Shown here: positions 1 to 64,000 of the stretch, piece after piece
How the letters are laid out: each line of letters opens with the position of its first letter
Position numbering within the stretch: position 1 is the first letter of the stretch
Origin: Geothrix sp. 21YS21S-2
GTDB lineage: Bacteria; Acidobacteriota; Holophagae; Holophagales; Holophagaceae
DNA: 64,000 nt
Reading direction: 5' to 3'
Assembly (NCBI RefSeq): GCF_030846775.1
Contig: NZ_CP132910.1
Location: 4,219,001 to 4,283,000, forward strand
Program-made: the position numbers and the translations under genes
The notes under the pieces: generated by a model
The model's database searches: none
The model's input: the letters and a program-made list of their open reading frames with translations, nothing else
What the model was told of the DNA's origin: nothing

Positions 1-1
1 C

Positions 2-313
2 GACCTGCAGGGGCAGGAGGGGGGCATGGAGCCGGAGGCGGTGTACCTGCGGGACACCGCCTGGGTGCGGGCATGCGACGCGGTCATCGCCGAGGTGAGC
101 ACGCCCAGCCATGGCGTGGGCTACGAGATCGCCTATGCCCTGGAGCGCGCCAAGCCCGTGCTCTGCTGCTTCCGGAGGGACGCCACCGTGAGCCGCATGC
201 TCACCGGGAACCGGGAGATCGCCCTGGCCCCCTACGAGGGGCTCCCGGAGCTGCTGGCGGGCGCCCAGGGGTTCCTGGGCGCCCTCAGTCGGCCAGGGAC
301 CGGAGCGTCCTGA
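2..313 (+). CDS. DNPH1/RCL-like 2'-deoxynucleoside 5'-phosphate N-hydrolase, 5'-truncated
   Basis: Only the C-terminal part is present; the frame is open to the left edge, so the true start lies outside. The segment ACDAVIAEVSTPSHGVGYE followed by a KPVLCCFR strand matches the C-terminal half of the DNPH1/nucleoside 2-deoxyribosyltransferase fold, where the Glu of the AEV motif and the GVGYE segment form the active-site edge. Family members cleave the N-glycosidic bond of deoxynucleoside monophosphates in the cytosol. An internal ATG at 26 exists but would drop conserved fold, so I treat it as internal. The 3' end overlaps the convergent ExoD-like gene by 29 bp. Substrate is inferred from family only. 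Confidence 0.72.
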   Translation, partial: DLQGQEGGMEPEAVYLRDTAWVRACDAVIAEVSTPSHGVGYEIAYALERAKPVLCCFRRDATVSRMLTGNREIALAPYEGLPELLAGAQGFLGALSRPGTGAS

Positions 314-878
314 AGATCCTGAAGGCGAGGTTCGCCGACAGGGCGAAGTAGACGGTGGTCCCGAGGCTGGCGAGGGTGGCGGCCCAGGCCCAGTCCTGGC
401 GCTGCTCCAGGAGGGCCGCGCCCAGGAGGCAGAGGATGGCGGCCGGGATGATGTTGGCGAAGGGCAGGGGCACCGGCACGGCCAGCAGGAAGCCCGTCCA
501 GATCAGGGCGGCGCCCATCCACTTGTGGCTCAGCGGATGCTTCTCCGCGGTCCGGCTGGACCAGCGCAGCAGCAGCCGCTCCAGGCGCGCCAGGGCGTTC
601 TTGATGGCGCCCTTGTGGATGGGCAGCGCGAGGACCCTCTGGGGCACCCAGGGATGGGGGACGCCCCGGCCCAGCTGGTAGCCGATGGCCATCACCGCCG
701 CGCCGCCCACGGGGGCCAGGCCCGTGTTGAGCGCAGGAACGAGGCTGGGCAGGGCCAGCAGCAGGATCAGGAGGCCGTAGGACTGCTCCCCGGCGGCGTC
801 CAGGAGCTCCCCGAGGCGCACGTCCCGCTCGTGATCCAGGAGATCATGCAGGACCGAGAAGAAGGGGCGGGGGGACAT
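285..878 (-). CDS. ExoD-like exopolysaccharide synthesis membrane protein
   Basis: A 197-residue protein with several hydrophobic segments (LLILLLALPSLVPALN, WTGFLLAVPVPLPFANIIP, and a C-terminal hydrophobic stretch), in the order seen in the ExoD family, which is linked to exopolysaccharide synthesis and whose biochemical role is unresolved. The frame extends 11 codons further upstream to 911, but the ATG at 878 starts the family-like MSPRPFFSVLHDLL segment. It is convergent with the truncated gene to its left and divergent from the class V aminotransferase. An inner-membrane location is expected. Confidence 0.75.
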   Translation of the reverse strand: MSPRPFFSVLHDLLDHERDVRLGELLDAAGEQSYGLLILLLALPSLVPALNTGLAPVGGAAVMAIGYQLGRGVPHPWVPQRVLALPIHKGAIKNALARLERLLLRWSSRTAEKHPLSHKWMGAALIWTGFLLAVPVPLPFANIIPAAILCLLGAALLEQRQDWAWAATLASLGTTVYFALSANLAFRIFRTLRSLAD

Positions 879-911
879 CGCCCTCCAGGCTACTGTGCCC
901 GGGGGGCGCAC

Positions 912-917
912 TACAAT
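912..917 (+). promoter_or_regulatory. possible -10 element (TACAAT)
   Basis: TACAAT lies 23 bp before the ATG of the class V aminotransferase, a good sigma-70 -10 match. No clear -35 hexamer is visible at 16-18 bp, so this is weak. Confidence 0.3.
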
Positions 918-940
918 GGCAGGGAAGCCCAGGACCCCCC

Positions 941-2074
941 ATGCACCGATTCCTGCTCGACCCCTCCCTCATCTTCCTGAACCACGGCTCCTTCGGGGCC
1001 TGCCCCCGGGAGGTGCTCCAGGTGTGCCACGCCTGGCAGGCGGAGATGGAGGCCAACCCGGTGGAGTTCCTGGGCAGGCGTTCCGCGGCGCTCCTGGCCG
1101 CTGCCCGGGCGGAGCTGGGCCGGTACCTGGGCGCCCGGGCCGAGGACCTGGCCTTCGTGGCCAACGCCACCCACGGCGTGAACATCGTGGCGCGGTCCCT
1201 GCCCCTGGAGGCCGGGGACGAGGTGCTGGCCACGGACCACGAGTACGGCGCCTGCGACGGAGCGTGGGAGTTCGCCACGGCCCGGCGGGGGGCGCGGTAC
1301 GTCAGGGCGGAGATCCCGCTGCCCTTCAGGAGGGGGGAGTTCGCGGACCGGGTGTGGGAGAAGGTCACCGACCGCACCCGGGTGCTTTTCCTCAGCCACA
1401 TCGCCTCCACCACCGCCCTGGTCTTCCCGGTCGGGGAGCTGTGCCGGCGCGCCCGGGCCGCGGGAATCCTCACGGTCATCGACGGCGCCCACGCTCCGGG
1501 GCAGCTGGAGCTCGACCTCGCGGCCCTGGGCGCCGACTTCTACACGGGCAACTGCCACAAGTGGCTGTGCGCGCCCAAGGGATCGGCGTTCCTGCACGTG
1601 CGCCCGGAACACCAGGCGGTCCTGGACGCCCCCGCGGTGAGCTGGGGCTACCTGGCCCTGCCGGCCAACGACGCCTACACGGGCACCACCCCCCTGGAGC
1701 GCAAGCTGCAGTGGCAGGGCACGCGGGACCTGTCGGCCTTCCTCTCGGTCCCCGCGGCCATCGCCTTCCAGGAGCGCAACGGCTGGGCGGCGGAGCGGGT
1801 CCGCTGCCATGCGCTGGCGGTGGAGACGCTCCACCGGGTCTGCGCGGCCACGGGCCTGCCCCTGCCCGCCGAGGACGCCGACTTCGGGCAGATGGCCATC
1901 ATCCCGGTGCCCGCGGGCGACGCCGCCGCCCTCCAGGCGGGGCTCCTGCGCGACCACCGCATCGAGGTGCCGGTGACCTGCCACAAGGGCTCGCTCTTCG
2001 TGCGGATGTCCGCGCAGGCCTACAACACGCCCCGGGACGCCGACGCCCTGGTGGCGGCCCTCACAGGAAGGTGA
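941..2074 (+). CDS. class V-fold PLP-dependent aminotransferase (isopenicillin N epimerase-like)
   Basis: A 377-residue fold-type I PLP enzyme. Near the N-terminus FLNHGSFGACP is the substrate-side motif typical of isopenicillin N epimerase and cysteine desulfurase-like enzymes; the PLP-ring aspartate is D181 in VIDGAHA, and the Schiff-base lysine is K207 in TGNCHKW. Length and motifs indicate a complete cytosolic enzyme. The exact reaction (epimerase, desulfurase, kynureninase-like lyase) cannot be read from sequence. An AGGA about 7 bp before the ATG supports the start. The 3' end overlaps the convergent unknown gene by 14 bp. Confidence 0.85.
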   Translation: MHRFLLDPSLIFLNHGSFGACPREVLQVCHAWQAEMEANPVEFLGRRSAALLAAARAELGRYLGARAEDLAFVANATHGVNIVARSLPLEAGDEVLATDHEYGACDGAWEFATARRGARYVRAEIPLPFRRGEFADRVWEKVTDRTRVLFLSHIASTTALVFPVGELCRRARAAGILTVIDGAHAPGQLELDLAALGADFYTGNCHKWLCAPKGSAFLHVRPEHQAVLDAPAVSWGYLALPANDAYTGTTPLERKLQWQGTRDLSAFLSVPAAIAFQERNGWAAERVRCHALAVETLHRVCAATGLPLPAEDADFGQMAIIPVPAGDAAALQAGLLRDHRIEVPVTCHKGSLFVRMSAQAYNTPRDADALVAALTGR

Positions 2075-2447
2075 CGCTGCTGGTCGCCGACGAGATGACG
2101 TACGCCCGCTCCGTGTTGGACTTCTTGTCCGCAGGCACCACGAAGAAGCCGAAGCGGCCCGGGGTGTAGGCCTGGGTGGTGCCGAGCAGGGTCTCCCCGT
2201 CCCTGAAGTCCACGCGGATCCTGCGCCCGGGGCTCACGTCGCCGGGATGGAAGATGTTGGACTTGGCGTGGCCCAGGTCCCCGTCCAGGTCCTTCACGAA
2301 GAAGAGGCCCTTGAGATCCGAGAGGAGGATCTCCCGGGGCGGGGCTCCCTCCGTCACCAGATGGAAGCGGTCCTTGGTCGCGACGAAGTCCACGGTGAGT
2401 CCCTTGGCCACCGTGCCGTCCTGGAAGTGGGCGACCACCTTGTTCAT
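2061..2447 (-). CDS. conserved hypothetical protein, small beta-rich
   Basis: A 128-residue protein without signal peptide. It begins MNKVVAHFQDGTVAKG and alternates short hydrophobic strands with charged turns, suggesting a small soluble beta fold; FFVKDLDGDLGH and a late RRIRVDFRDGETLLG strand stand out. The frame is open to 2474, but a GGAGGT Shine-Dalgarno sits just before the ATG at 2447, which fixes the start. It lies 38 bp downstream of the HD hydrolase on the same strand. I do not recognise its function. Confidence 0.7.
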   Translation of the reverse strand: MNKVVAHFQDGTVAKGLTVDFVATKDRFHLVTEGAPPREILLSDLKGLFFVKDLDGDLGHAKSNIFHPGDVSPGRRIRVDFRDGETLLGTTQAYTPGRFGFFVVPADKKSNTERAYVISSATSSVTFL

Positions 2448-2485
2448 GGGACCTCCGTGCCTAGCATTGGACAACGTTTCCCATA

Positions 2486-3133
2486 TCAGTCAAGGAGTTC
2501 TCGTTCCAGCTGCGACAGGAACAGGGCCAGGACCCGGGTCCGGCGCCGGGCCAGGCGCCGCCCCTCGGCGGTGGTCATGAGGTCCGGCAGGCGCAGGAGC
2601 TTGAGGGGGAAGTGGTCCACGGAGTAGAGCCGGTCGTCCAGGGCGCGCCCGGAGCGGCCCAGGGGGTCCCCGGCCTCCCAGAGCGCGGTGCCCATCTTCC
2701 CGCCGGTGTAGAAGCACCGGGCCAGGCCGATGGCCCCCAGGGCCTCGAGGCGGTCGGCGTCCTGCAGGATGCGCGCCTCCAGGGTGGCGGGGGGGATGCC
2801 TGCGGAATAGCTGTGGGCCTCGATGGCGTGGGCCGCCGCCCGGGCCCGGCCGGGGTCGAGGCCCATGCCCTCCAGGAGCGGCACGGCCTTCTCCGCCGAC
2901 AGGCGGGAGGCCCGGGAGCGCAGGGGCGAGTCCTTGGGCGGGTTAACCAGGTCGTGGAGGTAGGCCGCGGCAAGGAGCACCAGGAGGTCGGCCCCGGGCT
3001 CCGCCGCGGCGATCTTCCGGGCCGAGCGCCACACCCGGCGCAGGTGGTGCACGTCGTGGGCCCCGTCCCCGCCGGGGGCGGCGGCCCAGAAGGCCTCGAA
3101 GCGCTCCTGCCAGGAATCGAGTTCAAGGGTCAT
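2486..3133 (-). CDS. HD-domain phosphohydrolase
   Basis: A 215-residue HD-domain protein. The metal-binding histidines and aspartates appear as GAHDVHHLRRVW (about residue 25), AAYLHDLVNPP (HD dyad near 60) and LQDADRLEALGAIG (late D), the order of the YedJ-like HD superfamily. These are cytosolic metal-dependent phosphohydrolases, often acting on nucleotides. Its ATG overlaps the stop of the FAN1-like nuclease in a 4-bp ATGA junction, so the two are translationally coupled and may share a DNA or nucleotide maintenance role. The substrate is unknown. Confidence 0.85.
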   Translation of the reverse strand: MTLELDSWQERFEAFWAAAPGGDGAHDVHHLRRVWRSARKIAAAEPGADLLVLLAAAYLHDLVNPPKDSPLRSRASRLSAEKAVPLLEGMGLDPGRARAAAHAIEAHSYSAGIPPATLEARILQDADRLEALGAIGLARCFYTGGKMGTALWEAGDPLGRSGRALDDRLYSVDHFPLKLLRLPDLMTTAEGRRLARRRTRVLALFLSQLERELLD

Positions 3134-4734
3134 GGTTCCTCCCCCTCCAAGTAACGCACCCACGCGACCCGGGCGTCCAGCCCCGCGCGGTTGAAGAGGG
3201 TGAGCCAGCGCTCCTGCTCGGGCCGCAGGGCGTCGCCGGGGCCCTTCACCTCCCAGAGCATGCACCGGCCCTCCCGGTGCAGGAAGAGGTCCGGGAACCC
3301 GCTGCGGAAGGCGGCGGGGTTGGGCGCCATGGCGCGCAGCACCGCCAGGAGGGCGGCCTGGGGCAGGGTGTCCAGGGCCGCCTCCAGGTGGTCCGGGGCC
3401 AGGGCCCTCCAGTTCACGAAGGCGTTGGCGACCCCGCGCTTTTCCTCCGCCCGGGCCCGGATCAGGCGCCGGGGGGCGCCGGGCTCCTCCAGTTCGCGCA
3501 GCCGGGCCTCGATGGCCTCCCGGCGGCGCAGGGCGAACTGCGGCGTGCGCAGGTCCGCGGGGCCCAGCTGGAACCGGTGCTGGAATGCGCCCGGCACCGG
3601 CGCGAAGAGCACGTCCCAGAAGGCCAGGCCGTAGAGGGCCGTCCACAGGGTGTTCTCGGTCCAGAAACCCTCCCAGCCCGAGGCCTCCAGGGCGGCCTGC
3701 TCCACGGAGCCCGACGGGTGCCGGGCCACACGGAGGCGCACCTCGGGCAGGGGCGGGTCCGGGGGGTGGGCCTCGGCCCAGAGCGCGGCGCGCAGGTCGT
3801 GCCGGGCCAGGCGCCCCAGGAACCGGCGCGCGAAGCGCTCCTCCCCCACGTCCAGCGGGGCCTCCGCCATGGCCAGGGCCGTCTCCGCCGCCAGCTCCGG
3901 GCGGCCCCGGGCCAGGTGGATGCGGGCGGTGCGCTCCCGGGCCGGGGGCAGGGCGCAGCGTCCGAAGCAGGCCAGGGCGGCCTCCGGGGACCCCCGGCGC
4001 TCCCACTCCCGCCCCACGTCGGCCAGGAGGCGGTGGTAGCGCCGCTGGGGACGGATGCCTTCGCGGCGCTCCATGGCCAGGAGCGCCGCGGTGACCCCCT
4101 CCAGGTCCTCCCCGGCCTCCAGGGAGGTCCGCAGGCCGTCCAGGGAGAGCAGGAGGTCGACCTCCTCCCGGTCCCGGAAGGGCCTGCAGGCGGGATCCAC
4201 CTCGTAGGCCTCGTAGCGCACGTGGCCCAGCTCGGCCAGGACGAAGTCGGTGAGGTCCTGCTCCAGGTTGCCGAAGAAGAGCAGGAACAGCAGCCGCGCC
4301 CATTCCCGGCCGCGGGGCGCCACGGCGTCGGCCGAAGCGCGCAGGACGGCCTCGGGCACCCGCTCCGCCAGGGCCGCCCGGGCCTCGGCGCGGCGGAAGG
4401 GGATGCCCGCGCCCGCCAGGAGGGTCTCGAGGTCGGCCTTGCGGAGCAGGGCGGCCAGGTCGGCCGGGGAGGCCTCCTCCGGGCCCGCCAGGAAGCCGCC
4501 GGCGGCCAGGGCCCCCAGGGCGCCCGGGCCGATCTCGGGATAGACCAGGGCGCCCGGGCGGAACCAGGGGCCCTTGCGCGTGAGCATGCGCACGTAGAGG
4601 CGCCGGGCGTCCCCGGGCAGGCGCAGGAAGGCTTCCAGGCGCGCCGCCTCCTCCGGCAGGAGCAGGTCGCCGCACCGGGCGCGCACATCCTCCAGCACGC
4701 TCTGGAAATTCACGAGATAGTAGGGGTCCTCCAT
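3130..4734 (-). CDS. FAN1-like structure-specific nuclease (VRR-NUC domain)
   Basis: A 534-residue protein organised like bacterial FAN1: an N-terminal helical/SAP-like region, a central repeat-rich helical region with many Arg/Ala, and a C-terminal VRR-NUC nuclease domain. The catalytic PD-(D/E)xK signature is visible as SGFPDLFLHREG followed by MLWEVKGPGD near the C-terminus. FAN1 cleaves 5' flaps and resolves interstrand crosslinks. A GGGAG about 10 bp upstream supports the ATG at 4734. The stop overlaps the start of the HD hydrolase. It is divergent from the metallo-hydrolase gene with only 27 bp between starts. Confidence 0.88.
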   Translation of the reverse strand: MEDPYYLVNFQSVLEDVRARCGDLLLPEEAARLEAFLRLPGDARRLYVRMLTRKGPWFRPGALVYPEIGPGALGALAAGGFLAGPEEASPADLAALLRKADLETLLAGAGIPFRRAEARAALAERVPEAVLRASADAVAPRGREWARLLFLLFFGNLEQDLTDFVLAELGHVRYEAYEVDPACRPFRDREEVDLLLSLDGLRTSLEAGEDLEGVTAALLAMERREGIRPQRRYHRLLADVGREWERRGSPEAALACFGRCALPPARERTARIHLARGRPELAAETALAMAEAPLDVGEERFARRFLGRLARHDLRAALWAEAHPPDPPLPEVRLRVARHPSGSVEQAALEASGWEGFWTENTLWTALYGLAFWDVLFAPVPGAFQHRFQLGPADLRTPQFALRRREAIEARLRELEEPGAPRRLIRARAEEKRGVANAFVNWRALAPDHLEAALDTLPQAALLAVLRAMAPNPAAFRSGFPDLFLHREGRCMLWEVKGPGDALRPEQERWLTLFNRAGLDARVAWVRYLEGEEP

Positions 4735-4761
4735 GGAGCGATTCTCCCGGAAAGCGCCGTC

Positions 4762-5718
4762 ATGATGAACCCCGATCTCCACACCATCCGCCACGGGTAC
4801 TCCGGCAACACCTTCCGCCAGGGCCGGTTCCAGGAGCGCTACATGTCCACCGTGGGCCGCTCCTTCTGGCCCGTGCTCAGGTGGAAGCTCTCCCGGAACC
4901 CCAAGGCGCGGGCGAAGCGCGAGGACGATTTCCGCCTCGCGGTCAGGCCCCTGGAGGCCGTTCCCGGCGGGGACTGCCTGGTGTGGCTGGGCCACGCCTC
5001 CTTCCTGCTGCGGGCCGCGGGCCGGACCCTGCTGCTGGACCCCGTCCTCAAGGGTCCGCGCTTCCTGAAGCGCCTGGCGGAGGTGCCCCTGGACATGGCC
5101 GGGGTGGACGTGGACTACGTCCTGGTCTCCCACGGGCACTACGACCACCTGGACCTGCCCACCCTCCGGAGCCTCTCCGGCCCCCGCCTCACGGCCCTGG
5201 TCCCCCTGCGCCTGGGGGCCCTGGCCCGGGAGGGCAACCCGGCCATGGCGGTGCAGGAGGCGGGCTGGTACCAGCGCTTCGAAACCGGGCCGGACCTGCG
5301 GGTGACCCTCCTCCCCGCCCAGCACTGGCACCGCCGGGGCCTCAACGACCTCAACGCGGCGCTGTGGGGGAGCTTCCTGGTGGAGTGGGGGGACCGGTCC
5401 CTCTACTTCGCCGGGGACACCGGCTACAACGGGCACTTCAAGGAGATCCGGGAGCAGGTGGGTCCCGTGGACTACGCCCTGCTTCCCATCGGGGCCTACG
5501 ACCCGCCCTTCCTGATGCGGCCCAGCCACATGAATCCCGAGGAGGCCTGGCGCGCCTTCGGCGACCTGGAAGCGCGCACCCTCGTCCCCATGCATTTCGG
5601 CACCTTCGACCTTTCGGACGAACCCCGCGGGGAACCCCTGCGGCGCCTTCTGGCCGCGGCGGGTCCCTCCACGGGGAACGTGAGGGCGCTGGACGTGGGG
5701 GAGGTCCTGGCGCTGTGA
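4762..5718 (+). CDS. MBL-fold metallo-hydrolase (NAPE-PLD/UlaG-like)
   Basis: A 318-residue metallo-beta-lactamase-fold protein. The Zn-binding motif HGHYDHLD lies near residue 118, preceded by VWLGHASFLL and LLLDPVL strands typical of the UlaG/N-acyl-phosphatidylethanolamine phospholipase D branch; later ligands occur in LPAQHWH, FAGDTGYN and VPMHFGTF. No signal peptide is visible. Two adjacent ATGs (4762, 4765) could start it. It ends 9 bp from the convergent pyrophosphatase. Substrate is unknown; phospholipid or cyclic phosphodiester are the family options. Confidence 0.88.
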   Translation: MMNPDLHTIRHGYSGNTFRQGRFQERYMSTVGRSFWPVLRWKLSRNPKARAKREDDFRLAVRPLEAVPGGDCLVWLGHASFLLRAAGRTLLLDPVLKGPRFLKRLAEVPLDMAGVDVDYVLVSHGHYDHLDLPTLRSLSGPRLTALVPLRLGALAREGNPAMAVQEAGWYQRFETGPDLRVTLLPAQHWHRRGLNDLNAALWGSFLVEWGDRSLYFAGDTGYNGHFKEIREQVGPVDYALLPIGAYDPPFLMRPSHMNPEEAWRAFGDLEARTLVPMHFGTFDLSDEPRGEPLRRLLAAAGPSTGNVRALDVGEVLAL

Positions 5719-5727
5719 CCGGCCTTC

Positions 5728-6732
5728 CTACTTGAAGGCCTTTTCCAGGTTGGGAATCACCTGCTTCTTGCGGCTCATGACGCCGGGGAGCCACCGGACG
5801 CCGGCCTGGGCCTTGGCGCCCAGGGCCGCGTCCACCAGGGCCGGGTCGTCGGAGACCAGGAGGAGGTCGGTGCCTTCCTTCATGACGTCCGTGAGCATCA
5901 GCATGAGGCTGTGGTAGCCCTCGGCCTTGAGCGCGGCCATGGCCTTGAGCAGGTCCTGCTTCAGGGGCAGGAGGATGGCCAGGTCGACCACCTCGAGCTG
6001 GGCCACGCCGACCTTGCGGCCGTTCATGACGAAGCTCTTGAAGTCGCGCTTGAGGAGATCCATGGCCGGCACGCCCTTGACCTGGGACTTCACCTCGAAG
6101 AGCTTCAGGCCCAGGGCCGCCATGTCCTTCACGCCGGCGAGCTTCGCCAGCCGGCTGGCCGTGGCCCTGTCCTCGGGGGTGGTGGTGGGCGACTTGAAGA
6201 TCACCGTGTCCGACAGGATCGCGCAGAGCATGCCGCCCGCGAGATCCCTGGGGATGGGGACCTGGGCCGCGGCGTACATGCGGGCGATGATGGTGGAGGT
6301 GGAGCCCACGGGGAACACCCAGGCCTCCAGGGGCTTTTCAGTGGCGAGGCCGCCCAGCTTGTGGTGGTCGACCAGGCCGACCACGTCGGCCTTGGCCAGG
6401 TCGGCGGGGGCCTGCGGATAGTCCGAGTGGTCGACGAGGATCACCTTGCGCCCGGCGACGCTGGTCTCCACGGGCGGGGCGGCGAGATGGAAGGTGTCCA
6501 GGACGTACTGGGTCTCGGGGTTGACGGGGCCCTGGGCGATGGGGGCGGCGGGGATGCCCTGCCGGCTCTTGAGGCGGGCCACGGCGATGGCGCCGATGAT
6601 GCTGTCGGTGTCGGGGTTCCTGTGGCCCACGACGAGGACGTCCTGGGGGGCCTTGGGTTCGAGGCCCCAGGAAGGGAGGCCGCCGCCCAGCGCGAGGGCG
6701 CCGGAGAGCAGGAGGGATGCGAAGAACTTCAT
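5728..6732 (-). CDS. ppaC: family II (DHH) manganese-dependent inorganic pyrophosphatase with signal peptide
   Basis: The 334-residue product has the full family II PPase core: GHRNPDTDSI, a metal-binding Asp in VDHSDYP, the DHHK motif, SDTVIFKSPTTT and the C-terminal SRKKQ substrate motif, so hydrolysis of PPi to two phosphates is expected. It begins MKFFASLLLSGALALGGGLP, which reads as a cleavable Sec signal peptide; family II PPases are normally cytosolic. GGAG lies before the ATG at 6732. A near-perfect sigma-54 promoter lies about 55 bp upstream. It is divergent from the PIG-L gene. Function is firm; export is inferred from the N-terminus. Confidence 0.9.
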   Translation of the reverse strand: MKFFASLLLSGALALGGGLPSWGLEPKAPQDVLVVGHRNPDTDSIIGAIAVARLKSRQGIPAAPIAQGPVNPETQYVLDTFHLAAPPVETSVAGRKVILVDHSDYPQAPADLAKADVVGLVDHHKLGGLATEKPLEAWVFPVGSTSTIIARMYAAAQVPIPRDLAGGMLCAILSDTVIFKSPTTTPEDRATASRLAKLAGVKDMAALGLKLFEVKSQVKGVPAMDLLKRDFKSFVMNGRKVGVAQLEVVDLAILLPLKQDLLKAMAALKAEGYHSLMLMLTDVMKEGTDLLLVSDDPALVDAALGAKAQAGVRWLPGVMSRKKQVIPNLEKAFK

Positions 6733-6787
6733 TGGGACTCCTCGGGAGGGGTTGGGGGGGCCTTCGGAAAGGGCAGTGGGTCGGTTG

Positions 6788-6803
6788 TGCAAGGCCTGTG
6801 CCA
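6788..6803 (-). promoter_or_regulatory. sigma-54 promoter (-24/-12) for the pyrophosphatase
   Basis: On the minus strand TGGCACAGGCCTTGCA matches the consensus TGGCACG-N4-TTGCA at all but one core position, with GG and GC separated by exactly 10 bp. It faces the pyrophosphatase gene and would start transcription roughly 45 bp before the ATG. Confidence 0.75.
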
Positions 6804-6877
6804 GGGTTGCGGAAAGGCCGGATCCAGCGGGGCCGGGGCCTCCCGGCGCGGGGTGGGGGTTCCGGGGCGCCCCGCGT

Positions 6878-6891
6878 TGCGGAATTCCGCA
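6878..6891. promoter_or_regulatory. 14-bp palindrome, possible enhancer-binding site
   Basis: TGCGGAATTCCGCA is a perfect palindrome about 80 bp upstream of the sigma-54 -24 element, the usual distance for an NtrC-type activator. The half-site TTGCGGAA recurs at 6807-6814, exactly 70 bp away. It also lies upstream of the PIG-L gene. Function is inferred. Confidence 0.35.
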
Positions 6892-6923
6892 CACCCTGCG
6901 CGGGGGCCCGCAGGATGCCCCAT

Positions 6924-6951
6924 TTGAAGTGGCCCGAATTCTGACTATTCT
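6924..6951 (+). promoter_or_regulatory. possible sigma-70 promoter for the PIG-L operon
   Basis: TTGAAG (6924-6929) and TATTCT (6946-6951) are separated by 16 bp and lie 36 bp before the PIG-L start. The region is locally AT-rich against a very GC-rich background. Confidence 0.4.
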
Positions 6952-6987
6952 TGTCGGGCACCGCACCACCTACGCCAGGACGGCCGA

Positions 6988-9456
6988 ATGATCCGGACAT
7001 CCCTTCCCCTGAATGCCTTCCTCATGGCCACGCTGACGGCCTCCCCGGCCTGCGCCCAGCCCGAGCCCGTGCGGGACGCGGCCGCGCTCCAGGTGCTCCT
7101 GGACAAGCTCCAGGTGCTGGGCACGGTGCTGTACGTCGCGGCCCACCCCGACGACGAGAACACGGCGGCCCTGGCGGCCTTCTCCCAGGGCGCCAAGGTC
7201 CGCGCGGCCTACCTCTCCATGACGCGGGGCGGGGGCGGCCAGAACCTCATCGGGCCCGAACTGGGCGACGGCCTCGCCCTCATCCGCACCCAGGAGCTCC
7301 TGGCCGCGCGCCACCTGGACGGGGCCGAGCAGTACTTCACCCGCTGCAACGACTTCGGCTTCTCGAAGACCCCCGAGGAGACCCTCTCCGTCTGGGGCCA
7401 CGACGCGGCCCTGGCCGACGTGGTGTGGATCGTCCGCAAGCTCCGCCCCGACGTCATCCTCACCCGGTTCTCCCCCACCATCGGCACTACGCACGGCCAC
7501 CACACGGCCTCGGCCATGCTGGCCCTGGAGGCCTTCCGGGCCGCCGCCGACCCGAAGGCCTTCCCGGAGCAGCTGGACCGGGTCCGCCCCTGGCAGGCCC
7601 GGCGCATCCTCTGGAACAGCTTCCGCCCCCAGGCGGAGCGGGACGCCATGAAGCCGGGCTCCTTCCTGACGCTGGACGTCGGCGCGTACGATCCCGTCCT
7701 CGGCAAGTCCTTCACCGAGCTGGCCGCGGAGAGCCGGAGCATGCACCGCAGCCAGGGCTTCGGTGCCGTGCCCAGCCGGGGCTCGCGCCTGGAATACTTC
7801 GAGCCCCTGGCCGGCGAGCCCGCGAAGGCCGGCTTCTTCGAGGGCGTGGACCTCACGTGGGGACGCGTGGTGGGCGGGGAGGAGGTGCGCGGGCTCCTGG
7901 CCCGGGCCCGCGCGGCCTACCGGCCCGAGCGGCCTTCGGAGACCCTGGGCCTGCTCCTCAAGGCCAAGGCCGCTCTCGAGAAGGTGCCCGCCGACCCCTG
8001 GGTGGAGGTGAAGCGGGGCGAGCTCGTGGAGGCGATCCGCTGCGCCGCCGGGCTCTGGGCCGAGGCCATCGCCGGGCGCCCCGGGGCCTCCCCCGGCGAG
8101 GAGGTGCCCGTGACGGCCACCCTCGTCGCCCGGGGCAGCGGCGACGTCACCGTCAAGGGCCTGCAGCTGGACGGGACCTCGGTGGCCCTGGACCGGAAGC
8201 TGGCTCCCAACGAGCCCCTGGCCGAGACCCGGTCCCTCCGGATCCCGGCGGGAATGCCCCCGTCCCGGCCCGCGTGGCTGGGGGCCGGGGCCGCGCCGCC
8301 CTCCCCCCTGGCGGGCCTTCCCGAAGGTCCCGCCGCCTTCCAGGCCACCTTCCGCCTGGAGGCCGGCGGCGTCCCCTTCGACCTCCGGGTGCCGGTGCAG
8401 TACCGGTTCCGGGACCCCGTCCTGGGCGAGCGCTACCAGGCCTTCACCGTCGCGCCGCCGGTCCTGGTGAACCTCGCCGACCCGGTCCAGATCCTGCCCG
8501 ACGCCGCCCCCCGCTCCGTCACCCTCGACGTGGCCGCGGGCAGGGGTCCGGTGTCCGGCGTGGTCCGGCTCCTGCCGCCCGCGGGCTGGAAGGCCGACCC
8601 CGCCGAGATCCCCTTCGCCCTGGACCGGGCCGGGGACGAGCGCAAGGTGGTCACGACCCTCACCCCGCCCTCCAGCCCGGGCTCGGGGAGCCTGGAGGTG
8701 GCGGTGGCCGTGGAGGGCCCCGCCCAGCCCGCCCTCTCCCGGGTGCGCATCGACTACCCCCACATCCCCATCCAGACCTACTTCCCCGCCGCCCGCGCGC
8801 GGCTGGTACGCCTTGATCTCAAGCGGGGCGGTTCCCGCATCGGGTACGTCATGGGTTCGGGCGACGAGATCCCCCGGACCCTCAGGCCCCTGGGCTACCA
8901 GGTGGACCTCCTCTCCGACGAGGACCTCGCGGGGGGCGCCCTGGACGCCTACGACGCCATCGTCGTGGGCATCCGCGCGTTCAACACCCGTCCCCGCCTG
9001 GCCCAGCTCAAGGGCCGGCTCCTGGACTACGTGGCCCGGGGCGGCACGGAGGTGGTGCTCTACGCCGTGGACCAGGGCCTGGTGACCCCGGACTTCGGCC
9101 CCTATCCCTTCAAGGTCTCCCGGGACCGGGTCACGGAGGAGACGGCGCCCGTGACGTTCCTGGCGCCGGCCAGTCCCGTGCTGAACTGGCCCAACCGGAT
9201 CACCGCCGCGGACTTCGAGGGCTGGGTGCAGGAGCGGGGGCTCTACTACGCCCGGGACTGGGACCCGCGCTACCAGGCCGTCCTGGCGTCGGGCGACGCG
9301 GGCGAGAAGCCGCTGGCGGGGGGGCTGATCGTGGCGAACCACGGCAAGGGCCACTTCGTCTACACGGGCCTGGCCTTCTTCCGGCAGCTCCCGGACGGCG
9401 TGCCCGGGGCCTACCGGCTCTTCGCCAACCTCCTGGCCCTGAAGACGGCGCCGTGA
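6988..9456 (+). CDS. secreted PIG-L family deacetylase (LmbE-like), large form
   Basis: An 822-residue protein with an N-terminal signal peptide (hydrophobic NAFLMATLTASPACA). The PIG-L/LmbE domain follows: VAAHPDDENTAALAAF is the metal-binding AHPDDE motif near residue 51, and THGHHTAS carries the later ligand. PIG-L enzymes remove N-acetyl groups from sugars or related amines using zinc. The remaining roughly 500 residues are beta-rich, with a late glutamine amidotransferase-like segment (GYVMGSGDEIPRTL, IVVGIRAFNT), as in the large secreted PIG-L proteins of Acidobacteria and Bacteroidota. Its TGA overlaps the GTG of a 37-residue membrane protein. Confidence 0.88.
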   Translation: MIRTSLPLNAFLMATLTASPACAQPEPVRDAAALQVLLDKLQVLGTVLYVAAHPDDENTAALAAFSQGAKVRAAYLSMTRGGGGQNLIGPELGDGLALIRTQELLAARHLDGAEQYFTRCNDFGFSKTPEETLSVWGHDAALADVVWIVRKLRPDVILTRFSPTIGTTHGHHTASAMLALEAFRAAADPKAFPEQLDRVRPWQARRILWNSFRPQAERDAMKPGSFLTLDVGAYDPVLGKSFTELAAESRSMHRSQGFGAVPSRGSRLEYFEPLAGEPAKAGFFEGVDLTWGRVVGGEEVRGLLARARAAYRPERPSETLGLLLKAKAALEKVPADPWVEVKRGELVEAIRCAAGLWAEAIAGRPGASPGEEVPVTATLVARGSGDVTVKGLQLDGTSVALDRKLAPNEPLAETRSLRIPAGMPPSRPAWLGAGAAPPSPLAGLPEGPAAFQATFRLEAGGVPFDLRVPVQYRFRDPVLGERYQAFTVAPPVLVNLADPVQILPDAAPRSVTLDVAAGRGPVSGVVRLLPPAGWKADPAEIPFALDRAGDERKVVTTLTPPSSPGSGSLEVAVAVEGPAQPALSRVRIDYPHIPIQTYFPAARARLVRLDLKRGGSRIGYVMGSGDEIPRTLRPLGYQVDLLSDEDLAGGALDAYDAIVVGIRAFNTRPRLAQLKGRLLDYVARGGTEVVLYAVDQGLVTPDFGPYPFKVSRDRVTEETAPVTFLAPASPVLNWPNRITAADFEGWVQERGLYYARDWDPRYQAVLASGDAGEKPLAGGLIVANHGKGHFVYTGLAFFRQLPDGVPGAYRLFANLLALKTAP

Positions 9457-9566
9457 ACGGCCCGCCCCCCGTCCTGGGACGCTGGTCCCGGCTCTACGGC
9501 CTGGTGCTGTTGAACCTGGCCCTGTGCATCCTGCTGTTCCGCTGGTTCGGGAAGGCCTTCTCGTGA
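9453..9566 (+). CDS. 37-residue single-helix membrane microprotein
   Basis: A GTG-started frame of 38 codons. It begins MNGPPPVLGRWSRLYG, then has one hydrophobic helix (LVLLNLALCILLF), then RWFGKAFS. Its start overlaps the stop of the PIG-L gene (GTGA) and its stop overlaps the GTG of the symporter in the same way, so all three are translationally coupled. One transmembrane helix with basic flanks on both sides suggests a small accessory subunit of the symporter; that role is inference. I know no named family. Confidence 0.65.
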   Translation: MNGPPPVLGRWSRLYGLVLLNLALCILLFRWFGKAFS

Positions 9567-11278
9567 GCGGGCTGGACTGGGCGGTCCTGGGCGGGTGCCT
9601 CGCCTTCGTGGTGCTCTTCGGCCTGTGGAAGGGCCGGGGCCACAAGGACTCCACCGGCTACCTGCTGGCCGACCGGGACGCGCGGTGGTTCACCATCTGC
9701 CTGTCCATCATGGCCACCCAGGCCAGCGCCATCACCTTCCTCTCCACGCCCGGCCAGGCGTACGTCGACGGCATGCGCTTCGTGCAGTTCTACCTGGGGC
9801 TGCCCCTGGCCATGGTGGTGCTCTCCATCACCGCGGTGCCCCTCTTCCACCGCCTGAAGGTCTTCACGGCGTACCAGTTCCTGGAGGAGCGCTTCGACGG
9901 CAAGACCCGCACCCTGGCGGCCATGCTCTTCCTGGTGCAGCGCGGGCTGGCGGTGGGCCTGACCATCTACGCCCCGGCCCTGGTGCTGTCGGTGCTGCTG
10001 GGCTGGAACATCCACGTGAACCTCGTGCTGGTGGGGACCCTGGTGATGATCTACACCGTCACCGGCGGAACCCGCGCGGTGTCCTGGGCCCAGAGCTGGC
10101 AGATGCTCATCATCACCTGCGGCATGGTGGGCGCGGGCGTGATGGTGGTGCACCGGCTGCCGCAGGGGGTGTCGTTCGGCGACGCCCTGCACGTGGCCGG
10201 GAGCCTGGGGCGGCTCAACGCCATCGACTTCTCCTTCGACCTGAAGAACCGCTACAACCTGTGGTCGGGCCTCGTGGGCGGGTTCTTCCTGGCCCTCTCC
10301 TACTTCGGCACCGACCAGTCCCAGGTGCAGCGCTACCTCTCGGGCAGCTCCGTGGCCCAGAGCCGCATGGGGCTCCTGGCCAACGGCCTGTTCAAGGTGC
10401 CCATGCAGTTCCTGATCCTGCTGGTGGGGGCCATGGTGTTCGTGGCCTACCAGTTCACCGCGCCCCCGGTCTTCTTCAACCCGGGTCCGGTGAAGCGGGT
10501 GCTCGCCAGCGAGGCGGCGCCCGAATTCCGGAGGGCCCAGGAGGCCTACGGCGCGGCGCTGGCGGACCGCGCGGCCCGGGCGGAGGGCTTCATCCGGGCC
10601 CGCCACGGGGAGGGGTCCCTGCCCGAGGCCCGGGAGGAGCTGCTCCGGGCCGACGCCAGGGCCGCGCAGAAGCGCAGCGAGGCCGTGGGCATCATGCGCC
10701 GGGCGGACCCCTCCGTGAACCCCAGCGACACCAACTACGTCTTCCTCTGGTACGTCCTCCACAGCCTTCCGGCCGGCCTCGTGGGCCTGGTGCTGGCCGC
10801 GGTGTTCTCGGCCTCCATGTCCTCCATGTCCGCGGAGATCAACGCCCTGGGTGCCACCACGGTGGTGGACCTGTGGCGCCGCTACGCGGGGGGGGCCGAC
10901 ACCCGGGGCGAGATGTGGGTGTCGAGGCTGGCCACCTTCGGGTGGGGGTGCTTCGCCATCGCCTTCGCGGAGTACGCGAGCCGCCTGGGCTCCCTGGTGG
11001 AGGCCGTCAACATCCTGGGGTCCCTCTTCTACGGGACCATCCTCGGGATCTTCCTGGTGGCCTTCTACCTCAAGGGGGTGCGGGGGGGCAGCGCGTTCTG
11101 GGCGGCCCTGGCGGCGGAGGCCGCCGTCCTGGCATGTTTCCTCTTCAGCGGCATCTCATTCCTTTGGTACAACGTCGTCGGCTGCGTGCTGGTGGTCGGC
11201 CTGTCGATGCTGTTCCAGAAGCTGGGCGGCGTTCCCGTGGGGACGGACCTGCCCGGCGCCACCCTGTCCCCGGACTAG
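9563..11278 (+). CDS. sodium:solute symporter (SSS family)
   Basis: A 571-residue multi-helix protein with the sodium/solute symporter pattern: N-terminal helix, GYLLADRDARWFTICLSIMA, the ATQASAITFLSTPG motif resembling the Na+ site region, TVTGGTRAVSWAQSWQ, and YFGTDQSQVQRYLSG in the helix 6-7 region of the sugar/anion-type branch. A hydrophilic insert at about residues 310-375 precedes the last helices. A GTG at 9563 is coupled to the microprotein stop. Co-expression with a deacetylase suggests uptake of a released sugar or acyl product; the substrate is not readable. Confidence 0.88.
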   Translation: MSGLDWAVLGGCLAFVVLFGLWKGRGHKDSTGYLLADRDARWFTICLSIMATQASAITFLSTPGQAYVDGMRFVQFYLGLPLAMVVLSITAVPLFHRLKVFTAYQFLEERFDGKTRTLAAMLFLVQRGLAVGLTIYAPALVLSVLLGWNIHVNLVLVGTLVMIYTVTGGTRAVSWAQSWQMLIITCGMVGAGVMVVHRLPQGVSFGDALHVAGSLGRLNAIDFSFDLKNRYNLWSGLVGGFFLALSYFGTDQSQVQRYLSGSSVAQSRMGLLANGLFKVPMQFLILLVGAMVFVAYQFTAPPVFFNPGPVKRVLASEAAPEFRRAQEAYGAALADRAARAEGFIRARHGEGSLPEAREELLRADARAAQKRSEAVGIMRRADPSVNPSDTNYVFLWYVLHSLPAGLVGLVLAAVFSASMSSMSAEINALGATTVVDLWRRYAGGADTRGEMWVSRLATFGWGCFAIAFAEYASRLGSLVEAVNILGSLFYGTILGIFLVAFYLKGVRGGSAFWAALAAEAAVLACFLFSGISFLWYNVVGCVLVVGLSMLFQKLGGVPVGTDLPGATLSPD

Positions 11279-11296
11279 CACCCAGAGGAGGAAGTC

Positions 11297-11857
11297 ATGA
11301 TCAGGAACGCCACGGTCCTCGCGGCTCTTCTCGCCGCCTCCAACCTCACCGCCCAGTACGCCGAACCCCCCAAGCTCGACAAGCCTCTGGGCGTGACCCT
11401 GGACGGATCCCTCGGCTACGCGGAGAAGGAGTTCGTCCCCGCCCTGGAAGCCATGCCCGAGTCGAAGTTCGCCTTCGTGCCCACCGCGGGCGAGTTCAAG
11501 GGCGTCCGCGACGTCGCCGCCCAGGCCAAGCACGTGGGCGCGGTCAACTACTGGGTGGGCTCGGTCATCCTCGGGGAGAAGCCCCCGGTGGACGTGGGCA
11601 AGGGGGACGGTCCCGCCGCCCTGAAGGAGAAGGCGGAAGTCCTGGCCTACTTGAAAGGCTCGTATGAGTACGTCCACAAGGCGCTCAAGTCCATCAACGA
11701 CCGGAACGCGCTGGTGGCCATCAAGTCCCCCTTCGGCGAGGGCGACACGTCCCGCGTGGCCCTCGCGAACATCCTGCTGGCCCACACGATGGACCACTAC
11801 GGGCAGATCGTGGTGTACCTCCGCATGAACGGAATCGTGCCGCCGGCCAGCCGTTGA
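11297..11857 (+). CDS. secreted DinB-like protein
   Basis: A 186-residue protein with a clear signal peptide (NATVLAALLAASNLTAQ) followed by a DinB-like four-helix bundle. Candidate metal-binding histidines are in QAKHVGAVNYW and near the C-terminus in LLAHTMDHYGQIVVYLRMN, matching the DinB/YfiT metal triad layout. DinB-fold proteins include thiol-dependent transferases, but the role of exported versions is unknown. AGAGGAGGAAG before the ATG is a strong ribosome site. It follows the symporter by 18 bp, so it could belong to that operon. Confidence 0.8.
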   Translation: MIRNATVLAALLAASNLTAQYAEPPKLDKPLGVTLDGSLGYAEKEFVPALEAMPESKFAFVPTAGEFKGVRDVAAQAKHVGAVNYWVGSVILGEKPPVDVGKGDGPAALKEKAEVLAYLKGSYEYVHKALKSINDRNALVAIKSPFGEGDTSRVALANILLAHTMDHYGQIVVYLRMNGIVPPASR

Positions 11858-11883
11858 GGGGCCGCCCGCTTGCCACCGGCGGG

Positions 11884-11912
11884 TTGACAAAACCGGGGGC
11901 CAGCCCAAGAAT
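11884..11912 (+). promoter_or_regulatory. sigma-70 promoter for metK
   Basis: A perfect -35 TTGACA (11884-11889), a 17-bp spacer and AAGAAT (11907-11912). The predicted start falls at about 11918, right at the first base pairs of the riboswitch P1 helix. Confidence 0.65.
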
Positions 11913-11916
11913 GGCA

Positions 11917-11994
11917 GTGCATGTAGAGTGCCCTGAAAGGGGTCGGCAACCGAGCAGGAAGCTGCGGTGCCCTGGACCTACGGGTTCCATGCGC
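11917..11994 (+). ncRNA. SAM-I/IV-type riboswitch upstream of metK
   Basis: The leader carries the SAM-I/SAM-IV core: GAGTGCC, then CGGCAACC, then GGTGCC in the conserved order. P1 is GTGCATG (11917-11923) with CATGCGC (11988-11994), seven pairs with one G-U. P2 is a short CCC/GGG hairpin around a TGAAA loop; P3 is GCAG-GAAG-CTGC (11954-11965); P4 is a GGACC/GGTTCC hairpin with a TACG tetraloop. No U-tract terminator follows, so control of translation initiation is likelier than attenuation. The gene downstream makes SAM, which fits the ligand. Confidence 0.78.
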
Positions 11995-12026
11995 AGGAGA
12001 CCAACCTGAAACCCCTGGAGCGCATG

Positions 12027-13199
12027 ATGTCGAGCAACTACCTTTTCACCTCGGAGTCCGTCTCCGAAGGCCATCCCGACAAGGTCTCCGACCAGATCTC
12101 GGACGCGGTCCTGGATGCCTGCCTCGCCCAGGACCCCAAGTCCCGGGTCGCGGCGGAGACCCTGTGCAACACGGGCCTGGTCGTCATGGCCGGCGAGATC
12201 ACCACCAACGCGGTGGTGGACTACATCCAGATCGCCCGCGGCGTCCTGAAGGACATCGGCTACGACAGCACCGACTACGGCATCGACTACCGCGGCTGCG
12301 CCGTCATGGTCTGCTACGACAAGCAGTCCCAGAACATCAGCCAGGGCGTCACCGAGGGCGAAGGGCTCCACAAGGAGCAGGGCGCCGGCGACCAGGGCCT
12401 CATGTTCGGCTACGCCTGCGACGAGACCGACGCGCTCATGCCCGCTCCCATCCACTACGCGCACCGCATCATGGAGCGCCAGGCGAAGCTCCGCAAGGAG
12501 GGCCGCTTCGCGTGGCTCCGCCCCGACGCCAAGTCGCAGGTCACCCTGCGCTACGTCGACGGCCGCCCCGTGGGGGCCGAGAGCATCGTGGTCTCCACCC
12601 AGCATGCCGAGGACGTCCCCTACGAGGTGCTCCGGGACGCGGTGATCGAGGAGATCATCAAGCCCGTCATGCCCGCGGCCTGGCTCAAGGGCACCGAGTA
12701 CCTCGTCAACCCCACCGGCAAGTTCGTCGTGGGCGGCCCCCAGGGCGACTGCGGCCTCACGGGCCGCAAGATCATCGTGGACACCTACGGCGGCTCCGCC
12801 CCCCACGGCGGCGGCGCCTTCTCCGGCAAGGACCCCTCGAAGGTGGACCGCTCCGCGGCCTACGCCGCGCGGTACGTGGCCAAGAACATCGTCGCCGCGG
12901 GCCTGGCCTCCCGCTGCCAGCTGCAGGTGGCCTACGCCATCGGCGTGGCCAAGCCCGTGAGCGTGATGGTCACCACCTTCGGCACGGGCGTCATTTCCGA
13001 CGCCCAGCTGGAGAAGCTCGTGGCCGAGCACTTCGACCTGAGCCCCAAGGGCATCATCACCACCCTCGACCTCCTGCGCCCCATCTACCGGGACACCGCC
13101 AGCTACGGCCACTTCGGCCGGGACGGGTTCCCCTGGGAGCGCACGGACAAGGCCGAGGCCCTCGCCGCGGCGGTCAAGGGGCTGGAAGTCCGGGTCTGA
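12027..13199 (+). CDS. metK: S-adenosylmethionine synthase
   Basis: A 390-residue enzyme making SAM from methionine and ATP. Signatures: [17 protein letters not shown] at the N-terminus with the ATP and Mg2+ ligands, the flexible-loop region near [13 protein letters not shown], the phosphate motif [18 protein letters not shown], and a C-terminal [12 protein letters not shown] segment. The family start MSSNYLF fits the ATG at 12027, with GGAG six bases upstream; an ATG immediately before is too close to that site. Upstream are a promoter and a SAM-responsive leader; downstream is a strong terminator. Confidence 0.97.
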
Positions 13200-13215
13200 C
13201 GGCATTCCCCAGTCA

Positions 13216-13245
13216 AGCCGGGCCCCGTCGGGGCCCGGCTTTTTC
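13216..13245 (+). terminator. intrinsic terminator after metK
   Basis: A perfect 11-bp GC-rich stem (13216-13226 with 13230-13240), a GTC loop and a run of T directly after. Confidence 0.93.
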
Positions 13246-13573
13246 GTGGGCCAGGGCCTGTCGGCAAACCCCGGCAAAGGCGTAAATGGGCTTCATCCTG
13301 CCTTTTCCCCTCAATTCATCCCTGTCCTGGCAGGGCAAGCCTGCAGGGAAACGGCGCGCAGGCCACCCGCCATCACGGACCCATCCCGGCACTTGCCCTG
13401 CTGGAACGGGGATAAATTGGATTGATGGGATGAAAGGGATTTAATCCTCTGCGCCTGTGGGTTCAGTCTTTTCGAGGTGCAAGCCGCCCGCTTATCGGAT
13501 GCCGCGGATGGGCCGGGAAAGCGATCACACTCGCAGAGAAGGGTTTTCAGCCGGGTCGATTCCCAAACGTCCG
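13246..13573. other. intergenic region without recognised feature
   Basis: Roughly 330 bp between the metK terminator and the convergent aminotransferase stop. It is less GC-rich than its surroundings. I see only a small imperfect dyad (GGATTTAATCC near 13436) and no convincing frame or RNA. Confidence 0.5.
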
Positions 13574-14728
13574 CTACCCGAAGAAGGTCCGCATGCGCTC
13601 CAGCGCCTTGTCCAGCGCCTCCAGGGACGCGGCGATGGAGATGCGAAGGTACCCGGGCGCGCCGAAGGCGGTGCCGGGCAGCACCTTAACCCCGGCCTCG
13701 TCCCGGAGGCGCGCCGTGAGTTCCGGGTCCGAGGCGACGCCGTGGGCCTCCATCCATCCGGCCACGTGGGGGAAGAGGTAGATCGCCCCCTCGGGGCGGC
13801 CGCAGCGGATGCCCCGGATGGCGTTCAGGCCCTCCTGGAGCCGGTCCCGGCGGACCCGGAGGCCCTCGGCCATCTCCCGCTCGAAGGCGCCGTCCAGGCC
13901 CAGCGCGGCGATGCCGGCGTGCTGGCTGATCATGCTGGGGTGGGTGACGCTGGTGGAGCCCAGGCTGGTCATGGCGCGGATGAGGCCCAGGGGGCCGGCG
14001 GCGGCGCCCAGGCGGTAGCCGGTCATGGCGAAGCGCTTGGAGAAGCTCTCCACCAGGAGGGTGCGGTCGGCCAGGTCGGGGCAGGTGCGCAGGAAGGGGA
14101 GCTCGGGGCCGTCCAGGGTGAGGGTGCCGTACACCTGGTCCAGCACCAGCCAGAGGTCGCGCTCCAGGATGACGTCGGCCAGGTCGTGGAGGCGCGGGAG
14201 GTCCCACACCCTCCCGGTGGGGTTGGAGGGCTGGTTGAGGATGACGGCGCGGGTGCGCGGGCCCAGCGCCCGGTCCAGGGCGCCCTCCGCGGGCAGGAGG
14301 TCCGGGCCCGGCGGCACGATGACCGGAGTGCCTCCGGCCCAGGCCACCTGGTCCTTGAAGGTGGGCCAGTAGGGGGCGAAGATCAGCACCTCGTCCCCGG
14401 GCTCCAGGACGCACCGGAGGGCGTCGAGGATGGCGGGCTTGCCGCCGGCGGTGACGAGGAGGTTGTCGGCGGTGCGGGGGACCCCGTCCCGCCGGGTCAG
14501 GTCGGCGGCCAGGAGCTCGCGCAGGGCGGGCAGGCCCTGGGCGGGGCCGTAGCGGGTTCGGCCCTCCAGGGCGGCCCGGGCCGCGGCTTCGCGCACGGCC
14601 ACGGGGGGCAGGCCCTCGGGCTCGCCCACCGTGAGGTCCACGGGGTCCGGGTGGAGGCAGGGCGCCGAGGCCCCGGCCATGGTGGGCGAGAGGCCGGCGC
14701 TGCCGGCGCGGGTGTTGAGGGTCACCAT
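13574..14728 (-). CDS. class I/II PLP-dependent aminotransferase, probably aromatic
   Basis: A 384-residue fold-type I aminotransferase. VGEPEGLPP near the N-terminus, [20 protein letters not shown] (PLP-ring Asp and Tyr) and the Schiff-base lysine K231 in [15 protein letters not shown] are all intact, with the late YLRISIA arginine for the substrate carboxylate. The ATG at 14728 lies inside the end of the CM-PDT-DAHPS gene (7-bp overlap), so it is the last gene of an aromatic amino acid operon. Transamination of phenylpyruvate, hydroxyphenylpyruvate or prephenate is the likely role, by context. Confidence 0.88.
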
Positions 14729-16749
14729 TTCTTCCCCTGGGAATCCACGATGGGTCGCAGACCAGCATACAGCGCCGCCATGTCCTCGCGGGTGAGGGCC
14801 TGGTCCTTGTCGCACAGGGCCTCGGAGGGGTTTGGGTGGGCCTCGACGATGAGGCCGTCGGCGCCGGCGGCCGCGGCCGCCAGGGCCAGGGGCACCACCA
14901 GCTCGCGCACGCCCGCGGCGTGGGACGGGTCCACGATGACGGGCAGGTGGGTGAGACGCTTCAGGACGGGCACCGCGGCGATGTCCAGGGTGGCCCGGGT
15001 GGCGGTCTCGAAGGTGCGGATGCCCCGCTCGCAGAGCACCACCCGCTGGTTGCCGCCGTGGAGGATGTACTCGGCGGCCAGCAGCAGCTCCTTCACCGTG
15101 GCGCTCATGCCGCGCTTGAGGAGGATGGGCTTGTCCAGCTTGCCCAGCTCCTTGAGCAGGGCGAAGTTGTGCATGTTGCGGGCGCCCACCTGGAGCATGT
15201 CGGCCTTGCTCGAGACCGCGAAGATGTCCTCGATGGTGAGGATCTCGGTGACGATGGGCATCTCGCACTCGCGGCCGGCCTCCTCCAGGTAGCGCAGGCC
15301 CTCGAGGCCCAGGCCCTGGAACGCGTAGGGCGACGTGCGGGGCTTGAAGGCGCCGCCCCGGAGGATGGTCGCGCCCGCGGCGCGCACCATGCGGGCGCCG
15401 TCCATGATCTGCTGGCGGCTCTCCACGGCGCAGGGGCCGGACATGAGCACGAAGTGGCCCTCGCCGATGGTGACGTTGCCGATCTTGAAGGTGGTGCGCA
15501 CGGGGCCGGCGGCGGGGGCGGGCCCGGGGACGGGGCGCGCCTCGCAGGAGAGCACCGGCTCGGGCGCGGCCGTGGCGGCCTCGGGGGCCAGGTGGGCCTC
15601 CTGGCCGCGGGTGCGCCGGGGGTAGGTGCCCAGGACCCGCAGGTGGTTGCAGGAGCCCCGCAGCTCCTTCAGGGCCCTGCCCAGCGCCGGGGCGTCCTGG
15701 TGCCCTTCCACGTCCACGAAGAAGAGGTATTCCCAGGGGGTGTCCGGCAGGGGCCGGCTCTCGATGCGGGTGAGGTTGGCCCCGGCCTCGGCGAAGATGC
15801 CCAGCGCCTTGGAGAGGGTGCCCTCGTGGTGGTTCAGGCGGAAGACGAGGGACGTCTTGCTGGGCACGCGCGGGTCGGGCGGCTCGGGGGCCCGGGAAAG
15901 GAGCAGGAACCGGGTCTCGTTGTGCTCCTGGTCGGCGATGCCGGTGGCCAGGACGTCCAGGCCCCGGGCCCGCGCCGCCTCCTCCGAGCAGATGGCCCCC
16001 ACGTCCCGGGCGCTCTCCTCCAGGAGCGACTCGGCGGCTCCGGCGGTGTCGAACCAGGGCTGGCGGGTGACGTCGTCCATGGCCCGCAGGAAGCCCTCGC
16101 ACTGGGTGAGGGCGGCGGGATGGCTGCGCACCACGCGGATCTCCTCCAGGGTGACGCCGGGCTTGGCGGCCAGCACGTGGTCCACGTCCCACACCTCCTC
16201 GTCCACGATGTGGAGGAGGTTGTCGATGAGGAGCCGGTTCACGTCCGCGATGGCCCCGCCGATGCTGTTCTCGATGGGCAGGAAGCCGTAGTCGATGGCC
16301 CCGCACTGCAGGGCCTCCACCACGTCCAGGAACATGGGGTGGCCCACGAGCTCGCTGCCCTGGGTGCTGCGGGTGGCCATGAGGTGGGCCGCGGCCGCCG
16401 AGCTGTACGAGCCCAGCACGCCCTGGTAGCCCACCTTCACCTTGCGGGCGCGGGAGACGCTGCCCTCGACCACGGGCTCCTGGAGCCGGCGGGAGTGGCT
16501 GAGGATCTCCTTGAGGATCCTGCGGGCGAAGGGGGCCGAGAGGCCCAGGTCCTCGGCGTCCCTGATCCAGGCGGAGAGCACGTCCCGTTCGCGGTCGTTG
16601 TCCATGACGGGCTTCTCGCCGTCGGCCGCCTTGGCGCCGGCCACCAGGCGCACCGCGTCGAAGCGGCGCGCCAGGAGGCGGATGAGTTCGCGGTCGGTCT
16701 CGTCGATCTCCCTGCGGGCGGCGCCGAGGGTTTCAAGCTTGGGGTCCAT
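14722..16749 (-). CDS. trifunctional chorismate mutase / prephenate dehydratase / DAHP synthase
   Basis: A 675-residue fusion. Residues 1-92 are an AroQ chorismate mutase (helices with [18 protein letters not shown] and DNDRERDVL). Residues 103-285 are prephenate dehydratase, ending with the catalytic NETRFLLLS. Residues 298-375 are an ACT domain with the phenylalanine-binding ESRP motif. A Pro/Ala linker leads to residues 420-675, a class I-beta DAHP synthase ([34 protein letters not shown]). The protein therefore joins the first shikimate step to the final phenylalanine branch. GGAG precedes the ATG. A leader peptide and attenuator lie upstream; an aminotransferase overlaps the end. Confidence 0.93.
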
Positions 16750-16785
16750 GGGGTTCTCCTGGGGTGTCCGCCCTTCCCGGCAACG

Positions 16786-16820
16786 AAAAAACCCGTCCGC
16801 CAGGTCATGGGGGACGGGTT
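16786..16820 (-). terminator. attenuator-like intrinsic terminator in the aromatic operon leader
   Basis: On the minus strand AACCCGTCC (from 16820) pairs with GGACGGGTT (to 16790) around a 13-base loop and is followed by a T run. It sits between the leader peptide and the trifunctional gene, about 40 bp before that ATG, so it would stop transcription unless antiterminated. Confidence 0.8.
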
Positions 16821-16832
16821 CGAAGGGGTGCG

Positions 16833-16856
16833 GGAGCTGCTAGCTTCTAGGGCTCC
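16833..16856 (-). promoter_or_regulatory. leader hairpin overlapping the leader stop codon
   Basis: On the minus strand GGAGC and CTAG pair with CTAG and GCTCC around AAG (16833-16856). It spans the leader stop codon, between the Tyr-codon hairpin and the terminator, where a competing attenuation hairpin would be expected. Pairing is visible; role is inferred. Confidence 0.45.
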
Positions 16857-16941
16857 ATGCCTCGACCAGTCCTCCGCCGCCGCCGTAATAATTACGGCGG
16901 GCGGCGGGGGTAAAGGTGAAGGTCGCGGAATGGGCGGTCAT
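16840..16941 (-). CDS. putative aromatic amino acid leader peptide (attenuator)
   Basis: A 33-residue frame starting at ATG 16941 and ending TAG at 16840-16842. It reads MTAHSATFTFTP, then RRNYYGGGGG, then EAWSPRS, so it has two Phe, two adjacent Tyr and one Trp. AGGA lies a few bases before the ATG. The Tyr codons lie in a strong dyad (CCGCCGTAAT, one base, ATTACGGCGG; 16880-16900). A second hairpin and a U-tract terminator follow before the trifunctional gene. This is the layout of a pheL-type attenuator. Translation is not shown by sequence alone. Confidence 0.65.
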   Translation of the reverse strand: MTAHSATFTFTPAARRNYYGGGGGLVEAWSPRS

Positions 16942-16994
16942 GTTCCTGCTCTAAGGGATGGATTGGATCATGGATCGGGCGCGCTGCCAAGCCT

Positions 16995-19115
16995 TCAGAA
17001 CGGGCCCTCCCAGCAGAACGCCCGGTCGCCTGTTGGTAACAGCCTTTCGATCGTTATGTTTGCGGCGGGCCTGGGCCGGCGGCCCTGGGTGCTCAGGATC
17101 TTGAGGTCGACAATGTCCCCGCGCAGTTCGGCCTGGTAGGTGACCAGGCGGAAGTCGCCGTTGCGGTAGGCGAAGCCGTCGCCCGCGTCGTGGTAGAGCC
17201 GGCCCTGGGCGCGGCCGTCCTCGCCGGGCACCACCAGGAGGGCGGTGGCCCCTTCGGGCGCCTCGGCGGTGCACATGGCCCCCGGTCCCAGCGGGAGGAT
17301 GCTCCCGCCCCTTGCGAAGAGGCGCGCCTGGTGGCGGTCCTCCAGGTCGCCCTCCACCAGGGACAGGGGATGCCAGGGACCCCTGGGCCGGGGGGCGCTC
17401 CTCGTGCCGGGCGGAACCACCAGGAGGTCGCCCCCCACCAGGAAGCAGCGCTCCTCGCTGCGCAGGGCGGGGTTGGCGGGGTCGGCCAGGAACAGGGGCC
17501 GCATCACGGGCAGGCCCGTGGCGGCGGCTTCCTGGAAGCAGGTGTAGAGGTAGGGCAGGAGGCGGTAGCGGCGCAGCAGGGCGATGCGCGCGGTCCGCTC
17601 CACCCCGGGTCCGAACGCCCAGGGCTCCTTCTTGCGGGTGCCCTTGTCCGAGTGGCCCCGGCAGAAGGGGAAGAAGGCTCCGGTGCCCACCCATCTCGCC
17701 CAGAGGGACGGGGAGGGGTCCCCCACGAAGCCCCCCAGGTCCGGGCCGTTGAAGGGCTGGCCCGAGAGGCCCAGGGTCAGGCTCATGGGCGTGGCCAGCT
17801 TGAAGTCGCCTTCGGTCGAGTAGTTGTCCCCGGTCCACGTGGCGGCGTAGCGCTGGCCGCCCAGGAAGTTGGAGCGGGTGAGGATGAAGGGGCGCCGGTC
17901 GGGGCGCGCCCCCAGCAGGCCGTCCCGGGTGGCGCGCACCATGAGCATGCCGTAGAGGTTGTGGTACTGCAGATGGGAGCCCGGCCGGAGCCCGCCCCCG
18001 CCGGCGTGGCGCGCGGTCTCCGGCAGGGTCAGGTCGGGCCCGTCGAAGATCGAGGGCTCGTTCATGTCGTTCCAGAGCCCGGCCACCCCGGCTTCCAGCA
18101 GCGGGGGATGCAGGCCCGCCCACCACGCCCGCACCCGCGGGGAGGTGAAGTCCGGGAACACGCAGGAACTGGCCCACACCTTGCCCTTGAAGACGCGCCC
18201 GGCCTGGGTGGTGATCCAGGCCCGGGCCCGGGTGCCGGAGTCGAAGACGGGGTAGCCGGGCTCGGCGCGCACCCCCGGGTTGATGGTCACCACCAGCCGG
18301 AACCCCATGGCGCCCAGGTCGGCCGCGAGTCCCGCGGGATCCGGGAAGCCCTGGGGGTTGAAGGTGAAGACGCGGAACCCGTCCATGTAGTCGATGTCGA
18401 GCCACAGGGCGTCGCAGGGGATGCCCCGCTCCCGGAACTCCCGGGCGACGTCCCGCACCCGCGTCTCGGGCACGTAGGAGTAGCGGCACTGGTGGTAGCC
18501 CAGGGCCCACCGGGGCGGCAGCTCCATGCGCCCGGTGAGGTCGCCCAGGGACCGGAGCACGTCCGCGGGCGTCGGGCCCCGGAGGATGATCACCGGCAGG
18601 CCCGGGCCCTGGCTGGTGCAGACGATCTCGACGCCGCACTCCAGTTCCGCCTTCCAGCTGGTGTCGAAGATGACGCCGAAGGCCGAGCCGTCGGGCCTCA
18701 CCGCCAGCACCCAGGGATGGCTCTGGTACAGGCGGCGGCCCTCGTCCTTGGCGTAGCCGGGGTAGCCGCTGTTCCACAGGATGACGGTCCTGCCGTTGCG
18801 CCGCAGGGGCCCCGCCACCTCCCCGGTGCCGTAGAGGTCCGTGCCCGGATCCAGGGGGATGGCCGCGCGGAACCGGCCCCTGGAGATGCCGAAATGGGGC
18901 CAGGGCCCCCAGTCCGGGGGCAGGGGGCCGGTGATGGCCAGGGGGCGCGCGAGGCTGGGGGAGGGCGGAAGGGACTCCGGCTCCAGGCCCTCGGGCAGGA
19001 AGAGGGCCACCCCCGGGGCCATCTCCCCGCAGGCGCCCACCGTGAGGTTGCCGTGGGTCCGGAAGTGTGCGAGGAGCAGGTCGATGAGGATGGGGAAGCG
19101 GCGGCTGGCTTTCAT
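16995..19115 (-). CDS. glycoside hydrolase family 31 alpha-glucosidase
   Basis: A 706-residue GH31 enzyme. The N-terminal beta-sandwich leads to LPPRWALGYHQCRYSY, the usual entry to the catalytic barrel, then DALWLDIDYMDGFRVF, the nucleophile D350 in GLWNDMNEPS and the acid/base D430 in WTGDNYSTEG. It should hydrolyse terminal alpha-glucosidic (or alpha-xylosidic) bonds. No signal peptide is obvious, suggesting cytosolic work on imported or stored glucans. The frame extends 14 codons further up, but the ATG at 19115 starts MKASRRFPIL more plausibly. It is divergent from the DUF4442-like gene. Confidence 0.92.
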   Translation of the reverse strand: MKASRRFPILIDLLLAHFRTHGNLTVGACGEMAPGVALFLPEGLEPESLPPSPSLARPLAITGPLPPDWGPWPHFGISRGRFRAAIPLDPGTDLYGTGEVAGPLRRNGRTVILWNSGYPGYAKDEGRRLYQSHPWVLAVRPDGSAFGVIFDTSWKAELECGVEIVCTSQGPGLPVIILRGPTPADVLRSLGDLTGRMELPPRWALGYHQCRYSYVPETRVRDVAREFRERGIPCDALWLDIDYMDGFRVFTFNPQGFPDPAGLAADLGAMGFRLVVTINPGVRAEPGYPVFDSGTRARAWITTQAGRVFKGKVWASSCVFPDFTSPRVRAWWAGLHPPLLEAGVAGLWNDMNEPSIFDGPDLTLPETARHAGGGGLRPGSHLQYHNLYGMLMVRATRDGLLGARPDRRPFILTRSNFLGGQRYAATWTGDNYSTEGDFKLATPMSLTLGLSGQPFNGPDLGGFVGDPSPSLWARWVGTGAFFPFCRGHSDKGTRKKEPWAFGPGVERTARIALLRRYRLLPYLYTCFQEAAATGLPVMRPLFLADPANPALRSEERCFLVGGDLLVVPPGTRSAPRPRGPWHPLSLVEGDLEDRHQARLFARGGSILPLGPGAMCTAEAPEGATALLVVPGEDGRAQGRLYHDAGDGFAYRNGDFRLVTYQAELRGDIVDLKILSTQGRRPRPAANITIERLLPTGDRAFCWEGPF

Positions 19116-19172
19116 CGTGCTGCCAGGGATGGCCGGAACTGGACGGAGGTTCCGCAAACCCTATGCTGGGCC

Positions 19173-19664
19173 ATGGACACCTTCGAGCTCCTCCGCCGCA
19201 CCTTCGCCCTGCGCCTGCTGGGCTGGGCCCGCATCCCGCTCCTGGCCTCGGTGCGCCCCACCCTCGAGGAGCTGGACGCGGACCACTGCGTCGTCCGGGT
19301 CCCCCTCCGGCGATGGACGCGCAACCACCTGGGCTCCATGTATTTCGGTGCCCTCGCCATCGGCGCCGACTGCGCCGGGGGGCTGCTGGCGGTGGAGCGG
19401 ATCCGGGCCCGGAAGGCGGGGCTCACCCTCGTCTTCAAGTCCTTCGAGGCCCGGTTCCTGAAGCGCCCGGAGGCGGACGTGCGCTTCATCTGCGAGGACG
19501 GCGCCCTGATCGGCGAGCTGGTGGAGCGGGCCCTGGCATCGGAGGAGCGGCAGACCGCGCCGGTGAGGGTGCGCGGCGCCGTGCGGACGCCTTCGGGCCT
19601 GGAAACCGTGGCGGAATTCACCCTGGAGCTCAGCCTGAAAAAAACGGGAAGGGCGGTGCTGTAG
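19173..19664 (+). CDS. DUF4442-like hotdog-fold protein (possible thioesterase)
   Basis: A 163-residue hotdog-type protein. NHLGSMYFGALAIGADCAGGLLAVE resembles the central helix region of DUF4442/YiiD-type thioesterase-like proteins, followed by FKSFEARFLKRPEADVRF strands. Members are related to acyl-CoA thioesterases, but many lack a proven substrate. It has no signal peptide. It lies 57 bp from the divergent GH31 start and 34 bp before an unknown gene on the same strand, so the two may be co-transcribed. Confidence 0.75.
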   Translation: MDTFELLRRTFALRLLGWARIPLLASVRPTLEELDADHCVVRVPLRRWTRNHLGSMYFGALAIGADCAGGLLAVERIRARKAGLTLVFKSFEARFLKRPEADVRFICEDGALIGELVERALASEERQTAPVRVRGAVRTPSGLETVAEFTLELSLKKTGRAVL

Positions 19665-19698
19665 GCCTATATTGGGGTGGCTTCCTGGAGGTTCCGCC

Positions 19699-20679
19699 AT
19701 GCACAAAGGCGCCTGGGTCCTTCGCGAACCCCTCTCGGTCCTGGATTCCGTGGACGAGCCGTACCTGGAGACGGCCCTGGCCACCCTGGGCGACCATGAG
19801 ATCCTCCTGCAATTCGCCCCCGCCACCCCGGACCTGCGGGTCTTCCTGGACGGCAACGCCGTCTTCGAGCTGGGACAGGCCTCGCCGGCCGGAGCCTGGT
19901 TCAAGCTGTGCCGGGAGCTGGGGTATGAGCCCGAAGTCCACTGGGACCTGGATCCGGCCCTGATCCTGTTCCGGCAGGTGGTTCCCGCCCTCGCCCGGGA
20001 CTGGCGCGAGAACCCCCTGCCGTTCACGGACCTGGGCCTGCCCGAGGGGGTGGTCTGCCTGGCCTCGGTGCAGGCGGCCTGGGAGACGGCAGTTACCGGC
20101 CTGTTCGGGAAGAGGGACGCCCCGGCCCGGCAGGTGGCCGCCTGCTTCGAGGGCCTGCCCCTGCGGGCGGTGGTCTTCCATGACGACCCCTCCCGCCGGG
20201 AGGATTTCGTGGGCACCGGGGTGGACGAGCCCCTCCTGGGCGTCTACCTGCACCTGGGCGCCTCGCGCAGCCGCCGGGTGACCCTGTCCAAGGCCACCGT
20301 GGTGGCCACCGGCGGCCTGAAGATGAGCCCCTGGGCGATGGGCGGCGAGTGGACGGAGGACGGCCGGGACTACCGCGGCACCCTGCGCCCCGAGGCCTTC
20401 CTGTGGGCCGCGGGCCTGGGACGCGAGGTGCCGCCGGGCTTCGGGCCCGCCTTCCAGGAGGCGCTGAAGTCGGTGCTGGGCGTGGTGGACCCGGTGGTGG
20501 AGGCCTACCGCCGCGCCTGGCCCACGGGCGTCGTGTGGCACCGGGACCCCTTCGCCCGGTACCTCAACCACATGATCGTGGACGTGCGCATGGAGGGCGG
20601 CCGGGCCCTGCTGATCCTGGACGACGGCACGGACATCGCCGTGGCCGGTCTCAAGAGCGGTTCGGTATGCGTGCCGTGA
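19699..20679 (+). CDS. conserved hypothetical protein, 326 residues
   Basis: I do not recognise this protein. It has no signal peptide or transmembrane helix. It reads as a mixed alpha/beta soluble protein with acidic N-terminal half (LREPLSVLDSVDEPYLETAL, EPEVHWDLDPALILF) and a beta-rich C-terminal half with YRGTLRPEAFLWAAGLG and LLILDDGTDIAVAGLKSG. GGAGG about 7 bp before the ATG supports the start. Its stop codon directly abuts the stop of the convergent acyl-CoA dehydrogenase. Codon use matches its neighbours. Confidence 0.75.
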   Translation: MHKGAWVLREPLSVLDSVDEPYLETALATLGDHEILLQFAPATPDLRVFLDGNAVFELGQASPAGAWFKLCRELGYEPEVHWDLDPALILFRQVVPALARDWRENPLPFTDLGLPEGVVCLASVQAAWETAVTGLFGKRDAPARQVAACFEGLPLRAVVFHDDPSRREDFVGTGVDEPLLGVYLHLGASRSRRVTLSKATVVATGGLKMSPWAMGGEWTEDGRDYRGTLRPEAFLWAAGLGREVPPGFGPAFQEALKSVLGVVDPVVEAYRRAWPTGVVWHRDPFARYLNHMIVDVRMEGGRALLILDDGTDIAVAGLKSGSVCVP

Positions 20680-21870
20680 TCACCGGTAGGCGGCGATCCC
20701 CGTCACCTCCTCGCCGATGATGAGGGTGTGCATGTCGTGGGTGCCTTCGTAGGTGTAGACGCTCTCCAGGTTGGCCATGTGGCGCATCACGGGGAACTCG
20801 TCCAGGATGCCGTTGGCGCCCAGGATCGTGCGGGCCTTGCGGCAGATCTCCAGCGCGGCGTTCACGTTGTTCATCTTGGCCATCGACACCTGGGCGGGGG
20901 TGTAGTTGCCCTGCTCCTTCAGCCGGGCCAGCTGCAGCACCAGGAGCTGGCCCTTGGTGAGCTCGGTGACCATCCAGGCCAGCTTCTCCTGCTGGAGCTG
21001 GGTGCCGGCGATGGGCTTGTCGAACTGCACGCGGCTCTTGGCATAGTCCAGGGCGCACTGGTAGCAGGCGTCGGCGGCGCCCAGCGCCCCCCAGGCGATG
21101 CCGTAGCGGGCCTGGGTGAGGCAGGACAACGGCGCCTTGAGGCCCCGGGCCAGGGGCAGGAGGCCGGCCTCGCCGTCCACCTCCACGTCCTCCAGCACCA
21201 GTTCGGACGTGACCGAGGCGCGCAGGCTCCACTTGCCGTGGGTCTCGGGGGCCGAGAAGCCCTTGGTGCCCTTTTCCACCAGGAAGCCGCGGATGCCCTC
21301 GTCGGTGCGGGCCCACACCAGGGCCACGTCCGCCACGGTGCCGTTGGTGATCCACATCTTGGTGCCGTTGAGCCGCCACCGGCCGCCGGGAAGGCGCTCG
21401 GCCCGGGTGAGCATGCCGCCGGGGTTGGAGCCGAAATCGGGCTCCGTGAGGCCGAAGCAGCCGATCTTCGCCCCCGAGGCCAGGAGGGGGAGCCAGTGGT
21501 CCTTCTGGGCCTCGCTGCCGTAGGCGTGGATGGGCCACATCACCAGGGAGCCCTGCACCGAGGCGAACGAGCGCAGGCCCGAGTCGCCCCGCTCGAGCTC
21601 GTACATGAGGAGCCCGTAGGCGGTCTGGGACAGGCCCGCGCACCCGTACTTCTCGGGCAGCGTGGCCCCGAAGAAGCCCAGCTCCCCCATCATCGGCACC
21701 AGGTGGGCCGGGAAGGTCCGCTCCTGGGCGTGGTGTTCGATGATGGGCAGCACCTCCCGGTTCACGAATTCCCGGGCGGTCTCCCGCACCATGCGCTCCT
21801 CGTCCGTCAGCAGGCCCTCCAGGGCCATGTAGTCGGTCATGTGGGTGAATTTCGCGTAGGCGCCGGACAT
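20680..21870 (-). CDS. gcdH: acyl-CoA dehydrogenase, glutaryl-CoA dehydrogenase type
   Basis: A 396-residue FAD-dependent acyl-CoA dehydrogenase. FGLTEPDFGSNPGGM is the FAD/substrate motif of the family, WITNGTVADVALVWART follows as in glutaryl-CoA dehydrogenases, and the catalytic base is E375 in YTYEGTHDMHTLIIG, the position and context typical of GcdH. The reaction would oxidise and decarboxylate glutaryl-CoA to crotonyl-CoA in lysine/tryptophan or aromatic degradation. A related short-chain dehydrogenase cannot be excluded. GGAGGGG before the ATG supports the start. It is divergent from the phosphofructokinase gene. Confidence 0.87.
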   Translation of the reverse strand: MSGAYAKFTHMTDYMALEGLLTDEERMVRETAREFVNREVLPIIEHHAQERTFPAHLVPMMGELGFFGATLPEKYGCAGLSQTAYGLLMYELERGDSGLRSFASVQGSLVMWPIHAYGSEAQKDHWLPLLASGAKIGCFGLTEPDFGSNPGGMLTRAERLPGGRWRLNGTKMWITNGTVADVALVWARTDEGIRGFLVEKGTKGFSAPETHGKWSLRASVTSELVLEDVEVDGEAGLLPLARGLKAPLSCLTQARYGIAWGALGAADACYQCALDYAKSRVQFDKPIAGTQLQQEKLAWMVTELTKGQLLVLQLARLKEQGNYTPAQVSMAKMNNVNAALEICRKARTILGANGILDEFPVMRHMANLESVYTYEGTHDMHTLIIGEEVTGIAAYR

Positions 21871-21947
21871 GGATCCCCTCCGTCAACGCCTGATAGTGCC
21901 ACAATGGGGGGATCTCCTCCCAACCCTTTCCCAGCCGTGAGAATCCC

Positions 21948-23057
21948 ATGAACAGCTCCATCCGACGCGTGGCCATCTGCACCGGAGGCGGCGACGCCCC
22001 GGGCCTCAACGCCGTCATCCGCGCCGCCACCATCGCCGCCCAGCGCCGCGGCTGGGAGGTCTACGGCATCCGCGAGGGCTTCAACGGGATCTTCTTCCCC
22101 GAGCGCTACGCCGACGGGGGCGTCTTCCGCCTCACCCGGGACCGGGTGCGGGGCATCACCCACCTGGGCGGCACCCTCCTGGGCACCACCAACAAGGGCA
22201 ACCCCTGCCACTTCCCCCTGAAGATGCCCGACGGCACCATCCGCGAGGTGGACCGCACCGACGAGATCCTGGAGTTCTTCGCCAAGCGCGAACTCGACGC
22301 CCTGATCTCCGTGGGCGGCGACGGCTCCCTGACCATCGCCAACGCCCTGGCGGAGAAGGGCCTGCGCGTGGTGGGCGTCCCCAAGACCATCGACAACGAC
22401 CTGGACAAGACCTTCACCACCTTCGGGTTCGATTCCGCCGTGGCCTTCGCCACCGAGTGCCTGGACCGCCTGCACAGCACCGCCGAGAGCCACCAGCGGG
22501 TGATGGTCGTGGAGGTCATGGGCCGCTACGCCGGGTGGATCGCCCTGCACGCCGGGATCTCCGGCAGCGCCCACGCCATCCTCATCCCCGAGATCCCCTT
22601 CGACCTGGACAAGGTGGTGGAGGCCATCCGCACCCGCGACTTCCACAACCGCATGTATTCCCTGGTCATGGTCGCCGAAGGCGCCGCGCCCAAGGATGGC
22701 GCCCGGCTCGTCGCCGCCGCCGCCGAGACCGGCCACGCCGAGCGCCTGGGCGGCATGGGCGACCAGGTGTGCAAGGCCCTGCAGGAGCGCACCGGCAAGG
22801 ATTCCCGGTGCGTGGTGCTGGGCCACCTCCTGCGCGGCGGCAGCCCCACCTCCTTCGACCGTCTGGCGGCCCTGCGCTTCGGCGCCGCCGCCGTGCGCGC
22901 CCTGGACGAGGGGTACAGCGGGGTCATGGTGGCCCTGGCCGTGAACGGCGTGAACTATGTGCCGCTCGCCGAGGTGGCCGGCCGCATGAAGGGCGTGCCC
23001 CTGGACGGGGATACGCTCCAGACGGCGCGGGACCTGGGAATCTGCATGGGGGACTGA
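21948..23057 (+). CDS. pfkA: 6-phosphofructokinase, group III (mixed-substrate clade) type
   Basis: A 369-residue enzyme that phosphorylates fructose 6-phosphate. TGGGDAPGLNAVIR at the N-terminus, GGDGSLTIA (123-131), PKTIDNDLDKT (145-155) and VMGRYAGWIALHAG are the family signatures. The Gly after GGD corresponds to the ATP-type position (Asp in PPi enzymes), while the Lys in PKTIDND is typical of PPi-dependent and clade III enzymes. ATP use is therefore likely but not certain. A GAG-type ribosome site lies before the ATG. It is 40 bp from the convergent SDR gene. Confidence 0.92.
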   Translation: MNSSIRRVAICTGGGDAPGLNAVIRAATIAAQRRGWEVYGIREGFNGIFFPERYADGGVFRLTRDRVRGITHLGGTLLGTTNKGNPCHFPLKMPDGTIREVDRTDEILEFFAKRELDALISVGGDGSLTIANALAEKGLRVVGVPKTIDNDLDKTFTTFGFDSAVAFATECLDRLHSTAESHQRVMVVEVMGRYAGWIALHAGISGSAHAILIPEIPFDLDKVVEAIRTRDFHNRMYSLVMVAEGAAPKDGARLVAAAAETGHAERLGGMGDQVCKALQERTGKDSRCVVLGHLLRGGSPTSFDRLAALRFGAAAVRALDEGYSGVMVALAVNGVNYVPLAEVAGRMKGVPLDGDTLQTARDLGICMGD

Positions 23058-23096
23058 AACCGGGAAAGGGCCGCGAGGGAGACGCTCCCCCGGCGG

Positions 23097-24536
23097 TCAG
23101 GCCCCGACGGAATGCCGCCCGATGCCGCGCAGCATCCTGGCGAACACCACCTGGTGCACCGGGAACAGGGCATACCAGTAGGCCTGCCCCCAGAACCCCA
23201 CGGGGTCGAAGATGGCCGTCTGGCGCAGCGTGCAGCCCTCGCCATCCGGGGTCACCTCGAATTCCAGCCAGGCCCTTCCGGGCAGTTTCATCTCGGCGCT
23301 CAGACGCACCAGCCGGCCCGGCTCCAGGGCCTCCACCCGCCAGAAATCCACCGCATCCCCCACCCGCAGGTCCTCGGGGTGGGCCCGGCCGCGCCTCATG
23401 CCCACCCCCCCGGCCAGCAGATCCAGGGCCCCCCGCAACCGCCAGAGGGCATTGCAGGCGTACCAGCCCGTCGCGCCGCCGATGCGCTGGACGGCGGCGA
23501 AGGCCTGGGCGGGCCGTGCAGCCACACTCAGGGTGCGGGTATCCACCAGGCGGGTGCCGAAACGGACGCCGCCCCAGGTCCGGGTCCGTCCCGAGGAGGA
23601 CAGGGCATCCGACCAGCGCGTGCCGGCGTAGGCGGCATCCTCGTGCACCAGGGCCCGGCGGATGGCCTCCTCCGCGCTCATGGGACGCACCGCGAAATGC
23701 CTCAGGGCCCGGTCGTCCACCACCAGGGAAGGATGGCGGATGCTGTTGATGAGCTTCCGGCCGATGCGGGCGTACACCGGGGTGACCAGGCCCAGCCAGA
23801 GACTGGAGAGGTAGGGGGTCAGGAACGGCACCGGGATCATGAGCAGGCGGATGCCCCGCTGGCGGGCATAGGCACGCATGATGTCGCCGTAGGTCACCCG
23901 GTCCGCCCCGCCGATCTCGAAAACCCGACTCCCCTCCATGGGAACCGGGATCGCGGCCAGGAGGTAGGCCACCAGGTCCTCGATGGCGATGGGTTGGGCC
24001 AGGACCGAGACCCACCGCGGGGTGATCATCAGGGGCAGCCTTTCCACCAGAGCCCGGATCAGTTCGAAGGACAGGCTCCCGGAACCCAGGACGATGGATG
24101 CCCGGAACTCCAGCACCGGAACCCCGCTCTCGCGGAGGATGGCCCCCACTTCCTGGCGGCTCCGGAGGTGGGGGGACAACGTCCCCGCGTCCGTGTGGCC
24201 CAGCCCTCCCAGGTAGATGATCCGCCGGACGCCCGCATCCCGTGCCGCGGCTCCGAAGTTTTGGGCAGCGAGGCGGTCGTCCGCCTCGAATTCCCCTGCC
24301 GAACCCATGGAATGCACCAGGTAATAGGCCACCTCGACCCCCTCCAGGGCCTCCCCCAACCCGGTGTTTTCCAGGACATCCCCGGCCACGACCTGGGTGG
24401 CGGGGCCCACCCGCCCCTGGAGCCGCCCGGGTTGGCGCACAAGGCAGCGCAGGGCATGGCCTTCGCGCTCCAGGGCCCGCAGGAGCCGCCCGCCAACGTA
24501 GCCTGTGGCGCCGGTCAGGAGAATGAGGTTGTTCAT
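23097..24536 (-). CDS. SDR-family NAD(P)-binding protein with C-terminal DUF2867-like domain
   Basis: A 479-residue two-domain protein. The N-terminus has an extended/atypical SDR Rossmann fold: LLTGATGYVGGRLLRAL, LAGDVL-like strand end and YLGGLG, then the DLVAYLLAA region, as in YbjT-like NAD(P)H-binding proteins. From about residue 330 a second domain resembles DUF2867 (GWYACNALWRLRGALD, DAVDFWRVEALEPGRLVRLSAEMKLPGRAWLEFEV, FWGQAYWYALFPVH), a START-like fold. The combination is common in bacteria; substrate is unknown. The ATG is at 24536. Confidence 0.85.
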   Translation of the reverse strand: MNNLILLTGATGYVGGRLLRALEREGHALRCLVRQPGRLQGRVGPATQVVAGDVLENTGLGEALEGVEVAYYLVHSMGSAGEFEADDRLAAQNFGAAARDAGVRRIIYLGGLGHTDAGTLSPHLRSRQEVGAILRESGVPVLEFRASIVLGSGSLSFELIRALVERLPLMITPRWVSVLAQPIAIEDLVAYLLAAIPVPMEGSRVFEIGGADRVTYGDIMRAYARQRGIRLLMIPVPFLTPYLSSLWLGLVTPVYARIGRKLINSIRHPSLVVDDRALRHFAVRPMSAEEAIRRALVHEDAAYAGTRWSDALSSSGRTRTWGGVRFGTRLVDTRTLSVAARPAQAFAAVQRIGGATGWYACNALWRLRGALDLLAGGVGMRRGRAHPEDLRVGDAVDFWRVEALEPGRLVRLSAEMKLPGRAWLEFEVTPDGEGCTLRQTAIFDPVGFWGQAYWYALFPVHQVVFARMLRGIGRHSVGA

Positions 24537-24736
24537 GGGTGCACCACTCCCGGGTGGAACCTGGGGAGAAAGGGCATCGGGCCGTTCCGCCGGAGGGGAC
24601 GCAGCCAGACTACGCCTGTTTCGCGGATCCTGAAGCTGGTGGTGGGCGAATTGAGTGTTTCCGCCGCCAGGCCCGGATCCCCCGCCGGAGATGGAGCAGA
24701 CACCCTCTCAGGTCCAGGTTCGTTGAATTGTTTGAT

Positions 24737-25204
24737 CTATTTGCCCGTGGCCCTGTGGTTCCGGATGCGGTCCCTGACCTCGTCCATCAGGGGGTTGGGG
24801 ATGGGCACGGACAGATTGTACTGGAGCAGCTTCCAGGCGCCGTCCCGCAGCTCCAGAACGCCGCTCCCGCGGCAGGGGCCCAGGTTGGGGGTCTCCAGGT
24901 CCTCCTCGAAATAGGCCACGGCGCCCCGCCCGGCGAAGGCGACGGTGCGGCGCGCCGCCCGGAAGGACCAGGCCCTGCCCCGGGCGAAGAAGGGGTGGGC
25001 GAAGGCCCGGAAGGCGGGCTTGGGCCAGCGCTCGGCGGGGTCCGTGCCCAGGAACACGGCCTCCTCCGCCAGGTGGCCGAAGTAGCGGGCCTCATCGGCC
25101 TGGGCGGCGGCCAGATGCCAGTCGTCCAGCACGGCGGCCACCGCCGCCTCCGGGGTGGGGGCGGCCACGAGGGCGGGGACCAGGAGGAGGGCGTGGGGGA
25201 CCAT
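24737..25204 (-). CDS. secreted SnoaL/NTF2-like protein
   Basis: A 155-residue protein with a hydrophobic N-terminus (HALLLVPALVAAPTPEAA) that is probably a short signal peptide. The rest follows the SnoaL/DUF4440 NTF2-like cone fold: a first helix (VLDDWHLAAAQADEARYFGHLAEEAVFLGT), RWSFRAARR-type strands, and a late GVLELRDGAWKLLQYNLSVPIPN strand pair. NTF2-like proteins bind small ligands or act as isomerases; no catalytic residue can be assigned here. Two hundred bases separate it from the SDR gene start on the same strand. Confidence 0.72.
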   Translation of the reverse strand: MVPHALLLVPALVAAPTPEAAVAAVLDDWHLAAAQADEARYFGHLAEEAVFLGTDPAERWPKPAFRAFAHPFFARGRAWSFRAARRTVAFAGRGAVAYFEEDLETPNLGPCRGSGVLELRDGAWKLLQYNLSVPIPNPLMDEVRDRIRNHRATGK

Positions 25205-25374
25205 GGTGACCTCGAAGCGCAGTTGTCGGGGGTAAGGGGCCGGGCGGGGGTTAGAATGACGCAGGGACCTTCTTTCAGGGGGGTCATTTCACCGTAAACG
25301 CTTGGCTTCACCCGCGGTCCAAGGTTAGAGGGCGCCCGGCGGATCCGGAATAAACGTCCCATCCGTCACGACTT

Positions 25375-25383
25375 TGCTAGAAT
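25375..25383 (+). promoter_or_regulatory. extended -10 promoter candidate for the RND operon
   Basis: TTGCTAGAAT contains the TGN-TAGAAT extended -10 pattern, 80 bp upstream of the adaptor gene, in an AT-richer stretch. No good -35 is visible, which extended -10 promoters can tolerate. Confidence 0.35.
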
Positions 25384-25462
25384 ACCTCTGGTAACGATGT
25401 GTATCCCGAACACCCGTCCGGTGGGTTGACCCCTCGGCATTTCCTACAGGTCTAGGCTCCCC

Positions 25463-26650
25463 ATGGACGCAAACGAATCGGTTCTCAATAATCCTCTCGA
25501 AGCCGGCACCTCCCGCAAGGGGTGGAAGATCTGGCTGGGCCTCGCCGTGGTGGTCGCCGTGGCGGGGATCGTGACGGTGAAGAGCCTCTCAGGCGGCGCC
25601 AAGGCGGCGCCCCCCCAGAGGGCCGTCCCGGTGGCCTCGGGGGTGGCCCGCACCGGGGACATGCCCGTGAACCTCTCCGGGCTGGGCACCGTGGTGCCCA
25701 CGGACGCGGTGACGGTGAAGACCCGGGTGGATGGCCAGATCATGAAGATCCACTTCCGGGAAGGGCAGCTGGTGGCCGCGGGCGACCTGCTGATCACCAT
25801 CGACCCCCGGCCCTACCAGGTGCAGCTGCTCCAGGCCGAAGGGCAGATGGCCAAGGACCAGTCCGTCCTGCGCAACGCCCGCATGGACCTGGCGCGCATC
25901 CAGTCCCTGTTCGACCAGAAGATCGTCTCCCGGCAGCAGCTGGACACCCAGAGCGCCCTGGTCGACCAGTGCGAGGCCGCCGTCAAGGCCGACACCGGGT
26001 CGGTGGAGAGCGCCAAGCTCAACCTCACCTACAGCCGCATCACCGCGCCGGTCTCGGGCAAGGTGGGCCTGCGCCTGGTGGACACGGGCAACACCGTCAA
26101 GGCCTCGGACGCCACGGGCCTGGTCACCCTCACGCCCATCTCTCCCATCAACGTGCTCTTCTCCGTTCCGGCCGACAACATCCAGAGCGTGCTGGACAGC
26201 AGCAAGGGCGGCAAGGCGCCCGTGGTGGAAGTCTATGACCGCGACATGACGAGCCGGCTGGCCTCCGGAACCCTGCTCGCCGTGGACAACCAGGTGGACG
26301 CCACCACCGGCACCGTGCGCATCAAGGCCCAGTTCGCCAACAGGGACGGCGCCCTCTTCCCCAACCAGTTCGTCAACGCCCGGCTCCTGGTGGACACCCT
26401 GCGCGGGGTCCTCATGATCCCCGCGGCCGCCGTTCAGCGCAGCCCCACCGGCACCTTCGTCTACGTCATCAAGCCCGACGCCACCGTCGAGCTGCGGCCC
26501 GTGGAGCCCCAGGCCACGGAGGGCGACGTCACTGCCCTGCGCAAGGGCCTCAAGCCCGGCGAGAAGGTCGTGGTCAGCGGCCTCGACAAGCTGCGGCCCG
26601 GCAGCAAGGTCCTCGAGGAAGGGCAGGGCGCCCCCAAGGCCGCCAAATGA
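25463..26650 (+). CDS. MdtA-like RND efflux periplasmic adaptor
   Basis: A 395-residue membrane-fusion protein. After a short cytosolic N-terminus a single hydrophobic anchor ([16 protein letters not shown]) leads to the lipoyl/barrel-sandwich halves around a helical hairpin ([62 protein letters not shown]), then beta-barrel and membrane-proximal domains. It would link the permeases to an outer-membrane channel. Its stop overlaps the ATG of the first permease (ATGA). No TolC-type gene lies nearby. Confidence 0.92.
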
Positions 26651-29600
26651 ATCCATCCAGGCCGTTCATCCTCCGGCCCATCGCCACGTCCCTGCTCATG
26701 GCCGGGATCATGCTGGTGGGCATCCTGGGCTTCAAGCAGCTGCCGGTGTCGGCCCTGCCCCAGGTGGACTACCCCACCATCCAGGTGCAGACCTTCTACC
26801 CCGGCGCCAGCCCCGACGTGGTGGCCACGGCCATCACGGCCCCCCTGGAGAGGCAGTTCGGCCAGCTTCCCGGCCTGAACCAGATGACCTCCAGCTCGTC
26901 GGAGGGTAGCTCCCTGGTCACCCTCCAGTTCGTCCTGGACCTCAACATCGACGTGGCCGAGCAGCAGGTGCAGGCCGCGGTGAACGCCGCGGGCACCTAC
27001 CTGCCCGCCGACCTTCCCAACCCGCCCATCTACTCCAAGACGAACCCGGCCGACGCCCCCATCCTCACCCTGGCCCTCTCCTCGGACACCCTGGCCCTGC
27101 CCAAGGTGGAGGAGTTCGCCGACACGCGGCTCGCCCAGAAGATCAGCCAGCTGCCCGGCGTGGGCCTGGTGAGCATCAGCGGCGGCCAGAAGCCCGCCGT
27201 GCGCGTGCAGGCCAACCCAGCGGCCCTGGCCTCCTACGGCCTCTCCCTGGCCGACATCCGCACCGCCGTGGGCGCGGCCAACGTCAACCAGGCCAAGGGC
27301 GCCTTCGACGGGAAGATGCAGTCGTACGCCATCGGCGCCAACGACCAGCTCCTCTCCTCCGCCCAGTACAAGCCCCTGGTCATCGCCTACAAGAACGGCA
27401 ACCCCATCACCCTCCAGGACGTCGCCACGGTCGTGGACGGCACCGAGAACGCCAAGCTCGCGGCCTGGATGAACAGGACCCCGGCCGTGATCCTCAACAT
27501 CCAGCGCCAGCCCGGGGCCAACATCATCGCGGTGGTGGACCGCATCAAGACCCTGCTCCCGCAGCTCCAGGCGTCCATCCCCGCCGCGGTGAAGATGCAG
27601 ATCCTCACGGACCGCACCACCACCATCCGCGCCTCGGTGGAGGACGTGGAGTTCGAGCTGATGCTCACCATCGCCCTGGTGATCCTGGTGATCTTCCTGT
27701 TCCTGCGGACCTTCGCGGCCACGATCATTCCCAGCTTCGCCGTCCCGCTGTCCCTGGTGGGCACCTTCGCGGTGATGTACGTCCTGGGCTACAGCCTGAA
27801 CAACCTCACCCTCATGGCCCTGACCATCTCCACCGGCTTCGTGGTGGACGACGCCATCGTCATGATCGAGAACATCATGCGGTACATCGAGGAGGGCGTG
27901 CCGCCCATGGAGGCGGCGCTGCGCGGCTCGGAGCAGATCGGCTTCACCATCGTGAGCCTGACGGTCTCGCTCATCGCGGTGCTCATCCCCCTGCTGTTCA
28001 TGGGCGACATCGTGGGCAGGCTATTCCGGGAGTTCGCCGTGACCCTGGCCGTGACGATCATCGTGTCGGCCGTGGTGTCCCTGACGCTCACCCCCATGAT
28101 GTGCGCGCGGCTCCTGCGCAACCAGGCCGAGCACGAGAAGGGCCGGTTCTACCAGTCTTCCGAGCGGGTCTTCAAGGCCGTCATCGCCTTCTACGGCCGC
28201 ACCCTCACCTGGGTCCTCAAGCGCCAGACCGCCACCCTGTGGGTGGCCGTGGGCACCCTGGGCGTCACGGTGCTGCTGTACGTCTGGATCCCCAAGGGAT
28301 TCTTCCCCGTGCAGGACACCGGGGTGATCCTGGGCATCTCCGAGGCCCCCCAGACGGTATCGTTCAAGGCCATGGCCCGCAAGCAGCAGGAACTGGCCGA
28401 GGTGATCCTCCTGGATCCGGCGGTGGAGAGCCTGTCCTCCTTCATCGGCGTCGACGGCACCAACTCCACGCTCAACTCCGGCCGCATCCAGATCAACCTC
28501 AAGCCCCTGGACGAACGCAAGCTCAGCGCAAGCGACATCATCCGGCGCATCAAGCCCGAGCTGGAGCGCATCGACGGCATCAAGCTCTACATGCAGCCCG
28601 TGCAGGATCTCACGGTCGAGGACCGGGTCAGCCGCACCCAGTACCAGTACTCCATGGAGGACCCCGACTCCAAGGTCCTGGGCACCTGGGTGCCCCGGTT
28701 CGTGGCCGAGATCTCGAAGATCCCCATCCTGCGCGACGTGGCCAGCGACCTCCAGGACAACGGCCTCCAGACGCGCCTGGTCATCGACCGCTCCAGCGCC
28801 GCGCGCCTGGGCATCACGCCCAAGATGCTGGACGACGCCCTGTACGACGCCTTCGGCCAGCGCCAGATCTCCACCATCTTCACGGAGCTGAACCAGACCC
28901 GCGTGGTCCTGGAGACCATGGAGGGATTCCGGGAGGGGCCCCGCGCCCTGGACAACGTCTTCCTCAAGTCCTCCACGGGCGGGGCCGTGCCCATCACGGC
29001 CATCACCCGGGTGGAGAACAATTTCGCGCCACTGGCCATCAACCACCAGGGGCAGTTCCCCGCGGCCACCATCTCCTTCAACCTGGCCCGGGGCGCCTCC
29101 ATCGGCGACGCGGTCAAGGAGATCGAGAAGGTCCGGGCCCGCATGGACATGCCCGGCAGCCTCCAGTCCGAGTTCAAGGGCACGGCCCAGGCCTTCCGGG
29201 CATCGCTGGTCAACACGCCGTTCCTCATCCTGGCCGCCCTGGTGACCATGTACATCCTGCTGGGCGTCCTGTACGAGAGCTACATCCATCCCGTGACCAT
29301 CCTCTCCACCCTGCCGTCGGCGGGCGTGGGGGCCCTGCTGTCCCTCATGATCTGCCGCACCGACTTCAGCGTCATCGCGCTCATCGGCATCATCCTGCTC
29401 ATCGGCATCGTGAAGAAGAACGCCATCCTGATGATCGACTTCGCCATCGACGCCGAGCGCAAGGAGGGCCTGCCCCCGGAGGAGGCCATCTACCAGGCCT
29501 GCCTGCTTCGCTTCCGGCCCATCATGATGACCACCATGGCCGCGCTCCTGGGCGCGGTCCCCCTGGCCATGGGCACGGGCGTGGGCGCCGAGCTCCGCCG

Positions 29601-29748
29601 GCCCCTGGGCATCTCCATCATCGGCGGCCTCATCTTCAGCCAGGTGCTGACCCTCTACACCACCCCGGTCATCTACCTCGCCTTCGACCGCATCGCGCGC
29701 CGGCTCAGGGGCCTGCGCAAGGCCGGCGTCCCGGCCGAGGCCCGATGA
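26647..29748 (+). CDS. MdtB-like RND efflux permease
   Basis: A 1033-residue HAE1-type RND transporter. It has N-terminal [20 protein letters not shown], two large periplasmic loops, the proton-relay TM4 segment with the paired aspartates in [14 protein letters not shown], and a TM10 segment ending [22 protein letters not shown]. Length and motifs are complete. It lies between the adaptor and a second permease with 4-bp overlaps at both ends, matching MdtABC, in which two different permeases form a heterotrimer that exports drugs, bile-like compounds or metals. Substrate is unknown. Confidence 0.94.
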
Positions 29749-32700
29749 GCATTTCCGCCCCGTTCATCCGGCGGCCCATCGCCACCTCCCTCCTGACCAT
29801 CGCCATCGCCCTGGCCGGGAGCCTGGCGTTCAAGTTCCTGCCGGTGTCCCCGCTGCCCCAGGTGGAGTTCCCCACCATCCAGGTGTCGGCGGGCCTGCCC
29901 GGCGCCAGCCCCGAGACCATGGCCTCCTCGGTGGCCACGCCCCTGGAGCGGCAGTTCGGGCGCATCGCGGGCATCACGGAGATGACCTCCAACAGCTCCC
30001 TGGGATCCACCAGCATCACCCTGCAGTTCGACCTGAACCGCAACATCGACGCGGCCGCGCGCGACGTGCAGGCCGCCATCAACGCCGCCCGGGGCCAGCT
30101 GCCCGCCAACCTCCCCAACAACCCCCGCTACCGCAAGGTCAACCCCGCGGACGCCCCGGTGATGCTCTTCGCGCTCACCTCGGACATCGTTCCGCGGCAG
30201 AACATGTACGACATCGCCTCCAAGGTCCTGCAGCAGCGCCTTTCCCAGGTGCCCGGGGTCGGCCAGGTCTTCGTGTGGGGCGGCGCCCTGCCCGCGGTGC
30301 GGGTGGAGGTGGATCCCGACGCCCTCCACGCCCGGGGCCTCGGCCTCGAGGACGTGCGCCGGGTCCTGGTGGCGGCCAACGTCAACCAGCCCAAGGGCTC
30401 GCTGACCACCGAAGGCACCACCAGCATCATCAACACCACCGACCAGCTGCTCAAGGCCAAGGACTACGGGGACCTGGTCATCGCCTTCAAGGGCGGCACC
30501 GCCCTGAGGGTGGCGGACGTGGCCAAGGTCACCGACTCCGTGGAGGACCTGCGCAACGACGGCCTCACCAACGGCAAGCCCTCGGTGAGCATGGCCGTCT
30601 TCCGGCAGCCCGGGGCCAACATCATCGACACCGTGGACGCGGTGCGGGCCCTGGAGCCCCAGCTCAAGGCCTCCCTCCCGCCCTCCGTGACCTTCGAAGA
30701 GGTGCTCGACGCCACCCAGACCATCCGGGCCTCGGTCAAGGACGTGGAACGGACCCTGCTGATTTCCATCGGGCTGGTGATCCTGGTGGTCTTCATCTTC
30801 CTGCGGGACTGGCGCTCGACGCTGATTCCCAGTGTCGCCGTGCCGGTGTCCCTGGTGGGCACCTTCGGCGTGATGTACCTGCTGGGCTACAGCGTGGACA
30901 ACCTCTCCCTCATGGCGCTGACGGTCGCCACCGGCTTCGTGGTGGACGACGCCATCGTGGTCGTGGAGAACATCACCCGGCACCTGGAGGGGGGCCTGGC
31001 CCCCTACGAGGCGGCCATGGAGGGGGCGCGGGAGATCGGGTTCACCGTGCTCTCCATCAGCATCTCGCTTTGCGCCGTGTTCATCCCCATCCTCCTCATG
31101 GGCGGCATCGTGGGCCGGCTCTTCCGGGAGTTCGCCGTCACCCTGTCGGTGGCCATCCTCATGTCCATGGTCGTTTCGCTCACCACCACGCCCATGATGT
31201 GCGCCCGGCTCCTGCGGCCGGCCTCCGAGGCCCACCACGGCAGGCTCTTCCTGGCCTCCGAGCGGTGGTTCAAGGCGGTCCTGGGCGGCTACGAGCGCAG
31301 CCTCTCCTGGGTCCTGCGGCACAAGCGGCTGACCTTCATGACGGCCCTGGGCACCGCGGCCGCCACGGTCCTGCTCTACATCTTCGTGCCCAAGGGCTTC
31401 TTCCCCCAGCAGGACACGGGCCGGATCATGGGCGCCATCCAGGCCGACCAGTCCATCTCCTTCCAGGCCATGAAGGGCCGGCTGCGGGAGTTCGTCACCA
31501 TCGTCAAGGCCGACCCGGCGGTGAGCGCGGTCTCGGGCTCCGTGGGCGGCGGCGGCACCACCAACACCGGCCGGGTCTTCGTGGCCCTCAAGCCCATGAA
31601 CGAGCGGGACGTCAACGCCGACCAGATCATCAACCGCCTGCGTGGCAAGCTCTCCAAGGTCGCCGGAGCCACCCTCTACCTCCAGCCGGTGCAGGACATC
31701 CGCATCGGGGGCCGGGGCGGCAACGCCCAGTTCCAGTACACCCTGCAGGGGGACGAGTCCCGGGAGCTGTTCCAGTGGGCCCCCCGCGTCTTCGAGAAGA
31801 TGCGGGGCATCAAGGAACTGGCCGACGTGAACACCGACCAGCAGAACCAGGGCCTCCAGGCCAGCGTGGTGGTGGACCGCCCCACCGCGGCGCGCCTGGG
31901 CGTGACGCCCCAGATGATCGACAACACGCTCTACGACGCCTTCGGGCAGCGGCCGGTCTCGACCATGTACACCGACCTCATCCAGTACCACGTGGTGCTG
32001 GAGGTGGCCCCCGCCTACTGGCAGAACCCCGAATCCCTGGACAAGATCTACGTGCACTCCACCACCGGGGCCATGGTGCCCCTTTCGGCCTTCGCGAAGT
32101 TCAGCCGGGAGACCACCCTGCTGGCGGTGGCCCACCAGGGCCAGCTGCCCTCGGTGACCATCACCTTCAACCTGGCCCCCGGGGTCGCCATCGGCGACGC
32201 GGTGACGGCCATCGAGAAGGCCCAGGAGCAGATCCGGCTCCCGGCCACCATCCGGGGCAATTTCATGGGCACGGCCCAGGCCTTCAAGGCCTCCCTGGCC
32301 AACGAGCCCATCCTGGTGCTGGCGGCCTTCCTGGCGGTGTACCTCGTGCTGGGCATCCTCTACGAGAGCCTGATCCACCCCCTGACCATCCTCTCCACGC
32401 TGCCGTCGGCGGGCCTGGGCGCCCTGGTGGCCCTGCTCATCTGCGGCACGGAACTGAGCTTCATCGCCTTCATCGGCATCATCCTGCTCATCGGCATCGT
32501 GAAGAAGAACGCCATCCTGATGATCGACTTCGCCATCGAGGCCGAGCGCCGGGAAGGCCTGACCACCGAGGAGGCCATCTTCCAGGCCTGCCTCCTGCGG
32601 TTCCGGCCCATCACCATGACCACCATGGCCGCCCTTCTGGGAGGCCTGCCCCTGGCCCTGGGCCGCGGCGCGGGCGCGGAGCTGCGCCGCCCCCTGGGCA

Positions 32701-32855
32701 TCGCCATCGTGGGGGGCCTCATCGTCAGCCAGGTGCTGACCATCTACACGACGCCCGTGATCTACATCTACATGGCGCGGTTCAGCCGGTGGTTCGTGGC
32801 GGCCAAGGACCGGTTCCTGGGGCGCCTCCGGGGGGCTCCCGTCCTGGAAAGTTGA
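29745..32855 (+). CDS. MdtC-like RND efflux permease
   Basis: A 1036-residue second RND permease, clearly paralogous to the one before it. It keeps [17 protein letters not shown] at the start, [14 protein letters not shown] with the proton-relay aspartates in TM4, and a late [23 protein letters not shown] segment. The start ATG overlaps the upstream stop. Adjacent non-identical permeases fit an MdtBC heteromer. It is followed by an 11-bp inverted repeat and then a diguanylate cyclase gene. Confidence 0.94.
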
Positions 32856-32859
32856 AAAC

Positions 32860-32906
32860 ATCAGGGGATCGGGGCATGATGGGGTTCATTCCCGGGATCT
32901 CCTGAT
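32860..32906 (+). terminator. inverted repeat after the RND operon, possible terminator or regulatory hairpin
   Basis: ATCAGGGGATC pairs with GATCTCCTGAT with a single G-U, around a 25-base loop. There is no U-tract, so it is not a canonical intrinsic terminator. Confidence 0.4.
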
Positions 32907-32951
32907 GGGCCGAAAGCGGACGGTGGCGAACGACGTTCCCCAGGATGCGGG

Positions 32952-34532
32952 ATGACCGGGCCGTCCCCCGAGCCCAACGAGCTCTACCTGAGCGAGCAGC
33001 GCTTCCAGGCCATCTATGATTCCGTGAACGACGGGATCCTCATCCAGGACCTGGAAAGCGGCGCCACCCTGGACGTGAACCGCCGCTTCGGCGAGTTCCT
33101 GGGGCTCAGCCAGCAGCGGCTGCTGGGCATGGAGCTGGCCGACACCGGCCTGGGCATCTGGCCCTACACCCGGGAGGTGGCCATCGACTGGGCCATGAAG
33201 GCCATCGAAGGCGAGCCCCAGACCTTCGACTGGCTCTGCCCGCATCCCTCCGGGCAGCTGGTGTGGCTCGAGCTGAACATGCGCCGCACGAACATCGGCG
33301 GCGTGGACCGCCTCCTGGTGACCGCCGGCAACATCACCGCCCGCAAGCGCCTGGAGATGGAGGCCACCGCCCGGCTCAAGCGGGCCGAGGCCCAGAACGC
33401 GGTGTCCCTCGCCCTGGCCGGCGTGGGCCCGGACTACGGGACCGCCCTCAAGCTCATCGCCCAGCACATGTCCTCCTCCGTGGGAGACCTGTGCATCCTC
33501 GACCTGGTGGGGGAGGACGGCCTCCTGCACACGGAAGTGGTCAGCCAGCCCTACATCGGCGGGGACGCCTACCTCCCCCTTCTGCGCAACCTGGCCCCCA
33601 CGGCCACGGGGGTGCTGGGCCCCGGCGCGCTGCTGGGGGCGGGCCAGGTGGCTGGAACGGGCCAGAGCCTGCGCCTGGAGCGCGCCACGCCCGAGGGCAT
33701 CCGCGAGCACCTGCCCCCCGCCTACCACCCGTACCTCGACCACTTCCGCGTCCACAGCCTCCTGGTGGCGCCCATGCGCACCGAGGGCAGCACCATCGGC
33801 ACCATCACCCTGGCCAAGGGGGGCTCCTCGCGGGCCTACTCCATGGAGGACGAGGCCACCCTCCAGAGCCTGGCGGACCGGGCCGCCCTCACCATCACCA
33901 ACGCCCGCCTCTACGCCAGGAACCTGGAGCAGGCCGAGGCGCTGCGCAGGGCCAACCAGGAACTGGAGCGGCGCGTGGAGGAGCGCACCGCGGAGCTGGA
34001 GGACGCCAACGCGCGGCTCCAGGAGATGGCCATGCAGGACGGCCTCACGGGGCTCGCCAACCGCAGGCGCTTCGACGCGGTCCTGGAGAGCGAGGTCCGC
34101 CGCGCCCGGCGCACCGGGGGCTGGGTCGCGCTCCTCCTGGGGGACGTGGACTTCTTCAAGAAATACAACGACCACTATGGGCACATGGCCGGGGACGAAT
34201 GCCTCAAGGCCGTGGCGAAGGTCATGCGCGAGGTGTTCCGGCGCGCCGACGACCTCCCGGCCCGGTATGGAGGGGAGGAGTTCGCCGTGATCATCTCGGG
34301 CTCGACCCCCGAACAGGCCGCGTTCTCCGCCCAGATGTTCCGCAAGGCGGTGGAGTCCCTGCGCATCCCCCACGCCGACTCCTCCGTGGCCGAGGTGGTG
34401 ACGATCAGCGTGGGCTACGCCGTGGCCCAGGTGAGCGCCGAGTCGAGCCCCGCCTGGTTCATCTCCAGGGCGGACGAGGGGCTCTACATCAGCAAGGCCA
34501 ACGGCCGGAACCGGGTCAGCCTGGCGGACTAG
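32952..34532 (+). CDS. PAS-GAF diguanylate cyclase (GGEEF)
   Basis: A 526-residue cytosolic sensor enzyme. A PAS domain spans about residues 14-130 (SEQRFQAIYDSVNDGILIQD to LLVTAGNITARK), a GAF domain about 150-325 (HSLLVAPMRTEGSTIGTITLAKGG), a coiled coil (ELERRVEERTAELEDANARLQEM) and a GGDEF domain from about 360. The active site is GGEEF at 440-444, and the RxxD inhibitory site is R431/D434 five residues earlier, so both catalysis and product feedback look intact. It makes cyclic di-GMP from two GTP. Its signal is unknown. Confidence 0.93.
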   Translation: MTGPSPEPNELYLSEQRFQAIYDSVNDGILIQDLESGATLDVNRRFGEFLGLSQQRLLGMELADTGLGIWPYTREVAIDWAMKAIEGEPQTFDWLCPHPSGQLVWLELNMRRTNIGGVDRLLVTAGNITARKRLEMEATARLKRAEAQNAVSLALAGVGPDYGTALKLIAQHMSSSVGDLCILDLVGEDGLLHTEVVSQPYIGGDAYLPLLRNLAPTATGVLGPGALLGAGQVAGTGQSLRLERATPEGIREHLPPAYHPYLDHFRVHSLLVAPMRTEGSTIGTITLAKGGSSRAYSMEDEATLQSLADRAALTITNARLYARNLEQAEALRRANQELERRVEERTAELEDANARLQEMAMQDGLTGLANRRRFDAVLESEVRRARRTGGWVALLLGDVDFFKKYNDHYGHMAGDECLKAVAKVMREVFRRADDLPARYGGEEFAVIISGSTPEQAAFSAQMFRKAVESLRIPHADSSVAEVVTISVGYAVAQVSAESSPAWFISRADEGLYISKANGRNRVSLAD

Positions 34533-34828
34533 ACCGGGTTCGTGAATTCTAGGCGGCAGTCGCCATGCAACCCTGGCGGCAAGCCTGGGCCGGTCCATCG
34601 AATTGTGGGATCCTCAGCATCCGCCCGGTCGATGCATCACTGGTCGAATGTTTCATTCGGGAACTGGCGGAGCCGCTTCCGGGGCGGGAATGTCAAGATC
34701 CATGGAAGAGCAAAGACCTTCTTCACCTCAGTGACCTTTTCCTGGATCTCCTTCGCAGGCAGGCAGGTGTGCATGATTGCCGCCTTTCCTGCCGTGACCC
34801 CCTCTACTTTTTTTTAAGGGACCGCTCC
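34533..34828. other. AT-richer intergenic region with T8 tract and a small antisense frame
   Basis: A 296-bp gap visibly poorer in G/C than the flanks. It ends in an eight-T run (34808-34815) just before the ribosome site of the next gene. On the minus strand a 45-codon frame (34637-34774) uses mostly G/C-ending codons (KEIQEKVTEVKKVFALPW), so it might be a decayed or very small gene, but I cannot support it as real. Confidence 0.4.
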
Positions 34829-35632
34829 ATGAAAAATCTTCAGGCCTATGGCATCGTGATGGCGCTGGCCGCCAGTCTGGGAGGGCCGTTGGCGGCCCAG
34901 GGCGTTCCAGCCCCCGCAGCCGAGGAATCCGGGTTCTCCGCCGACCTCAAGCTGCACTACGCCTATACCCCGCAGAACAGGGACCAGCTCCACTACGACT
35001 ACCAGATCATCGGAGTGGATTTCGGCCTGCAGACCGGGCTGGGGCGGGTCGGCGCGGAGGTGGGCTGGCTCTACAAGACCGGCGACGGGTTCGTCGCGCC
35101 CCTGCCGGCAAATCCCACCAACGGCAAGGCGCCCATCTCCCGGGGATTCTCGGGCGATGCCCGCCGCAACGATCTCAATGGCCTTCTGCTCCGCCTCTCC
35201 CTTTCCCGGCCCTTTCTGGGGGGATGGACGTGGCAGGCCGGCCTCCAGATCGGCGGCACCCAGTGGAACCAGCAGTACTTCGGCGACACCACGGGCAACT
35301 ACGTGGCCTCGAACCCCGCCCGGTGGGACTGGCGCGATCTCTACAACGGCAACCTGAAGGGGAGCTACAAGGGCCTCAGCCCCTACGCCGGCGTCAAGAC
35401 CGAGATCGGGCACAACGGCGCCCTGGAGTTCAACCTCGTCGTCCTCAACTACCAGACCAAGAACTACGTCCACTATGCCGGCACCGCCGGCGGGGGCTAC
35501 AAGACGTTCAAGAACTCTTCCAACGTCAACGTATACAACGTATCGGAGCAGAACGACTTCCCGCTGGACACCTTCGTGACCCGGAAGCGCTACGTGCCCC
35601 ACTTCGAAATCGCCTACGTCTATCACTTCTAG
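34829..35632 (+). CDS. outer-membrane beta-barrel protein
   Basis: A 267-residue protein. The N-terminus is a signal peptide (MKNLQAYGIVMALAASLG, cleavage around LAAQG). The mature part alternates amphipathic strands with Tyr/Trp/Gly-rich turns (LKLHYAYTPQNRDQLHYDYQ, GWTWQAGLQIGGTQW, GHNGALEFNLVVLNYQTKN) and ends in a strand with terminal Phe (IAYVYHF), the usual BAM recognition signal. AAGGG eight bases upstream supports the ATG. It is 16 bp before the Oar-like receptor, so it probably belongs to the same operon. Confidence 0.8.
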   Translation: MKNLQAYGIVMALAASLGGPLAAQGVPAPAAEESGFSADLKLHYAYTPQNRDQLHYDYQIIGVDFGLQTGLGRVGAEVGWLYKTGDGFVAPLPANPTNGKAPISRGFSGDARRNDLNGLLLRLSLSRPFLGGWTWQAGLQIGGTQWNQQYFGDTTGNYVASNPARWDWRDLYNGNLKGSYKGLSPYAGVKTEIGHNGALEFNLVVLNYQTKNYVHYAGTAGGGYKTFKNSSNVNVYNVSEQNDFPLDTFVTRKRYVPHFEIAYVYHF

Positions 35633-35648
35633 AACCGCTGGAGCCGGA

Positions 35649-38600
35649 ATGGACATGTATACCGATGCGATCAAGAAACTGACACGCCTGGGTCTCGCGC
35701 TCGCGGCGGGCGGGGCCCTGTATTCCCAGAACGTCACCGGCGGATTCTCGGGCCGGATCACGGATCCCAAGGGCAAGCCCATCGAGAATGCCCGGGTGCG
35801 GGTCAATTCGCCCGCCCTCAGCCTTCCCCGGGAGATGCGCACCAGCGCCAGGGGCGAATGGCGCCTGGGGCTGCTGCCCCCGGGCGACTACAAGCTCACG
35901 GTCAGCGCCGAGGGGTACTACGCGAGCGGTACCGCCCTCTACCTCGGCGTCGGCAAGACGGAGGCCGTGCAGTTCGTCCTGAAGCCTCTGCAGGTTTCCG
36001 GGGTGACGGTCGAAGTCATCGACGCCGCCACGGTGCTGGAGGCCAAGACCGAGGTGAAGACTTCCACGAACTTCCAGGGCGAGCAGCTGTTGGCCCTGCC
36101 TACGATGAAGACCTACACCGATATCATGGCCTATGCGCCCGGGGTGAACAGCACCGGCTGGGTCCGCGGGGCGGACCCCAAGGCGGGCATGACCTATAAG
36201 GTGGACGGCGTGGACGTCCGCGACGACGTGGCGTCGAGGAATACCATCTTCTCCGTCTCCATGGTCAACCCGATCCTGGATTCCATCCAGGACGTCCAGC
36301 TGATCCAGAACAACGTCAACGCGCGCAACGGCAACAGCCTGGGCAGCCAGTACACGGCCGTCACCAAGCGCGGGGGCAACGAGTTCTCTGGCTCCCTCCG
36401 GGCCACCTACGCCCGGGGGTACTGGCTCTCCCAGAATTCCGGCGCCTCCGCCAGCGCCTCCAGCAGCGGCGACAAGATGACCCAGGCCCAGTGGAGCTGG
36501 ACCCTCTCAGGCCCCATCATCAAGGACCGGGTCTCCTTCTTCCTGGCCGGAATCCGCACCCCCGACATCGACCAGCTCGCCCCCACCGCCGCCATGAACA
36601 CGGTGAACTACCCAGGGCAGATGGTCCCCATGAAGACCAGGCTGACCGGCACCGACGCGGTCCTGAAGAACGGTCCCGGCGGGGGCTATGCGGTCAGCCC
36701 CGACACGGTGGGCCAGTTCCTGCCTTCGGTCAACCAGGACCAGCAGTGGGATGGCCGGATCACGGCCTCCCTCACCGCCGACCAGACCCTGGACCTGAAG
36801 TTCAGTTATCGCAAACGGGCCCTCACCAACTCCTTCACCTCCGTAACCAATTACGACCAGGGCACCGAGGACGAGCGCCTCATCGGCAACTACACCACCA
36901 CGAATGACAGCCAGTCCTTGACCTACCTCGGCACGCTCACGCCCAACCTCCTCCTCGAGGCGTCTTTCAGCCAGGCCAAGGTCGTGGTCGGCGCCGACAA
37001 CAAGTCCGTCAACGGGGCCCAGATCCCGGTCCTGTCGGCCCTCGAGGCCAATACGCCGCTGTCTTCGACCTATCAGTACTACCCGAACGCCGCCTACCTG
37101 GATCCGCTCGGCTACGCCAGCAGCAGCTTCATCACGGGCAGCGGGAACAACTACCTGATCCAGCAGTGCTCCCCCGTCTCCCCCGTCAAGGAGAAGCACC
37201 GCACCCGCACCATCAATGCCAATCTCAAGTACTACCTGGATCTCGGGGGCCAGCATGAGATCGACCTGGGCGGTGAGGACTACCTGATGGGCTACAACGC
37301 CGGGGCGCAGTTCGGACCGCAGAACAAAGTGGTCTTCGCCGGCGGCTCATACACGAACGGCACGGACATCAAGTATCCGACGGTGAACTTCGAGGGCATT
37401 GGCGTCAACAACCAGCTTTCCGTCCTCGGACCCGCCCCGGTGCTGATGGAGGCCTGGGCAGGCGCCACGGAGCAGAAGACCAAAAGCCTGGCCTTCTGGC
37501 TCAACGACCAGTGGGTCGTCAACGAACGGCTGAACGTGAACCTGGGCATGCGCTGGAGCCGCTACCAGGTGGTCAATGAAGGGGGCAAGAGCCTGGCGAC
37601 CACCGTCGCCCTGGATCCCCGGGTCATGATCCGCTGGGATCCCAAGGGGAACGGCAAGCACCTGTTCTCCCTTTCCTTCACCCGGAACACCCAGGGCTAC
37701 AGCAGCGTCGTCAGCTACGCCCTGGCCGTCAACCCCGCCAATGCCTACACCCTCCGGGGCTGGGCGGGCATCAACGGGCAGCCCTCGCTCAGCGGCCTGG
37801 GCTCGGGCACGGATGGCGGAAACTACGGCGTGCGCTATGTCTCCTACGCCGACCTCGTGAACCCGGCCAACTACGCCACCACGCCCTTCAACTTCGTGAA
37901 CAGGTCGGTGCAGACGAGGCTAGAGGACCTGCGCGCCCCCTACGCCGACACGTGGGAGTTCAACTACACGCGCAACCTCTCGGACGCCACCAGTGTCCGC
38001 ATCGGTGTGGTGGACAAGCGCTACCGCCAGGAACTCATGAGCTGGACGGACTACACCTGGGACTACCTTGCCCTGGCCACCGACCCCAGCGGCAGCGGCG
38101 GCGGCAGGCCCCAGTGGCTGCAGGTCACCAAGTACGGCAGCACCCACAAGCCGCGCATCTACCGGGATCTGGAACTCAGCATCAAGCACAAGCTGACCAG
38201 CCGCCTGAGCTGGGACCTGGGCTGGACCTACTTCTACGAATACAAGTACGACGAGGCCGCGCGGCTCAACTACGCCTCCGTCAAGAATAACCCCACCTAC
38301 AACCCGCTGCCCGCCGATGTCTACCTCGGCGACGGCCTGACCCAGAAGAACCATCGCATCACCAGCCTCCTGGCCTACATGCAGCCCCTGGGCAAGGGCA
38401 GCATCACCTACACCCTGGCCGCCAACTACCTGGCCCTCAATCCCAGCTCCCTGAGCGGCTACTACACCCTCTACGGCCTCTCGGCCTCCACCCTCCTGAA
38501 CCCGGTGGACTCCGCCCATAACCCCCAGAACTACCCGGTCACGAGCGCGTCCGGCTACAGCACCCTTCCCGTCTACTGGGCCAAGCCGGGCCAGTGGAAG

Positions 38601-38891
38601 ACGGGGCTGGACTCCTACAGCTTCGACTTCTCCATTTCCTGGAACGTCCCCCTTGGCCTGGGCAGGGCGATGCTCATCGGCACCGCCGGCGTGACCGATC
38701 TGTTCCACCACGTCATCACCGCCACCTATGGCTACTCCGCCCCGACCATGACCGGCGCCAATGCCCCCAACGGCCGTCTCATCGGCAATTTCACCTACAA
38801 CGGCGTGGCCGGGGCGGGCTGGGGCAACAATCCCCTCAATGGGGGAACCACCCGGCCCGTCACCAATGTCACTGTCGGCGTCCGTTTCTAG
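35649..38891 (+). CDS. Oar-like TonB-dependent receptor with carboxypeptidase-regulatory domain
   Basis: A 1080-residue outer-membrane receptor. After a signal-like N-terminus (LGLALAAGGALYSQ), residues about 30-115 form a carboxypeptidase regulatory-like beta-sandwich (GRITDPKGKPIENARVRV, LLPPGDYKLTVSAEGYY). A plug domain follows (LLALPTMKTYTDIMAYAPGV, MTYKVDGVDVRDD, TAVTKRGGNEFSGSL), then a long Gly/Asn/Tyr-rich barrel ending in VTVGVRF. Such Oar proteins are a hallmark of Acidobacteria; they may import polymers or polypeptide substrates by TonB energy. Substrate is unknown. The neighbours are two smaller barrels and three TlpA proteins. Confidence 0.92.
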   Translation: MDMYTDAIKKLTRLGLALAAGGALYSQNVTGGFSGRITDPKGKPIENARVRVNSPALSLPREMRTSARGEWRLGLLPPGDYKLTVSAEGYYASGTALYLGVGKTEAVQFVLKPLQVSGVTVEVIDAATVLEAKTEVKTSTNFQGEQLLALPTMKTYTDIMAYAPGVNSTGWVRGADPKAGMTYKVDGVDVRDDVASRNTIFSVSMVNPILDSIQDVQLIQNNVNARNGNSLGSQYTAVTKRGGNEFSGSLRATYARGYWLSQNSGASASASSSGDKMTQAQWSWTLSGPIIKDRVSFFLAGIRTPDIDQLAPTAAMNTVNYPGQMVPMKTRLTGTDAVLKNGPGGGYAVSPDTVGQFLPSVNQDQQWDGRITASLTADQTLDLKFSYRKRALTNSFTSVTNYDQGTEDERLIGNYTTTNDSQSLTYLGTLTPNLLLEASFSQAKVVVGADNKSVNGAQIPVLSALEANTPLSSTYQYYPNAAYLDPLGYASSSFITGSGNNYLIQQCSPVSPVKEKHRTRTINANLKYYLDLGGQHEIDLGGEDYLMGYNAGAQFGPQNKVVFAGGSYTNGTDIKYPTVNFEGIGVNNQLSVLGPAPVLMEAWAGATEQKTKSLAFWLNDQWVVNERLNVNLGMRWSRYQVVNEGGKSLATTVALDPRVMIRWDPKGNGKHLFSLSFTRNTQGYSSVVSYALAVNPANAYTLRGWAGINGQPSLSGLGSGTDGGNYGVRYVSYADLVNPANYATTPFNFVNRSVQTRLEDLRAPYADTWEFNYTRNLSDATSVRIGVVDKRYRQELMSWTDYTWDYLALATDPSGSGGGRPQWLQVTKYGSTHKPRIYRDLELSIKHKLTSRLSWDLGWTYFYEYKYDEAARLNYASVKNNPTYNPLPADVYLGDGLTQKNHRITSLLAYMQPLGKGSITYTLAANYLALNPSSLSGYYTLYGLSASTLLNPVDSAHNPQNYPVTSASGYSTLPVYWAKPGQWKTGLDSYSFDFSISWNVPLGLGRAMLIGTAGVTDLFHHVITATYGYSAPTMTGANAPNGRLIGNFTYNGVAGAGWGNNPLNGGTTRPVTNVTVGVRF

Positions 38892-38906
38892 CCCATGGAG
38901 CCCATG

Positions 38907-39575
38907 ATGTCCAAATCCAAGATCCTGACCTCCATGCTGGCCGCCTCGGTGGGCCTCCTCGCCCAGGCCCCGGAAAAGGCCCTGACGTTCGACGTGGAGG
39001 GGCACGCCACCTTCGCCCTCTCCTCCCTCACCAAGGTGACGCACCAGCGGCTCGGCGGCGGCCTGGGCGTGGGCGTGATGCTCCCGACCCCCTGGGGCAA
39101 GGACGGCGTCCGCGGGGCCCGGATCGCGCTCAACGCCAACACGTTCCCGGGGTCGATGGGGAAGACGGCCAAGACGTCCCTGCGCAACTACCAGCTCACC
39201 GGCGACATCTACTTCGACACCTGGGTGCCCAAGCTCTCCTGGCTCCTGGGCGCAAGCCTGAACCGCTGGTCGGCGACCAACTCCGGCTCGGAGACCTGGA
39301 TCGTCCACCCCACCTCCTCCTCGTACGCCAAACCCCTTGATTGCTTCATGGTCCGTCCGGAAGAAGCCAAGGGCTACCGAGGGGGCCTGCGGGTCGGCTT
39401 CTCCCTGGAGGTGAACCGGCACCTGTCCGCGGAAGCCGTATTCCAGCAGACGGAGCTGACCCAGCGCCCCCTGGCGAAGTTCCCCTCCACCACGCCGGTC
39501 GTCGGCGGCAGGTATGGGGAGACCTATCCGGTCACCCCCTCGTGGATCCAGGTGGGTGCGCGCTACACCTTCTAG
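38907..39575 (+). CDS. outer-membrane barrel-like protein
   Basis: A 222-residue protein with an N-terminal signal peptide (KILTSMLAASVGLLAQA). Mature strands are visible as GGGLGVGVMLPTPWG, YQLTGDIYFDTWVPKLSWLLGASL and GGLRVGFSLEVNRHLSAEAVF, ending in IQVGARYTF with the terminal Phe of outer-membrane barrels. The start at 38907 is chosen because GGAG at 38897-38900 has good spacing to it; ATGs at 38895 and 38904 are also in frame. It lies 15 bp after the Oar-like receptor. Function unknown. Confidence 0.72.
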   Translation: MSKSKILTSMLAASVGLLAQAPEKALTFDVEGHATFALSSLTKVTHQRLGGGLGVGVMLPTPWGKDGVRGARIALNANTFPGSMGKTAKTSLRNYQLTGDIYFDTWVPKLSWLLGASLNRWSATNSGSETWIVHPTSSSYAKPLDCFMVRPEEAKGYRGGLRVGFSLEVNRHLSAEAVFQQTELTQRPLAKFPSTTPVVGGRYGETYPVTPSWIQVGARYTF

Positions 39576-39664
39576 ACCTTGGGCCGGGCTTCCGATCCTT
39601 CCGCCCTTATCATGGGACCGGAAGACCCGGGTCATTCCCCCCTTTCCAACCTCCAGGAGGTGCC

Positions 39665-40138
39665 ATGCTCCTTCCCGCCGTCCTCCTCGCTCTCGCCCAG
39701 CAGCCCGCGCCGGCGCCCGCCGATTTCACCCAGGCCCTCGTGAAGGCCGGGGCTCGGGATATCCTGCCGGTGCCCCCAGGGATCACCCAGATCACGGAAA
39801 AGACCCTGCCCGAGGATACGGCCATCAAGATGGGAACCCAGGCGACCGACGACACCTACCACCCCGGCATGCGTGTCCTGTCGTTCCTCCTGGCCCCGGG
39901 CGAGCGGCTCGCGGCCCGGCAGAAGCTTCACCTGGACCTCATCCAACTGAGTCTGGCCCAGAGCGTCCAGACCGGACCCATGGTCGACGAGGTCCTCAAG
40001 GTGAACAAGATCCCAGCCGGCTTCCGGGCCCGCGGCCTGCAGATCCGCAACCTCTCCAGCGAGCCCTACACCCTGATCCTGCGGATCACCGGCCCCTGCA
40101 ACACCTCGTACGATCTGGAAATCAAGCGGGACAAGTAG
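39665..40138 (+). CDS. small secreted protein of unknown function
   Basis: A 157-residue protein starting MLLPAVLLALAQQPAPAPAD, a short signal peptide. The remainder is soluble and beta-rich toward the end (FRARGLQIRNLSSEPYTLILRITGPCNTSYDLEIK), with an N-terminal helical part (DFTQALVKAGARDILPVPPG). A single Cys lies near residue 146. AGGAGG before the ATG is a strong ribosome site. I do not recognise a family. It stands between the barrel genes and the TlpA tandem, suggesting an envelope or maturation role. Confidence 0.7.
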   Translation: MLLPAVLLALAQQPAPAPADFTQALVKAGARDILPVPPGITQITEKTLPEDTAIKMGTQATDDTYHPGMRVLSFLLAPGERLAARQKLHLDLIQLSLAQSVQTGPMVDEVLKVNKIPAGFRARGLQIRNLSSEPYTLILRITGPCNTSYDLEIKRDK

Positions 40139-40299
40139 CTCAGGGCCCCCATCGTTCCATTGCACCTTTCACGTGACCGAGGAGGCACGGCGGGTTCTGC
40201 CTGCCATTGGCCCCCCGTGAGGCGACCCCGGGTTCCCGAAGGCCGCCAGGTCCGTTTGACAAGCCTCCCGATCGATTCCTCCGGAAAAGGACCCATGAC

Positions 40300-41391
40300 A
40301 TGACGATTTTCAGCAGATTCCTGGGACCCGGTCTTTGGCTGGCCTTCATGGTCGCCGCGCCGGCTCCCGCCGTGGAACCGCCGGCGGCCGCCCAGGCCCC
40401 AGTGCCCGCCGGGAAGCTCGGCGTGGGCGATCCCGCCCCCGCCCTCGGCGGGGTCCGATGGATCAAGGGTACGCCGGTGGAGGGGTTCAAGGCCGGCCAG
40501 GTCTACGTGGTGGAATTCTGGGCCACCTGGTGCGGGCCCTGCAGGCTCATGATGCCCCGGCTCTCCCGCCTGGCCCGGGAATACGCTGGACGGGTCACCG
40601 TCATCGGCGTCGATGTCCTGGAGCAAGGCAAGGACCCCAAGGCGACGAACGCGAGCGTGGACGCGTTCGTGGCGGAGATGGGCGACCAGATGGACTACAA
40701 CGTCTGCCGGGACACGGAGGACGAGCTCGTCACCCGGACCTGGTACCGCGCCGCGAACCGTAATGGCATCCCCGCCACCTTCGTGGTGGACGGCAAGGGG
40801 CGCATCGCCTGGATCGGCCACCCCTCGCACCTGGACGTGGTCCTTCCGGGCATCCTCAAGGGCACCTTCCAGGCCCGGTCCTTTGACGACAGGCTGGAGG
40901 CCCTGAAGAAGGTGCAGGTGGAGTACACCAAGGCCTACCAGAAAGGGGACCACAAGGCGGCGCTGGCGCTGGCGGATGGCCTGCCCGATGGCGATCCCGC
41001 CGTGGCGGGATCCAAGGCGCACATGCAGCTCATGGCCCTGGTGCACCTGGACCAGGAACGGGCCGAAAAGGCCTACGCCGCCCTGGAGCGGATGGGCCTG
41101 GCGAACGAAATCCTGGCCAACGCGCTGGTGTCCCAGGAGGGGATCCCGAATCACTGGTACGTCCGTGCCGCCGGCCTGGTCAAGGAGGCTGCGAAACGGC
41201 CATCCGATCTCTACCACCTGGCGGAGGTCCAGGCCAAGGCCGGCCAGAAGGCCGAGGCGGTGGAGAACCTGAAGCAGTTCCTGGCCTTCGTCAAGGCGAG
41301 GCAGGCCAAGGACCCCGCCCGGGCGGAGGCCTACGGCCTCTACATCCGGAAGACCGAAGCCCTGATCGAAACGTGCCGGCGGGAGAAGTGA
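40300..41391 (+). CDS. TlpA-like thioredoxin-fold protein with C-terminal helical extension, copy 1
   Basis: A 363-residue exported thioredoxin-fold protein. The N-terminus is hydrophobic (FLGPGLWLAFMVAAPAPA). GVRWIKGTPVEGFKAGQ leads to the active site C78-GP-C81 in FWATWCGPCRLMMP; the cis-Pro strand is NGIPATFVVDG. After about residue 200 a helical region of about 160 residues (DHKAALALADGLPDGD, QKAEAVENLKQFLAF) looks repeat-like. An extra Cys sits in NVCRDTED. Members reduce or oxidise periplasmic disulfides. AAAAGGA lies before the ATG at 40300. Two close paralogues follow. Confidence 0.88.
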   Translation: MTIFSRFLGPGLWLAFMVAAPAPAVEPPAAAQAPVPAGKLGVGDPAPALGGVRWIKGTPVEGFKAGQVYVVEFWATWCGPCRLMMPRLSRLAREYAGRVTVIGVDVLEQGKDPKATNASVDAFVAEMGDQMDYNVCRDTEDELVTRTWYRAANRNGIPATFVVDGKGRIAWIGHPSHLDVVLPGILKGTFQARSFDDRLEALKKVQVEYTKAYQKGDHKAALALADGLPDGDPAVAGSKAHMQLMALVHLDQERAEKAYAALERMGLANEILANALVSQEGIPNHWYVRAAGLVKEAAKRPSDLYHLAEVQAKAGQKAEAVENLKQFLAFVKARQAKDPARAEAYGLYIRKTEALIETCRREK

Positions 41392-41473
41392 CCTCCCGGC
41401 ACGCCTCAATACCCATCGCCGCGAAGAACCCGGTACTCACGGCGGCCCGTCCATCCGGTACAGGAGTCCAGAA

Positions 41474-42589
41474 ATGACACGTCGCAGTATCTTCATGGGA
41501 GCGGGCCTGATGCTGGCTTCCATGGTCTTCGCCCCGGCGCGCGCCGGGGCGCCTCCTTCCCCCGCCGGGAAGGAGGAGGCCGCCAAGACCCTCCGCGTCG
41601 GCGATCCCGCCCCCCCCCTGGGCGGCGTCCGCTGGATCAAGGGCACCCGGGTGGATGGTTTCAAGCCCGGCCAGGTCTACGTCGTGGAGTGCTGGGCCAC
41701 CTGGTGCGGGCCCTGCAGGCTCATGATGCCCCACCTCTCCCAGCTGGCTCGAGCCTACAAGGGCAAGGCCACCTTCCTCGGCGTGGACGTCCTGGAGGAC
41801 GGCAAGGATTTCAAGGCGACCAGCGCCCGGGTGGACGCGTTCGTGGCGGAAATGGGCGACCAGATGGACTACAGCGTCTCCCAGGACACCGAGGACACCC
41901 TCGTCGCCCGCACGTGGTTCCGGGCGGCCAAGCTCCCGGGAATCCCCGCCACCTTCGTGGTGGACGGCCAGGGGCACATCGCCTGGCTGGGGCACCCCAT
42001 GCACCTGGACGTGGTCCTGCCCGCCGTGCTCAAGGGCGACTTCGACGCCAGGCAGTTCGAGGACAAGCTCGCGGTGCTGGAAAAGACGCAGGGAACCTTT
42101 GGCACGGCCATCAAGCAGGAGGACTACAAGGCGGCACTGAAGGCGGCGGAGGGGCTTCCGGAAGGGGAACCCGCCTTTGCGTCCTCCCGGTCGGTCATGC
42201 GCCTCATCGCCCTGGTGCATCTGGACCAGGAAGGGGCCGAGAGGGTCTACGCCGAAATGGAGCGCGCTGGGCATGCGAACGAGCTTCTCGCAGGCATCCT
42301 CATGGCCCAGGAGGGAATTCCGAACATCTGGCGCGTCCGTGCCGCCGGACTGGTCAAGCAGGCCGCGAAGCGGAAGCAGGATCTCTACAACCTGGCCGAG
42401 GTCCAGTTCAAGGCCGGCCTGAAAGCCGAAGCGGTGGAATCCATCAAGGCGTTCCTGGCCTACCTCAAGGATAAATCGGCCAAGGAACCCGGGAAGGCCG
42501 CGGCCCTCGCCAATTACATCCGGAAGGCCGAAGAGGCGCTCAGGACCTACGAGGGGGGCCCCCTGGCCGCTCCGGGAGCTGGTAAATGA
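41474..42589 (+). CDS. TlpA-like thioredoxin-fold protein, copy 2
   Basis: A 371-residue paralogue of the previous gene. Signal-type N-terminus (FMGAGLMLASMVFAPARAG), thioredoxin domain with C78-GP-C81 in CWATWCGPCRLMMPHL, an additional Cys at 73, cis-Pro GIPATFVVDGQG, then the same helical extension (KPVEGF-type start and KAGLKAEAVESIKAFLAYLK). It begins 82 bp after copy 1, and its stop overlaps the start of copy 3 in an ATGA junction, so copies 2 and 3 are translationally coupled. Periplasmic disulfide chemistry is expected; partners unknown. Confidence 0.88.
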   Translation: MTRRSIFMGAGLMLASMVFAPARAGAPPSPAGKEEAAKTLRVGDPAPPLGGVRWIKGTRVDGFKPGQVYVVECWATWCGPCRLMMPHLSQLARAYKGKATFLGVDVLEDGKDFKATSARVDAFVAEMGDQMDYSVSQDTEDTLVARTWFRAAKLPGIPATFVVDGQGHIAWLGHPMHLDVVLPAVLKGDFDARQFEDKLAVLEKTQGTFGTAIKQEDYKAALKAAEGLPEGEPAFASSRSVMRLIALVHLDQEGAERVYAEMERAGHANELLAGILMAQEGIPNIWRVRAAGLVKQAAKRKQDLYNLAEVQFKAGLKAEAVESIKAFLAYLKDKSAKEPGKAAALANYIRKAEEALRTYEGGPLAAPGAGK

Positions 42590-43653
42590 AAGCGAAGATG
42601 ATTCTCCTTGGAGCCGGCCTGATGCTGGCGTCCATGGCCGCCCCTTCGGTCCAGGCGGCCCCAAAACCCGCAAGCCAGCTCAGGACCGGCGATCCCGCAC
42701 CCGCCCTCGGCGGCGTCCGGTGGATCAAGGGCGCCCCCGGGGAAGGTTTCAAGCCCGGCCAGGCCTACGTGGTGGAGTTCTGGGCCACCTGGTGCCACCC
42801 CTGCCGCCTCGTGATGCCCCATCTTTCGAAGCTGGCCCGGGAATACAAGGGCAAGGTCACGTTCCTCGGCATCTCCATCATGGAACCGGACAAGGACCTG
42901 AAGGTCTTGGCTGAGCGCCTGGATGGATTCGTGGCCGGAATGGGCGACCAGATGGACTACAACGTCGGCCAGGACACGGCGGACAAGCTCATCGAGCGCA
43001 CCTGGGCCCGGGCCGCTGGCCGTTCGAGCATTCCCTGCACCTTCGTGGTGGACGGCAAGGGCCGCATCGCCTGGATCGGCCACCCGGCCTACCTGGAAGG
43101 GGTCCTTCCCGCCGTGCTCCGGGGCGCCTTCGACGCCAGGGCCTTCGACGGGAAGCTGGAGGCCCTGAAGAAGGTCCAGGGCGAGTTCACCGGCCGATTC
43201 AAGGCCGCGGATTACGCGGGGGCCCTGGCCATGGCCGAGGCCTTGCCCGCGGACGACCCGGTCGCCGGCTCCGCGAAGCGGTACATGCAGCTCCTGCCTC
43301 TCCTGCACCTGGACCCGGCGCGGGCCGAGAAGGTCTACAGGGAGATGGAGCGCCATGGCGAAACGGACGCCTACCTGGCGGATACCCTCGTGGCCCAGAA
43401 GGGCATTCCGGACGTCTGGTACGCCCGCGCCGTGGAGCTGGTCAAGGCGGCCTCCCGGCAGGATTCCGAATCGCTCCACCTGGCCGAGGTCCAGTTCAAG
43501 ACGGGCCGGAAAGCGGATGCACTGGAGACCCTGAAGGCGTACTCGGCCCACCTCAAGGAATTGCAGGCCAGGAATCCGGGCAAGGCCAAGGCCTATGAAC
43601 CCTATTTGCAGGTCGTCGAGGCGAAACGGATGGAGTACCAGCAGGCCAAGTGA
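42586..43653 (+). CDS. TlpA-like thioredoxin-fold protein, copy 3 (CHPC active site)
   Basis: A 355-residue third paralogue. It keeps the signal-type start (ILLGAGLMLASMAAPSVQA) and GGVRWIKGAPGEGFKPGQ, but the active site is C70-HP-C73 (FWATWCHPCRLVMPHL) rather than CGPC. A His in the dipeptide is typical of more oxidising DsbA-like redox sites, so this copy may have a different potential. The C-terminal helical region is retained. It is the last gene before a GC-rich hairpin and the convergent kinase. Confidence 0.88.
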   Translation: MKAKMILLGAGLMLASMAAPSVQAAPKPASQLRTGDPAPALGGVRWIKGAPGEGFKPGQAYVVEFWATWCHPCRLVMPHLSKLAREYKGKVTFLGISIMEPDKDLKVLAERLDGFVAGMGDQMDYNVGQDTADKLIERTWARAAGRSSIPCTFVVDGKGRIAWIGHPAYLEGVLPAVLRGAFDARAFDGKLEALKKVQGEFTGRFKAADYAGALAMAEALPADDPVAGSAKRYMQLLPLLHLDPARAEKVYREMERHGETDAYLADTLVAQKGIPDVWYARAVELVKAASRQDSESLHLAEVQFKTGRKADALETLKAYSAHLKELQARNPGKAKAYEPYLQVVEAKRMEYQQAK

Positions 43654-43680
43654 GGCCTCGCCTTCGAAGGCCGGACCGGC

Positions 43681-43703
43681 GCCCCGCGGATGTTCCGCGG
43701 GGC
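43681..43703. terminator. GC hairpin between convergent genes
   Basis: GCCCCGCGGA and TCCGCGGGGC form a perfect 10-bp stem around TGT. There is no T-run on either strand, but the position between convergent stops fits a bidirectional terminator. Confidence 0.55.
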
Positions 43704-43743
43704 GTGATGCAGGGACCCGGGCCCATCCGATACCGGCTGCCTC

Positions 43744-46700
43744 CTAGGCGCCTCCCAGGAGCAGAGCCTGACTCCTGTCCTGGAGGGGCTTGAGTTCGCG
43801 CGCCGTCAGGGGGTTGACGGCCAGGGCGGCCCTGAAGGCCGCCAGGGCGTGGCGGGCGGATCGGGCCCGGAGGTCCGGCCGGGCCGCGAGCTGCGCCCGT
43901 CTCAAGTGCAGCTCTCCCTGGATGGCCAGGAGGCGGGCCCGGTCCACGGTGAGATCATTCGGCCGTCGCGCCATGGCCGGGGCAATGGGTTCCCGGGCGG
44001 GATCCGCAGGGGCCAGGGCCAGGAAGCCTTGGCGCAGCCCCTCGGCAATCCCAGATTCGGCCTTGGAGTTGTCCGTCTCGCCCATGGCTTCCAGGAGCCG
44101 GAGCTCGGCCAGCGCCTCGCTTCGCTTGTGGTTGGGCCTGGCGGGACTCTCCCGGATCGCATCCAGGATCGCCCGGGCCCGGTCGATGCACCTGGCCGGA
44201 TCGACGTGAATCTCGGCCGCATGGCGAGCCGCCGAAAGGTTGATTTCCGCGAACAGGGGCAGGAGGAGCCCCTTCCCGTCGCCGAGCCGGCCCTCCGTGG
44301 ACGTTTCCAGCCCATCCGCCAGGGCCTTCCACGCCTCCGGCGCATCCGTGCACCGGGCCTCGACCCACTGCAGGAGAACCGAAGGGCTGGGCTTCTGGTT
44401 CCTGGGAGTCGCCAGGACCTTGTACTGGGCCAGCAGCTGGGACGTATCCTTCCCCAGGAGGCGGTGGTATTCGAGCTTCAACGCCAGGTGCTGCTGGACG
44501 CGCATGGAACCGGGCGTCCGCGAAGCCAGGACGTCCAGGGCCGGGCCCATGGAGGGGATCCACTCCGGATTCCACCCGTTTGCAAGAAGGACGCGGCTGA
44601 AGGAGGGCGGGGGAAGGTCCTGGGCGAAGGTGTCCCGGAGGCCCTTCGAGGCGTCCTGCGCCAGGATTCCCAGCACTTCCTGGATCAGGCCGCGGCAGGA
44701 ATGGCCATAGCGGGGAAGCGCTTCCAGGGCCTGGGCGATCCCTTCGAGGACAGGACCCGGATCGAAGGCTTTCGGATCCCGGATGGAAGCGTCCAGTTCC
44801 TCCCGTAGCCGCGTCCAGGTGGTCCGGCCCGCGGTCCCCTCCAGCAGGTCCAGTTCCAGCCCCTTGGTGCACAGGTAGCCGATGCGGTTCGACCGGAGGC
44901 CGCGATGGCGGGGCGCGCAGGCCCTGCCGCGGTCCAGCCATGAGAACACATGCCTTTGCCGTCGCCTGCGCTCGGGCAGGTCGCCGGAGAGGTACCGGTC
45001 CCGGGCAATCCACACCACGGCCAGGTTCCTGCAGATTTCCGGATGGCTGGGGGCGGCGGCGTAAGCCTTGGCCAGCACCTCCTCGGCCTCGTCCAGCAGC
45101 GGCCCGATCGTCTCCTGCGCGGAACGCCCGTCCTCCCCGGCGTCTTCGTCGGCCTTCTCGTGGACCTTCTGGGCCCTGTCGAAGAGGGCCTGGGCCTCCT
45201 CCAGCACGGCATCCAGGTCGTCCGGCATGTGCTGGCGGTAGGCCCGGGCCACGGCGATGTGCTCGTCCGGCTCTTTGCTCCGGCGCGAGGCCAGGTCGGC
45301 GAGATCCAGCAGATGGCTGATCCGCACCTGCTCCGTGTTGCGGCGTCCCGCCACCAGCTGCCGGGCCTGGTCCAGCAGGCTGGCCTTGCTCTCGCCCTGG
45401 GTGCTGTGGATGCGCCGGACCAGGGCATAGGCCAGCCAGGCCCGGGCGCTCTGGGTGCGGAAGCCCAGCGCCCAGGCGTTCTGGAAGTGTTGGCACGCCA
45501 CGTTGTCGCCACTGCCAAGCAGGAGGGTGACCTGGCCGATGGCCAGGTGGCCAGGACCCTGGGCCGCCGGGTCCCCGGCCATCTCCCCTTCGATCCGTTG
45601 GATCAAGCTCCGCACGGCGGCCAGTTCGGGCTCCACGTCGTGCGGGGGTTTGCGGTAGGTCCGGTCCAGCTGCGTCCGGGCCTCCTCCACCAGGGCCTGG
45701 AAGTGGTGATCCCAGTTGCCCTGCTGCAGGATCTGCCAGTTGAGCCGCAGGAAGTGGCCGGAGACCCCGAGGGTGACCGCCAGGCCCATGGCCAGGGCAA
45801 CCGCCAGCCTTCGGTTGCGCCGCACCCACTTGGCCGATCGGTAAAGCCGCGCGGTGCCCATGGCGTGCACCGCCTGGCCCTGCAGGAAGCGGTCCAGATC
45901 CTGGGCCAACTGCTGGGCGTCGGCGTAGCGCGCGTCCGGGCGCTTCTCCAGACACCTGTGGACGATCCGCGCCAGGTCCACCGGCACCTTGGGATTCGAC
46001 TCCCGCAACGGGACCGGCGGAGTCCCGGCGGTGGCGGCGGGCAGGTCGGCCGGCGGAATGGCGCCGAAGGGCGGGTGGCCGCCCAGGATGACGTACAGCA
46101 CCATGCCCAGCGAATAGACATCCGACCTGCGGTCCACCTGCTCCAGGTCCCCGCGGAGCTGCTCCGGACTCGAGTAGGGCGGCGTTCCCAGGGGACAGCG
46201 GATCTCCTGGCGCCGCTTCGAGGTCAGCACCATTCCGAAATCCCCGATCATGGGGTGCAGGTCGCCCGCCTCGTTCCGGCGCACCAGGATATTGCCGGGC
46301 TTGAGGTCCAGGTGGACCAGGGCGCACTGGTGGGCGGCGTGGACGCCCAGGGCCACGTCGCGCACCAGGGCCACCTTCTGCGCCAGGTCCAGCCCGCCCT
46401 GCACCTTGTGGAGGGTGGCGCCCTCGACCAGCTCCATGATCAGGTAGCCGTGCCCCACTTCGTAGATCCGGCAGACGTTGGGGTGCTCGATCTTGGCCTG
46501 GGCGCGGCCCTCCTCCAGGACGGCCCCCGCGGGGTTCTTCAGGAGCTTGAGGGCGACTGAGCGCAAGAGGAGGGTGTCCATGGCCTTGTAGACCTTGGCC
46601 GTGGCCCCCTCCCCCAGGAACTGGAGGTCCTGGTAGCGCTCTCCGCGGCCGGCGAGGCTGGCCGCGGGAAGGATTTCCCGGAACAGGGGGTCCAGCCAGG

Positions 46701-46860
46701 ACTCCATGGCGGGTTCCAGGTGGGAACTGCCCGGACCGACCATGGAACCGGGGAGGGAAAAGCCGAGTTCCTGAATGGAGTGGGCCGGGGCAGGTCCGGG
46801 CTCCCCCTCCGGCTGGGAGGGAGCCGCTGGATTCTGGGGAACGCTGGAGGGTGGGGGCAC
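43744..46860 (-). CDS. eukaryotic-like Ser/Thr protein kinase with long C-terminal repeat region
   Basis: A 1038-residue protein. The kinase domain spans about residues 76-330: glycine loop LGEGATAKVY (82-91), lysine K105 in VALKLLKN, catalytic loop VHLDLKPGNIL with D185 (Leu replaces the usual Arg before it), GDFG (206-209) and the SPEQLRGD activation-segment end. A transmembrane helix lies at about 351-371, and roughly 650 residues of Ala/Leu-rich helices follow, probably TPR-like and periplasmic. The start is a GTG at 46860 with GGGAT upstream. It may sense envelope state; its target is unknown. Confidence 0.9.
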   Translation of the reverse strand: MPPPSSVPQNPAAPSQPEGEPGPAPAHSIQELGFSLPGSMVGPGSSHLEPAMESWLDPLFREILPAASLAGRGERYQDLQFLGEGATAKVYKAMDTLLLRSVALKLLKNPAGAVLEEGRAQAKIEHPNVCRIYEVGHGYLIMELVEGATLHKVQGGLDLAQKVALVRDVALGVHAAHQCALVHLDLKPGNILVRRNEAGDLHPMIGDFGMVLTSKRRQEIRCPLGTPPYSSPEQLRGDLEQVDRRSDVYSLGMVLYVILGGHPPFGAIPPADLPAATAGTPPVPLRESNPKVPVDLARIVHRCLEKRPDARYADAQQLAQDLDRFLQGQAVHAMGTARLYRSAKWVRRNRRLAVALAMGLAVTLGVSGHFLRLNWQILQQGNWDHHFQALVEEARTQLDRTYRKPPHDVEPELAAVRSLIQRIEGEMAGDPAAQGPGHLAIGQVTLLLGSGDNVACQHFQNAWALGFRTQSARAWLAYALVRRIHSTQGESKASLLDQARQLVAGRRNTEQVRISHLLDLADLASRRSKEPDEHIAVARAYRQHMPDDLDAVLEEAQALFDRAQKVHEKADEDAGEDGRSAQETIGPLLDEAEEVLAKAYAAAPSHPEICRNLAVVWIARDRYLSGDLPERRRRQRHVFSWLDRGRACAPRHRGLRSNRIGYLCTKGLELDLLEGTAGRTTWTRLREELDASIRDPKAFDPGPVLEGIAQALEALPRYGHSCRGLIQEVLGILAQDASKGLRDTFAQDLPPPSFSRVLLANGWNPEWIPSMGPALDVLASRTPGSMRVQQHLALKLEYHRLLGKDTSQLLAQYKVLATPRNQKPSPSVLLQWVEARCTDAPEAWKALADGLETSTEGRLGDGKGLLLPLFAEINLSAARHAAEIHVDPARCIDRARAILDAIRESPARPNHKRSEALAELRLLEAMGETDNSKAESGIAEGLRQGFLALAPADPAREPIAPAMARRPNDLTVDRARLLAIQGELHLRRAQLAARPDLRARSARHALAAFRAALAVNPLTARELKPLQDRSQALLLGGA

Positions 46861-46966
46861 CTTGATCCCTGGCGCAGATTCTCAGGAACGACGCGGAAGT
46901 TCGGAACGGTAGGCGGCCCGGAGAAGGGGCCACAGGTGACGCCATGGTGCCGAAGCAGGGGAACAG

Positions 46967-46980
46967 TATAACTGGTCTAC
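46967..46980 (+). promoter_or_regulatory. possible MocR operator overlapping a -10
   Basis: TATAACTGGTCTAC combines a TATAAC -10-like hexamer with ACTGGTCTA, a form seen at MocR-family sites. It lies between the divergent kinase and MocR genes, 130 bp before the MocR start. Motif similarity only. Confidence 0.35.
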
Positions 46981-47109
46981 CGGGGCATGGCCGAAGTGGA
47001 TGTTGAGCTGAAGGGCCGATAGGGCACTATGGACCCTGGGGGAAATCGTCTTCCGCGGTGCTCACGTTGGTCGCGATGGACGGATGACTCAGCCGGAGGT
47101 AGCCCAAGG

Positions 47110-48573
47110 ATGCGTGCTCGGAAGGTCTTCCTGGCCCTGGTTGGCCCGCCGGATTCCTCGGTCGGGCGACGGATCCTCCTGACCCTGCGCCAGGCCATCG
47201 TGGACGGCACCCTGGCGCCCGGATCACCCCTGCCGGGCACCCGGGCGATGGCCTCCGCCTACCAGGCGAATCGCCAGACCGTCGTCACCGTCATCGAAAA
47301 ACTCGAAGCCGAGGGGCTGCTCGAATCCCGCCAGGGCATCGGCACCTTCGTGGCCGAGACCGGCAAGGCCCGGCCCGAGGCCGCGCCCGCCGCGGCAGGC
47401 GCCGCGCTCGGTTTCGACGTTCCCAGCGCTCTGGGGCTTGAATCCAGCATCCGCCAGGATGCGCTGCTGCTCGCCGACGGGGCCCCCGACGCCACGCTGG
47501 CGCCCACGGAGGAGCTGGCAAAGGCCTACCGCAGGGCCCTGGGCCGCCACGGGGCCCAGCTCCTTGGGGACCACGACCCCCTGGGCACGCCGCTCCTGCG
47601 CGACATGACCGCCGAATGGCTGGGCATGGGCCGGAGCACGCGCGTGAGCGCGGACCGCGTGGTGCTGGTGCGCGGGAGCAGCAGGGCGCTGAACCTGATC
47701 GTCACGTCCCTGCTCAAGCCGGGCGACGTCATCGCCGTGGAGAATCCGGGCAACCGGAATGCGTGGGAGATCCTCGCCCAGGGCGGGAGGCACCCCCTCG
47801 TGCCCTTGCGCGTGGACTCGCAGGGCGTGGATCCGGAGGACCTTGAGCGCCAGCTGGCCGCCCGGCGCATCCGCGCACTGTACCTCACGCCGGGCCGGCA
47901 GTTTCCCACCGGGGCGTCCCTCCCGCCGCATCGGGTGGAGCGGGTCCTGGAACTGGCCGCAAGGTACCGCACGATCGTGATCGAGGACGACTACGACAGC
48001 GCTTTCGTCTACGGCGGCATCGCCCCAAGGCCCATGCTCGCCGAGGACACCCACGGCCTCGTGATCCACATCGGCTCCTTTTCGCGGCTCCTGGCCCCCG
48101 GGCTGCGCCTGGGCTACGTGGTCCTGCCTGCGCCCCTCGTGGCCCTGATCCGGCGGCTCAAGCGGTTCCGCGAGGGGCAGGGCGATCCGGCCCTGGAGTG
48201 GGCCATGGGCGACCTCATCCGGGACGGCGATCTGACCCGGCATCTTCGCCGCGCCACCGAGATCTACCGGGTCCGGCGGGACACCCTGGTGGAAGCGCTG
48301 AGGGAACGGCTGGGGCACGCCGTGTCCGTGGAGCCTCCGGCCGGAGGCATGGGGCTGTGGATCAAGGCCAGGGAGGGGGTGGATGCTGAGGCCTGGATCC
48401 GGAGCGTGCGCAACCGGGAGCTCGTCCTGAATCCACCCTCCCACTACTTCCTGGGCGACCCCGAGCCGGGCTTCCGCATGGGCTTCGCCCAGGTTCCGGA
48501 AGCGGACCTCAGGGAGGGTGTTGAACGGCTGGTCCAGGCGCTGGCCGCGATGCCGGAACCGCGCCAGGGCTGA
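47110..48573 (+). CDS. MocR/GntR-type regulator with aminotransferase-like domain lacking the PLP lysine
   Basis: A 487-residue protein with an N-terminal GntR winged helix (RQAIVDGTLAPGSPLPGTR, NRQTVVTVIEKLEAEGLLESRQGIGTFV) and a fold-type I aminotransferase-like domain (QFPTGASLP, IVIEDDYDSAFVYGG). In MocR proteins the Schiff-base lysine lies in FSKxLAPGLRLGY; here residue 326 is Arg (FSRLLAPGLRLGY, codon CGG at 48085). The DPGY-type motif is also altered to NPGNRNAW. The start at 47110 has GGAGG upstream; the frame is open to 47029. Its C-terminal domain may bind a ligand without covalent PLP. Confidence 0.88.
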   Translation: MRARKVFLALVGPPDSSVGRRILLTLRQAIVDGTLAPGSPLPGTRAMASAYQANRQTVVTVIEKLEAEGLLESRQGIGTFVAETGKARPEAAPAAAGAALGFDVPSALGLESSIRQDALLLADGAPDATLAPTEELAKAYRRALGRHGAQLLGDHDPLGTPLLRDMTAEWLGMGRSTRVSADRVVLVRGSSRALNLIVTSLLKPGDVIAVENPGNRNAWEILAQGGRHPLVPLRVDSQGVDPEDLERQLAARRIRALYLTPGRQFPTGASLPPHRVERVLELAARYRTIVIEDDYDSAFVYGGIAPRPMLAEDTHGLVIHIGSFSRLLAPGLRLGYVVLPAPLVALIRRLKRFREGQGDPALEWAMGDLIRDGDLTRHLRRATEIYRVRRDTLVEALRERLGHAVSVEPPAGGMGLWIKAREGVDAEAWIRSVRNRELVLNPPSHYFLGDPEPGFRMGFAQVPEADLREGVERLVQALAAMPEPRQG

Positions 48574-48582
48574 CGTTTCCCA

Positions 48583-48613
48583 ACTGGACGGTTTCCGGGA
48601 AGCCCCACTGGAC
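48583..48613 (+). promoter_or_regulatory. direct repeats ACTGGAC, possible MocR operator
   Basis: ACTGGAC occurs at 48583-48589 and 48607-48613, 24 bp apart, upstream of the metalloprotease. CTGGAC direct repeats are known for TauR-type MocR regulators. Spacing and adjacency to the MocR gene make it plausible; not proven. Confidence 0.4.
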
Positions 48614-48714
48614 CAGCCGCGCACGTCAACCCCGGCGCACCATGGCGTATCCCTTGATCCGTGCATCAAGGCCGGGCGGAGCGTTGCCTGACCGGCCGAA
48701 CCCAGGAGAATCAA

Positions 48715-51216
48715 ATGTCGAGCCTGCCCCTCAAACCCTTCGCAGCGGCCATGGTGGCCTTCGGACTCGCGGCCCAGTCCCCGCGGCCCGCGGGCCATTC
48801 CCAGGAACCCAGGCCGCCCGTCCCGCTGGGCCAGGCGCAGGCCGGTCCCCGTGCGGCGGAAGGGGAGGTGAAGGCCTACGACAAGGTCATCACCTCCGAG
48901 TTCAGGACCCAGGATGGCCTTTTCCGCGTGCATTCCAGCAAGGGCAAGTACCTCCTGGAGATCCCCAGGACCGAGCTGGGCAAGGAGATGCTCCTGATCG
49001 CCAGCATCAAGGGCAGTCCTTCCTCCGTGGGCTTCCCAGGCCAAAGCGCGGGCGACTTGACGGTCCGGTGGGAGCTACGCGAGAACAAGGTGCTCCTGCG
49101 GCTCTGCAGCCACGCCGCCCTGGCCGATCCCTCCACCGGGCTGGCCCGCAGCGTGCAGGCCATGGAAACCGCGACCATCATGAGCGCCTTTGCCGTGGAG
49201 GCCTTCGCCAAGGACGGGGCGCCGGTCATCGACGTGACCCGGTACTTCGGCGGCGACATCAGCGAACTCGGCGTCAAGGGGGCCGTGCAGGGAAGCGCCC
49301 TGGACGCCGGCCGCTCCTTCATCGAGAAGGTGAAGGCCTTCCCCGACAACCTCAACGTCGAAAGCCTGCTCACCTACAACGCCAGCCCCTCGCCCTTGCC
49401 CGCCGGCGGCCCCGCGGGCCCACCCCGCGCCCGCACCGCCCAGGTGACCTACTCCATGGTCCGGCTCCCCGAGGTGCCCATGATGCCGCGCCTGGCCGAT
49501 GATCGCATCGGCTTCTTCGGCTATGAAGTCCTGGATTTCGGCAGAGAGGACCAGGAGGCCCTGAAGCGCCGCTTCATCTCGCGCTGGCGCCTGGAGAAGA
49601 AGGATCCGCAGGCCCCCAGGAGCGAACCGGTCAAGCCCATCATCTTCTACATCGATCCTGCCACGCCCGCCAAATGGGTTCCCTTCCTCAAGCGCGCCGT
49701 GGAGGCCTGGCAGCCTGCCTTCGAGGCCGCCGGTTTCATCCATGCCATCCAGGCGCGGGAGGCCCCGAAGGATGATCCCGACTGGTCCATGGATGACGCC
49801 CGCCATTCGTGCATCCGGTGGATCCCTTCGGCGATCGGCAACGCCCGGGGGCCCCACGTCACGGATCCGCGCAGCGGGGAGATCCTCGAATCCAAGATCG
49901 AGGTCTACCACAACGTCATTCAGAGGGTGACGGACTGGTACTTCACGCAGGCCGCCCCGCTGGACGCCCGCGCCCGGCGCCTGCCCTTGCCGGATGACCT
50001 GATGGGTGAACTCATTGCCTACGTGGTCTCCCACGAAGTGGGCCACACCCTGGGCCTGCCTCACAACTTCAAGGCCAGCTCCCAGTACAGCCTGGCCCAG
50101 ATCCGGGACAAGGACTGGGTCCGGCGCAACGGCCACGTCTCCACCCTCATGGACTACTGCCGGTTCAACTACGTGGCCCAGCCGGAGGATGGCATCGATG
50201 TCCAGGACCTGATCCCCCGGATCGGCCCCTATGACCTGCTGGCCGTGCAGTGGGGCTATACGCCGGTGGCGGGGGCCCGGACGCCGGACGAGGAGAAACC
50301 GTTCCTGGATTCCCTGCTCGAGGTCCAGAAGACCACCCCCTGGCTCCGCTTCAGCGATCCGCGTTCGGAGGGCACGGATCCCGGCGACCAGAGCGAGGCC
50401 GTTGGCGATCAGGATGCCGTTCAGGCGACCACTCTTGGACTGAAGAACCTCAAGCGTGTCCTGGATCTGGTGCCCTCCGCCAACGCCCCCGGCAGCCTCG
50501 ACAAGCTGGAGCATTCCTATCAGGCCGTTCTGGGGCAGTGGGGCCAGGAACTGGCCCACGTGGTTCCCCTGGTGGGGGGATGGGACCCGGCTCCCGTTCC
50601 CGGGCCTGGGAACAGGTCCCGGTTCACGCCTGTCGCCCAGGAACGGCAACGAAAGGCCGTGCAGTTCCTCATCGCCAACCTGTTCAGGACCCCGGCCTGG
50701 ATCCTCCCGGACGCGATCCTGCGGACGCTTCAGCCCGGCAGTGGCCAGACGGAACTCCTCGGCTTCCAGCGCAATGTCCTGGTCAATCTGCTGAGCGCCC
50801 CCCGCACGGCCCGGCTGCAGGAACACGAGGCGATCCTGGGGAACAGGGCCTACACGGTGGAGAAGCTGCTGGCGGACCTCCGGGGCGGAATCCTCACCGA
50901 ACTCGCCACCGGGGCAAGGGTCGACGGGTACCGCCGCAACCTCCAGCGGGTCTACGTGGACATTCTCGGCAGCCGCCTCACGACCTCATCCGCACCCACC
51001 ACGGCCATGGGAGGCCTGGGCCCGGTGCGCCTGCGCTTCAACGCCAATGACGACACCCGGGGTGCCATCCGGTCCGAACTCAAGGCCATCCAGGGCCTTT
51101 GCGGAAAGGGGACGGACCGCACGACAAGGATCCACCTGGCCGACCTGAAGGACCAGATCACGCGCTACCTGGACCCCAGGCCGGCTGCCGGCCCCGCGGG
51201 CGGGAGCACCCGCTAG
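48715..51216 (+). CDS. secreted zinc metalloprotease (HExxHxxGxxH, DUF5117/DUF4953-like)
   Basis: An 833-residue exported protein. The N-terminus is a signal peptide (FAAAMVAFGLAAQS). A large beta-rich N-terminal part precedes the metzincin-type motif H440-E-x-x-H444-x-x-G-x-x-H450 in VSHEVGHTLGLPHNFK, and IGPYDLLAVQWGY follows as in the DUF5117/DUF4953 zinc-dependent metalloproteases common in Bacteroidota and Acidobacteria. AGGAG before the ATG at 48715 supports this start over an upstream frame extension. It is just downstream of the MocR gene and its CTGGAC repeats. Substrate unknown. Confidence 0.9.
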   Translation: MSSLPLKPFAAAMVAFGLAAQSPRPAGHSQEPRPPVPLGQAQAGPRAAEGEVKAYDKVITSEFRTQDGLFRVHSSKGKYLLEIPRTELGKEMLLIASIKGSPSSVGFPGQSAGDLTVRWELRENKVLLRLCSHAALADPSTGLARSVQAMETATIMSAFAVEAFAKDGAPVIDVTRYFGGDISELGVKGAVQGSALDAGRSFIEKVKAFPDNLNVESLLTYNASPSPLPAGGPAGPPRARTAQVTYSMVRLPEVPMMPRLADDRIGFFGYEVLDFGREDQEALKRRFISRWRLEKKDPQAPRSEPVKPIIFYIDPATPAKWVPFLKRAVEAWQPAFEAAGFIHAIQAREAPKDDPDWSMDDARHSCIRWIPSAIGNARGPHVTDPRSGEILESKIEVYHNVIQRVTDWYFTQAAPLDARARRLPLPDDLMGELIAYVVSHEVGHTLGLPHNFKASSQYSLAQIRDKDWVRRNGHVSTLMDYCRFNYVAQPEDGIDVQDLIPRIGPYDLLAVQWGYTPVAGARTPDEEKPFLDSLLEVQKTTPWLRFSDPRSEGTDPGDQSEAVGDQDAVQATTLGLKNLKRVLDLVPSANAPGSLDKLEHSYQAVLGQWGQELAHVVPLVGGWDPAPVPGPGNRSRFTPVAQERQRKAVQFLIANLFRTPAWILPDAILRTLQPGSGQTELLGFQRNVLVNLLSAPRTARLQEHEAILGNRAYTVEKLLADLRGGILTELATGARVDGYRRNLQRVYVDILGSRLTTSSAPTTAMGGLGPVRLRFNANDDTRGAIRSELKAIQGLCGKGTDRTTRIHLADLKDQITRYLDPRPAAGPAGGSTR

Positions 51217-51413
51217 CCATTCCGCCTGGGCCGGCCCCAGGGCGGTCCAGCCTCCTCCAGCATGCCGCTCCTGGCGGCGCCCCTGATCGGCGCCCGTCCG
51301 ACTCGGTCGTTCGTCCAACTCGATTTTTCCGTGGACTAATGAGCCGGATATTGTAGATATGCCCCATATGAACGATGATGGATGACCTTCGAGGCCGGGG
51401 GTCGGGAGTTCAA

Positions 51414-52538
51414 GTGCCTAATAAACGACATTGGGATCTTCTTAATACCTCGTTCCTCCTGGGAACCCTCGGCCTCGCCGCGGTCCTGGTGCCCCTGGAG
51501 TTCCGGCACTCCCTGACCCACTGGGGCGAATGGGTGGCCTTCGGGATCATGTTCTTCGCCATCGGCCTGGGCGTGACGGCCGGCTACCACCGCCTCTACA
51601 GCCACCGCACCTACCAGGCCTCCTGGCCCGTGCGGTTCGTCCTCCTGTGCCTGGCCGCGGCCAGCTTCCAGAACTCCGCCCTGCAGTGGTGCAGCAGCCA
51701 CCGCATCCACCACCGCCACGTGGACCAGGAGCGGGACCCCTACAACAGCACCAAGGGCTTCTGGTACGCCCACTGGCTGTGGGTCATGCTGGCCGAGGGC
51801 ACGCCCATCGAGGGCGTGGCGGACCTGGAGAAGGACCCCCTCGTGCGCTGGCAGCACAAGTACCACTTCCTCATCGGCGGAATCGTCGCCCTGATCCCCG
51901 CGGGGGTGGGCCTCCTGCGGGGCAACCTCGCCGGCTACCTCATCATCGGCGTGCTCCTGCGCATCGTGGTGACCCACCACACCACGTTCTTCATCAACAG
52001 CGCCGCCCACTTCTTCGGCACGCGGCCCTACACCGACACGAACACCGCCCGGGACAACGCCTTCCTGGCGCCCTTCACCTACGGCGAGGGGTACCACAAC
52101 TACCACCACATGTTCCAGTGGGACTACCGCAACGGCGTGAAGTGGTACCAGTTCGACCCCACCAAGTGGCTCATCTGGAGCCTGGCCCTGGTGGGCCTGG
52201 CCCGGGGCCTGCGCCGGGTGCCGGACGCCGCCATCCGCCGGGCCCGCCTGGCCATGGAGGAGAAGACCCTCCTGGCGAGCCTTGCCGCGCGCTCCCCCGC
52301 CGCCGACCGCCTCGTGGCCGCCCGGGCCCGCCTGGATCACGCCCTGGCCCGGATGCAGGAGCAGGTGGAAGGCTGGGAGGTCCGCAAGGCCGAGCGCAAG
52401 GCGCAGAAGCGCGAAGCCTGGGTGCTGAGGAAGGCCGAATGGAAGGCCGCCATGATCCAGTGCCGGGCGGAGGTGCGGGTGGCGTACTGGGAATGGAAGA
52501 CCGCGCGCCTGGAAGTGCGGCGGCTCGCCTACGCCTAG
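51414..52538 (+). CDS. membrane fatty acid desaturase (acyl-CoA delta-9 type) with charged C-terminal tail
   Basis: A 374-residue (from the GTG) desaturase. Hydrophobic helices alternate with the three His boxes HRLYSH, HRIHHRH and HNYHH, the di-iron ligands of the delta-9 acyl-CoA desaturase class. The tail after about residue 285 is unusual: roughly 90 residues rich in Arg, Lys, Glu and Trp, probably helical (KAERKAQKREAW). I prefer the GTG at 51414 because GGGAG lies seven bases upstream; an ATG at 51375 is in frame but has no ribosome site. It would introduce double bonds into membrane lipids. Confidence 0.9.
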   Translation: MPNKRHWDLLNTSFLLGTLGLAAVLVPLEFRHSLTHWGEWVAFGIMFFAIGLGVTAGYHRLYSHRTYQASWPVRFVLLCLAAASFQNSALQWCSSHRIHHRHVDQERDPYNSTKGFWYAHWLWVMLAEGTPIEGVADLEKDPLVRWQHKYHFLIGGIVALIPAGVGLLRGNLAGYLIIGVLLRIVVTHHTTFFINSAAHFFGTRPYTDTNTARDNAFLAPFTYGEGYHNYHHMFQWDYRNGVKWYQFDPTKWLIWSLALVGLARGLRRVPDAAIRRARLAMEEKTLLASLAARSPAADRLVAARARLDHALARMQEQVEGWEVRKAERKAQKREAWVLRKAEWKAAMIQCRAEVRVAYWEWKTARLEVRRLAYA

Positions 52539-52553
52539 AAAGGCCCGGTGATT

Positions 52554-52582
52554 GTGGGACGCCGCGTCCCGGAAGTGGGACG
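52554..52582. promoter_or_regulatory. upstream activator site candidate for the sigma-54 operon
   Basis: GTGGGACG occurs at 52554-52561 and 52575-52582, exactly 21 bp apart, and GGGACGCCGCGTCCC (52556-52570) is a perfect dyad around one base. They lie about 65-90 bp before the -24 element, the usual place for NtrC-type binding. Role inferred. Confidence 0.5.
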
Positions 52583-52645
52583 GCTCCGGGGCGCCCTGGC
52601 GGAACCCTGGAAGGCGATATATTGATTTAATGGGACTTGGCATTC

Positions 52646-52661
52646 AGGCACGGGTCTGGCT
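52646..52661 (+). promoter_or_regulatory. sigma-54 promoter for the efflux operon
   Basis: AGGCACGGGTCTGGCT matches TGGCACG-N4-TTGCW except for the first base and one T of the -12 element, with GG and GC 10 bp apart. The predicted start lies about 20 bp before the adaptor ATG at 52694. The operon encodes its own NtrC-family activator. Confidence 0.62.
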
Positions 52662-52693
52662 TCCTGGGGGGGCCAGACCTTCCGGAGCCGTTC

Positions 52694-53938
52694 ATGGATA
52701 TCGCCATCACCACCCCGCCCAGCCGCAAGAAGTACTACGCCTGGGGCGGCGCGGGCCTTGGCATCCTGGCGCTCACCATCGGGTTGGGGCGGCTGAAGCC
52801 GGCGGTGCCCTCCGTGGAGCGCCAGGGCATCCTCGTGGACACCGTCAAGCGCGGGCCCATGGTCTTCCAGGTGCGGGGCACCGGGACCCTCCAGCCGGTG
52901 GACGTGCGCTGGATCACCACCGGGTTCGACAGCCGGGTGGAGAAGATCCTCGTGTTCCCGGGGACCCCGGTGAAGGCCGACACCGTCATCCTCGAGCTCT
53001 CCAACCCCGAACTGCAGCAGGCCGCCCTGGACGCCCAGTGGCAGTTCAAGGCCGCCGAGGGGGAGCTGATCAGCGCCAAGGCCCGGGTCCAGGAGGCTCT
53101 CCTCGACAAGCGCTCCTCCCTGGCCACCGTGAAGGCCAGCTACGCCTCCGCCCGCATGGACCTGGACGCCAACGAGCGGCTCGAGAAGGAGGGGCTCGTG
53201 GCGCGCCAGGTGCTCCTGCAGGCCCGGGGCAGGGCCGAGGAGCTCACCACCCGCTACCAGATCGAGCAGGACCGCCTGAAGATCGGCGAGGCCTCCCTGG
53301 GAGCCCAGCTCGCCGCCAACAGCGCCAAGGTGGAGCAGGCCAGGGCCCTGTGGCTCCTGAAGGCCAGCCAGGTGGAGGCGCTCAAGGTTCGCGCGGGCCT
53401 CAAGGGCGTCCTGCAGCTTCTGCCCGTGCAGGTGGGCCAGCGCCTCGCCCCGGGCAGCACCCTGGCCAAGGTGGCCGAACCCTCGCGCCTCAAGGCCGAG
53501 CTGCGCATCAGCGAGACGCAGGCCAAGGACCTCGTCATCGGCCAGGCCGTCTCCGTGGACACGCGCAACGGGCTGGTGCAGGGGCGGGTGGCGCGCATCG
53601 ACCCCGCCGTGGTCAACGGCACCGTCCTGGTGGACGCCAGCCTCGAGGGCGCGCTGCCCAAGGGCGCCCGGCCCGACCTTAGCGTCGAGGGGATCGTCGA
53701 GCTGGACCGCGCCGCCGACGGCGTCTTCGTCGGCAGGCCCGTGCAGGCCCAGGCCCACGGCACCCTCGGCCTCTACCGCCTCAGCCCCGACGGCTCCGAG
53801 GCCCAGCGCGTGCAAGTGAGGCTCGGGCGCGGCTCGGTCTCGACCATCGAAGTGCTCGACGGCCTCAAGCCCGGGGACCAGGTGATCCTCTCGGACACCA
53901 GCGCCTGGGACGCCTCCGACCGCATCCGGATCAAATAA
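52694..53938 (+). CDS. HlyD-like efflux adaptor protein
   Basis: A 414-residue membrane-fusion protein. A single N-terminal anchor (KYYAWGGAGLGILALTIGLG in part) is followed by a barrel-sandwich half (VRGTGTLQPVDVRWITTGFDS), a long helical hairpin of about 120 residues, and a second half (LPVQVGQRLAPGSTLAKVAE) with a beta-barrel domain. GGAG precedes the ATG at 52694. It would pair with the ABC ATPase and permeases that follow, as in MacAB-type tripartite export. No outer-membrane channel is encoded nearby. Confidence 0.88.
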   Translation: MDIAITTPPSRKKYYAWGGAGLGILALTIGLGRLKPAVPSVERQGILVDTVKRGPMVFQVRGTGTLQPVDVRWITTGFDSRVEKILVFPGTPVKADTVILELSNPELQQAALDAQWQFKAAEGELISAKARVQEALLDKRSSLATVKASYASARMDLDANERLEKEGLVARQVLLQARGRAEELTTRYQIEQDRLKIGEASLGAQLAANSAKVEQARALWLLKASQVEALKVRAGLKGVLQLLPVQVGQRLAPGSTLAKVAEPSRLKAELRISETQAKDLVIGQAVSVDTRNGLVQGRVARIDPAVVNGTVLVDASLEGALPKGARPDLSVEGIVELDRAADGVFVGRPVQAQAHGTLGLYRLSPDGSEAQRVQVRLGRGSVSTIEVLDGLKPGDQVILSDTSAWDASDRIRIK

Positions 53939-53956
53939 CCCCCTCCAGGAGTCCCC

Positions 53957-54652
53957 ATGTCCCCCCGTTCCATCATCCAGCTCGACGCCATCCGGAAGGT
54001 CTTCACCACCGACGAGGTGGAGACCCACGCCCTCTCCGACATCCACCTGGAGGTCCAGGAAGGGGAGTTCATCTCCATCGCCGGCCCCAGCGGCTGCGGG
54101 AAGTCCACCCTCCTTTCCATCCTCGGCCTGCTGGACACGCCCACCCACGGCCGGTACACGCTCAACGGCAAGCCCGTGGCGGGCCTGAACCTCTCTGAGC
54201 GGGCCCGCATCCGCAACCACGAGATCGGCTTCATCTTCCAGAGCTTCAATCTCATCGGCGACCTCACGGTCTACGAGAACGTCGAGCTGCCCCTGGTGTA
54301 CCGCGGCCTGCCCCTGGGCGAGCGCCGCACCCGCGTCATGGAGGCCCTGGAGGAGGTGGGCATGTCCCACCGCTCCAAGCACCTCCCCAGCCAGCTCTCC
54401 GGCGGCCAGCAGCAGCGCGTGGCCGTGGCCCGCGCGGTGGGGGGCCGGCCCTCCATCCTCCTGGCCGACGAGCCCACCGGGAACCTCGACTCCACCAACG
54501 GCGACGCCGTCATGGACCTCCTGAAGGAGCTCCACCGCCGCGGCTCCACCATCTGCATGGTCACCCACGACCAGCGCTTCGCCCAGCACGCCGACCGCAC
54601 CATCCACCTGTTCGACGGGCGGGTGGTGGAGGAATCCCTGGCCAGGGCCTGA
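53957..54652 (+). CDS. MacB/LolD-type ABC transporter ATPase
   Basis: A 231-residue ATPase. Walker A is GPSGCGKST (43-51), the Q-loop lies in [14 protein letters not shown], the signature is [14 protein letters not shown], and Walker B is [13 protein letters not shown], the MacB/LolD subclass form. It energises the permeases directly downstream. It follows the adaptor by 18 bp and precedes the first permease by 11 bp, consistent with one operon. Confidence 0.95.
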
Positions 54653-54663
54653 CGGAGAATCCC

Positions 54664-57072
54664 ATGCACCCCATCCTCGACGACCTCCGCCGCGCCCTGC
54701 GCTCCCTCCTCAAGAGCCCCGGCTTCACCGCCCTGGCGGTGCTGATCCTGGCGCTCGGCATCGGGGCCAACGCCGCCATCTTCAGCCTCGTGGACCGGGT
54801 GCTCCTGCAGCCGCTGCCCTACCCGGACTCGGACCGGCTCGTCGCCGTGTGGGGCGCCGTGCCCGTGCGGGACCGCTCCGACAACCCGCTCTCGGCCCCC
54901 GACTTCCTGGACTGGCAGCGGGACGCGGGCCAGGTGGAGGGCATGGCCGCCCTCACCAACGATTCCCTGAACCTCACCGGCGAGCAGGAACCCCAGGATG
55001 TCCCCACCGCCCGGGTCTCCTGGAACTTCTTCCGGGTCGTGGGGGTGCACCCGGTCCTGGGCCGGGACTTCCTGCCCGAGGAGGACCACACCGAGGGGCC
55101 CCGGGCCGTCGTCCTCATGCATGACTTCTGGGCCCGGCGCTTCGGCGCCGACCCCGGCATCGTGGGCCGCTCCATCCGCCTGAGCGGAATGGACACGACG
55201 GTGGTGGGAGTCATGCCCAAGGGCTTCCGCTTCAACCACCGCATCGGCGGCACCAGCATCCTGGTGCCCATGGCCTTCACGAAGGACCAGCTGGACCAGC
55301 GGGGCAGCCACTTCCTGGGGGCCGTGGCCCGGCTGAAGCCCGGGGCGACGGTCGCCTCCTGCGAGGCCGACTTCAAGCGCATCGCCGCCGCCCTCGCCAC
55401 GGCCTACCCGGACTCCAACCGCCACTTCACCGCGAAGGTCGTGCGGCTCCAGGACCAGGTGGTGGTCAACGCCCGGGGGACCCTCCTGGTGCTGTGGGGC
55501 GCCGTGGCCTTCGTGCTCCTCATCGCCTGCGCCAATCTCATGAACCTCATGCTGGTCCGGAGCTCGCGCCGGCAGCGGGAGATGGCCATCCGCGCAGCCC
55601 TGGGGGCCGGCCCTCGCGCCCTGGTGTGGAGCGCCCTGGCCGAGAGCCTCGTGCTCGGCCTCATGGGAGGCGCCGCCGGCCTGTTCCTGGGCCACTGGAC
55701 CCTGAACGGCCTGGTGGCCGTCCTGGGCAGCAATCGCGCGGGAATCGAACCCGTGCCCCTGGACGCGCGGGTGGTCCTGTTCACCCTCCTGCTTTCCCTG
55801 GGCGCCGCGGTCCTCTTCGGGCTGGTGCCCGCGCTCAACGCCGAACGGCTGCACCTCGCGGATTCCCTCAAGGAGGGCAAGGGCTCCGGCACGGCGTCCC
55901 ACCCGCGCCTGCGGGGCCTCCTGGTGGCCTCCGAGACGGCGCTGGCCACCGCGCTGCTCATCGGGGCGGGGCTGATGCTCCGGAGCCTCGTGCACCTCCA
56001 GAACGTGGACCCGGGCTTCCGCTCCGACCATGTGCTCGTGGCGCGGATCACCCTCCCCCGCTACAAGTACAAGGACGCCGCCTCGCGCAACGCCTTCATG
56101 GTCGAACTCCAGCGCCGGCTGGAGGCCACCCAGGGCATCACCGCCGTGGGCTTCAACGACACGCCGCCCCTGGTGGGCTCGACCAGTTCGAGTTCCTACG
56201 ACGTGGGGGACCAGGAGTCGGTGGATGGCCAGGAGGCCCTCAACCACCACATAACTCCGGGCTATTTCAAGGCCATGGGCATCCCGGTCCTCCGGGGCAG
56301 GGACCTCGCCCCCCAGGAAGCCGGGGCCATGCTCGTGAACGAGGCCTTCGCCCGCAAGCACTTCCCCCGCTCGAACCCCCTGGAGGGCAGGGTCTCCATG
56401 GACCGCAAGGAGGAGCCCTTCCTGCCCATCGTGGGCGTCGTGGGCGACGTGCGCCACGCCAGCCTGGCCAAGGGCGCGGTTCCGGAGATGTACTTCCCCA
56501 TGGCCGGCCTCTCCACGGAGGGGTTCCCCATCCCCAGCTTCCTGGTGGTCCTGCGCACGGTTCCGGATCCGGTGGGCATGATCCCGGTGCTCAAGCGCGT
56601 GGTGCGTGAAGTGGACCCCGACCTGCCCCTGGGCCTTCCGCGGACCATGCAGACGGTCCTGACCCGGGACCGCCAGGACGCGCAGGCCCGGAGCATCCTC
56701 CTGGGCTCCTTCGCGGGGCTGGCGCTGCTCCTGGCGGCGGTCGGCATCTACGCGGTGGTGACCTTCCTCACCGCCCAGCGCACCCGGGAGATCGGGGTCC
56801 GCATGGCCATGGGCGCCCAGGTGCGGGACGTGCTGAAGCTGGTGGTGGGGCAGGGCCTTCGCATGGCCTTTGCCGGCGTGGCCGCGGGGGTCGCCATCTC
56901 CCTGGCCATGGGCCGGGCCCTGGACGCGCAGATCGCCGGCGTGAGGTCCTGGGACCCCGCGACCTTCGCCACGGTGGCGGGCCTGCTCGCCCTGGTGGGC
57001 GCCGTCGCCTGCCTCCTGCCCGCCCTGAAGGCCACGAAGGTGGACCCCATGGTGGCCCTGCGGAACGAGTGA
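54664..57072 (+). CDS. ADOP-type ABC permease, copy 1
   Basis: An 802-residue permease with a MacB-like periplasmic core domain after the first helix ([37 protein letters not shown]), three more helices with [19 protein letters not shown] and [15 protein letters not shown], then a second periplasmic segment and a second FtsX-like helix set ([24 protein letters not shown]). This doubled MacB-FtsX layout is the acidobacterial duplicated orphan permease. It works with the ATPase upstream. Substrate unknown; toxic compounds or lipids are family options. Confidence 0.93.
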
Positions 57073-57074
57073 CG

Positions 57075-59468
57075 ATGACCGGACTCGCCGACGACCTGAA
57101 ATGGGCCCTCCGGTCCCTGGCGCGGACCCCCGGGTTCACGGTCCTGGCCGCGGTCCTGCTGGCGCTGGGCATCGGGGTGAACCTCGCCATCTTCACCCTG
57201 GTGGACGGCACCCTCCTCAAGCCCCTCCCCTACGGCAGGCCTTCGGGGCTGGTGGCCCTCTGGGAGCAGGTCCCCTCCCGGGCCATCCTGCGCGACTACT
57301 TCTCCGCCGCCGACTTCCTGGACTGGCAGCGGGAATCCACCCGGATCCGGGGCATGTGCGCGCTGAGCACCGGGGCGATGAACCTCTCCGGGGACCATGA
57401 GCCCGAGCGCGTGCGCCTGGGCCGGGTCTCCTGGAACTTCCTGGACGTGCTCGAAGTGAAGCCCGCCCTGGGCCGGGGCTTCCTGCCGGAGGAGGACGCC
57501 CCGGGCGCGGCCAGGGTGGCGCTCCTCACCCACGAGTTCTGGCGGCGCCACGGCGGCGATCCGGGCCTCGTGGGCCGGAGCCTGCGCCTGGACGGCAACG
57601 ACGTCCTGGTCGTGGGCGTGCTGCCCCCGGGCTTCGACCTGGCCCACCGCGTGGGACGCTCGGAGATCTTCATGCCCCTGGCCCTGACCGGGGCCGAGCG
57701 CGCCAACCGCGGCCGCCACTGGCTCACCGCCGTGGCCCGGCTGCGGGACGGCGTCACGGCGCGGGAGGCCGAGGAGGAACTCAGGCCCGTCGCCGCCCGC
57801 ATCCTGGCCGCATCGCCGGGCCTGGCCCACGGCCAGACGGTGCGCGTGGCGCCGCTGCGGGACGAGGTGGTCAAGGACGCCCGGGGCACCCTGTGGGCCC
57901 TCCTGGGGGCCGTGGGCTTCGTGCTGCTCATCGCCTGCTCCAACGTGGCCAACCTGCTCCTGGCCCGGGGCTCCCGCCGCAGCCTCGAGCTGGCGGTGCG
58001 CTCCGCCATGGGGGCGGGCCGCGCGCGGATGTTCCGCCTCCTCCTGGCGGAGAGCTTCCTCCTGGGCCTCCTGGGGGCCGCGCTGGGGTGGTTCGCGGCG
58101 CGGATGGTCCTGTCGAGCCTCGCGGCCCTCCTGGGGCTGCCCCCGGCCGCAGGCGGCCTCCCGGAGGCCCTCTTCGCCCTTGTGCTGTCCCTGGCCTCGG
58201 CCCTGCTTTCGGGGCTCCTGCCGGCCTCGCGCTTTTCCGCCGTGGATCCCGGTCCGGCCCTGAGGGGCGGCGTGCGCGCCTCGGGCACGCCCGGCCAGCA
58301 CCGTCTCGCGGGCCTGCTGGTGGCATCCGAGACCGCCCTGGCCACGGCGCTGCTCATCGGCGCCGGCCTCCTCCTGCGCACCCTGGTCCACCTGCAGACC
58401 GTGGCCCCCGGCTTCGAACCCTCGGCCATCATCATCCAGGTGTCCCTCCCGGCCTCCAGGTACCCCGGCAACGCCGCCCAGGGGGACTTCGCCCGGCGCA
58501 TCCAGGCCCGGCTGGAGGCCGTCCCCGGGGTGCTGGGCGCCTCGGTCATGGACAACCTCCCCCTTTCGGGCTCCATGCGCCAGGCCGGCTACGACCTGGA
58601 GCCGGGGGTGCCCTCCCAGGCCGACCAGCTGGCGTTCTGCTACCGGGCCGCCCCGGGCCTCTTCAAGGCCCTGGGCGTTCCGCTGGTGCGGGGCCGCGAC
58701 TTCGAGCCCACCGACAAGGACGCCACCATCGTCACCGAGTCCTTCGCCCGGAGGCACTGGGGCGCCCAGGATCCGCTGGGGCGGAGGGTCTTCATCGACG
58801 CCGAGGACCGCCACGGCATGACCGTCCTGGGCGTCGCGGGCGACGTGCGGCACGAGTCGCTGGCCGTTCCCGCGCGGCCGGGCTTCTACATGCCCCTGCT
58901 GGACCCGGGCCCCGCCTACATCACGGCGCCCGGCCTGGTGCTGGTCGTCCGTGCCGCGGCGCCCCCCGCCGCGCTCCTGCCCTCCTTCCGGCAGGCCCTG
59001 CGGGAGGTGGATCCCGACCTGCCCCTGGGCCCGGTCCGCACCATGGCCGACCTCATGGACCTGAACCGCAAGGATGCCCGCGCCCGGGGCATCCTCTTCG
59101 GCGGGTTCGCCGTGCTGGCCCTGGTGCTGGCCGGCGCGGGGATCTTCGGGGTGGTGAGCTACCTCACCGGCATGCGCCGGCGGGAGATGGGCATCCGCGC
59201 GGCGCTCGGCGCGGACCGCTTCGACCTCCTGGGCCTGGTGGTGGGCCAGGGCCTGCGCATGGTGGCAGCGGGAGGCGCCGCGGGCCTCGTCCTGGCCTTC
59301 GCCCTGGCCCGGGGCCTCCAGTCCCAGCTCCACGGGGTGGGTCCCCTGGACCCGGTGGCCTACGGGCTGGCCGCGGGACTCGTGGGCCTGGGGGGCGTCC
59401 TGGCCTGCCTGGCCCCGGCCCTGCGCGCCGCGCGCGTGGACCCCGCCGTGGCCCTGCGCGCGGAGTAG
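57075..59468 (+). CDS. ADOP-type ABC permease, copy 2
   Basis: A 797-residue paralogue of the preceding permease with the same doubled architecture: TPGFTVLAAVLLALGIGVNLAIF, FVLLIACSNVANLLLARGSRR and SYLTGMRRREMGIRAALGAD. An in-frame GTG at 57069 overlaps the preceding stop, so the true start may be there; I give the ATG at 57075. Two different permeases may form a heteromer with the one ATPase. It is followed 27 bp later by the regulator gene. Confidence 0.93.
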   Translation: MTGLADDLKWALRSLARTPGFTVLAAVLLALGIGVNLAIFTLVDGTLLKPLPYGRPSGLVALWEQVPSRAILRDYFSAADFLDWQRESTRIRGMCALSTGAMNLSGDHEPERVRLGRVSWNFLDVLEVKPALGRGFLPEEDAPGAARVALLTHEFWRRHGGDPGLVGRSLRLDGNDVLVVGVLPPGFDLAHRVGRSEIFMPLALTGAERANRGRHWLTAVARLRDGVTAREAEEELRPVAARILAASPGLAHGQTVRVAPLRDEVVKDARGTLWALLGAVGFVLLIACSNVANLLLARGSRRSLELAVRSAMGAGRARMFRLLLAESFLLGLLGAALGWFAARMVLSSLAALLGLPPAAGGLPEALFALVLSLASALLSGLLPASRFSAVDPGPALRGGVRASGTPGQHRLAGLLVASETALATALLIGAGLLLRTLVHLQTVAPGFEPSAIIIQVSLPASRYPGNAAQGDFARRIQARLEAVPGVLGASVMDNLPLSGSMRQAGYDLEPGVPSQADQLAFCYRAAPGLFKALGVPLVRGRDFEPTDKDATIVTESFARRHWGAQDPLGRRVFIDAEDRHGMTVLGVAGDVRHESLAVPARPGFYMPLLDPGPAYITAPGLVLVVRAAAPPAALLPSFRQALREVDPDLPLGPVRTMADLMDLNRKDARARGILFGGFAVLALVLAGAGIFGVVSYLTGMRRREMGIRAALGADRFDLLGLVVGQGLRMVAAGGAAGLVLAFALARGLQSQLHGVGPLDPVAYGLAAGLVGLGGVLACLAPALRAARVDPAVALRAE

Positions 59469-59494
59469 GATAGTACGGACCCCGGAACCCCACC

Positions 59495-60856
59495 ATGCCC
59501 TCGAACGCCCCCCGCATCCTGATCACCGACGACCAGCCCGATGTTCGCGAGAGCCTGAGGCTCCTCCTGAAGTCCGAGGGCTTCAGGACCGACACCGCGG
59601 CCTCCCCGGAGGCCGCGCTCGCGGCCCTGGACGCGGGCCGGCCCGACCTGGTGCTCATGGACATGAACTACAGCCAGGACACGACTTCCGGCGTGGAGGG
59701 CCTGGCCCTGCTGGAGGGCATCCAGGCCCGGGAGCCCGGGCTTCCGGTGATCGTCATGACGGCCTGGGGCAGCATCGACCTGGCCGTGGAGGCCATGCGG
59801 CGCGGCGCCAAGGACTTCGTGCAGAAGCCCTGGGAGAACGCCCGGCTCCTGGCGACCCTGCGCACCCACCTGGAACTGGCCGCGGCCCTGCGGAAGAGCC
59901 GGCGCCTGGAGGCCGAGAACCGCATCCTGCGCGAGGGCGCGCCGGCCATCGTGGCCGCCTCGGAGGCCATGGTCCACGTGATGGAGATGGTGCGCCGCAT
60001 CGGGCCCTCGGACGCCTCGGTGCTCATCACGGGCGAGAACGGAACGGGCAAGAGCCTCCTGGCCCAGGCCCTCCACGCCGCCAGCTCCCGGTCGGACAAG
60101 CCCCTGCTCACCCTCAACGCGGGCGGGCTCTCCGAAGGCGTGCTGGAGTCCGAGCTGTTCGGCCACGTCAAGGGCGCCTTCACCGACGCCAGGACGGAGC
60201 GCGCCGGGCGCTTCGAGCTGGCCGACGGCGGCACCCTCTTCCTGGACGAGATCGCCAACGCCCCGCTGGCCCTGCAGGCCAAGCTCCTGCGGGTGCTGGA
60301 GACCGGGGAGTTCGAGCGGGTGGGGTCGAGCCGCACCCTGCGCGCCGACGTGAGGATCCTCAGCGCCACCAACGCCGACCTGGACGCCGAGGTGGCCGCG
60401 GGGCGCTTCCGCCAGGACCTGCGCTTCCGGCTGGACACCATCGAGCTGCGCGTGCCCCCCCTGCGCGAGCGCCCCGAGGACATCCTGCCCCTGGCCACGC
60501 GCTTCCTGGAGGAGAAGGCCGGGCGCTACCGCAAGGCCGTCGCGGGCTTCGACGCCGGCGCCCAAAAGGCCCTGCTGGCCCACCCCTGGCGCGGCAACGT
60601 GCGCGAGCTGGCCCACGCCGTGGAGCGCAGCCTGCTCATGGCCCCCGGCCCGTGGATCACGGCCCCCGACCTGCTGCTGGGCGCGAAGGGCGCCGCGGCG
60701 CCCGCCCTGGACGACCTGAGCCTGGAGGACATGGAGGCTCTGCTCATCCGCAAGGCCCTGGCCCGCCACGGCGGGGCCACCGCGGCCGCGGAGGCCCTGG
60801 GCCTTTCCCGCAGCGCGATGTACCGCCGCATGGCCAAGCTCGGCATCTCCGCATGA
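59495..60856 (+). CDS. NtrC-family sigma-54-dependent response regulator
   Basis: A 453-residue activator. Receiver domain with acidic DD at 12-13 and phospho-acceptor D56 (LVLMDMNYS), a AAA+ domain with Walker A GENGTGKS (180-187), the sigma-54 contact loop GAFTDA at 227-232 (Asp for the usual Gly), Walker B GTLFLDEI, and a Fis-type HTH at the C-terminus (TAAAEALGLSRSAMYRRMAKLG). It is probably the activator of the sigma-54 promoter at the head of this operon. The stop overlaps the kinase start. Confidence 0.95.
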   Translation: MPSNAPRILITDDQPDVRESLRLLLKSEGFRTDTAASPEAALAALDAGRPDLVLMDMNYSQDTTSGVEGLALLEGIQAREPGLPVIVMTAWGSIDLAVEAMRRGAKDFVQKPWENARLLATLRTHLELAAALRKSRRLEAENRILREGAPAIVAASEAMVHVMEMVRRIGPSDASVLITGENGTGKSLLAQALHAASSRSDKPLLTLNAGGLSEGVLESELFGHVKGAFTDARTERAGRFELADGGTLFLDEIANAPLALQAKLLRVLETGEFERVGSSRTLRADVRILSATNADLDAEVAAGRFRQDLRFRLDTIELRVPPLRERPEDILPLATRFLEEKAGRYRKAVAGFDAGAQKALLAHPWRGNVRELAHAVERSLLMAPGPWITAPDLLLGAKGAAAPALDDLSLEDMEALLIRKALARHGGATAAAEALGLSRSAMYRRMAKLGISA

Positions 60857-62178
60857 CCCACGACCGGCGGATGCAGCTCCAGGCCCTCCTGGGCGCGCTG
60901 CCCGCCGTGGCGCTCTCGGGGCTCCTCCTGGCGCGCAGCCCGTGGCCCTGGCCGGCCCGGGCCCTGCTCCTGCTGGCGGCGGCCGGGGCGGCGTGGATCG
61001 CCGCCCGCTCCATCCGCGCACGGGTGCAGCGTCCCCTGCAGACCCTCTCCAACCTCCTGGCCGCCATCCGCGAGGGCGACTACTCCTTCCGCGCACGGGA
61101 GCCGGCCCTGGCCGACGCCCTGGGCTCGGTGTACCACGAGCTCAACACCCTCAGCGAGCTCCTGCAGCAGCAGCGCATGAAGGCCATGGAGGCCACGGCG
61201 CTCCTGCGGGCGGTGATGGCCGAGATCGACGTGGCCGTTTTCGCCTTCGACGGGGACGGCCTGCTGCGGCTGGTGAACCGGGCCGGGGCGCTGCTGCTGG
61301 GCAGCCCCCAGGAGCGGCTCCTGGGCCGGCCCGCCTCCGAGCTGGGGCTGGCCGGGGCCCTGGAGGGCGAGGCCTCGGTGCTGGCCGACATGGCCTTCCC
61401 GGGGCGCGCCGGGCGCTTCGAGCTGCGCCGGGGCACCTTCAGGCAGGGGGGGCGCGCCCACCGGCTCCTGGTGCTCTCCGACCTCACCCGGCCCCTGCGG
61501 GAGGAGGAGCGCAAGGTGTGGCACCGGGTCATCCGCGTCCTGGGCCACGAGATCAACAACTCCCTGGCCCCCATCCAGTCCCTGGGCGAAAGCCTCATCC
61601 GCATCCTGGAGCGCCAGGGCGAGGACTGGATGGACGACGCGCGCCAGGGCCTGGGCATCATCGCCTCGAGGGCCCAGGGCCTGGGGCGGTTCATGGAGGG
61701 CTACACCCAGCTGGCGCGCCTGCCGGAGCCCCGCAGGGCCCCCGCCGACCTGGAGTCCCTGGCCCGGCGCGTGGCCGGGCTGGAGCAGCGCCGGCAGGTG
61801 CGGGTCCTCCCGGGCCCCCCCGTGACCCTGCAGGCCGACGGCGACCAGATCGCCCAGGCCCTCATCAACCTCGTGCGCAACGCCGTGGACGCCGGGGAAG
61901 GGCCCGTGGACCTGCGCTGGTCCCTGCACCCCGGCGCCGTGGAGATCCTCGTGGAGGACCGCGGCCAGGGCCTGCCCACCGGAGGGAACCTCTTCGTGCC
62001 CTTCTTCACCACCAAGTCCGGCGGCAGCGGCATCGGCCTGGTGCTGAGCCGCCAGATCGCCGAGGCCCACGGCGGGAGCCTGGTGCTGGCCAACCGCGAG
62101 GACGGACCCGGGGCCCGGGCCGTCCTGCGGCTGCCGCTGGACCCGGATGCCGACGCTTCTCCCGCCCCGGGAACCTGA
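60853..62178 (+). CDS. NtrY/NtrB-like sensor histidine kinase
   Basis: A 441-residue kinase. Two N-terminal hydrophobic segments (LQALLGALPAVALSGLLLA, ARALLLLAAAGAAWIAA), a HAMP-like linker, a PAS-like region at about 115-215, the phospho-acceptor H232 in LGHEINNSLAPI, and ATPase boxes INLVRNAVDAG, VEDRGQGLP and SGGSGIGLVLSRQIAEAHGG. ATGA couples it to the regulator. The sensed signal is probably linked to the efflux substrate or the membrane, by context. Confidence 0.94.
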   Translation: MTHDRRMQLQALLGALPAVALSGLLLARSPWPWPARALLLLAAAGAAWIAARSIRARVQRPLQTLSNLLAAIREGDYSFRAREPALADALGSVYHELNTLSELLQQQRMKAMEATALLRAVMAEIDVAVFAFDGDGLLRLVNRAGALLLGSPQERLLGRPASELGLAGALEGEASVLADMAFPGRAGRFELRRGTFRQGGRAHRLLVLSDLTRPLREEERKVWHRVIRVLGHEINNSLAPIQSLGESLIRILERQGEDWMDDARQGLGIIASRAQGLGRFMEGYTQLARLPEPRRAPADLESLARRVAGLEQRRQVRVLPGPPVTLQADGDQIAQALINLVRNAVDAGEGPVDLRWSLHPGAVEILVEDRGQGLPTGGNLFVPFFTTKSGGSGIGLVLSRQIAEAHGGSLVLANREDGPGARAVLRLPLDPDADASPAPGT

Positions 62179-62222
62179 TAGGGTTGAAGGATCCCAGCCT
62201 TCCTGTCTTCGCCCGGATCCAT

Positions 62223-62238
62223 CGGCCGGCCCCGGCCG
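62223..62238 (+). terminator. GC-rich hairpin after the efflux operon
   Basis: CGGCCGG and CCGGCCG form a 7-bp stem around two bases, 45 bp after the kinase stop and before the next gene. No U-tract; a weak candidate. Confidence 0.25.
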
Positions 62239-62284
62239 GGTCATGCCGCGCGATCCCAGGGCCTTCCCAGGATCGGAGCGATCG

Positions 62285-62878
62285 ATGAACGACAGAATGA
62301 AAGCCTTCCTCCTCGCGGCGATGTGCGCCCCCCTCCTGCACGGCCAGGGCGCCGCCTCGCGCGTGGGCATCGCCGCCGGGTACGCCATCCCGACGGAGCT
62401 CCACGCGGCCAATGCCCTCGTCGCGGGGCTCAACGTGTATTTCCGGTCCCAGGGGCGCCTGCGGCTGGAAGGCGTCACCTTCGGTCCGAACCGGACCTGG
62501 GACACCTGGACGACCATGGAGAGCAAGGGCAGCGCCGTCACGCTCGGCTGCGACTGGATGCCCGGCAACGGGAAGGTGCGTGCGATCCTGGGGATCGGCG
62601 CCATGGCGTGGTCCCAGACCCTGGGCCAGCAGGCCATCGGGCCCAATGGAGGCGCCTCGTTCCGGACCTACGGGGGGAAGCGGTCCGGAGCCTCCATCGT
62701 GCCGGCCGCGGGGGTCCAGGTCAGGCTCACCCGGCAGCTCGCCCTGGAGGCCCGCTACGCCGCCGCGATCAATACGGGCCGGCACGACTACAACCTGAGC
62801 TACCAGGTGGGGAACGAGGAGCGCCCGATGAGCTACTTCGCGGTCAGCCTCGAGTACCGTTTCCCCAGGTTCCACTGA
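62285..62878 (+). CDS. outer-membrane barrel-like protein
   Basis: A 197-residue protein with a signal peptide (MKAFLLAAMCAPLLHGQ). Mature strands resemble a small barrel: SRVGIAAGYAIPTEL, LVAGLNVYFRSQGRLRLEGV, GKVRAILGIGAMAW, LALEARYAAAINTGRHDYNLSY and FAVSLEYRFPRFH. It lacks a terminal Phe. CGGAGCG before the ATG at 62285 supports this start; the frame is open further upstream. It may be a passenger of the efflux operon or independent. Function unknown. Confidence 0.72.
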   Translation: MNDRMKAFLLAAMCAPLLHGQGAASRVGIAAGYAIPTELHAANALVAGLNVYFRSQGRLRLEGVTFGPNRTWDTWTTMESKGSAVTLGCDWMPGNGKVRAILGIGAMAWSQTLGQQAIGPNGGASFRTYGGKRSGASIVPAAGVQVRLTRQLALEARYAAAINTGRHDYNLSYQVGNEERPMSYFAVSLEYRFPRFH

Positions 62879-62898
62879 CCCCCCGGAGCGCCGGAAGG

Positions 62899-63396
62899 CT
62901 ATTTCCGCCGGCTGGTACCTTCGACGTAGGTGGTGAACGCGTCCGGCTTCCCCGGAGGCGCGATGGCGAAGGCCACGGAGACCACCCCGTCCCCCCTGCT
63001 CCGGTAGGTCAGCCTGAAACCCGGCCCCGGTCCCGCCTCGCTCTGGAACGCCACCCCTTCGCCCTTGGCCAGCACCGCGGCGTCGTAGCGGATCACGTGG
63101 CCCTCGTTGTCCAGGTAGAAGGCCTTGAGCTTCCCGCCCTCGGCGTAGACGGTCATCAGGTCCTCATGGCGTGCGGCCGGGCGTCCGTTCCGGGCGGGAT
63201 AGTCCGCGAAGCTCCGGCGCACCAGCGCCTTGCCGTCCAATTCGAACCGGAAGGAGAACGCGCCGGACGCCTTGCCGGGTTCGCCTGAACCCTCTCCCTC
63301 CCAGTCGCCGGCGAGAAACCGCACGGGCGCGAAGGGGTCCGGCGCCTGGGCAACCAGGGCCGCGCAGGCGAGCGAGAAAAGGGCAGTGCGGAGCAT
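62899..63396 (-). CDS. secreted small protein, lipocalin-like (paralogue A)
   Basis: A 165-residue protein with a signal peptide (LRTALFSLACAALVAQA). It carries PFAPVRFLAGDWEGEGSGEPG, which resembles the first strand region of nitrobindin-like and DUF1579-like lipocalin folds, then alternating strands to AIAPPGKPDAFTTYVEGT. AGGACG before the ATG at 63396 supports this start. The upstream gene on the same strand encodes a clear paralogue and ends 11 bp away. Ligand unknown. Confidence 0.72.
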   Translation of the reverse strand: MLRTALFSLACAALVAQAPDPFAPVRFLAGDWEGEGSGEPGKASGAFSFRFELDGKALVRRSFADYPARNGRPAARHEDLMTVYAEGGKLKAFYLDNEGHVIRYDAAVLAKGEGVAFQSEAGPGPGFRLTYRSRGDGVVSVAFAIAPPGKPDAFTTYVEGTSRRK

Positions 63397-63407
63397 GGGA
63401 CGTCCTT

Positions 63408-63938
63408 TCACCTGGCGGGCACACGCTTGAACACGGTCGTGGCGTAGACGGCGTAATCCTTGCCCGGCGGGGCGATCTCGAAGGTCTCCCGGAATTCGTC
63501 CGGCGAGACCAGGTCGTAGGCTTCCCGGGCCCGCCAGCGGCTGTCCAGGTTCTCGAAGGCTTCCGACACGAAGACCAGGCGCTTCGGGGAGCTCAGGTCC
63601 TCGTCGAAGGCGTACTGGTTGACGAAGCTCTCCTGGTGGAACTGGCGCACCACGAGGCGCTTCCTCTTCTTGTCGTAGCTGAACATGCTCCAGTGCTCAT
63701 GCACCTCGCCCGGCTTGCCTGCGGCGGTGGGCAGGTAGGTGGAGACGTTGCGCTCGTGGAGGAACTTCGCCCCCATGACGAAACGGTAGGTCCTCTGGGC
63801 GGTGCCCGTGCCGGGTTCGCCCGAGGAGACCCCGGTCCACTCCCCCGACAGGAACCGCACCGGCGCCCAGGGATCCGGGGTGAGCGTCTGGGCCTGGGCG
63901 CACAGGGCGAAGGCGAAGGGAAGCAGGAATGCGCGCAT
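63408..63938 (-). CDS. secreted small protein, lipocalin-like (paralogue B)
   Basis: A 176-residue protein with a signal peptide (FLLPFAFALCAQAQ). Its WAPVRFLSGEWTGVSSGEPG and late FEIAPPGKDYAVYATTVF closely parallel the gene that follows, so the two are tandem duplicates with the same predicted beta-barrel fold. Charged loops (SYDKKRKRL, DEDLSSPKRL) are specific to this copy. A GAGGAA-type ribosome site lies before the ATG. Nothing is seen in the 62 bases beyond its start. Function unknown. Confidence 0.72.
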   Translation of the reverse strand: MRAFLLPFAFALCAQAQTLTPDPWAPVRFLSGEWTGVSSGEPGTGTAQRTYRFVMGAKFLHERNVSTYLPTAAGKPGEVHEHWSMFSYDKKRKRLVVRQFHQESFVNQYAFDEDLSSPKRLVFVSEAFENLDSRWRAREAYDLVSPDEFRETFEIAPPGKDYAVYATTVFKRVPAR

Positions 63939-64000
63939 GGGTTCCTCGGCGGGGAACCCGATTGTAGCTCATGCGGCCCGGCCGCGCCTGGGAGGTTCGC

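Follow-up and report, generated by a model that had tools for sequence, protein, structure and literature searches.

The DNA upstream of a fused gene of aromatic amino acid synthesis in Geothrix sp. 21YS21S-2 very probably encodes a ribosome-mediated transcription attenuator that senses phenylalanine and tyrosine. The element lies in the window, which is the whole stretch of 64,000 nucleotides that was analysed. By sequence comparison, the assignment is based on a short leader ORF, its enrichment in Phe and Tyr codons, the covariation of the hairpin formed by regions 1 and 2 (1:2), an intrinsic terminator, an antiterminator that overlaps it and the position of this antiterminator relative to the codons. 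It is also likely that the genus runs a set of leader-peptide attenuators, responding to Phe or Tyr (CM-PDT-DAHP synthase), to Trp (trpE and a DAHP synthase) and, twice in series, to His (hisG). If so, both the entry into the aromatic pathway and its branching would be set by the speed of ribosomes on separate leaders. A textbook mechanism would thereby be extended, on comparative evidence, to the Acidobacteriota, with a testable assignment of signals: Phe and Tyr at the window leader, Trp and His at the others.

Structure of the leader and the presumably regulated genes

The first-pass annotation of this DNA had proposed a 33-codon frame, two hairpins and a terminator, all of which are present on the minus strand. 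Its dyad over the Tyr codons (16880-16900) exists, but is merely the tip of a longer hairpin, 16922-16860. Its second hairpin, over the stop codon, exists as well, but is the apical part of the antiterminator and not an independent element. The antiterminator itself, formed by region 2 with region 3, was missing from that account and is added here. The parts of the leader and the genes behind it are the following.

16962-16990, minus strand: probable promoter, with -35 TTGGCA (16990-16985), a 17-nt spacer and -10 TCCAAT (16967-16962)
16840-16941, minus strand: leader ORF of 33 codons, MTAHSATFTFTPAARRNYYGGGGGLVEAWSPRS and then the stop codon, with a Shine-Dalgarno-like AGGA upstream
16860-16922, minus strand: region 1:2 (protector) hairpin spanning the Phe and Tyr codons, from the fold and compensatory changes
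16860-16872, minus strand: region 2, GGACUGGUCGAGG, with region 1 or region 3 as alternative partner, from folding and pairing
16833-16856, minus strand: apical hairpin spanning the stop codon and flanked by regions 2 and 3, from the fold
16812-16826, minus strand: region 3, CCUUCGAACCCGUCC, the 5' arm of the terminator and the partner of region 2 in the antiterminator
16786-16821, minus strand: region 3:4 intrinsic terminator, with the stem at 16821-16789 and T6 at 16791-16786
14722-16749, minus strand: fused gene of 675 aa, a single chain that combines chorismate mutase, prephenate dehydratase, ACT and DAHP synthase, from Pfam and NCBIfam
13574-14728, minus strand: class I/II aminotransferase, second gene of the presumed operon, its start codon overlapping the end of the fused gene

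The promoter-like site matches at 9 of 12 positions (P ~0.01 by shuffling) and sits in the 53-nt gap between an alpha-glucosidase (GH31) gene of the same strand and the leader, so the transcript is expected to start near 16955. Sites with 9-10 of 12 matches occur in seven of the nine genomes that carry the fused gene; those of G051 and G063 are no better than chance. The control region of the leader ORF consists of Phe7, Phe9, Tyr17 and Tyr18. The hairpin over the stop codon, which by eye has a counterpart in all nine leaders, falls within the antiterminator loop and makes it shorter. The terminator with its six T ends 36 nt upstream of the start of the fused gene. The whole leader folds with -77.2 kcal/mol, against -56.6 kcal/mol for dinucleotide shuffles (z = -5.1), and none of 200 shuffles was as good.

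The genes downstream of the leader (CM-PDT-ACT-DAHP synthase, with the Pfam domains CM_2, PDT, ACT and DAHP_synth_1, and the aminotransferase) belong to the cognate pathway, which is also the target pathway of E. coli pheA. The leader accompanies a fused gene from whose products Phe as well as Tyr are made.

Proposed mechanism

Transcription would start just upstream of the short leader ORF, which would then be translated. When its Phe and Tyr codons are read without delay, the ribosome would cover region 2, leaving region 3 to pair with region 4; the 3:4 terminator would form and transcription would end short of the fused gene. A shortage of charged tRNA-Phe or tRNA-Tyr would make the ribosome stall at these codons, within the 5' arm of the 1:2 hairpin, so that region 2 would be released and would pair with region 3; the terminator would be blocked, and the CM-PDT-DAHP synthase and aminotransferase genes would be transcribed in response to Phe and Tyr.

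Conservation in the Holophagaceae

A survey of 77 Holophagaceae genomes found the fusion in nine, the window's included, which belong to three genera, and the eight loci besides the window's were inspected. Every one of the nine fused genes has the leader ORF, the hairpins and the terminator upstream of it. The peptides share the motif F-x-F-T-x-A-x-R-(R)-(Y/F)-(Y/F); examples from the relatives are MFTATFAFTRAFRRFTRRGRELG, MTTTTFSFTYAYRYFIGGGRVRVGGALN and MHSCLITFAFTYAYRRYFGGGGGLVEGMGMLES. A covariance model trained on the nine leaders found a tenth, outside the training set, in the MAG G070 with E = 2.6e-17; it encodes the peptide MPTFTFTYAYAYRWFTGGGGVMGGALS and is followed by a terminator of the same type. 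The leader is conserved and not a product of chance, although the examples are not independent because the leaders and their gene neighbours all come from one bacterial family. The first-pass annotation had the idea that an aromatic amino acid operon is attenuated through a leader peptide, and proposed to check it by the conservation of codons and hairpins in relatives; it is supported by the Phe/Tyr motif and hairpins at these nine loci and in the tenth copy.

The GH31 gene, on the same strand as the leader and separated from it by ~53 nt, raises the question whether the hairpin is simply the terminator of that gene and the small ORF an accident. GH31 is the upstream neighbour in only three of the nine genomes, whereas leader and terminator stand before the fused gene in all of them; the element therefore goes with the downstream gene. 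The Phe/Tyr motif of the ORF is kept and the hairpin covaries, so that a GH31 terminator is a most improbable explanation of the conserved leader.

The tenth copy (L123, G070:C267:3292-3423, minus strand) represents a second Phe/Tyr leader of the same family. It lies 3' of an aroE-like gene and 5' of a 65-aa ORF that has no Pfam or NCBIfam family and no match in other genomes of the Holophagaceae. In the MAG G063 (L004, upstream of 2132) the terminator stem is kept without a proper U tract, and the terminator may be weakened or termination may occur in another mode. The covariance model yielded no convincing further copy from the class or phylum, its matches there being plain terminators with weak E-values, and a match in the window's own genome (G000:C1:3558838) was rejected as a chance terminator. 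No aromatic leader of this type was found before the unfused DAHP synthases of the family's other genera, and no leader was seen at the third DAHP synthase of the genus. Most of the genus's matches to prephenate dehydrogenase (tyrA) are weak and partial.

Predicted alternative pairings of region 2

The 1:2 hairpin is supported by compensatory changes: across the ten sequences, 10 of its 21 pairs are changed on both sides. There are 17 doubly changed cells, compared with 6.0 in shuffled data, and none of 500 shuffles reaches 17, a figure that is not to be read as a probability because the sequences are related. Slid structures score far below the hairpin in the same count.

Region 2 follows directly 3' of the control codons, still within the ORF, and is complementary also to the 5' arm of the terminator. 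The pairing in the window is GGAC-GGU-CGA-GG with CC-UCG-ACC-GUCC, and in G070 an uninterrupted helix of ~11 bp is possible. Of random genomic 30-mers, 93-99.8% are poorer partners for region 3 than region 2 is. When region 2 is compared with its own dinucleotide shuffles, P ranges from 0.035 to 0.35 and is singly not significant in eight of the nine leaders, because region 2 is G-rich and region 3 is C-rich. In one genus (g4), region 2 encodes RGRE rather than GGGGG, and its RNA is still G-rich and pairs in another register, which points to selection on the RNA rather than on the peptide. Folding predicts in all ten leaders that the antiterminator is exclusive with the 3:4 terminator and is freed by stalling on the control codons, with the switch close behind them. 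The antiterminator is still favoured in several leaders when the RNA preceding the terminator is folded with no ribosome, which suggests that termination in the absence of translation may be incomplete.

Predicted position of the switch

The position of the switch was modelled by folding, codon by codon, the RNA that is free 3' of the ribosome, up to the 3' arm of the terminator. Free RNA was taken to begin 13 nt downstream of the A-site codon's first base, a footprint assumed from E. coli ribosomes. With the A site no further along than the last control Tyr or Phe codon, the terminator's 5' arm generally has an upstream partner, in most cases with P of 0.6-0.96. Four leaders have 0.50-0.62 at the very last control codon, and G051 has ~0.4 at its first codons. 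Past the last conserved Tyr or Phe, upstream pairing drops towards 0-0.4 within ~1-8 codons. In the window it is 0.78 at Tyr17 and Tyr18, 0.66 at the next codon, then 0.32, and <=0.10 from there on, with 0.01 at the Trp codon. The window and its nearest relatives show a sharp switch, while the transition is more gradual in G066, G070, G063 and the tenth copy. In the model, the antiterminator gives way to the terminator at the last conserved Tyr/Phe codon or within the next few codons.

A strong and conserved structure followed by a terminator might also be expected of a metabolite riboswitch, a T-box or a protein-binding attenuator with an incidental ORF. An Rfam search gave no family at threshold, T-box and the known amino acid leaders included. 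No T-box or amino acid leader family appeared at E up to 1, and the best matches, Burkholderia and Pseudomonas sRNA models, were at chance level. Only translation accounts for the conserved Phe/Tyr codons, the open frame and the place of the switch, which makes an RNA element of this other kind very unlikely.

Amino acids probably sensed by the leader

In each of the ten leaders, 4-6 of the 14-18 codons that precede the switch encode Phe or Tyr, against a background of 5.8%, and the enrichment per leader has P between 0.018 and 7.6e-5. After the switch there is at most one aromatic codon per leader.

The first-pass annotation had suggested a single leader that samples Phe, Tyr and Trp together, and codons for all three are found in the window leader. 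There, however, a ribosome would reach the Trp codon (16857-16855) only after the stretch in which stalling would free the antiterminator. A Trp codon is lacking in most relatives and is absent before the switch in nine of the ten leaders, the tenth copy (G070) having the only one in a control region, and trpE is preceded by a leader of its own. That part of the proposal was therefore abandoned: joint sensing of all three amino acids is highly doubtful, and as far as the sequence tells there is no Trp sensing at the window leader.

Attenuation by Phe alone, with the Tyr codons as tolerated neighbours, would be a sub-version of the Phe/Tyr attenuator, and its likelihood overlaps with that of the latter. 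It is suggested by the two genomes of g4, whose control regions contain five codons for Phe and none for Tyr. The other eight leaders have two or three Tyr codons each, usually as the last control positions, and the Phe-only version is accordingly unlikely, with the combined Phe/Tyr signal preferred.

Comparison with known attenuators

The general scheme of ribosome-mediated attenuation has been described (Elf and Ehrenberg 2005, PMC1183508), and the anatomy of the window element shows its defining features. Like E. coli pheL-pheA, the element has Phe codons in a short leader ORF, 2:3 and 3:4 hairpins that are predicted to exclude each other, and a terminator ahead of a CM-PDT gene. Unlike pheL-pheA, the window leader mixes Tyr with Phe codons, its target enzyme includes a DAHP synthase, its region 2 is inside the ORF and its host belongs to the Acidobacteriota. 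The order of leader, protector, antiterminator and terminator is that of trpL and the actinobacterial trp leaders, whereas the control codons differ and Trp would be handled here by the separate trpE leader. Because no Rfam leader family matches, the likeness to known leaders is one of mechanism, with common descent not shown.

Candidate attenuators were reportedly described also in some groups outside the Proteobacteria, by Vitreschak in 2004 and by Lopatovskaya in 2010, so the window element is not presented as the first outside the Proteobacteria. The hisS/hisZ leader peptides of Bacilli (Naville and Gautheret 2010, PMC2965389) were likewise found by comparison and are an instance of leader-peptide attenuation outside the Proteobacteria and Actinobacteria, but differ from the window leader in gene, amino acid and phylum. 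Almost no predicted attenuator of the Acidobacteria had an assigned function in that study. The first-pass annotation knew of no description from this phylum, in agreement with our search of the open-access literature, which covers older papers incompletely and in which no account of leader-peptide attenuation in Acidobacteria was found.

Leaders of other biosynthetic genes

In five genomes of the genus, trpE follows closely on a Trp-rich leader (WNWxWW; for example STWNWCWWPQGSGVCVGSLRT) and its terminator. In the window's genome this leader is located outside the window, at G000:C1 ~237.3-237.5 kb (L134), and the other four are L132, L133, L135 and L136. A DAHP synthase gene of its own follows trpE in the window's genome. 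Folding places a roughly comparable switch behind the Trp codons, although in G070 it is less sharp.

The gene hisG is preceded in five genomes by two His-rich leaders in tandem, each followed by a terminator. They are found at L147 1221-1500, reverse strand (hisG of G000), and also at L145, L146, L148 and L149; the peptides are, for example, VTFIVIHHPHFHAFTGGAGACGTGA and then MNLHLHHHAHPPLPG. These tandem His leaders, which would put two attenuators in front of a single operon, may be a more unusual finding than the Phe/Tyr leader. Since the Trp and His leaders are of the same design as the Phe/Tyr leader, leader-peptide attenuation is probably widely used in the genus, and the separate leaders suggest that the signals are divided among them.

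In another acidobacterial genome a small Cys-rich ORF, MAISTQLKQRMVCQGDCCALQPCCGCAFNR, is followed by a terminator (L159, G195:C187:8247-8328, minus strand) and is possibly a cysteine leader. Small Trp-rich ORFs also lie upstream of trpE in other acidobacterial families (L179, L185, L187 and L188; for example MDVQPAGANNYFWCWYRQGGWSAF and MRNHTSERGITKTTPRGWWWRTAHAEGGSPRS), which suggests that Trp attenuation may be wider in the phylum.
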